A DNA stretch of 32,592 nt from Fidelibacterota bacterium (lineage in GTDB: Bacteria > Verrucomicrobiota > Kiritimatiellia > JAIPIQ01), in assembly GCA_021734645.1 (NCBI GenBank), contig JAIPIQ010000005.1, positions 1 through 32,592 on the forward strand, read 5' to 3'. A model generated the notes under the pieces. That model saw nothing but the letters and a program-made list of their open reading frames with translations. It was not told the DNA's origin and searched no databases. Both the position numbers and the translations under genes were made by a program. Below are positions 1-32,592 of the stretch, one piece after another; the stretch's first letter is position 1, and each line of letters starts with the position of its first letter.

Positions 1-1
1 C

Positions 2-532
2 CCCAGTCTCGGCGTCGCTTCGCAACCGGCCGATCTCTTTGGCGACGAACGCATCCCCGCCGTGCATGTCACGCGCGTGACGCCCCGGGCGTCGGGACTC
101 GACCCGTGGATCACGGTGGCCGTCATCAACTGGGAGGACCATGAGCGCGTGCTCACGGTGCCCATCCCCCCGGAGGCCGGGGAACGCCTGCTGGTCTGGG
201 AGTTCTTCGAACAGCGCTTCGTCGGCCTGTTTCAGCGCGGGGATTCGCTGCCGGTCGCGGTCCCGGCCCATGGGACACGACTGCTGCGCATCGCCGCGTG
301 GGCCGGCCGGTCGCTTGCGCTGCTGGGCACGGACCGGCATTTTTCCATGGGCGGCGTCGAGCTCGCCGACTGGCGCGCGGGCGACAACACGGTCGCCGCC
401 CGCGTGTGCTCGCCCTGGCCCGGCGAATTCACGCTCTGGTTCGCGGCGCCGGGGCGGGACTCCGGCGCGCCGCAAATTATCGCGCGTCGCGTGCGCGACG
501 GCGATCTACTCAATGAAAGGAATGACAGATGA
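2..532 (+). CDS. C-terminal part of a glycoside hydrolase-like protein (5' truncated by window edge)
   Basis: Open frame continues to base 2 without a stop (PSLGVASQPADLFGDERIPAVHV...). The end resembles the C-terminal beta-sandwich of alpha-galactosidase-type enzymes (VAVINWEDHERVLTVPI...). Stop TGA at 530-532. Confidence 0.5.
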   Translation, partial: PSLGVASQPADLFGDERIPAVHVTRVTPRASGLDPWITVAVINWEDHERVLTVPIPPEAGERLLVWEFFEQRFVGLFQRGDSLPVAVPAHGTRLLRIAAWAGRSLALLGTDRHFSMGGVELADWRAGDNTVAARVCSPWPGEFTLWFAAPGRDSGAPQIIARRVRDGDLLNERNDR

Positions 533-1320
533 AGACTCCCCAGTCCAACCGGCCGCCGATCATGACCGACGGTCACGCGGCGCACGCCCTGAACGGGACG
601 GATGGCGCCCGCGCCTTCACGCTCGTCGAATTGCTGGTGGTCATCGCGATCATCGGGTTGCTGATCTCCCTGCTGGCGCCGGCGCTCAAATCAGCACGGG
701 AGAGCGCGGAATCGGTCCGCTGCATGGCGGAACTACGCGAGATTGGCGTGGCCGCCCAGCATTTCGCCACCGACAAGGGCGGCTCGCTGCCTGGACGGTT
801 CTTCTACGCCGCCGATCCCGGCTATGCGGAAAAGTACAGCCTGACGCCCTACCTGGGCATCTCCCGCCCCACCAATGACCCGACCGTATTCACCTGCAAG
901 CAGATGTACGCCCGCTGGCCCAATTACCGAGGCTACGGCCGGACGCGCGCAATCAATTATTACGGCTACCGCTGGACCCAAAGCGATCCAACCAAGTCGG
1001 CGACGGATCCCAAGAACCAAAAGAACGCGCTGCCCCCCAACTTCTTCCACTCCATCAGGGCGCCTTCCCGGATGTTCTTCGTGGCCGACAGCGTCCACTT
1101 CGTGGCGTTCCCTGCGGCCGGCGCCGGCTACTATTACTACTCCGGTACCCGCCTGGTTGACTTCGCCCGCCAGACCGCCGACTACCCCGAGCGCTACCTT
1201 CACACGGGCCGGATCAATATCTGCTTCATGGACGCGCATGTCAGCGGCGTCACGGCCGCCGAGGTCCTGAAATTCGCGGAAAACAGCGACGATCCCTTCT
1301 GGCGGGGAGGGTACCAGTAA
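529..1320 (+). CDS. Pseudopilin-like protein with prepilin N-terminal methylation motif and H-X9-D(G/A) C-terminal motif
   Basis: AFTLVELLVVIAIIGLLISLLAPAL prepilin motif; C-terminal HTGRINICFMDAHVSG matches the H-X9-DG pattern. ATGA overlap with the upstream CDS. Confidence 0.9.
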   Translation: MKTPQSNRPPIMTDGHAAHALNGTDGARAFTLVELLVVIAIIGLLISLLAPALKSARESAESVRCMAELREIGVAAQHFATDKGGSLPGRFFYAADPGYAEKYSLTPYLGISRPTNDPTVFTCKQMYARWPNYRGYGRTRAINYYGYRWTQSDPTKSATDPKNQKNALPPNFFHSIRAPSRMFFVADSVHFVAFPAAGAGYYYYSGTRLVDFARQTADYPERYLHTGRINICFMDAHVSGVTAAEVLKFAENSDDPFWRGGYQ

Positions 1321-1418
1321 CTGGCAGCGCGGCGACCGAAGACGAGCCTGACACCCGGCGCCCGCGAACCCCTGCGGCGAGGGCACTTGCCCAAGGAGAA
1401 TATTTTTAAAAAAAACGC

Positions 1419-1467
1419 TTGACAAAATTGACGCAAAGGGTCAAAGTCGCGTTGAACAGTTAATCAG
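1419..1467 (+). promoter_or_regulatory. Promoter-like element: TTGACA box plus GAACAGTTAATCAG box, copy A
   Basis: AT-rich tract, TTGACA at 1419-1424, then a box 35 bp downstream. The same spacing and boxes occur at 2921-2969. Confidence 0.55.
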
Positions 1468-1506
1468 ATGGGGCGAAACGGGCCTCACAGAGAAAGGAGC
1501 ACGAGG

Positions 1507-2574
1507 ATGAAGGCAGGGCGAATGGCGCGGATCGGGTTGGCGGGCATGTTGTTGTTGGGGCTGGGCGCGGGGCAGAGTCACGCCGACGATTACTGGTGGT
1601 CGGATCCGGGGGTCGCGAATGGCCGGGCGGGCGATGGCGTCTGGGACACGACCACTTTGAACTGGACGAGTGAAGGCACCACGACGGGGGCTGAGACGTT
1701 CTTCACCTGGCGTTCGGATCAGCGGGCGCGGTTCGAGGCCGGAACCGTGACGGTCACCCTCGGGGATGACATTGAATTCACGGATAATGGGTATATGACC
1801 ATCCGCACTTCCTGCACGATTACCAGTCCCAAGGACGTGGACGGCAATTATCTCTATTCCATGAACTTCAATACCGGCACACTCCGCGACATCAACGTGA
1901 TCAATCCCAGCAACGCTCAGATGGACGTTCCGCTTACTGGAGACGATCTGTACTTTTCGTTTCGTTATGGGTGTGATCTGACCGTCGCCGCGCCGATCTT
2001 TGGCGCCACAACGGCGCTGCGAACAGATATATTGAGCACAACAAGTGTCGGGGGCTGCGACTTGTACCTCACGGCGACCAACACCTATGGTGGGGCTGCG
2101 ACCATTGCAGGACGCGTAAACACGTCGGTGACCAACGAATTCCGTGTGGTCCTGAGTGGCTCTCTGGCCAACAGCAAAATCACGTTGGAAAACGCCGGGG
2201 TGCTGCAGGGGTTGGACGCGGACAACCGGGGCTTGCTGAACTTCAACATCGCCGGGGACACCGCAGACCGGATAGACATCTATACGGACAGCCGCTTGGA
2301 ACTGGCGGATCTGAATCTCAAGCTGAATCTGAGCGGTCTGCAGACGCAAACCGAGTACGTCCTGGCGGACTATTCCTTTGGCGGCCAGTACACGGGCACG
2401 GCGTTTGCCTCCGTCACGGGGCTGGATGAGGGCTGGTCCATCGAGTACGCAGGCACGGCGACCAATCCGGATGCCATCGTGCTGGTGATCCCGGAACCGG
2501 GGACCCTGGGGCTGCTGGCGTTGGGCGCGCTGGGCTTCTGGGGCTGGCGTCGGCGGTGGGTCGCGGGGGCGTGA
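1507..2574 (+). CDS. PEP-CTERM sorting-domain protein, autotransporter-like repeat passenger
   Basis: Start at 1507 after AGAAAGGAG; signal peptide MARIGLAGMLLLGLGAGQSHA; C-terminus IPEPGTLGLLALGALGFWGWRRRW is a classic PEP-CTERM (PEP, TM helix, Arg cluster). Confidence 0.9.
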   Translation: MKAGRMARIGLAGMLLLGLGAGQSHADDYWWSDPGVANGRAGDGVWDTTTLNWTSEGTTTGAETFFTWRSDQRARFEAGTVTVTLGDDIEFTDNGYMTIRTSCTITSPKDVDGNYLYSMNFNTGTLRDINVINPSNAQMDVPLTGDDLYFSFRYGCDLTVAAPIFGATTALRTDILSTTSVGGCDLYLTATNTYGGAATIAGRVNTSVTNEFRVVLSGSLANSKITLENAGVLQGLDADNRGLLNFNIAGDTADRIDIYTDSRLELADLNLKLNLSGLQTQTEYVLADYSFGGQYTGTAFASVTGLDEGWSIEYAGTATNPDAIVLVIPEPGTLGLLALGALGFWGWRRRWVAGA

Positions 2575-2740
2575 TTCGCGCTGTCCTTAAGAAGAACACC
2601 GAGAAGCTGAGGAACTGGCTCGTAGCAGAACAGGCTCCCATAACGCCTCAGACCGTTCAGTGACCCGGTGCGGGGTTTGCTGCCGGTCAAAGGGTGGGGG
2701 GGCGTTTCCAAATGGCCCCTATTAACCCGCGACGCATATG

Positions 2741-2776
2741 GAGTGCGCCGGCAGAACGCAGCGGCGACGGCGCTTT
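2741..2776. repeat. Short hairpin-forming intergenic repeat (GAGTGCGCCGG...CGACGGCGCTTTC)
   Basis: GCGCCG (2745-2750) pairs with CGGCGC (2768-2773). Resembles the GGAGTGCGGCGGC...GCCGCTTT dispersed repeats I recall from verrucomicrobial genomes (from memory, not checked). Confidence 0.4.
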
Positions 2777-2920
2777 CCCCATTGCGGCCCGATACCGCAT
2801 GTGCGCCAGCGTACACCTCATAAATCGTCGGTTGTGACGGGTTGCAATATCTGGAATCCCCCGTGGAGGCGGGAGGACAAAAAGGCGCGAATTGCGCAGT
2901 CCATTTTTTTAAAATGCCGC

Positions 2921-2969
2921 TTGACAAGTTTCGCGGGAGAGCGCAAGCTGCCGCTGGACAGTTAAACAG
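2921..2969 (+). promoter_or_regulatory. Promoter-like element: TTGACA box plus GGACAGTTAAACAG box, copy B
   Basis: TTGACA at 2921-2926 and GGACAGTTAAACAG at 2956-2969, with the same 35-bp offset as copy A; preceded by TTTTTTTAAAA. Confidence 0.55.
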
Positions 2970-3044
2970 GCAGGGGGGGGCTTGAGGCCCCGATTGGGAC
3001 AGGAGCATGAGACAGATGAAAGCACGCAGGAAGCAGGAGTAGAG

Positions 3045-4484
3045 ATGATGCCCGCACGTCGCCCGAATGTTTTGATGATCCTGACGGATGATCATGCCGC
3101 GCACGCCTTGAGCTGCTACGGCAGCCGAATCAATACGACCCCCCACCTGGACCGGATCGCGGCGGGGGGGATGCGCTTCGACAACTGTTTCTGCACGAAT
3201 TCGATCTGCGCGCCGAGCCGGGCGTCCATCCTGACGGGCACGTATCCGCACGTGCATGGAGTGACGACTCTCTGTCCGCCTTTTGACAATCGGTTGGAGA
3301 CCTTTCCGAAGGTGCTGCAACGGCATGGTTACCGGACGGCGTTGTTTGGGAAGTGGCATCTGGGCGAGGGGCCGGAGCACCGGCCGACGGGTTTTGATGA
3401 CTGGGCGGTGCTGCCGGGGCAGGGGCGTTATTTCAATCCGATTTTTCTGGAGCCGGGGGCGGACGGGGAGGAGACGCGGGGGGTGAAGCGCGGGTACGTG
3501 ACGGACGTGATCACGGACCTGGCGCTGGACTGGCTGCGGGGGCGGGACGCGCAGCAGCCATTCTGTCTGCTGGTGCATCACAAGGCGCCGCACCGGCCCT
3601 GGCTGCCGGACGAGCGCCATGCGCACCTGTACCTGGACGAAACGGTGCCCGAGCCGGAGACGTTGCTGGACGACTACCGGAACCGGGGTGCGGCGGCGGC
3701 GGCGGCGCACATGCGGGTGGGCGTGCACATGACCATGCGCGATCTCAAGTGCGAGGTGCCGGTCGAGTTTCCCGAGGACGAGCTGCGGCGTTTTGCGTAT
3801 CAGCGTTATATCAAGGACTACCTGCGGGTGGTGGCCAGCGTGGACGACAATGTCGGCCGGCTGCTGGATTACCTGGATGAGGCGGGGTTGGCGGAAGACA
3901 CGGTGGTGGTCTACAGCTCGGACCAGGGGTTTTTCCTGGGCGACCACGGCTGGTACGACAAGCGCTTCATGTACGAGGAATCGCTGCGGATGCCGTTTCT
4001 GGTGCGCTATCCGCGCGAGGTGGCGGCGGGGACGGTCAACGGCGATATTGTCACGAACGTGGATTTTGCGCCGCTGTTCCTGGATTTGGCCGGGATCCCG
4101 GCGCCGGCCGGGATGCAGGGTCGGAGTTTCCGTCCGCTCCTGCGGGGCGAGACGCCAGCGGACTGGCCGCAAGCGATGTACTACCGGTACTGGGCGCACA
4201 ACACCCCGAGTCATCACGTCCATGCGCATTACGGCATCCGCACCCGGGCATTCAAACTGATCTATTATTACGGCGTCGGCAGCGATCTGCCCGATGCCAA
4301 CGGCGAGCCGACCCCGCCGGAGTGGGAATTGTTCGACTTGCGCACCGATCCGCGCGAGCTGAACAACGTCTACCACGACCCGGCCTATGCGGCGGTGGTG
4401 CGGGAGCTGACGGCCGCACTCGAGCGTTTGCAGCGGGAAGTGGGGGATACGCCGGTCGGCCCGTCCACGGGTGCCGGGACATGA
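3045..4484 (+). CDS. Sulfatase (type I, Cys-type formylglycine)
   Basis: N-terminal RPNVLMILTDD metal-binding motif; CAPSRASILTG FGly signature (Cys codon 3207-3209); C-terminal WELFDLRTDPRELNNVY. ATG at 3045 or 3048. Confidence 0.93.
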   Translation: MMPARRPNVLMILTDDHAAHALSCYGSRINTTPHLDRIAAGGMRFDNCFCTNSICAPSRASILTGTYPHVHGVTTLCPPFDNRLETFPKVLQRHGYRTALFGKWHLGEGPEHRPTGFDDWAVLPGQGRYFNPIFLEPGADGEETRGVKRGYVTDVITDLALDWLRGRDAQQPFCLLVHHKAPHRPWLPDERHAHLYLDETVPEPETLLDDYRNRGAAAAAAHMRVGVHMTMRDLKCEVPVEFPEDELRRFAYQRYIKDYLRVVASVDDNVGRLLDYLDEAGLAEDTVVVYSSDQGFFLGDHGWYDKRFMYEESLRMPFLVRYPREVAAGTVNGDIVTNVDFAPLFLDLAGIPAPAGMQGRSFRPLLRGETPADWPQAMYYRYWAHNTPSHHVHAHYGIRTRAFKLIYYYGVGSDLPDANGEPTPPEWELFDLRTDPRELNNVYHDPAYAAVVRELTAALERLQREVGDTPVGPSTGAGT

Positions 4485-7400
4485 AGCGGTTGTTCCGTGG
4501 AGTTGACAGGTCCCGGCGTGTGTGGGCGGGCCTGGCGCTGCTGGCGGGTCTGGCGGCGGATCCGTTGCGGGCCGTCGAGCTGCAGTATCCCCTGGCGGGC
4601 AATCTCGATCCGGGGCAGGGGACGATTGAGCTGTGGGTCCGGCCGGATGTGGATGCCCTCGAGGATCCCGGCCGGTTTTATGTACACTACCCGGTTTCAG
4701 TGCGGTGCGACGACGGTTCGGCATTGTCCCTGTTCTGGAGTCACAGCCTCGGGTATCGCGTCTCGGCCAGCCGGGCGGGCGAGGCGGTGCTCAATACGCC
4801 CGCGATGCGTCCGGTCGTACGCACCTGGGTGCGCGCCGGCACGACCGACGCCCTCGCGCCGGGCCGCTGGCATCACGTCGCAGTCACCTGGCAGGGCAAC
4901 GAACTGGCGATTTATTTCAACGGCGAGCGGGTGGCCTACACCGCCGCCAGCGCGCCCATGGTCCTGACCGATGCCGGCACGCTGCGCATCGGCACCGGCG
5001 AGAGCCGGATCGCGGTGGCGAATCTCGTCGTGTCGGGCATTGCGCGTTCGGCGGACGACCTGCGCGCGCGGCCGGCCGGTCCGGCGGTTGTGGACGAGCA
5101 TACGCTGCTACTGGACCGCTTCGCCACGGCCGAGGGGCTGGAAACCCAGGCCGAGATGATTGCCGGGTTCTCGGGCGAGACCGGCGGTCGGCTATCGGGC
5201 ACGGACTGGGTCAGCGTCGCGGGTCCTTTCGGTGGGCGGGCCTTGCAACTGTACCGCGAGCCTGGGGCGGCCGATGCGGCGCCCGAACCGCCGACGGCGG
5301 AGGCGGCGCCCGTCCGCCAGACGCCCGAAGCATTCGCGGGCCTCCGGCAGTTCGAGCAACCGCTGCTCGCGGTGCCGGCGAACTCCGCGGCAATTCGGCT
5401 GGATGGTGTGATCGAGGAGGACGAGTGGGCCGATGCCTCGCTCGTGAGCGGCTTTGTCCAGGCGGCCTTGTACAGCGAAACCGGCGGGCGGGATGTCTTT
5501 CTCATGCCCGGCGAGCACCGGATCTGGCTGAAGAGCGATGGGGCTTTTCTAAACGTCGGGTTCCAATTCGCCGGGCCGTTCCCGGACGACGCGGACCTTT
5601 TTGAATTGTGTTGGCTCGCGCCCGGCGGGGATAACCATGCCCTGACTGCCGACCGTTCGGGGCGCCTGCGCCACCGGGTTGTTTCCGCTGACAGTCGCGC
5701 GTCGGCCGCACCGGGCGCCGCCGAGGTGGGGGAATACCGCACGCAGGCGCTCGACGAAACCTGGAGTGGTGAGCTGCGCCTGGACCTGGCGCGCCTGGGA
5801 ATAGCGCCACCGCAGGCCGGCGAAAGCTGGCCGTTGGCGGTGGGGCGACGGAATCCGAAGACCGCGCGCAGCGGCTGGAGCTATCTCGGCGATGGGGAAC
5901 AGCGGCCCGAGACGTACGGCCGGATCGTCTTCACCGAGGGACTGGCGGTGCGGATTGAACGCCTGGGCGGCCTCGTCCGCAACCGGTTCGGCGCGGTCTT
6001 CGAGTGGGTGAACAAGGGTGAGCGCGCCCATACGCTCCGCCTCGAGACGGGCACCGGGCGGCTGGGGCAGGAAAGCCCGCACCGGTTGCGCCTGCCGGAC
6101 TTCCGCGCGGGCATGGCTTTCGAAGAAGAAACCCTGTTTATCGAGGACTACCGGCGCGGCGCGCAGGAAATCCCGCTGCCGCCGGGCAGCCGTGTGCGGA
6201 CGGTGGTCAGCCAGCCGATCCGTCCCGGCGTCGCCGGAATTTTCGAGTACGCGCTCGAAGCGGACGACCAGCGGCTGGCGGCCGGCACGGTGCTCTTCCG
6301 GAACCCGCGGGTATCCCTTTATCCGGTCGAGATCGCCAAGGCCCTGATCACCGAGGGGCAGGTCCGGGTCACGCTGCGGCGGGGGGCGCTGACCGGGGAA
6401 AAGGAAATCCGGCTGGTGCTTGAACAGGACGGCCGGGTGCTCGATGCGCAGACCCGGACGGTTGGCCCCGAAGACGTGGTTTTCACCCTGAACGTGGAAG
6501 CCTACGCGCCCGGTGACTATACGCTGGCCATCGCCGGCGCGCGGGGCGAGGAACGTGTGCCCCTGCGGTTGCCCGAACCACCGGTCTGGCTGGGGAATCC
6601 CCTGGGACTGGACCCCGCAACGGTGCCGCCGCCCTGGACCCCGCTCGAACTTTCCGACGATGGCCGGCGCGTGACCGCCGGCTTCAAGGCGCTGGATTTT
6701 GCGGGCGGCCTGCCGCTGCCTTCGGCCATCCGGGTCTTTGACCAGGCCCTGCTGGCGGCGCCGATCCGCCTGGTCGTGGATGACGCCGGCGGCCGTCGCG
6801 CGCTGAACGCCGGCGCCCTTGCCGTGCGCGAACAAGGCCCGGGCCGGGCGGTCTATACCAGCCAGGTCGCCGACCAGGCCACCCGCATCTCCGCGAAGGT
6901 CCAAGTCGAGTTCGACGGTTTTACCTGGGTCGAACTGGCGCTCGAACCGGCCGGGACCCTGCGGGAATTCACGCTCGAGATTCCCCTGCGGGCGGAGGTG
7001 GGCCGATTCTATACCAAGTTGTATGAGGGGCTCCCGCGGCCGGTTGGAAAGTATGCCTGGGAAGAGCGGGTCTGGGCGGGCGCAATTCCGGAGGAGGGGA
7101 TGCGCTTGGGATTCTGCGCCGCGGTGTGGGTCGGGGCGCCCGGCGGCGGCCTCGAGTGGCTCACCGAATCCAACCGCAACTGGCATAACCGGGAGCACGA
7201 AACGCACGCCATCGAAATCCTCCGGGAACCCGGCATCACGCTCCTGCGCATCCGGTTTGTGGATGTGCCGGTGGAGAGCGCCGAACCGCTCGAGTATGCC
7301 TTCGGCCTGACGCCCACCCCGATGCGCGACAACCGCACGGCCCTGAACTACTACCGGGATATCGCCGAGGTGGGCTGCGGCAAGTTTCATGCGAGCGGTG

Positions 7401-9385
7401 ATTGGGAAAGACGGTTTGTGGCGGGGGAACGGGAAAGTCCTTCCGCCCCCGGCGGGCGCGACCTGGGGTTCTGGTACTATGGCCGTCCCGCGCCCGCGCA
7501 TTTCGCCCGCGGCGTGGTCGCGGTCTATCCCCTCCTCGAAAATTTCGACCCCCGCGCGGGAACCATCGAGTTTCGGGTTCGCGAGGAGGCGGATTGCGCG
7601 CCGGGGGAGCTGGACCTGATGTGGCTGGATCTGGGGCCGGGCCAGGGGCTTCACATGGCCTGGGGCAGCGCGGACTGGGCGGCGCCCGGGCGCGCCCTGC
7701 GGCTGGCGGCCTACGAAGCGCCCGGCCGGGAACCCGTGATCTGGACCGCCCAGACGCCAGCGTGGGAACCCGGAATCTTCCGCCACCTGGCGTTGACCTG
7801 GGAGCGCGAGGCTGACCGGACGCGCCTGAAGCTGTACGGCGAGGGCCGACTGCTGGCCGAAGGCACGACCGCGCTCGATCCGGCCGCCGGGAATCCGCGC
7901 GACCGGCGCCTGTTCCTGGGCGGAAATACCCGGGCCGCCTTCGCCGAGCTGCGGATTTCCGCGCGGCCCCGGTCGGCCTGGGAACTGGACCGCCCGCCCG
8001 CCCGGGACGCGGAAACCCTGCTGCTCGACCGCTTCACCGGCGGGTTCACGCCCAACGACTACCGCCAGACCCGCGCCGAGGTAACCTCCGGCGCCAGCGC
8101 GGAAACGGGCGGCTGGGTGGACCTCTGGGCCGAATTCGTGCCGGGGCCCTTCGGTGGGGCGCTCCGGCTTTCCACCACCCGGGAACGGACGCTTTTCGAG
8201 ATCAACCAGGCCCTGGGTGCGCAGACGTTCTACGGCCGGCATATTGACCGATTCCACGCGCTCTGGGCGCCGCAGGGCCCGGCCCTCGATGCCGCGGCCA
8301 CCGCCTGGGCCCGGTCCGTTGACGACGCCGGCGCGCGCTCGAAGTTCTATTTCGGCAAGCTCATTTCCCCCGAGGATCCCTACTGGGATGACTACGGCGC
8401 CGAACTGGCCCTGAGCCCGTTGCGGCCCAGCATCAATAACTTCGTGCTGTGCCCGAACGGCCCCGGCGAGGATTACTTTGTCTGGGCCACGGCGCAGATG
8501 CTCAATCGGTACGGCGCCGGCGGCGTACACATGGACTATGGCAACGTCTGGCCCTGCAACCATGTCGGCCACGGCTGCGGCTGGCAGGACGAGAGCGGCG
8601 AGATCCGGACCACCTTCCCCATGCTGGCCCATCGGCGGATGTACTGGCGCTTATATCGCCTGATTCACGGTCGGCCGGACCGCACCGGCACGCTCAAGAT
8701 TCACAATTCCGATGGCATGCCCTATGCGGCGATCGGCATGGCGGACTACGTGGTCGGCGGCGAAATGGAGAACTTCATCCGCCGCGAGGGGCAGATCGGG
8801 GACTGGTTGTCCTGGGACCGGTACCTGGCGTTTTACAGTGAACGCACGACGGGTGTGCCGCTGCGCACCAAGGATGTCCCCGCCGTCTGGCCCCTGTTGA
8901 TGGGCGACGGCACAGATGCCAATGCCTCCCGCATGGGGCGGGTCTTTGCGCTCATCCGCGACGGGCAGCTCGCGCCGTTCAGAACCCCGGACACGGCCGG
9001 AGCCGGCGGCCCCGGACGCGGCACGGAGCTGTTGTATTATCCCGCGTTCAGCGATTTCGCCGGCAGCCGTATGCTCGGGTTCTGGGAACCCGAAGTGTAC
9101 GCGCGCATCCTGCCGGAGGACGACTATGCCGCCCGGTACCTGCGAGTGAACCTGTTCCTGCATCCGGATGGGGAGCAGATCCTGGCGGTGCTCGGCAACC
9201 TGGCCAACGAGGACCGGGAGGTCACGCTCCGCTTCGACCTGGAGGCCTTCGGCTTTCGGGCCGAAAACACGGCAGTCCGGGACGTGTATACCCGCGAAGT
9301 GCTGGCCTACGATAACCTGCGCTTGACCGCCCCCCGCGAGGAAGTGCGCCTGCTGCTGCTGCGAAGAAGGAAGGAAACCCCATGA
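4481..9385 (+). CDS. Very large secreted multidomain protein (about 1634 aa): LamG-like, CBM9/DOMON-like, DUF6067/GH123-like, with a second LamG-like domain before the catalytic barrel
   Basis: ATGA overlap with the sulfatase stop. LamG-like GNLDPGQGTIELWVRPD and ENFDPRAGTIEFRVRE; VPPPWTPLELSDDGRRV and GGVHMDYGNVWPCNHVGHGCGW shared in pattern with the 10916 gene. Confidence 0.8.
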   Translation: MKRLFRGVDRSRRVWAGLALLAGLAADPLRAVELQYPLAGNLDPGQGTIELWVRPDVDALEDPGRFYVHYPVSVRCDDGSALSLFWSHSLGYRVSASRAGEAVLNTPAMRPVVRTWVRAGTTDALAPGRWHHVAVTWQGNELAIYFNGERVAYTAASAPMVLTDAGTLRIGTGESRIAVANLVVSGIARSADDLRARPAGPAVVDEHTLLLDRFATAEGLETQAEMIAGFSGETGGRLSGTDWVSVAGPFGGRALQLYREPGAADAAPEPPTAEAAPVRQTPEAFAGLRQFEQPLLAVPANSAAIRLDGVIEEDEWADASLVSGFVQAALYSETGGRDVFLMPGEHRIWLKSDGAFLNVGFQFAGPFPDDADLFELCWLAPGGDNHALTADRSGRLRHRVVSADSRASAAPGAAEVGEYRTQALDETWSGELRLDLARLGIAPPQAGESWPLAVGRRNPKTARSGWSYLGDGEQRPETYGRIVFTEGLAVRIERLGGLVRNRFGAVFEWVNKGERAHTLRLETGTGRLGQESPHRLRLPDFRAGMAFEEETLFIEDYRRGAQEIPLPPGSRVRTVVSQPIRPGVAGIFEYALEADDQRLAAGTVLFRNPRVSLYPVEIAKALITEGQVRVTLRRGALTGEKEIRLVLEQDGRVLDAQTRTVGPEDVVFTLNVEAYAPGDYTLAIAGARGEERVPLRLPEPPVWLGNPLGLDPATVPPPWTPLELSDDGRRVTAGFKALDFAGGLPLPSAIRVFDQALLAAPIRLVVDDAGGRRALNAGALAVREQGPGRAVYTSQVADQATRISAKVQVEFDGFTWVELALEPAGTLREFTLEIPLRAEVGRFYTKLYEGLPRPVGKYAWEERVWAGAIPEEGMRLGFCAAVWVGAPGGGLEWLTESNRNWHNREHETHAIEILREPGITLLRIRFVDVPVESAEPLEYAFGLTPTPMRDNRTALNYYRDIAEVGCGKFHASGDWERRFVAGERESPSAPGGRDLGFWYYGRPAPAHFARGVVAVYPLLENFDPRAGTIEFRVREEADCAPGELDLMWLDLGPGQGLHMAWGSADWAAPGRALRLAAYEAPGREPVIWTAQTPAWEPGIFRHLALTWEREADRTRLKLYGEGRLLAEGTTALDPAAGNPRDRRLFLGGNTRAAFAELRISARPRSAWELDRPPARDAETLLLDRFTGGFTPNDYRQTRAEVTSGASAETGGWVDLWAEFVPGPFGGALRLSTTRERTLFEINQALGAQTFYGRHIDRFHALWAPQGPALDAAATAWARSVDDAGARSKFYFGKLISPEDPYWDDYGAELALSPLRPSINNFVLCPNGPGEDYFVWATAQMLNRYGAGGVHMDYGNVWPCNHVGHGCGWQDESGEIRTTFPMLAHRRMYWRLYRLIHGRPDRTGTLKIHNSDGMPYAAIGMADYVVGGEMENFIRREGQIGDWLSWDRYLAFYSERTTGVPLRTKDVPAVWPLLMGDGTDANASRMGRVFALIRDGQLAPFRTPDTAGAGGPGRGTELLYYPAFSDFAGSRMLGFWEPEVYARILPEDDYAARYLRVNLFLHPDGEQILAVLGNLANEDREVTLRFDLEAFGFRAENTAVRDVYTREVLAYDNLRLTAPREEVRLLLLRRRKETP

Positions 9386-10860
9386 ATCCACAGACTTCCG
9401 TCCGCCGACCGAATCTCCTGGTGATCTGCGACGACCAGCATTCGGGGCTCTGTTGCGGGTTCCAGGGGCATCCCCTGGCGCGTACGCCGCACCTCGATGC
9501 CCTGGCCGCCGCGGGCACGAACTTCCGGACCTGTTACTCGAACAGCCCGGTCTGTGTCGCCGCGCGCGCCGCGCTTTTCACGGGGCGCTTCCCGCACGAG
9601 GTCGGCGCCTACGACAACGCGGCCCCGTTCCAGGGCCAGGTGCCGACCTTTGCCCAGGCCGCGCGCGCGCAGGGCTATCTCTGCCGGGCGTCCGGCAAGC
9701 TGGATTTCTGGACGGGGAAGGATTACGGGTTCGAAGAGGACGTGGTCTTTCACGGCCACGACGTCAGCCCCGATATCACCGCGCTGTTCCGGAACCCGCT
9801 CTGCTACCGGGAAGACGCCCGTCTGCAGCAGGGCGGCCGGATCCGGGCAGACGACGAACCGTGGCAGGACCGGGCGACCGCCGACCGGACGTTGCGGTTC
9901 ATCCGTGAGCGGGCGGCCGAGCCTGGGCGGCCCTGGCTGGCCTATACCGGCTGGGGCTATCCCCACAATCCGTACCGGGCCTCCCGGGCCATGCTCGAGC
10001 AGATCCCGCTGGAGGCGGTCGAGCTGCCGCACCTGGCGCCGGACTGGTGCGAACACGAGCACCCGGTCATGCACCTGCGGCGGTTTCACGGCCGCGGGGC
10101 GCGCCAGGCGGAACCCGCCGCCCTCCGGCTGGCGCGCGCCTGCTACTACGCCATGATCACGGAAGTGGACGCCCTGGTCGGCGATTTGCTCCGCGCCCTC
10201 GAAGAAACCGGTCAGCGCGAAAACACGATCATCCTTTTCACCTCGGACCACGGCGACATGCTCGGCGAGCAGGGGCTCTGGCACAAGAACGCGCCCTACG
10301 ACCCGGCGGCCCGCGTGCCGCTGGTGGTGGCCGGGCCCGGCATCCCCGCGGGTCGCACCGTCGCGAACCCCGTCTCCCAGGTGGACGTCTGCGCCACGCT
10401 GCTCGATTTGGTCGGCGCGCCGCCGGATTCGTCCGCCCGCGGCCAGTCTCTCCTGCCGCTGGCGCGCGGCGACCGGCACGACCATCCGCCGGCCTACATG
10501 GAACTCAATACCGAAGGGCTGATCACAGGCGTCTTCACCTTGGTCCGCGACGAATGGAAATACAATTACTACGTGGATTACCCCCCGCAGTTGTTCAACC
10601 TGCGCGACGACCCCTGGGAACAAAACAACCGCGCCGAGGATCCCGAGACCGCGCCCCTCCGCGAGGAGCTGCACCGCCACCTGCTGGCTCTGGTCAATCC
10701 CGAACAAGTCCACGAGGCGGCCTTTGCCGACCAGGCCCGCCGGCGGCACGAGTGGTACGGCGGCAAAAGCGCACCGGAAATTGTCCAGGCCCTCGTCAGT
10801 CGCCTCGGCCCGGAGCAGTCGCAACGCTTCGCCGCGCGGATAGTAGAGGGCAGGGGCTAG
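9382..10860 (+). CDS. Sulfatase with non-canonical CVAAR active-site motif
   Basis: RRPNLLVICDDQHSG; CVAARAALFTG at the FGly position; LFTSDHGDMLGEQGLWHKNAPYDPAARVPL is a strong sulfatase C-half motif. ATGA overlap with the upstream CDS. Confidence 0.9.
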   Translation: MNPQTSVRRPNLLVICDDQHSGLCCGFQGHPLARTPHLDALAAAGTNFRTCYSNSPVCVAARAALFTGRFPHEVGAYDNAAPFQGQVPTFAQAARAQGYLCRASGKLDFWTGKDYGFEEDVVFHGHDVSPDITALFRNPLCYREDARLQQGGRIRADDEPWQDRATADRTLRFIRERAAEPGRPWLAYTGWGYPHNPYRASRAMLEQIPLEAVELPHLAPDWCEHEHPVMHLRRFHGRGARQAEPAALRLARACYYAMITEVDALVGDLLRALEETGQRENTIILFTSDHGDMLGEQGLWHKNAPYDPAARVPLVVAGPGIPAGRTVANPVSQVDVCATLLDLVGAPPDSSARGQSLLPLARGDRHDHPPAYMELNTEGLITGVFTLVRDEWKYNYYVDYPPQLFNLRDDPWEQNNRAEDPETAPLREELHRHLLALVNPEQVHEAAFADQARRRHEWYGGKSAPEIVQALVSRLGPEQSQRFAARIVEGRG

Positions 10861-10895
10861 CCCCTAACCCCTAACCCCTAACCCCTAGCCCCTAA
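10861..10895. repeat. Tandem heptamer array (CCCCTAA)3-CCCCTAG-CCCCTAA
   Basis: Five exact 7-bp units read directly, preceded by the palindrome GGGGCTAGCCCC (10853-10864) that contains the upstream stop codon. Confidence 0.97.
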
Positions 10896-10915
10896 CGACC
10901 CCAGGAACTCAAAAC

Positions 10916-13900
10916 ATGAAAACTGCCCTGCACACCCTGTCCATTGGAACCGCGTTGATCTGGATGCTGGTCGGCGCACAGGCGGCCGCCGCCGCGGAGG
11001 CCGAGGACGCCCCTCCGTACCGCTACCTGACGATCAGCCTGCCGAAACTGGCGCAGGAACCGGTCATTGACGGCGCGATTGATCCGCACATGCTCGAGCA
11101 GGCCGCCATGGGCCCGCGTTTCACGATTCCCGGCCGCGATGATGCGCCGGAAGACCGGCTGACCTCGGCCCGGATGCAGACCTACTTCAGTTATACGGGC
11201 AGGGGGCTGTACCTGGCCTGGCGCATGGAACGCCCCGACGGTTACGAACGGCCCGTGGCCACTGTCCTGGCGCGCGAAGGCGCCGCCCAGGGCGGCGTGG
11301 GCTCCTTATGGCGCAGCGACGATATTTTCGAATTGCAGATTGATGCCGTCAAGGCGAACCCCGACGCGCGGGACTACTACTTCATGTGGAATTTTGCCGG
11401 CACCCGCTGGGGCCGTATGATGTATCCGCAGGTGCTCCAGCCCTGGCTGCCCGAGTGGCAGGTGGCCAGCAACGAAGCCTACGAACCCGGCTGGGAGGGC
11501 GAAGCGTTCTTCCCGTTCGACATTTTTCCGGACGTGGATCCGCCCGCGTCGGGCGAAGCCTGGCGGGTATTCTTCTTCCATAACCGCCTGACCCCGTACC
11601 CCCGGCTCGAGTTATTCTCCTGGCCCTACGGGCGGCCCGCCCACACCACGCGGGATTACGCCCGCCTGATCTTCGCCCCGGCGGACGGCGTCTATACCCG
11701 CATCGTTGACAGCGGCCTGCTGGCCGACCGCCCGGGCGCCAGCGGCCTGCTGTTCGAACTGGTCAATCCCGCGGACGCCGAACGGCGGGTGACGCTCCAG
11801 GCGGATCTGTATCGCCGCAAGGACGATGCGCCGGCCGGCACGAGCTACCTGCGCGAGTTCGAACAGACCCGCGACAAGCCCGGCACCGCCCAGGCGGGCG
11901 TCATTGACCTGTATATCCCCGACGACCAGCTCTCGGCGCAGATTCGCGCCGAGTACTACGACGTGGTCCAGACGATCCACGAGACCGTGACGCTCGCGCC
12001 GGGCGCCCGGCTCGCGCGGGAGCTCGTCACGGAATCAACTGAGCCGGCGCAGTACCTGGTCATCCACGAAGTGCGCTGCGCCGACACCGGCCGGTTGATC
12101 GCCGGTGCGCCGCTCCAGTACGAGGTTCCCGATCCGATGGCGGTGAAGACGACCTTGTTGCCGCTCGTGTCCCGGCGGCTCGACGTGGAAGTGGACCTGC
12201 GGTATGTCCCCGGGTTCCGGGAGCCCGGCGTGCTGAGCGCCACCCTGTCCGGCCCCGGCGGAACCGTCTTCGAGCAGCAGTGGCCCGCAATCTCGAATGA
12301 CACCCGCACCCAGCGCTTTTCCATCCCCCTGGCGGATACACCGCCCGGCCCCCAGACCCTGCGCGTGGTCGCCGCCAATGCCGCGGGCCAAACGCTCATC
12401 GCCCGGGAACGGACGATCGAGCTGCCCGAAACGCCCGACTGGTTCCGTGACCCCGTGGCGGCGGCGCCCTTCATCCCCGAGCCCTGGACGCCGATCGCGC
12501 TCGACGGCCGCCGGCTGTCCCTGCTCATGGGCTCCTATACCTTCGCCGAGGGCCCCTTCCCGGAAAGCATTGACGTGCAGGCCATCGAGGAGGCTGCGGA
12601 GAAATCCCTGACCCGCCGGGCGCCGGCCCTGCGCGGGCGCGCCGACCACGCCGAGCTCGCCTGGGAACCGGCGTCTTTCGACATGCAGCGCGAGCACGAG
12701 GGGCGCGTCGTCATCACGACGGAGTCCTTCGCCAATAATCTGGCCCTCCGCGGACGCACTACCGTGGAATACGACGGGTTCATCCGTTTCGATCTCACGC
12801 TGGCGCCGCGGAATCCCGACGAGCCCGTGGACCTCGAGGCGCTGTTCTTCGAAATCCCGATGCAGCCGGAATTCTCGCGTCTCTATTCCCGCGGCAAGGT
12901 CATGGACGGTCCCGACGGGTTCCTGGTGGCCGGCGAGGTGCCCGCCGAAGGGCTGCGGCACCCGTGGACGAACACGTCCTGGATCGGCAACGAACAGCGC
13001 GGCCTGATCTGGTTCGCCGAGAATGTCAAAGGCTGGCGGCTCGACCCGGCCTCTCGCGACGAGGCCATCGAACTGGCGCCCGGCGCCGCCGGCGCCGATC
13101 TGCGGATCCACCTGGTGAAGGGGCAAGCTCCGCTGCGCCTCGACGCGCCCAGGGAAATCACGTTCGGGATCATGTTCACCCCGCCGTCGCCCCTGTACCC
13201 GGAACTGATCCGCAAGTATCAGCGTAACGTCGCCGCGTTCACGGAACCGATTTCCGACGAGCAGTTTGCCGCGCGGGAAAAACGGATGGAGCAGGAGGCG
13301 CGCGTGAACACCTTCTGCTTCTTCGATTATTTCGGCGTGCAGCCCAAGGGCTGGCCCGAAATGACGGATCCGGAACAGATCGCCCAGCACCGCCGCCGCG
13401 GGGATATCATCCATGCGCTGGGCGGCCGGGTCATCGCCTACGCCGGGTGGTGGATGCCGCGCGATGCCGCCGTCTTTCAGGACTTCGGGATGGAAATGAT
13501 CGCCCAGCCGATCACTCCGGGCGGTCTCAACACCCTGTATTGCTGTTACAACACGCCGTACACCGAGATCTGGACCCATCTCTGGAAGCAGCGCATTCAC
13601 GATACCGGGGTGGACGGGTATCGCCTGGACGCCAGTTTCGAACCGACTCGCTGCGCGAGCCTCGAACACCGGGGGCACGGCTCGGAGTGCGGCTGGATTG
13701 ACGACGACGGCAAGGTCCAGCCGAGTTACGGGATGTTCGCCGCCCGCGAGGCGTCCAAACGGACCTACAGCCTTTTCCACGGGCTCGAGCGCAAAGGCGG
13801 CCTGTGCGGGCATCACCACAATTTCGGCCTGCCCGATCCGCGCGCGTCGCACTGCGACTTCTTTCTTAATGTCGAGGGGCCGGAGCGGGTGGTGCTGACC

Positions 13901-14956
13901 CTTCGGGACTGGCCCCTGGCCTACTGGCGCGCCCGGGTCATGAGCGAGCAGCACGGGACCTGGGTCATCTACGCGGGGAAGATTCCCAACCTCGGCTACA
14001 ACAGCATCTATGGCCTGGCGCTGCTGCACAACACCATCCCGCGCTCCCTGCCGGGCAATGTGCTCTATGCCGGCAGCAACTATGGCCGGGGGCTGAGCCC
14101 CGGAACCGTCGCCAATGTCTGGAAAAGCCTCGAATGGTTCGAGGCCCACCAGCCCCGGCAGCGGCAACTGCTCGGGTACTGGAACAATGAACACGTGGTC
14201 CGCTCAAGCGAACCGGACAGCGTCAAAATCACCCTGGTGAACCGGCCGGGCCAGAAGCTGCTGCTGACGGCGCTCAACCTCGACCGCCAGGCCCGTCGCG
14301 CCCGCGTGACCCTCGATCTCGACGCGCTCGGGTTCGGCGGCGAAACGGTTCACGTCATGGACATCGTCGAACCCTGGCGGCCGCTGGTCCTCGAAGACGG
14401 GGCGCTTGATCTGACCTTCCTGCCGGAGGGCTACCGCTACCTGGCGCTCTCCCGCGAACCCTTCAGTCCCGAGGACGCCCTGCCGGACATTCCCCGGCCC
14501 GTGGGCGAAAACCTGTTCGCCGCGCCGCGCGCGGCCGACTGGAACCTGGCGGCCCTGCCGCACCGGGGGTCCGTAGCCGGCCCGGCCCAGGTTGGGCCAG
14601 AAGGGCTCCGGCTCGAGTCCGGCGGCGACGACGGCGAAACGCTGCTGTCATTCAACCTCGATGCCGAACCCGGCCGGGATTATCTCCTGACCGCCCACGT
14701 GCGCCTCGAACCCCGGAACCCGCCGTACTGCTCCGTGAACGTGCGCCAGGGCCTGCGCCTGCAAATCCTCGAAACCGAAGCCCCGGGCGGCCACGCGCGT
14801 TTCCAGGAGCTGGGTAGCCAGTACCTGGAAGGCGAATCGTATCCGCTCACGCTGCTGTTCCGCTGCGAGGGCGCCGGCGCCCGGGTCCTGTTCAGACTGA
14901 CCGGCGAGACCGCCGCCGTCATCGAGGGCCTTGACTTCCGGGAGGTGGCGTGGTGA
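10916..14956 (+). CDS. Secreted DUF6067/GH123-like glycoside hydrolase-type protein with N-terminal CBM9/DOMON-like domain
   Basis: Signal peptide MKTALHTLSIGTALIWMLVGAQAAAAA; PVIDGAIDPHMLEQA...LYLAWRMER...DDIFELQIDA; FIPEPWTPIALDGRRLSLL; GVDGYRLDASFEPTRCASLEHRGHGSECGW. Confidence 0.8.
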   Translation: MKTALHTLSIGTALIWMLVGAQAAAAAEAEDAPPYRYLTISLPKLAQEPVIDGAIDPHMLEQAAMGPRFTIPGRDDAPEDRLTSARMQTYFSYTGRGLYLAWRMERPDGYERPVATVLAREGAAQGGVGSLWRSDDIFELQIDAVKANPDARDYYFMWNFAGTRWGRMMYPQVLQPWLPEWQVASNEAYEPGWEGEAFFPFDIFPDVDPPASGEAWRVFFFHNRLTPYPRLELFSWPYGRPAHTTRDYARLIFAPADGVYTRIVDSGLLADRPGASGLLFELVNPADAERRVTLQADLYRRKDDAPAGTSYLREFEQTRDKPGTAQAGVIDLYIPDDQLSAQIRAEYYDVVQTIHETVTLAPGARLARELVTESTEPAQYLVIHEVRCADTGRLIAGAPLQYEVPDPMAVKTTLLPLVSRRLDVEVDLRYVPGFREPGVLSATLSGPGGTVFEQQWPAISNDTRTQRFSIPLADTPPGPQTLRVVAANAAGQTLIARERTIELPETPDWFRDPVAAAPFIPEPWTPIALDGRRLSLLMGSYTFAEGPFPESIDVQAIEEAAEKSLTRRAPALRGRADHAELAWEPASFDMQREHEGRVVITTESFANNLALRGRTTVEYDGFIRFDLTLAPRNPDEPVDLEALFFEIPMQPEFSRLYSRGKVMDGPDGFLVAGEVPAEGLRHPWTNTSWIGNEQRGLIWFAENVKGWRLDPASRDEAIELAPGAAGADLRIHLVKGQAPLRLDAPREITFGIMFTPPSPLYPELIRKYQRNVAAFTEPISDEQFAAREKRMEQEARVNTFCFFDYFGVQPKGWPEMTDPEQIAQHRRRGDIIHALGGRVIAYAGWWMPRDAAVFQDFGMEMIAQPITPGGLNTLYCCYNTPYTEIWTHLWKQRIHDTGVDGYRLDASFEPTRCASLEHRGHGSECGWIDDDGKVQPSYGMFAAREASKRTYSLFHGLERKGGLCGHHHNFGLPDPRASHCDFFLNVEGPERVVLTLRDWPLAYWRARVMSEQHGTWVIYAGKIPNLGYNSIYGLALLHNTIPRSLPGNVLYAGSNYGRGLSPGTVANVWKSLEWFEAHQPRQRQLLGYWNNEHVVRSSEPDSVKITLVNRPGQKLLLTALNLDRQARRARVTLDLDALGFGGETVHVMDIVEPWRPLVLEDGALDLTFLPEGYRYLALSREPFSPEDALPDIPRPVGENLFAAPRAADWNLAALPHRGSVAGPAQVGPEGLRLESGGDDGETLLSFNLDAEPGRDYLLTAHVRLEPRNPPYCSVNVRQGLRLQILETEAPGGHARFQELGSQYLEGESYPLTLLFRCEGAGARVLFRLTGETAAVIEGLDFREVAW

Positions 14957-15010
14957 GCTGCGCGGGGATATGATCTTGAAGCGGAAAGAGCCGATCCCCG
15001 GGAGAGAGGC

Positions 15011-16258
15011 ATGAAATCGAGTGGTGAGCGTGATATCCTGCGCGACCTGGTGCGCCGGTACCTTGAGATTGCCCGGCATCCCCGCCAGGAAACCGTGCGG
15101 GAGAAATGGCGCGGCCATAACAGTCTCGAGCCGGACGATGGCCCGCCACCCGTGCTGGTCCAGTTCGGTCTCTACAACGTCTGGTGCCGCGCATTCATCG
15201 AAGCCCAATGCCGCTGTAGCGACCCGACGCTGCGGAACATGGAGCGCGGCCTGCGCCTGAAGCTTTTCGCCGCTACCCTGGATGACGACACGGTCTTCGA
15301 GCCCTGGTGGTCGGTCGGGGCCGTTCACGTCCTGCCGCCGGACGGTTTGTGGGGCCTGCGCGAGGGCCGCGTCGCCAGCGGCGGGGAGGGCGGCGCATTT
15401 GCCATGGATCCGCCCCTCAAGGCGCTCGAGGACGTCGCGCGGCTGACGGTTCCGCAACACCGGATTGATGAAGCGGCCACTGCCGCGCGCCTCGGGCGGC
15501 TCGAGGATGCGGTCGGGGACCTGATCACGCTGGACCGGACCCGCGGTTCCGCCTACGGCCATTTCAACGGCGATATCTCGACGCGACTGGCCCAGTTGCG
15601 CGGGCTCGAGCAGACGATGCTGGATATGTACGAGAACCCGGAATGGCTGCATGGCCTCCTGGCGTTCATGCGCGACGGCATCCTGCGCGCGCAGCAGCAG
15701 GCGGAGGACGCCGGCGACTACAGCCTGACCTGCCACGATAACCAGGGCATGCCCTACAGCCGGGAACTGGAAGATCCCCGGCCCAACAGCGGGCCGCGCG
15801 CGCGCCGCCAACTCTGGGGCTTCATGGCCGCCCAGGAATTCACCCTGATTTCACCGCGGATGCACGAGGAGTTCCTGCTGCGTTACCAGCGCCCCATCAT
15901 GGCGCCCTACGGCCTGACGCACTACGGCTGCTGCGAAAACCTGACCGCCAAGATTGACCTGCTGCGGACCATCCCCAACCTGCGGCGCATCGCCGTGACC
16001 CCCAGCGCCGACCTGGCGCGCTGCGCCGAACAGATCGGCCGCGACTACGTGATCTCCTGGCGGCCCAACCCGACCGACATGGTCTGCGCCGGCTTCGACG
16101 CCGACCGGATCCGCCGCATCGTGCGCGCCGGCCGCGCGACCTGCCGGGCCAACGGCTGCGTCGTGGATCTCAGCCTCAAGGATATCGAAACCGTCGAGGA
16201 CGATCCTGGCCGACTCGCGCAATGGGTCCGCCTCGTGCGTGCCGCCTGGGCGGACTGA
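15011..16258 (+). CDS. Uroporphyrinogen decarboxylase (URO-D) superfamily / corrinoid methyltransferase-like protein
   Basis: THYGCCENLTAKIDLLRTIPNLRRIAVTPSADLARCAEQIGRDYVISWRPNPTDMV is typical of the URO-D-like family near glycan genes. Confidence 0.65.
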   Translation: MKSSGERDILRDLVRRYLEIARHPRQETVREKWRGHNSLEPDDGPPPVLVQFGLYNVWCRAFIEAQCRCSDPTLRNMERGLRLKLFAATLDDDTVFEPWWSVGAVHVLPPDGLWGLREGRVASGGEGGAFAMDPPLKALEDVARLTVPQHRIDEAATAARLGRLEDAVGDLITLDRTRGSAYGHFNGDISTRLAQLRGLEQTMLDMYENPEWLHGLLAFMRDGILRAQQQAEDAGDYSLTCHDNQGMPYSRELEDPRPNSGPRARRQLWGFMAAQEFTLISPRMHEEFLLRYQRPIMAPYGLTHYGCCENLTAKIDLLRTIPNLRRIAVTPSADLARCAEQIGRDYVISWRPNPTDMVCAGFDADRIRRIVRAGRATCRANGCVVDLSLKDIETVEDDPGRLAQWVRLVRAAWAD

Positions 16259-16315
16259 ACCCCCGGCCGAGGAAACTGTCCGCGGCTGATAGAAGTGGAG
16301 CCGCAAAGAACCCAG

Positions 16316-16341
16316 CGCGCGCCAAGAAATGCGGGCGCGCG
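16316..16341 (+). terminator. GC-rich hairpin downstream of the URO-D-like gene (possible terminator or 3' processing stem)
   Basis: CGCGCGCC (16316-16323) is perfectly complementary to GGCGCGCG (16334-16341) with a 10-nt loop. No U-tract follows. Confidence 0.4.
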
Positions 16342-16346
16342 GTAAT

Positions 16347-16433
16347 GACGCTCGACGCCGGACGCTCGACGCCGGGAGAAATACCTGTTTCCGGCCTTCC
16401 CCGCTGGGCGTCGGGCGTCGCGCGTCGGGCGTC
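16347..16433. repeat. Hairpin-forming heptamer-arm repeat, copy 1 of the 64-bp dispersed element (core 16368-16431)
   Basis: 5' arm GACGCTC-GACGCCG-GACGCTC-GACGCCG; 3' arm GGGCGTC-GGGCGTC-GCGCGTC-GGGCGTC. 41 bp (16391-16431) are identical to 23780-23820. Confidence 0.93.
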
Positions 16434-16550
16434 GTTGCCGCGGACATGCCCGGCATGATTGAACCGATCAGCGGACTCGACAGCGGCCGTTTTCTTTTGT
16501 AAAAAGGGGTTGCGTTGTGATTGGCAATGAAGTCCGACGGAGGAGGCGTG

Positions 16551-17804
16551 ATGATGAAGAGCGGATTGTTCAGGTTATCGGCATGCTTGTTTATCGGGGC
16601 GGGCTGGTTGGTGATCGCGGAGGGGCAGACCGTGGGCGTGTCCATCAGTGTGGATGGGCAAGCGGTGAATTCGAACGCCATGCTGGACGTGCAGTCGCCG
16701 CCGACGGGTGATGGCAAGAGGCTGTTGATGCCCCGGGTTACATTGAGTCAACGGACCAGTGCGGACAGCGCGCTGGCCGGCGGCTTGTTGAACGATGGCG
16801 GCCAATTGCGCGGAGGCGCGGCGCAGGGCCTGCTGGTGTATCAGACCGACGATGTGCAGGGACTGTATTACAACACCAGCGCGACCGCCTCGCCGACTTG
16901 GGCCTATGTGGGTTCCGGCAATGGTGATTTCCGGGCCGATGGATCCGTGCCGATGACCGGGCGGCTCAATATGAACGGGCAGTCAATCACCAACGTGGGG
17001 GAGAGTGGGGTCAATTTCAGCGGTCTGAATGTCGCGGTGGGGAACAGCGCGTTCGCTTATTCTTCCACATCGGGCAGTGTGGCCATTGGCCGCAACGCGA
17101 CGGCGCGCTATCGCACCAGCGGCGTGGCGCTCGGGATGGGCGCGGACGGCGATTACAACGGCATCGCCATCGGATATATGGCCGACGGCCAGTACAGCAA
17201 TATCGCAATTGGATATGCGTCCAGCGCCTATTCCGGATACGATCGCGTTGCCATCGGCCGCTCAATTACGAACCGCCGGAATGATTCGGTTGCCATGCGG
17301 GGCACGCTGTACCTGGATGGCGGCACGGGTGTCCTGTATCGAGCTTCTTTTGGCGTTGGAGCTTGGACCGCCAAGGCGTTCACGATTGATCACCCGCTTG
17401 ATCCGGAGCACAAAGTGCTGCGGCACTACTGCCTGGAGGGGCCGGAGGTCTGGAATGTGTATGCGGGGAACGTCCTTCTGGTCAAGGGGCGAGCGGTGGT
17501 TGAACTTCCGGACTACTACGGGGCGCTCAACCGGGAGGGATCTGAGGTGTACCATCTGACGGTGGTGGACGGCGCCGCGACCTTGTTCCCGCAGGTCAAG
17601 GTGTTACGCCCGGTGGCCGGCAATACCTTCGAGATTGCGGGGACGCACGATGTGCGGGTCAGTTGGGCCATCCAGGTGCTGCGGAATGACGAGGCGTTGC
17701 TGAACGATTTGAAGAACCGGCCGGTCGAGCAGATGAAGCGCGATCTGCCTTCGGGGCAGATTGAACAGGAGCGTCGCGTGGTCAACACCTTGAACGGTAA
17801 CTGA
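16551..17804 (+). CDS. Secreted fibre/adhesin-like protein with YadA-head-like repeats and a tail-fibre-like C-terminal domain
   Basis: GGAGGAGG RBS; repeats NVAVGNSAFA / SVAIGRNATA / GVALGMGADG / GIAIGYMADG / NIAIGYASSA / RVAIGRSIT; C-terminal AFTIDHPLDPEHKVLRHYCLEGPEVWNVYAGNV. Confidence 0.8.
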   Translation: MMKSGLFRLSACLFIGAGWLVIAEGQTVGVSISVDGQAVNSNAMLDVQSPPTGDGKRLLMPRVTLSQRTSADSALAGGLLNDGGQLRGGAAQGLLVYQTDDVQGLYYNTSATASPTWAYVGSGNGDFRADGSVPMTGRLNMNGQSITNVGESGVNFSGLNVAVGNSAFAYSSTSGSVAIGRNATARYRTSGVALGMGADGDYNGIAIGYMADGQYSNIAIGYASSAYSGYDRVAIGRSITNRRNDSVAMRGTLYLDGGTGVLYRASFGVGAWTAKAFTIDHPLDPEHKVLRHYCLEGPEVWNVYAGNVLLVKGRAVVELPDYYGALNREGSEVYHLTVVDGAATLFPQVKVLRPVAGNTFEIAGTHDVRVSWAIQVLRNDEALLNDLKNRPVEQMKRDLPSGQIEQERRVVNTLNGN

Positions 17805-17816
17805 GGCCGCGGCGCC

Positions 17817-20800
17817 ATGCAGTTCCTGAAATGTATCGGTTGCCGGGTTGCGCCGCTCTTGCTGGCGGCCGCGCAACTCGCGCCCGGCGCAACCATCCGC
17901 ATCGCCGGTGGAACGTGGCAGGCGGCTTCGCATCTCAGGGGTACGAATTTGGTTGTCGAGGCCGCCGGGCGCCTGAGTGGAACCGGCACGGTGCATATGG
18001 CGGCGACGATTCGCGGTGAGGTGTCGCCGGGGCGCGGCCCGGCCGATGTCGGCACGCTGTCGTTCACCGATGCGCTCACGTTTGACGGCGGGCAGTTTGC
18101 GTGCCATGTGGCGGCCTTCGATGCCGCGGATCTGTTGTCGGTGGCGGGCCGGGTGTCCGGGGCGGCCAGGGTGGTCACATCGTGCGCGGGCGGCGTGGCG
18201 CCGGACCAGCTTGTGATTGTGTCGGGGGCGGCGAACAGCGACTACAGTCTGTTCGATGTGGCGCCCGCGACCGGCTGGGTCCTGGGCCAAAGCGGCGCAT
18301 TGAACCTGCACATCAGCGGCCTTCCCGGCATCAGCGTGCTGGGGACGAACGGCGCGGTAATCGCCAGTGCCGCAGCGCCCAGTCCCGTGACGGGGACGGA
18401 CTTCGGGCATGTGCATTGGGGTAGGACGGTGACCAATACCTTCAGCATCACCAATGGGGGAATCGCCACGCTGACGATTCAGTCGTCCCATCTGACCGAG
18501 CAGGCGAATTTCTCCATGGCCGGCATTCCGGCCACCTTGCCCGCGGGCGGTGTGAGCAACTTCAATGTGGTCTATGCGCCGATGGCCGTTGGATCTCATG
18601 CGGCGGCCGTGATCATCAGCAATAGCGCGCCGGACAGTCCGTTCACAGTCAATCTGGCGGGAGCGTGCTATGCGCTCTCCACAAACATTGGACCTTTCGC
18701 CGGCGGCAACACCATCACGATCACGAACGGCCATTTCGGTGCCATTACTAATGTGCTGGTGGACCTTGTTGACGTCATTGACCTTGTGGACAGTGGGGTC
18801 AATTGGGTCACTGTGGTCATGCCCGCGCTGGGCGCGGCAGGCCCGGTCGACATCATCATCCAAACCTCCGACAACGGCGACACCTTCCTGTACAATGCCT
18901 ACACGTACAATCCCGCGGGCATCATTACGAACGTATCGCCGGCCTTGGGTTCGTGGACCGGCGCCGTCCCGCTGGTGATTGAGGGATCGAATCTGGGCAA
19001 CGGCGCGGATATCACCAACGTGACCCTGTGCGGCGTGGCGGCGACGATCAGCAGTCAGGCCACCGAGCGGGTCTGGATCGTGGCCGCAGCGTCCGGCGCC
19101 GGCGCGCTGACCGGCGATGTGGTTGTCTCTTCCACCAGCTTCGGCACGACGACCAGATCCAACGCCTTTGAATACACCAAAGAGGCGCAGGCGATCACGT
19201 TCGATCCCATCGCGGCCAAGACGTACGGCGATGCGGCTTTTGATCCGGGCGCGACGGCCAGTTCCGGCCTTGCCGTCAGCTACAGTAGTTCGGATGCGAA
19301 TGTGGCCACCGTGTCTGTGCACGATATCTACATCACCGGCACCGGCGTGTGCGACATCGTCGCTTCACAGGCGGGGAACAGTTTCTACCATGCCGCGCCG
19401 AGCATCACCAACAACCTGGCCGTCACGAGGAAGGAGCTGAGCGTAACCGGCGCCGTGGCCTCGAACAAGGTCTACGATGCCACGGCCACAGCCTGGCTCA
19501 GCGGCGCGACGCTCCAGGGCGCCGTTCCCGGCGATGAGGTCACGCTCGCCAATGCCGCCACCGGCACGTTCGCGCAGGCGACAACCGGCACAGCCATCGG
19601 CGTCACCACGCACATGACCCTCACAGGCACACACGCCCCACAGTATCATCTGCGGCAACCGACCGGACTGTCCGCCGACATCACTGCGCGTGAGTTGACG
19701 GTCACCGGCGCGATGGCGCAGAGCAAGGTGTACGACGGCACCAAGGCCGCCGCGATCACCGGTGCGGGACTGTCCGGCGTGCAGGGCAGCGACGTGATCA
19801 CGTTGGGCAACCACACTACTGGCACATTTGCAAATGCCAACGCAGGTACAGGCGTAACCGTCCACACCCACATGACCATCAGTGGCGATCAGGTTGCTAA
19901 TTACACACTCACTCAGCCTACGCTGTCCGCCGACATCACCAAGGCGGATCAGGCGATCACATTCGACGCGCTGAGCGATGTATTCTGGACGAACGTAGTG
20001 GATGTCGCGGCCACGGCCGACAGCGGGTTGGCCGTGAGCCTGGAAGTGGTCAGCGGACCGGCGAGCCTGACGGATCCGACCAGTCCGACGACGTTGACGA
20101 TGGATGGGTACGGCGCGGTGCGGGTGGCGGCCTCCCAGGCGGGCGACACGAACTGGAACGCGGCGGTGACGGTGACCAACACGTTCAACGCGCTCGGACC
20201 GCAATTCACGGTCCTGGGCACCAACGGGGTGGTGGTTGTTCATGACAACGTCGCTGCCTTGCCGGACGGCACGGACTTCGGTTCGGCGCGGATCGGGCTC
20301 GAGACGGTGACCCATGTCTTCGCGATCACCAACGCGGGCACAGCCGAGGCGACGGTCCTGGGCATTGTCACCAACGGACCGCAGGCCGGGTCGTTCGCGA
20401 TCCTGAATCCGCCGACGGCGGTACCCATGAATGGCGCGGTCGAGTTTTCGGTCGCGTTTGATCCGCAGGCGGGGGAGACCAACCGGGCGAGCCTGGTCTT
20501 CACGTTCGACGGCACGAACGCGCCTTACCAGGTAAACATGGCGGGCTTTGGGTACGGCGGGGCGCTCGGGTTTACGTCGAACGGGCTGAGCTTCAGCGGG
20601 ACGTACGTCGGCGCTGATCCGGTCAACCAGACCTTGATGCTGACCAACAGCGGGTCGAGCGCGATCAACTGGACAAATGTGATCACGTACGGGGTCGGCG
20701 CGACCGATTGGCTGACGGTGACCCCGACCGATGGGAACCTGCTGAAACAAAGCGCGGCGGAGCTGGCCGCGGCGGTGAGCCTCGCCGGGCTCAATGCGGG

Positions 20801-22529
20801 CACCTACTACGCGACCAACACCTTCAGCGCGCCCGGGGCGACCAACTCGCCCCAGGCCTTCGCCGTGGCCTTGACCGTGGCCAAGGCCGACCAGGTGATC
20901 ACCAATTACCTGCCGCCGGATGGCGCGCACTTCATCTTCGGCTCCGCGACCACGGTCAGCGCCCAGGTGCGCAGTGAATTGCCGGTGGCCTTCGAGAACC
21001 TGACGCCGGATATCGCCTTGCTGGTGGCCCCGGATATCACCTTCACGAATCCGGGCGTGGCGCAGGTGCGGGCGACGCAGGTCGGCAACGCCAACTGGAA
21101 CGCGGCCGCGCCGGTGACGCATATCTGGCGGGTCGGGGGCTTGATCACCAACGTCACGCCGGGGGCGGCGAATGTCGGTGGCGGGCTGGATGTCCTGGTG
21201 CAGGGCCTCTGGCTGGGCGACGGCGTGAACATTGCGACGGTACGGCTGGCGGCGGTGCGGGCGACCGTCATCTCGCAGAACGTACATGAGGTCACGGTGC
21301 GGGCCGGACGGGCGCCGGGGGTGGCGACGGGCGATGTCGTCGTGGTCTCGGCCACCGGCGGGGAGATGGTGCTGAGCAACGCCTTCGAGTATCTGTGGCT
21401 GGCTGCGCCGGTGCAACACGATCCGGTGGATGTCACGTCCTCGAGCCTGGTGGCGCGCTGGGACACGGTGCCGGCGGCGACCCGGCACTATCTCGAAGTG
21501 GGGCTGGACACCAATTACACGGCACACCTGGCGGAGTACGACTGGGTGGATGTGGCGCTGGCGCGGCAGTACCCGGTGGCGGGGCTGACGGACGGCACGT
21601 GGTACGCGCTGCGGGAGTTTGCCTGGAATCAGCACGGCTTGAGCTGGCCCTCGCGCACGGTCTGGATTCCCGCGACGACCAACACGCCCTATGAAACGCA
21701 CCCGCCGCAATCCGGTCCGGTCTCCCAGGGCGCGGTCATGGAGCATCCCCTGAACAACATGTTCCATGGGGCGGGGCTGGTCTATAGCGTACAATCGAGC
21801 GATCCGGGCGTGGTGGCCGCGGAGGTCACCGCGGGCGGCGTGCTGCGGTTGACGCCGGTGGGGCCGGGGACGGCCGAGATCACCCTGCGGGCGACCAACC
21901 CCGCTACGGGCTATACCGCGACCTATCGCTTCACCATCGAGGTCATCGGGCGGCCGACGCTGGTCAGCCAGGCCTTCAAGCCGCGCGAGCCCTGGAATCC
22001 GCGCTTCACCCAGACCCTGGTGGTGCGCAACGATTCCGGCCTCGAGGCCATCGGCACGCGGGTACTCTTCAGCAACCTGATGCCGGGGATCACCGTCGAG
22101 AACCAGACCGGTACGGCCTGGGATGGGCGGCCCATGATCGAGATGGAAGCGCCCTTCCCGGCGGGGGCGAGCATGAGCCTCGATATCGTTTACCTGTGCA
22201 CGGGCAAATATACGGTGGATAAATACCCGCCGACGATCGAGCTGCAGTACATTCTGCCGGCCTGGCGGCCGCCGCTGCCGGGCGGGGGAACCTGGGTTGA
22301 TATCCAGGGGGTGCTGCCGGATGGCCGCATCGTACTCGAGTTCGACAGTGTGCCGGGGCTGTACTATGCCATTGAGTATATGAATGACTTCCCCGAGGGC
22401 GCGTGGCGGCAGGTGGTCATGCGCTTGAAGGCCGGCGCCAACCGGACCCAGTGGATTGATTCGGGGCCGCCGGCGACGCTGCCCCCCAGCGGCGTGCGGA
22501 TCTATCGCGTCAAGCAGGTGCAGGAATAG
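17817..22529 (+). CDS. Very large secreted Ig-like repeat protein (ASH-like, IPT/TIG-like, MBG and YDG-type repeats, BACON-like segment)
   Basis: Paired modules: VLGTNGAVI..TDFG / VLGTNGVVV..TDFG; GIITNVSPALGSWTGAVPLVIEGSNLGNG / GLITNVTPGAANVGGGLDVLVQGLWLGDG; two SNKVYDATA / QSKVYDGTK YDG repeats. Confidence 0.85.
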   Translation: MQFLKCIGCRVAPLLLAAAQLAPGATIRIAGGTWQAASHLRGTNLVVEAAGRLSGTGTVHMAATIRGEVSPGRGPADVGTLSFTDALTFDGGQFACHVAAFDAADLLSVAGRVSGAARVVTSCAGGVAPDQLVIVSGAANSDYSLFDVAPATGWVLGQSGALNLHISGLPGISVLGTNGAVIASAAAPSPVTGTDFGHVHWGRTVTNTFSITNGGIATLTIQSSHLTEQANFSMAGIPATLPAGGVSNFNVVYAPMAVGSHAAAVIISNSAPDSPFTVNLAGACYALSTNIGPFAGGNTITITNGHFGAITNVLVDLVDVIDLVDSGVNWVTVVMPALGAAGPVDIIIQTSDNGDTFLYNAYTYNPAGIITNVSPALGSWTGAVPLVIEGSNLGNGADITNVTLCGVAATISSQATERVWIVAAASGAGALTGDVVVSSTSFGTTTRSNAFEYTKEAQAITFDPIAAKTYGDAAFDPGATASSGLAVSYSSSDANVATVSVHDIYITGTGVCDIVASQAGNSFYHAAPSITNNLAVTRKELSVTGAVASNKVYDATATAWLSGATLQGAVPGDEVTLANAATGTFAQATTGTAIGVTTHMTLTGTHAPQYHLRQPTGLSADITARELTVTGAMAQSKVYDGTKAAAITGAGLSGVQGSDVITLGNHTTGTFANANAGTGVTVHTHMTISGDQVANYTLTQPTLSADITKADQAITFDALSDVFWTNVVDVAATADSGLAVSLEVVSGPASLTDPTSPTTLTMDGYGAVRVAASQAGDTNWNAAVTVTNTFNALGPQFTVLGTNGVVVVHDNVAALPDGTDFGSARIGLETVTHVFAITNAGTAEATVLGIVTNGPQAGSFAILNPPTAVPMNGAVEFSVAFDPQAGETNRASLVFTFDGTNAPYQVNMAGFGYGGALGFTSNGLSFSGTYVGADPVNQTLMLTNSGSSAINWTNVITYGVGATDWLTVTPTDGNLLKQSAAELAAAVSLAGLNAGTYYATNTFSAPGATNSPQAFAVALTVAKADQVITNYLPPDGAHFIFGSATTVSAQVRSELPVAFENLTPDIALLVAPDITFTNPGVAQVRATQVGNANWNAAAPVTHIWRVGGLITNVTPGAANVGGGLDVLVQGLWLGDGVNIATVRLAAVRATVISQNVHEVTVRAGRAPGVATGDVVVVSATGGEMVLSNAFEYLWLAAPVQHDPVDVTSSSLVARWDTVPAATRHYLEVGLDTNYTAHLAEYDWVDVALARQYPVAGLTDGTWYALREFAWNQHGLSWPSRTVWIPATTNTPYETHPPQSGPVSQGAVMEHPLNNMFHGAGLVYSVQSSDPGVVAAEVTAGGVLRLTPVGPGTAEITLRATNPATGYTATYRFTIEVIGRPTLVSQAFKPREPWNPRFTQTLVVRNDSGLEAIGTRVLFSNLMPGITVENQTGTAWDGRPMIEMEAPFPAGASMSLDIVYLCTGKYTVDKYPPTIELQYILPAWRPPLPGGGTWVDIQGVLPDGRIVLEFDSVPGLYYAIEYMNDFPEGAWRQVVMRLKAGANRTQWIDSGPPATLPPSGVRIYRVKQVQE

Positions 22530-22542
22530 AAGGAGAGGCGCT

Positions 22543-23733
22543 ATGCGGACTTTATGGCTGATGCTGTGCTGGGTTGCGGCGAGTTGTTCGGCGGGCTGGT
22601 ATTTCGAGGCCGGGCCCTGGTGGCGCGGGGATATTGACATCGCCGTTGAAGGCGGTTCGCGCGCGGCGCTCGAGGGCGTGCGCGCGGCGCGTTCGGGGAC
22701 GGTGGGCGGGATGGCCGAACCCATCGGGCCGCTGCTCGACGACGACGGAACCGAACAGCGCGAACGCCGCTTCGACGACGGTTTCGTGGGACTGTCCGGT
22801 TGGGACTGGGCGCGCGAGGAGGGCTACACCCAGTACTGGGGCTATGACCGCCAGAGCGCCTACGACCCCGCCACCAGCACCCTGAGCTTCGAACGCAGCT
22901 TCCGGGCTGAAACCAGCGCCACGCGCCAAACGACCAGCGTGCGCAGCCGCGCCTATGACTGGGGCGGACGCCACCGCACCTCGGCCGATGGCCTGCTCAT
23001 GACCCTCGGCTACGCCTTCGTCACCCGGCCCCGCTGGGAAATCGCCGCCCAACTCCAGGCCGGCCGCCTCGAAGGCATTGACGCGCGCTTCGACCGCCAA
23101 CGGGTCTTCACCCAGGAAGTCACCACCCGGACCTATCGCTCGACCCGCTCCCGCGAGGAATCCGTCACCTATTCCTACGACACCCTCGGGAACCCCTTCT
23201 TCCCCGACGCCCCCTACGAAATGACCGAACCCGACGGCATCGGCCCTTTCATCCGCGATACCCCCACCGTCACTGAGTCCCGCCAGCGCGTCACTCAAAC
23301 CGATGAACTGATCAACACCGCCCGCCGCCGCGCCGAAAGCCATGTGGACTTTCGCTTGAATACAACAGCCAACGTCCTGGCCCTGGGACCCCGCCTGCGT
23401 CTGCGGCCCATCCCCCGCCTGGCCCTGATCATCCAGCCGACCGTCACCCTCTACGCCCTCGAAACCGATATCGTCCGCCACGAAACCTTCGGCTGGCGCA
23501 ACGGCCACGAAATCAAAGCCTGGCAGGAACGCCACACTGACCGCGCCGAACGGTGGGGCGCCTCCGTCAGCGGCGGCCTCCAACTCGAAGTCACAGCCAA
23601 CCTTACCCTCAGCGTCCTCGGCGGCTACGACTGGATCGAGGAATACTCCTTCGCTGCCGGACTCGAGACCGTCACCCTCGATCTCGAAGGCTACCGCGCC
23701 GAAGCCGCCATCGGCCTGCGCTTCGGACCCTGA
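22543..23733 (+). CDS. Putative outer-membrane beta-barrel protein
   Basis: AAGGAGAG RBS; short signal peptide MRTLWLMLCWVAASCSAGW; alternating amphipathic strands (FRLNTTANVLALGPRLRLRPIPRLALIIQPTVTLYALETDI) ending AEAAIGLRFGP. Confidence 0.55.
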   Translation: MRTLWLMLCWVAASCSAGWYFEAGPWWRGDIDIAVEGGSRAALEGVRAARSGTVGGMAEPIGPLLDDDGTEQRERRFDDGFVGLSGWDWAREEGYTQYWGYDRQSAYDPATSTLSFERSFRAETSATRQTTSVRSRAYDWGGRHRTSADGLLMTLGYAFVTRPRWEIAAQLQAGRLEGIDARFDRQRVFTQEVTTRTYRSTRSREESVTYSYDTLGNPFFPDAPYEMTEPDGIGPFIRDTPTVTESRQRVTQTDELINTARRRAESHVDFRLNTTANVLALGPRLRLRPIPRLALIIQPTVTLYALETDIVRHETFGWRNGHEIKAWQERHTDRAERWGASVSGGLQLEVTANLTLSVLGGYDWIEEYSFAAGLETVTLDLEGYRAEAAIGLRFGP

Positions 23734-23756
23734 GCACGTATAGGGACGACGAGGCC

Positions 23757-23820
23757 GACGCCCGGAGAATCACCTATCTCCGGCCTTCCCCGCTGGGCGT
23801 CGGGCGTCGCGCGTCGGGCG
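23757..23820. repeat. Copy 2 of the 64-bp hairpin-forming dispersed element
   Basis: 64 bp aligned without gaps to 16368-16431 with 5 mismatches; inner stem CCGGAGA/TCTCCGG, outer GCCGACGCCC/GGGCGTCGGGC. Confidence 0.95.
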
Positions 23821-23840
23821 GCACTCAGAGACCTTGGCGC

Positions 23841-23933
23841 GTTCCAGCGGCTGTAATGGCGTTGTCTTTTCGTTCCAGCGGCTGTAACGGCGGGGATTTT
23901 CCGTTCCAGCCGCTGGAATGGGGTTTGGGGTCA
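23841..23933. repeat. Three-unit tandem repeat, exact 31-bp period, each unit a small hairpin (GTTCCAG CGG CTGNAA)
   Basis: GTTCCAGC starts at 23841, 23872 and 23903. Lies between the converging OMP-like gene and atpK. Confidence 0.9.
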
Positions 23934-24437
23934 GCCGCTGATGAGGGCGGCGGTGGTTTCGACCGCGGCGGCGGCTTCGGCGGGGGCGACGGCGATCATG
24001 GCGAAGACCATGACGAAGAGGGCGACGGTTTCGACGATGCCGAGGACCATCAGGTAGTTGCCGAAGCCCTGGCCGGTTTCGCTGAGGGCGTCGGCGCCGG
24101 CGGCGCCGCAGCGGCCCTGATACCAGGCGGAGAAGCCCATGGCGAGGCCGCCGAAGACGCCAGCGGCGATGAGCAGGGGCCAGGTGGCGGGCGCGGCGGA
24201 GGCCGCGTCGCGAATGGCATTCATGAGGATCATGCCGTAGATGGTCTGGGACAGGGGCGCGCCCACGAAGGCGACCAGGGTGAAGTTGGGCGCCTTGCCG
24301 GCGATTATGGCTTTTTTCCAGGGGCCGATGGCGGCCGGACCGGCGGCGCCGGCGCCGAGGGCCGAACCGATGGCTGCCAGACACAAGGCGGCCGCGCCGC
24401 CAAATCCACCCCACGCTTGCATTACTTCGGCTGTCAT
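23931..24437 (-). CDS. atpK: V-type ATP synthase subunit K (proteolipid, 4 TM)
   Basis: 168 aa, two TM hairpins (GSALGAGAAG...; VGAPLSQTIYGMILM; FSAWYQGR; VLGIVETVALFVMVF); position in the V-ATPase operon. Confidence 0.92.
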   Translation of the reverse strand: MTAEVMQAWGGFGGAAALCLAAIGSALGAGAAGPAAIGPWKKAIIAGKAPNFTLVAFVGAPLSQTIYGMILMNAIRDAASAAPATWPLLIAAGVFGGLAMGFSAWYQGRCGAAGADALSETGQGFGNYLMVLGIVETVALFVMVFAMIAVAPAEAAAAVETTAALISG

Positions 24438-24487
24438 TTGCTGTTCCTCTTTTCTTTCTGTTGGTTACGGTTTGTCGGCCGGCGGCT

Positions 24488-26266
24488 TCAGGCGTCCGGC
24501 GGCTTGATTATTGTTGGCGATTCGGTGGGGGCGGTGAAGGGCCGGTAGGGCCGGCCGGTCCACTGCATGCCCAGGTGCGACGAAAATTCGAGGGTATTGA
24601 GGCGCACGCCGTGGACCAGGATGCCGAGGCCGCAGAGGGCGATATTGAGGGCGTGGCCGAGGAAGAGCAGGAGGGCGGCGGCGAGGCTGCCGATGAGGGA
24701 GCCGAACATGGGGGCGAGCATGGTATTGAAGGCGTTGGCCACGGCGAAGGAGGCGGTGCCGACGGCGAAGAGGCGCAGGTAGGAAACCACATCGGTGAAA
24801 TTGCTGATGACGGTCAGGGGCAGCATGGCATGGTTGAACCATTCGGCCTTGAAGCGGCGGCGGGGGGTCATGAAGAGGATAATCAGCAGCAGGGCGATGG
24901 CCAGGAGCCCGAGGACCCAGCCGGGGAGATCTTCGTTGAGGACGAAGCGGCGGGCGACAAAATACATCACCCAGGTCGAGCCGATCCATCCCAGGTGGCC
25001 GAGGGCTTCGGTGGAGGCCCGCAGGCGCCAGGCATTCCACGCGTGGGCGACGGTGAGGTGGAGCGCGCCGATGAGGAAGCACAGGCCCATGAGATTGGAT
25101 TGGTCCTGCAGCCAGTGGCTATAGGGCAGGGGCAGGGCTTCGCGGCCGATGCCGAAGTAGGTTCCGGTGAGCACACCCCAGATGACGGTACAGCCGCTCA
25201 TGAGATAGAGCAGGTGGAAGGGATAGGCGGGGGCGCGGGGCATTTTATGGCGGGCCCAGGCGGTCAGGCCGATAAAGAGCAGGCCATAGCCGGCGTCGCC
25301 GATGAGCATGGCGAAGAACAGGCTGAGGAAGATCAGGAAGGGCAGGCTGATATCCACTTCCCGGTAGCCGGGCACGAGGCCGGTCAGCAGGAAAATCGAG
25401 CGGATGGGCCGGAGCCAGACGGGATTGCGCACGAGGGTGGGGGGTTGTTCCTGTTCGCCGGGTTCATCCAGGGCGAGGCCCCAGCCCGCTTCGGCGGCGG
25501 CGGCCTGGAGGCGGGGGGCGGCTTCGGTTGGCAGGTAGCCTTGCAGGGCGGTCAAGGCCCCGTGGGCCTGCATGCCGGCGCGGGCTTCGAGGAACTCGAC
25601 CTGGGGCCGGGCGGCCGCGCGGGCGGCGGTCAGTTGGCCGCGGGCGGCGGTCAGGGCGCGGCGGCGGTCGTCAATCCGGGTCAATTCGGCGCGCCATTGG
25701 GCGACGCGGGCCTCGAGGGCGGCCAGGCTTTCGGCGGGCCAGCGGACCGGTTCGCCGGTGAAGGGCGCGGGCGCGCCCCGGCTGAGTACGGCCACGTAGA
25801 GCCCCTCCTTGCGGCGGGCGAGGATGGACAGCGCCGCGCCTTCGGGCGTCACGAGGGGCGCTTTGGGGGGGACCACGTATAATCGCAGAAAGAGATTGTG
25901 CGCTTCGAGGCGGGCCTGGGCCGCGGGGTCGAAATCGCCGAGGGGTTCGAGGCGGGCGATCTCGAGCGCGTCGGCGTGGAGTGCTTCGCGGCATTCGGCT
26001 TCACGGGCCAGGCCGGCGAGCAGCTCGGCCAGCACGGTTTCGCTGTCGGCGGGGGCGGGGGCGTCCGCGGGGGGGCTTTCCGGCGGCAGGATATCGAGGG
26101 CTCGCGTCACGTCCCGCAGGCGCGTACGGGCGGTCTCGAGGGCGGCGCCGGTCGGTGGTTCGAGGGGATCGAGGTGCAGCACACCCAGCGCGCGCAGGCG
26201 CTCGAGCGCCGGGGCTGCGTGCGCCGCCAGGCAGATGATCGTCGCCTTCTGCATCGGGACAATCAT
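24488..26266 (-). CDS. atpI: V-type ATP synthase subunit I
   Basis: MIVPMQKATIICL N-terminus; C-terminal multi-TM region with FAMLIGDAGYGLLF and SYLRLFAVGTASFAVANAFN. Confidence 0.93.
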   Translation of the reverse strand: MIVPMQKATIICLAAHAAPALERLRALGVLHLDPLEPPTGAALETARTRLRDVTRALDILPPESPPADAPAPADSETVLAELLAGLAREAECREALHADALEIARLEPLGDFDPAAQARLEAHNLFLRLYVVPPKAPLVTPEGAALSILARRKEGLYVAVLSRGAPAPFTGEPVRWPAESLAALEARVAQWRAELTRIDDRRRALTAARGQLTAARAAARPQVEFLEARAGMQAHGALTALQGYLPTEAAPRLQAAAAEAGWGLALDEPGEQEQPPTLVRNPVWLRPIRSIFLLTGLVPGYREVDISLPFLIFLSLFFAMLIGDAGYGLLFIGLTAWARHKMPRAPAYPFHLLYLMSGCTVIWGVLTGTYFGIGREALPLPYSHWLQDQSNLMGLCFLIGALHLTVAHAWNAWRLRASTEALGHLGWIGSTWVMYFVARRFVLNEDLPGWVLGLLAIALLLIILFMTPRRRFKAEWFNHAMLPLTVISNFTDVVSYLRLFAVGTASFAVANAFNTMLAPMFGSLIGSLAAALLLFLGHALNIALCGLGILVHGVRLNTLEFSSHLGMQWTGRPYRPFTAPTESPTIIKPPDA

Positions 26267-26868
26267 GCCGCGCTCTCCCGGGTCACTGTTTTCTTCTTGG
26301 CAATCTTGCCGCGGACCACATCGGCGGTCTGCTGATCCCCCAGGAAAATCCGGATCACGCGAATATGCTCACGGCACTCGGGGATTTTGACCTTCTCGAA
26401 AAGATTCACGCGCTGGGTCGTCACGCGCAGCTCCTCGCGCAGGCGGCGCAGGGCTTCCTCGAGGACCAGGCGGGTCAATTGGAGGCTGACGGCATGCCGC
26501 AGGGCGGCGATGCCGTCATCGAGCCACGCGGCGGAGTCAAACGCATCGGGCCAGGCGCCGCCGAATTCCACCGCCTGCAAGATGGGGATATTGACGCCGG
26601 CCACGTTGCCCTCCTCGATGTCGAGGCGGGCGGGCTCCAGCAGGGGCGCCCAGTCGAACGCCTCGGTAAAGAGCCCGATCCAGGAATCCAGTCCCGCCTC
26701 GAACTGGTCGGCCTCCTCTTGCTGGGCGCGGAGCTTGGCCTCGAGTTGGCGGACTTCCATTTGGAGCTGCTGCTTCTTGAGAGTCAGGGTGGGCAGATAG
26801 CGTTCGAAGCGCGCCAGGGCATCCCGCTGGGCTTTCAGCTCGTTCTTGGTATGTTTGATCTTGGCCAT
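26263..26868 (-). CDS. atpD: V-type ATP synthase subunit D
   Basis: MAKIKHTKNELKAQRDALARFERYLPTLTLKKQQLQME. Start trimmed from the ORF-track 26958 to the MAKIKHTK start; 4-nt overlap with atpI. Confidence 0.93.
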   Translation of the reverse strand: MAKIKHTKNELKAQRDALARFERYLPTLTLKKQQLQMEVRQLEAKLRAQQEEADQFEAGLDSWIGLFTEAFDWAPLLEPARLDIEEGNVAGVNIPILQAVEFGGAWPDAFDSAAWLDDGIAALRHAVSLQLTRLVLEEALRRLREELRVTTQRVNLFEKVKIPECREHIRVIRIFLGDQQTADVVRGKIAKKKTVTRESAA

Positions 26869-26887
26869 GAAAAGAATAAAAAGGTGG

Positions 26888-28255
26888 TTAATCCGAGCTG
26901 GCAACGGCCTCGAGGTGATTACGTTCTTCCTGCCGGCCGTTATCGGGCGTTTCCGCATGCGCCTTGGGCCAGAACTGGTTGATCAATTTTGAGGCGATGC
27001 CGGTTTCGGCGGGTTCGAAGCAGTCGGCCAGCATGGCCCAGCCGCGGTCCAGGGCGGTCTCGAGGGGGATATTGACGCTCAGGTCCATCATTTCCTGTTC
27101 GAAGCGTTCGCCGTAGACCAGTAGTTTGCTGTCCCAGGCGCTCATGCGGAAGCCCATGGACTGTTTTTCGAGGGTTTCCTTGTAGCCGGCGTAGAGCTGG
27201 ATCATGGTATTCATGATTGTGCGGTGGTCGTCGCGGGTGGCGCCATTGACCTGCTGTTTGAGGCGGCTCAGGGAGCCGAAGGGTTCGATGCGGCCGTTGC
27301 GCAGGTAGAACTGACCTTCGGTGATGTAGCCGGTATTGTCGGGGACGGGGTGGGTCACATCATCGCCGGGCATGGTTGTGGCGGCCAGGATCGTGATGGA
27401 TCCGGCCGAATCGAAGTCCACGGCCTTTTCGTAGCGGGCGGCCAACTGGCTGTAGAGGTCGCCGGGATAGCCGCGGTTCGAGGGAATCTGCTCCATGGTG
27501 ATGGCGATTTCCTTCATGGCGTCGGCGAAGTTGGTCATGTCCGTCAGCAGCACCAGGACGCGCTCGTTCTTGAGGGCGAACTGTTCAGCCACGGCCAGGC
27601 AGATATCGGGCACCATCAGGCATTCGACTGTGGGATCGGCGGCGGTATGGACGAAGAGGACCGAGCGGGCCAGGGCGCCCTGTTCTTCGAGGGTTTCGCG
27701 GAAGTACAGGTAGTCATCATGTTTGAGTCCCATGCCGCCGAGGATGATCACATCCACTTCGGCTTGGAGGGCGATGCGGGCCAGGAGGGGGTTGTAGGGC
27801 TCGCCGGCCACGGAGAAGATGGGCAATTTCTGGGATTCCACGAGGGTATTGAAGATGTCAATCATGGGAATGCCCGTGCGCACCATGTTCCGGGGGATGA
27901 TGCGCTTGGCGGGATTAACGGACGGGCCGCCGATTTCGATCATGTTTTCGGTCAGGCGCGGGCCGCGGTCGCGGGGCTGGCCGCTGCCGGTGAAGACCCG
28001 CCCGAGCAGCGCCTCGGAGAAGGAGGTTTCCATGGGGTGCCCCAGGAAGCGAACCTTGGCGTCCGTGGGGATGCCCCGGCCGCCCGCGAACACCTGGAGG
28101 GACACCCGGTCGCCCGCCAGCCGAATAACCTGGGCCAGGCTGGCGCCCTGGGGCGACTCGACCTCCGCCAGTTCCTGATAGCGCACGCCGTCGGCCCGCA
28201 GGGTAATGACGTTGCCGGCGACTTCCTCGATGCGGTGATAGACCTTGTTATTCAT
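26888..28255 (-). CDS. atpB: V-type ATP synthase subunit B
   Basis: [41 protein letters not shown]-like region; [23 protein letters not shown]. Confidence 0.97.
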
Positions 28256-29981
28256 CCGCGCTGACCTCCGCGACCATTTTCGTCATGGTCTGTTCAATCT
28301 TTGCAAACTCCGGGTCGTCCTGGAGCACCCGATTCCAGTCCTTAGTGGTCTGGGTCAACTGCTGGAAGAAGGCGCGGGCCGCATCCTTGTCCGGGAATTT
28401 CAGGGGGGCGTCCAGGATGTGGCCGAGGCGTTCAAAGACATAGCTCTGGCGTTCGGCGCCGGTGGCCGCGTCCACTTCGTGGAACGCATCCTGTTGCAGG
28501 TAGACGGCATCCAGGTACTCGGCCTTGAGATAGACCACAAAGTCCTCGATCGAGGTGCCCTCCTCGCCAACCACCTTCATCATCTGGTTGACTTCGTTGC
28601 CCTGGCGCAGGATCGTCCGCGCCCGGCGCGCGGCTTCTTCGGGCACCACGCCGGGATACTTGCTCCAGCTTTCGAGGGGATGGATGGCCGGATAGCGCCG
28701 TTGGTCCGAGCGCTCGCGGGAGAGGCCCAGGAAGGCGCCGACCACCTTGAGCGTGCTCTGGGTCACCGGCTCCTCGAAATTGCCGCCGGCGGGGCTGACG
28801 GTGCCGCCGATGGTCACGCTGCCGATGCCGCCGTCGTGCAGCCGCACCACGCCGCCGCGCTCGTAGAAAGCGGCAATCACGGATTCGAGATAGGCGGGGA
28901 AGGCCTCTTCGCCGGGGATCTCCTCGAGGCGGCCCGAGACCTCGCGCAGGGCCTGAGCCCAGCGGGAGGTCGAGTCCGCCAGCAGCATGACATGCAGGCC
29001 CATTTGCCGGTAGTACTCGGCGATGGTCACGGCCGTATACACGGAGGCTTCGCGGGCGGCCACGGGCATCGAGCTGGTGTTGCAGATGATCAGGGTGCGC
29101 TCCATGAGGCTGCGGCCCGTGCGCGGATCTTCGAGCTCGGGGAACTCGCGCAGGGTCTCGACCACTTCGCCGGCGCGTTCGCCGCAGGCGGCCACGATCA
29201 CGATATCCACATCAGCGTGGCGGCTGATGATCTGCTGCAGGACGGTTTTGCCGGCGCCGAAGGGGCCGGGAATGCAGTAGGCGCCGCCGCGGGCCACCGG
29301 ATAGAACGTGTCAATGATCCGGACCTTGGTGGTCAGGGGTTCGGTGGGGCGCAGGCGTTCGGCATAGGCTTGGATGGGGACTTTGACGGGCCAGCGCTGG
29401 ACCAACGTCACCTGGGCCTCGCGGCCGGTTTCGGATTTCAGCCGGGCGATGGACTCATCGAGGGTATAATTGCCGGCCTCGGCCACTTCCAGGACCTCGA
29501 ATTTGCCGCGCCAGCCGAAGGGGACCATGATCCGGTGCTTGAAAATGCCCTCGGGCACGGTGCCCAGGGTGGCGCCGGCGGTGACCGTATCGCCGACCTT
29601 GACGGCGGGGGTGAAGGCCCATTCCTTGTCGCGTTCGAGGGCTTGGAGGTAGGTGCCGCGCTGGAGGAAGAAGCCGCACTGCTCGGCCAGGCGGGGGAGG
29701 GGATTCTGCAGGCCGTCGAACACCTGGGTCAGCAGGCCGGGTCCCAATTCAACGGCCAGCAGCTCGCCGGTGAACTCGACTTCGCCGCCGATTTGCAGGC
29801 CGCGGGTATCCTCGAAGACCTGCAGTTCGGCCTCGTCGCCCCGAATGCGGATGACCTCGCTCTTGAGGGTGACCTCGCCCAAGTGGGCATAGGCGACTTC
29901 ATTCTGCACCACCGGTTCGTGGAAGCGCACCCGCAGCAGGTTGCCGCTGACCCCGGTAATCTGTCCGACATGATTGCTCAT
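28248..29981 (-). CDS. atpA: V-type ATP synthase subunit A
   Basis: Walker [47 protein letters not shown]; 8-nt overlap with atpB. Confidence 0.97.
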
Positions 29982-30571
29982 ACTGTTCCGTCCTGTTCGG
30001 CTGGCGGCGGCGATTCGGCGCCCACCGCCGCGGCAAAATCGGGCGGGAGGGCCGCATCGCGCGCGGCGGTAAATTGTTCGCGTCCGGCGGCCGGTTGCCA
30101 GGCGGCCTGGCGGGCGGCCCAGCCCAGGCGCAGGGCATAGGCCATGACGGCCTCGACGCTGAAGGGCCGTTCCACGCCCACGAGTTCGTCCACCAGGCGC
30201 CAGCGCAGGCGGTCCAGGGCCTGTTCGCGTTCGAGCGGATTCTTGCGTTGGAGGGCTTCGGCGGCTTCACGTTCGAGCGCGGCGTCGAACCCTTCGTGGG
30301 GGTGGGGGGTGAAGGCGGTTTCGGCGGGCCGTTGGGCGGTGCGGGTGCGGGCGATCGCATTGCGCAGTTGGGTTTCGAGCGGGCGCCAGCGGCGGGCGAA
30401 GGGGTGGGGGGCGCTGTCCCAGCGGCCGGCGAGCAGGTCGGCGGCGCCGGCGAGGTCATCGGGTGCGAGCACGCCGGTGGCGCGCCGCAGAAACTCGGCG
30501 GCGTCCAGGGCCGGGGGCTCACCCGGCGTCAGGGTCGGCAAACTGGCCATGAAGTAGAAATACTCGCGCAT
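29978..30571 (-). CDS. DUF2764-like V-ATPase operon protein
   Basis: MREYFYFMASLPTLTPGEPPALDAAEFL N-terminus and position between subunits E and A match DUF2764 operon proteins; ATGA overlap with atpA. Confidence 0.75.
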   Translation of the reverse strand: MREYFYFMASLPTLTPGEPPALDAAEFLRRATGVLAPDDLAGAADLLAGRWDSAPHPFARRWRPLETQLRNAIARTRTAQRPAETAFTPHPHEGFDAALEREAAEALQRKNPLEREQALDRLRWRLVDELVGVERPFSVEAVMAYALRLGWAARQAAWQPAAGREQFTAARDAALPPDFAAAVGAESPPPAEQDGTV

Positions 30572-30619
30572 GGGCTGAACATTCAGTCGGGGTACCGGGG
30601 CGCCATATCGTTCGGTGGT

Positions 30620-31273
30620 TTATTTCTCAGTGGGGGGTTGCGCCGCGTGCTGGGCGGCGGCGCGGACGATTTCGGCCAGATGGGGCCGCACGAATTGTGC
30701 CAGGGCCGCGGCCACGGCCGGGCCGGTGAAATCATGTTCGACGTGCGCGTCGGCCACCACGACCCGGAAACCGCTGAACAGCTCATTGTCCACCGTCAGG
30801 GTTACGCCGCCCTTGAAGGCTTCGGCCAGCCGCTCGCGGACGATGGTTTCGAGGGCGGCCCGGTCTTTCTCCGGCACGACCACTTCCAAGGGTTGGTCCT
30901 GGTTGGTGGTCGCCGCCATTTTCAGCAGCATCTCGCCGATCAATTCCGGCTGCAGAGTTTGGTCCACGGCATCCTTGATCAGGCGCTCGACCATTTCGGT
31001 CACGCCCTGGCCCACGGTCAAAATCAGATCGCGGGCCGCCTGTTCCAAGGTGCGGCGACTGCGCTCGGCAAAGGCCTGGGCCTCCTGGTCCGCGGCCGCC
31101 AGCTTGGCTTTGGCGTCCGCCTCGGCCTGCTGGACCAATCCCGCCGCCTTCTTTTTGGCCGCCGCCGTGGTCTCCGCGGCGGCCGTGTCGGGCTTTGCGG
31201 CCGCCTCCGTCTCGGCCTTTGCGACGGCCTCGGTCTGAATCGTGTCAATCAAAGCCTGTAATTCCGTTGCCAT
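30620..31273 (-). CDS. atpE: V-type ATP synthase subunit E
   Basis: Ala/Lys/Glu-rich coiled-coil N-terminus (AKAETEAAAKPDTAAAETTAAAKKKAAGLVQQAEADAKAKL); first gene of the operon; AGGAG RBS before the ATG at 31273. Confidence 0.85.
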   Translation of the reverse strand: MATELQALIDTIQTEAVAKAETEAAAKPDTAAAETTAAAKKKAAGLVQQAEADAKAKLAAADQEAQAFAERSRRTLEQAARDLILTVGQGVTEMVERLIKDAVDQTLQPELIGEMLLKMAATTNQDQPLEVVVPEKDRAALETIVRERLAEAFKGGVTLTVDNELFSGFRVVVADAHVEHDFTGPAVAAALAQFVRPHLAEIVRAAAQHAAQPPTEK

Positions 31274-31334
31274 ACTGATCTCCTGTCGTTCCGGCGTTGC
31301 GCCGGCCTCCCCGTTTTTTGTCAATTGAGCAAGC

Positions 31335-31363
31335 ACTATAGCGCCGGGATGGTTTGGCCGCAA
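31335..31363 (-). promoter_or_regulatory. Predicted sigma70-like promoter of the V-ATPase operon
   Basis: Minus strand TTGCGG-N17-TATAGT about 60 bp upstream of the atpE start. Confidence 0.5.
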
Positions 31364-31367
31364 CCCT

Positions 31368-31403
31368 GAATCGAAAGAATCGAGTGAATCGAGTGAGTCG
31401 AAG
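31368..31403. repeat. 9-bp x4 tandem repeat (TGAATCGAA/AGAATCGAG/TGAATCGAG/TGAGTCGAA)
   Basis: Four 9-bp units read directly, starting 5 bp upstream of the predicted -35 box of the atp operon. Confidence 0.9.
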
Positions 31404-31426
31404 AGAGGGGAATAGGGGCCGGGGCT

Positions 31427-32461
31427 CTATCGGGGCTGTTCGGGGGGATCGGCCAGGCGCGCGAACGCGGCGAGCAGGGTTTCCTGGTCCCGCAGGTTTT
31501 CGAGTCCGCGCAGGAATTCGCGGCGGCCTGGGAAGCCGGCCACATAGCGCACGAGGTGGGAGCGGAACTTGCCGCAGGCGGCGAACTCGGTGCCATGTCG
31601 CCGCAGGCGCCGGGTGCGGTCCCCGGCGGTCATATGGGCGGTGAGGGCTTCGAGGTGCTCTCGCACCAGGGCGACCAGGGCGGGACCTTCCGGCGCCGGA
31701 TAGGTCTGCCCCGCCAGGGCTGCGCGCAGCTCGGCGAAAATCCAGGGTTTGCCCACGGCGCCGCGGCCGATCATGGCGCCAGCGCAGCCGGTTTCGCGCA
31801 GCATGACCGCGACGTCCTCGAGGGTTCGCAGGCCGCCATTGCCCAGCACGGGAATCGTGAGGGCCTCGCGGATGGCGCGCAGGGCGGCCCAGTTGGGCGG
31901 GCCGGAGTGGCCGACGCTGGCGGGGCGGGCATGGATCGTGACGGCGGCGGCGCCGGCGGCTTCGGCGGCCCGGGCCAGGGCCAGGCCCTCGAGGTGATCG
32001 GGCGTCAGGCCGATGCGGGTTTTGACGGTTACGGGCACGGGGACGACGGCGCGGACGGCTTGAACGATTTCGCCCACCAGATCGGGATGTTGCAACAGGG
32101 CGACGCCGCAGCCCTTGTTGCGGATTTTGCGGATCGGGCAGCCGCAGTTGATGTCTATGGCGGCGAAGGGGGCGTGTTCGAGGGCGACTTGGGCGGCGGT
32201 GGCGAACGCGGCGGGATCTTTGCCATAGAAGTGGGCCACCACGGGTTGTTCGGCGGCGGTGGTGGTCAGGTAGTGCAGCGCCTGGGGAATGCGCCGGGCG
32301 ATGGCATCGGCCATGATGACTTCCGTATAGACCAGCGTTGCGCCGTACCGGCGGCACAGGCGGCGAAAGGGCAAGTCGGTATAGCCGGCCATGGGGGCCA
32401 GCACCAGGGGCGGATCGAGCAGCAGGTTTGGTCCGAGGGTAAGGGGGGGCAGCAGGGGCAT
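31427..32461 (-). CDS. dus: tRNA-dihydrouridine synthase (DusB-like)
   Basis: LVLAPMAGYTDLPFRRLCRRYGATLVYTEVIMADAI; INCGCPIRKIRNKGCGVALLQHPDLVGEIV; PVTVKTRIG; VLGNGGLRTLEDV. ATG at 32461; an in-frame TTG at 32473 is also possible. Confidence 0.93.
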   Translation of the reverse strand: MPLLPPLTLGPNLLLDPPLVLAPMAGYTDLPFRRLCRRYGATLVYTEVIMADAIARRIPQALHYLTTTAAEQPVVAHFYGKDPAAFATAAQVALEHAPFAAIDINCGCPIRKIRNKGCGVALLQHPDLVGEIVQAVRAVVPVPVTVKTRIGLTPDHLEGLALARAAEAAGAAAVTIHARPASVGHSGPPNWAALRAIREALTIPVLGNGGLRTLEDVAVMLRETGCAGAMIGRGAVGKPWIFAELRAALAGQTYPAPEGPALVALVREHLEALTAHMTAGDRTRRLRRHGTEFAACGKFRSHLVRYVAGFPGRREFLRGLENLRDQETLLAAFARLADPPEQPR

Positions 32462-32469
32462 GGCGGGGT

Positions 32470-32592
32470 TCAAGCGGGTGGGAGTGGATTGGGCGGCCGG
32501 TGCGTGGCGGCACCGCGGGCGGCGTCGCGCAACAGCTCGGGCAGGGCGGGATGGATATAGATCATGCGCAGGGTATCGGCGAGGGCGGCGCC
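32470..32592 (-). CDS. lpd: C-terminus of a dihydrolipoamide dehydrogenase-like flavoprotein (truncated by window edge)
   Basis: Minus-strand frame GAALADTLRMIYIHPALPELLRDAARGAATHRPPNPLPPA*; the IHPALPE motif is typical of the dimerisation domain. Confidence 0.6.
   Translation of the reverse strand, partial: GAALADTLRMIYIHPALPELLRDAARGAATHRPPNPLPPA

Follow-up and report, generated by a model that had tools for sequence, protein, structure and literature searches.

The two direct copies of a 64-bp repeat that bracket a three-gene surface-protein unit in a 32,592-nt window, the whole stretch of DNA analysed here, are most probably two copies of a dispersed palindromic element (henceforth PAL) that collects at gene 3' ends, as the REP and ERIC repeats do, and not the mark of a mobile cassette. 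The copy number of PAL, its location bias, its non-detection in sampled relatives, its hairpin potential and its independence from gene content were all established directly. The source is a 2.6-Mb metagenome-assembled genome (MAG) in 224 contigs, 69% complete and belonging by best hits to the class Kiritimatiellae; the genomes compared with it are relatives at class level.

Realignment upheld the direct, ungapped 64-bp match with 5 mismatches between positions 16368-16431 and 23757-23820 that the initial annotation had reported, and corrected its longest perfect run from 41 to 42 bp. The best repeat family for the pair in a repeat search of the window is 65 nt long at 92%, BLASTN lengthens the pair to 16354-16431 and 23745-23820 (78 bp, 88%), and its 22-bp core occurs 2 times in the window as against 0 in 100 shuffles. 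Each 64-bp stretch is the right-hand two thirds of the palindromic element of about 92 bp. Thus, the length first proposed holds for the pair, but the element itself is longer, occupying 16344-16435 on the left, while the right copy runs on into a 31-bp tandem array. The two copies (W1 and W2) and the modules adjoining them are as follows:

16284..16343, + strand: left-flank module (LF) beside W1, a small G+C-rich hairpin common to the C142a copy and C149 (alignment to C142a; C149:5850-5897)
16344..16435, + strand: PAL copy W1, full-length palindrome of about 92 bp (covariance model E 7e-19; fold z -5.7)
23746..23823, + strand: PAL copy W2, with truncated left arm (nhmmer E 5e-17; covariance model E 7e-11)
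23824..23838, + strand: right-flank linker (RF) from W2 to the array, common to C142a (alignment)
23839..23925, + strand: three-unit array of the 31-bp repeat, with the dyad TTCCAGCSGCTGKAA (repeat and pattern searches)

W1 folds with an energy of -60.8 kcal/mol over its 92 nt and contains a heptad array at 16406-16434. W2 has lost most of its left arm and reaches a z of just -1.0; hence, the description of the repeat as structured applies to the left copy and fails for the right one, where any structure-based function may be lost. The LF module is 92% identical over 48 bp to C149:5850-5897, where a mini-palindrome comes after it.

The genes enclosed by the copies and those next to them were delineated as:

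15011..16258, + strand: last gene of the upstream block (gene model; no Pfam or NCBIfam match)
16587..17804, + strand (start could be 16521): gene 1, fibre-like surface protein (gene model)
17817..22529, + strand: gene 2, repetitive Ig/YDG/choice-of-anchor-D surface protein (Pfam YDG, TIG and BACON; NCBIfam choice_anch_D)
22561..23733, + strand: gene 3, conserved partner of gene 2 and putative beta-barrel (adjoins a gene 2 homologue in 5 relative loci)
23931..24386, - strand: V-type ATPase c subunit gene, convergent with gene 3 (Pfam PF00137; gene model)

W1 lies 86 bp past the stop of the upstream gene and 152 bp ahead of the next start, and W2 lies 13 bp past the stop of gene 3, in the convergent gap with the V-ATPase operon. 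As had been claimed, the copies enclose exactly three predicted genes, all on the + strand, and nothing else, and none of the three has a transposase or integrase match in Pfam or NCBIfam. Gene 1 has a homologue in the relative G041 (62-63% identity over 386 aa) and no match in Pfam, NCBIfam or PDB. An AlphaFold model of gene 3 made without an alignment was unusable (pLDDT 32), and the beta-barrel stays putative. The arrangement in which the C-terminal portion of a large protein with Ig repeats is directly followed by a conserved partner of about 400 aa (window 17817-23733; L155-L159) recurs in three class relatives, and the two are possibly a surface protein and the outer-membrane protein that anchors or exports it. 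Elsewhere in the window, a telomere-like heptamer (CCCCTAA) is repeated about 5.7 times at 10857-10896, between sulfatase and GH123-like genes; the perfect two-copy pattern has no other occurrence in the genome.

Homologues of genes 1 and 2 are adjacent in the relatives G041:C19 and G029:C156, and those of genes 2 and 3 in G043, G017 (twice) and G052 (twice), though no single relative contig shows homologues of all three. The relatives with these adjacencies gave no PAL match in BLASTN searches, which argues that the linkage of the three-gene unit was not created by the repeat. The genes flanking the unit were not found together in class-level relatives, and the upstream + strand genes had no homologue in the 80 V-ATPase loci compared.

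A repeat search of the source genome gave 18 matches, and alignment together with a covariance model established PAL at no fewer than 15 sites of the MAG, in both orientations; 15 were used in the analysis. Beyond these, there is a variant on C224, a half arm on C168 and the mini-palindrome on C149. The consensus has arms of about 27-30 nt composed of GACGCCC-like heptads and a middle of about 30 nt, and in the C142 copies the terminal inverted repeats read AATGACGCC.../...GGCGTCATT. Eight of the 10 copies folded reach a z of -4 to -8, W2 and the C19 copy being weaker. The stem shows one compensatory pair, which is not significant, and RNAalifold detected none; this scarcity falls short of demonstrating that the stem is under selection. 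No PAL copy was detected by BLASTN in 56 other genomes of the class. Among 289 sampled genomes of the phylum, with the best two candidates per genome considered, only fragments of 27-36 bp were recovered, in four others, two of which are heptad runs without a palindrome. Likewise, distant BLASTN searches of PAL against plasmids, and of W2 with its array against phages, gave no match, and no Rfam family reached its gathering score, the sub-threshold matches being to miRNAs only. Intergenic short-period tracts of (GGGCGTC)n, (GGGTGTC)n, TAATCC-like and CAGTGATCGG-like words are seen in several Kiritimatiellae (L264 (G135), L046, L149), and the PAL arms may stem from heptad tracts.

The distribution of PAL with respect to genes was determined in 0.48 Mb sampled largely for carrying repeats, using gene models from a hexamer gene finder that was built in-house and trained on part of the same DNA. 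In this sample 11 of the 15 sites are no more than 60 bp away from the 3' end of a gene; placing them at random in noncoding DNA would give 3.25, and none of 400 simulations reached 11. By gap type, 10 sites are tandem, 4 convergent and 0 divergent. Four copies extend substantially into the predicted 3' ends of coding regions, and those at C142a, C221 and C19 lie over 500 bp away from any gene end. The neighbouring genes are unrelated and mostly of the housekeeping kind: a Trk-type channel, an endonuclease III-like protein, PNPase, LexA-like and DinB-like proteins, a redoxin, TrmB-like and Eco57I-type methylases, threonine synthase, TilS, a GFO/IDH/MocA oxidoreductase and a GntR regulator. Thus, the other suggestion of the initial annotation, a multicopy REP-like 3' element, was supported by the number of sites, their two orientations, their unrelated neighbours and their strong attachment to 3' ends. 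Scattered copies unrelated to cassette boundaries, which the initial annotation had named as evidence against a cassette, are indeed present.

Given this distribution, we interpret W1 as a probable end marker of the upstream gene block and W2 as that of the three-gene surface-protein unit. Elements marking gene ends must enclose whole transcription units, and this most simply explains the presence of exactly three genes between W1 and W2. PAL would be transcribed into the 3' ends of mRNAs, where its long stem might protect or process the upstream transcripts and limit readthrough. However, W1 lies between a stop and a start, and the gene that it acts on could instead be the downstream one. More generally, an operon bracketed by direct repeats can be explained without mobility, because repeats at gene ends bracket transcription units automatically.

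The role of PAL at gene ends could alternatively be that of a terminator, with PAL and the 31-bp array together ending transcription from both sides of convergent gaps. W2 and C142b do sit between convergent genes, the PAL hairpin is strong and the 31-bp units have T-rich spacers. Nevertheless, intrinsic-terminator-like sites are absent from the W2 gap and no more frequent than chance in the W1 gap, and in tandem gaps the T-run of the array is more often on the strand opposite the transcript (11 versus 4); we therefore regard this role as unlikely.

The 31-bp units, which consist of a palindromic word and T-rich spacers, form a second repeat family. The TTCCAGCSGCTGKAA core has 64 perfect matches in the genome as against none for the reversed pattern, and paired units are absent from the 56 class relatives. 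Arrays of two or more units number 34 in the 0.48 Mb sampled; 23 of them have a gene 3' end no more than 60 bp away (7.3 expected), and none lies between divergent genes. The spacing of units is exactly 31 bp in 51 of 57 cases, and this 3-turn phasing suggests a DNA-binding protein or a REP-like role. The arrays outnumber PAL and may be of greater interest. An array or a unit adjoins the right side of PAL at W2, C142a, C142b, C221, C19 and C164, and the small hairpin module adjoins its left side at W1, C142a and C149 (there followed by the mini-palindrome). As in BIMEs, PAL, the left hairpin module and the arrays thus make up mosaic 3' elements. A literature search found nothing on either PAL or the arrays, and both are apparently undescribed families from uncultured Kiritimatiellae.

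The copies of PAL are also locally clustered, with 9 pairs under 8 kb apart against 0.65 expected, which is unusual for REPs. Over the right-hand part of the element, pairs of nearby copies show greater similarity than pairs drawn at random (p 0.009; p 0.08 for the whole element), and W1 and W2 are unusually similar to each other. Such clustering is equally true of pairs around housekeeping genes: the C142 group brackets the PNPase, endonuclease III, LexA-like and DinB genes, the C182 group an Eco57I-type enzyme and the C120 group copies of TilS. At C120 (L145 (G000:C120), 16535-16954 and 17521-17953) a 433-bp tandem duplication of 90% identity contains the C-terminal domain of TilS together with a PAL copy, which shows that ordinary tandem duplication can produce nearby copies. 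We accordingly favor a 3'-end element that would have spread by locally biased copying, be it local duplication, gene conversion or mobilisation in trans, without moving the genes between its copies. Once sister genomes exist, this clustering could reveal how such repeats spread.

Mobilisation in trans would be compatible with the favored reading as a way of spread. If taken as the whole explanation, W1 and W2 would be separate insertions of a miniature (MITE) element moved by a transposase acting from elsewhere, a possibility that we consider real though somewhat doubtful. A size of about 92 bp, long inverted repeats, dispersal, restriction to one lineage and a placement in or beside gene ends that includes the copies overlapping coding ends are all as expected for a MITE. 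However, no target-site duplication was evident by eye in the aligned copies, clusters of similar local copies are not the usual MITE pattern, and the palindromes flanking the two RAYT/Y1 transposase genes found are not PAL. These genes (L150 (G000:C155) 3465-4112 and L149 (G000:C168) 10947-11213) each lie near an unrelated palindrome of their own (GGGAACGCGGGGCTCC... and GCGGCAGCGTGAGCTGCCGC). A RAYT as the mobiliser of PAL was rejected on this difference for the two genes found in the 69% complete MAG.

The proposal of cassette mobility or deletion by recombination was weakened, since other PAL pairs bracket housekeeping genes and the gene pairs of the unit recur without PAL. In its explicit form, a Campbell-type splitting, the site would once have held one composite like that at C142a (LF, PAL, RF and a 31-bp array), into which the three genes would have entered by homologous recombination at PAL, leaving a direct copy on each side, so that excision would restore the empty site. 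Consistent with this, the left side of W1 and the right side of W2 align gaplessly, across the element and the right linker, to the intact C142a paralogue at 85% over about 175 bp; the likeness of W1 to W2 and the local clustering also point this way. Yet half-composites are common, with LF and a mini-palindrome at C149 lacking the right module, and PAL with an array but without a full LF at C142b, C221 and C19, and the left arm of W2 is itself truncated. Moreover, the three genes differ little from the neighboring + strand genes in GC and codon scores, and recombinase families, like integrases, had no match among the three in Pfam or NCBIfam. We hence consider this history quite unlikely, and very unlikely the general claim that PAL is a recombination site that brought the surface-protein unit into the chromosome by splitting a C142-like composite and may also let it out again. 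Were it true, a scattered 3' repeat would double as a gene-shuffling site for surface genes.

Among known repeats, the REP/BIME class, including the CGTC-tagged superfamily (PMC3733652), resembles PAL in comprising dispersed extragenic palindromes that form mosaics with other repeats and lie mostly in unidirectional or convergent gaps beside 3' ends; no transposase flanked by PAL was found, in line with what is reported for the CGTC REPs. PAL shares the general REP traits of being multicopy, palindromic, dispersed, extragenic and near 3' ends. However, REPs are 20-40 bp in size, and the CGTC superfamily has an unpaired CGTC tag, a stem of 8-9 bp, a loop of 4-5 nt and a CCA tail (PMC3733652), whereas PAL is about 92 bp long, has arms of about 27-30 nt around its middle of about 30 nt, carries its CGTC words inside the paired arms of a much longer stem and numbers only about 15 copies. 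Like PAL, ERIC/IRU and other small MITE-like repeats (PMC2229807) are palindromic intergenic elements of about 100 bp with a strong RNA fold and no known autonomous partner, and terminal inverted repeats are a trait that PAL shares with MITEs; but PAL appears unrelated to ERIC/IRU in sequence and clusters locally, and neither their TA ends nor a target duplication was seen in it. The REPIN-RAYT system (PMC3116915) is comparable in its inverted doublet folding into a hairpin and in the presence of RAYT-type genes in the genome, and differs in that the two such genes found are flanked by different palindromes and the PAL arm is itself no small hairpin. The 31-bp arrays recall the staphylococcal STAR elements (PMC3532100) in their short conserved word, intergenic tandem arrays and variable spacers, but are distinguished by the 31-bp phase, the palindromic word, the position beside gene ends and a different sequence and phylum. 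The best reading of PAL is thus a new lineage-restricted REP/ERIC-like element, best called, after its general kind, a dispersed 3'-end palindrome.
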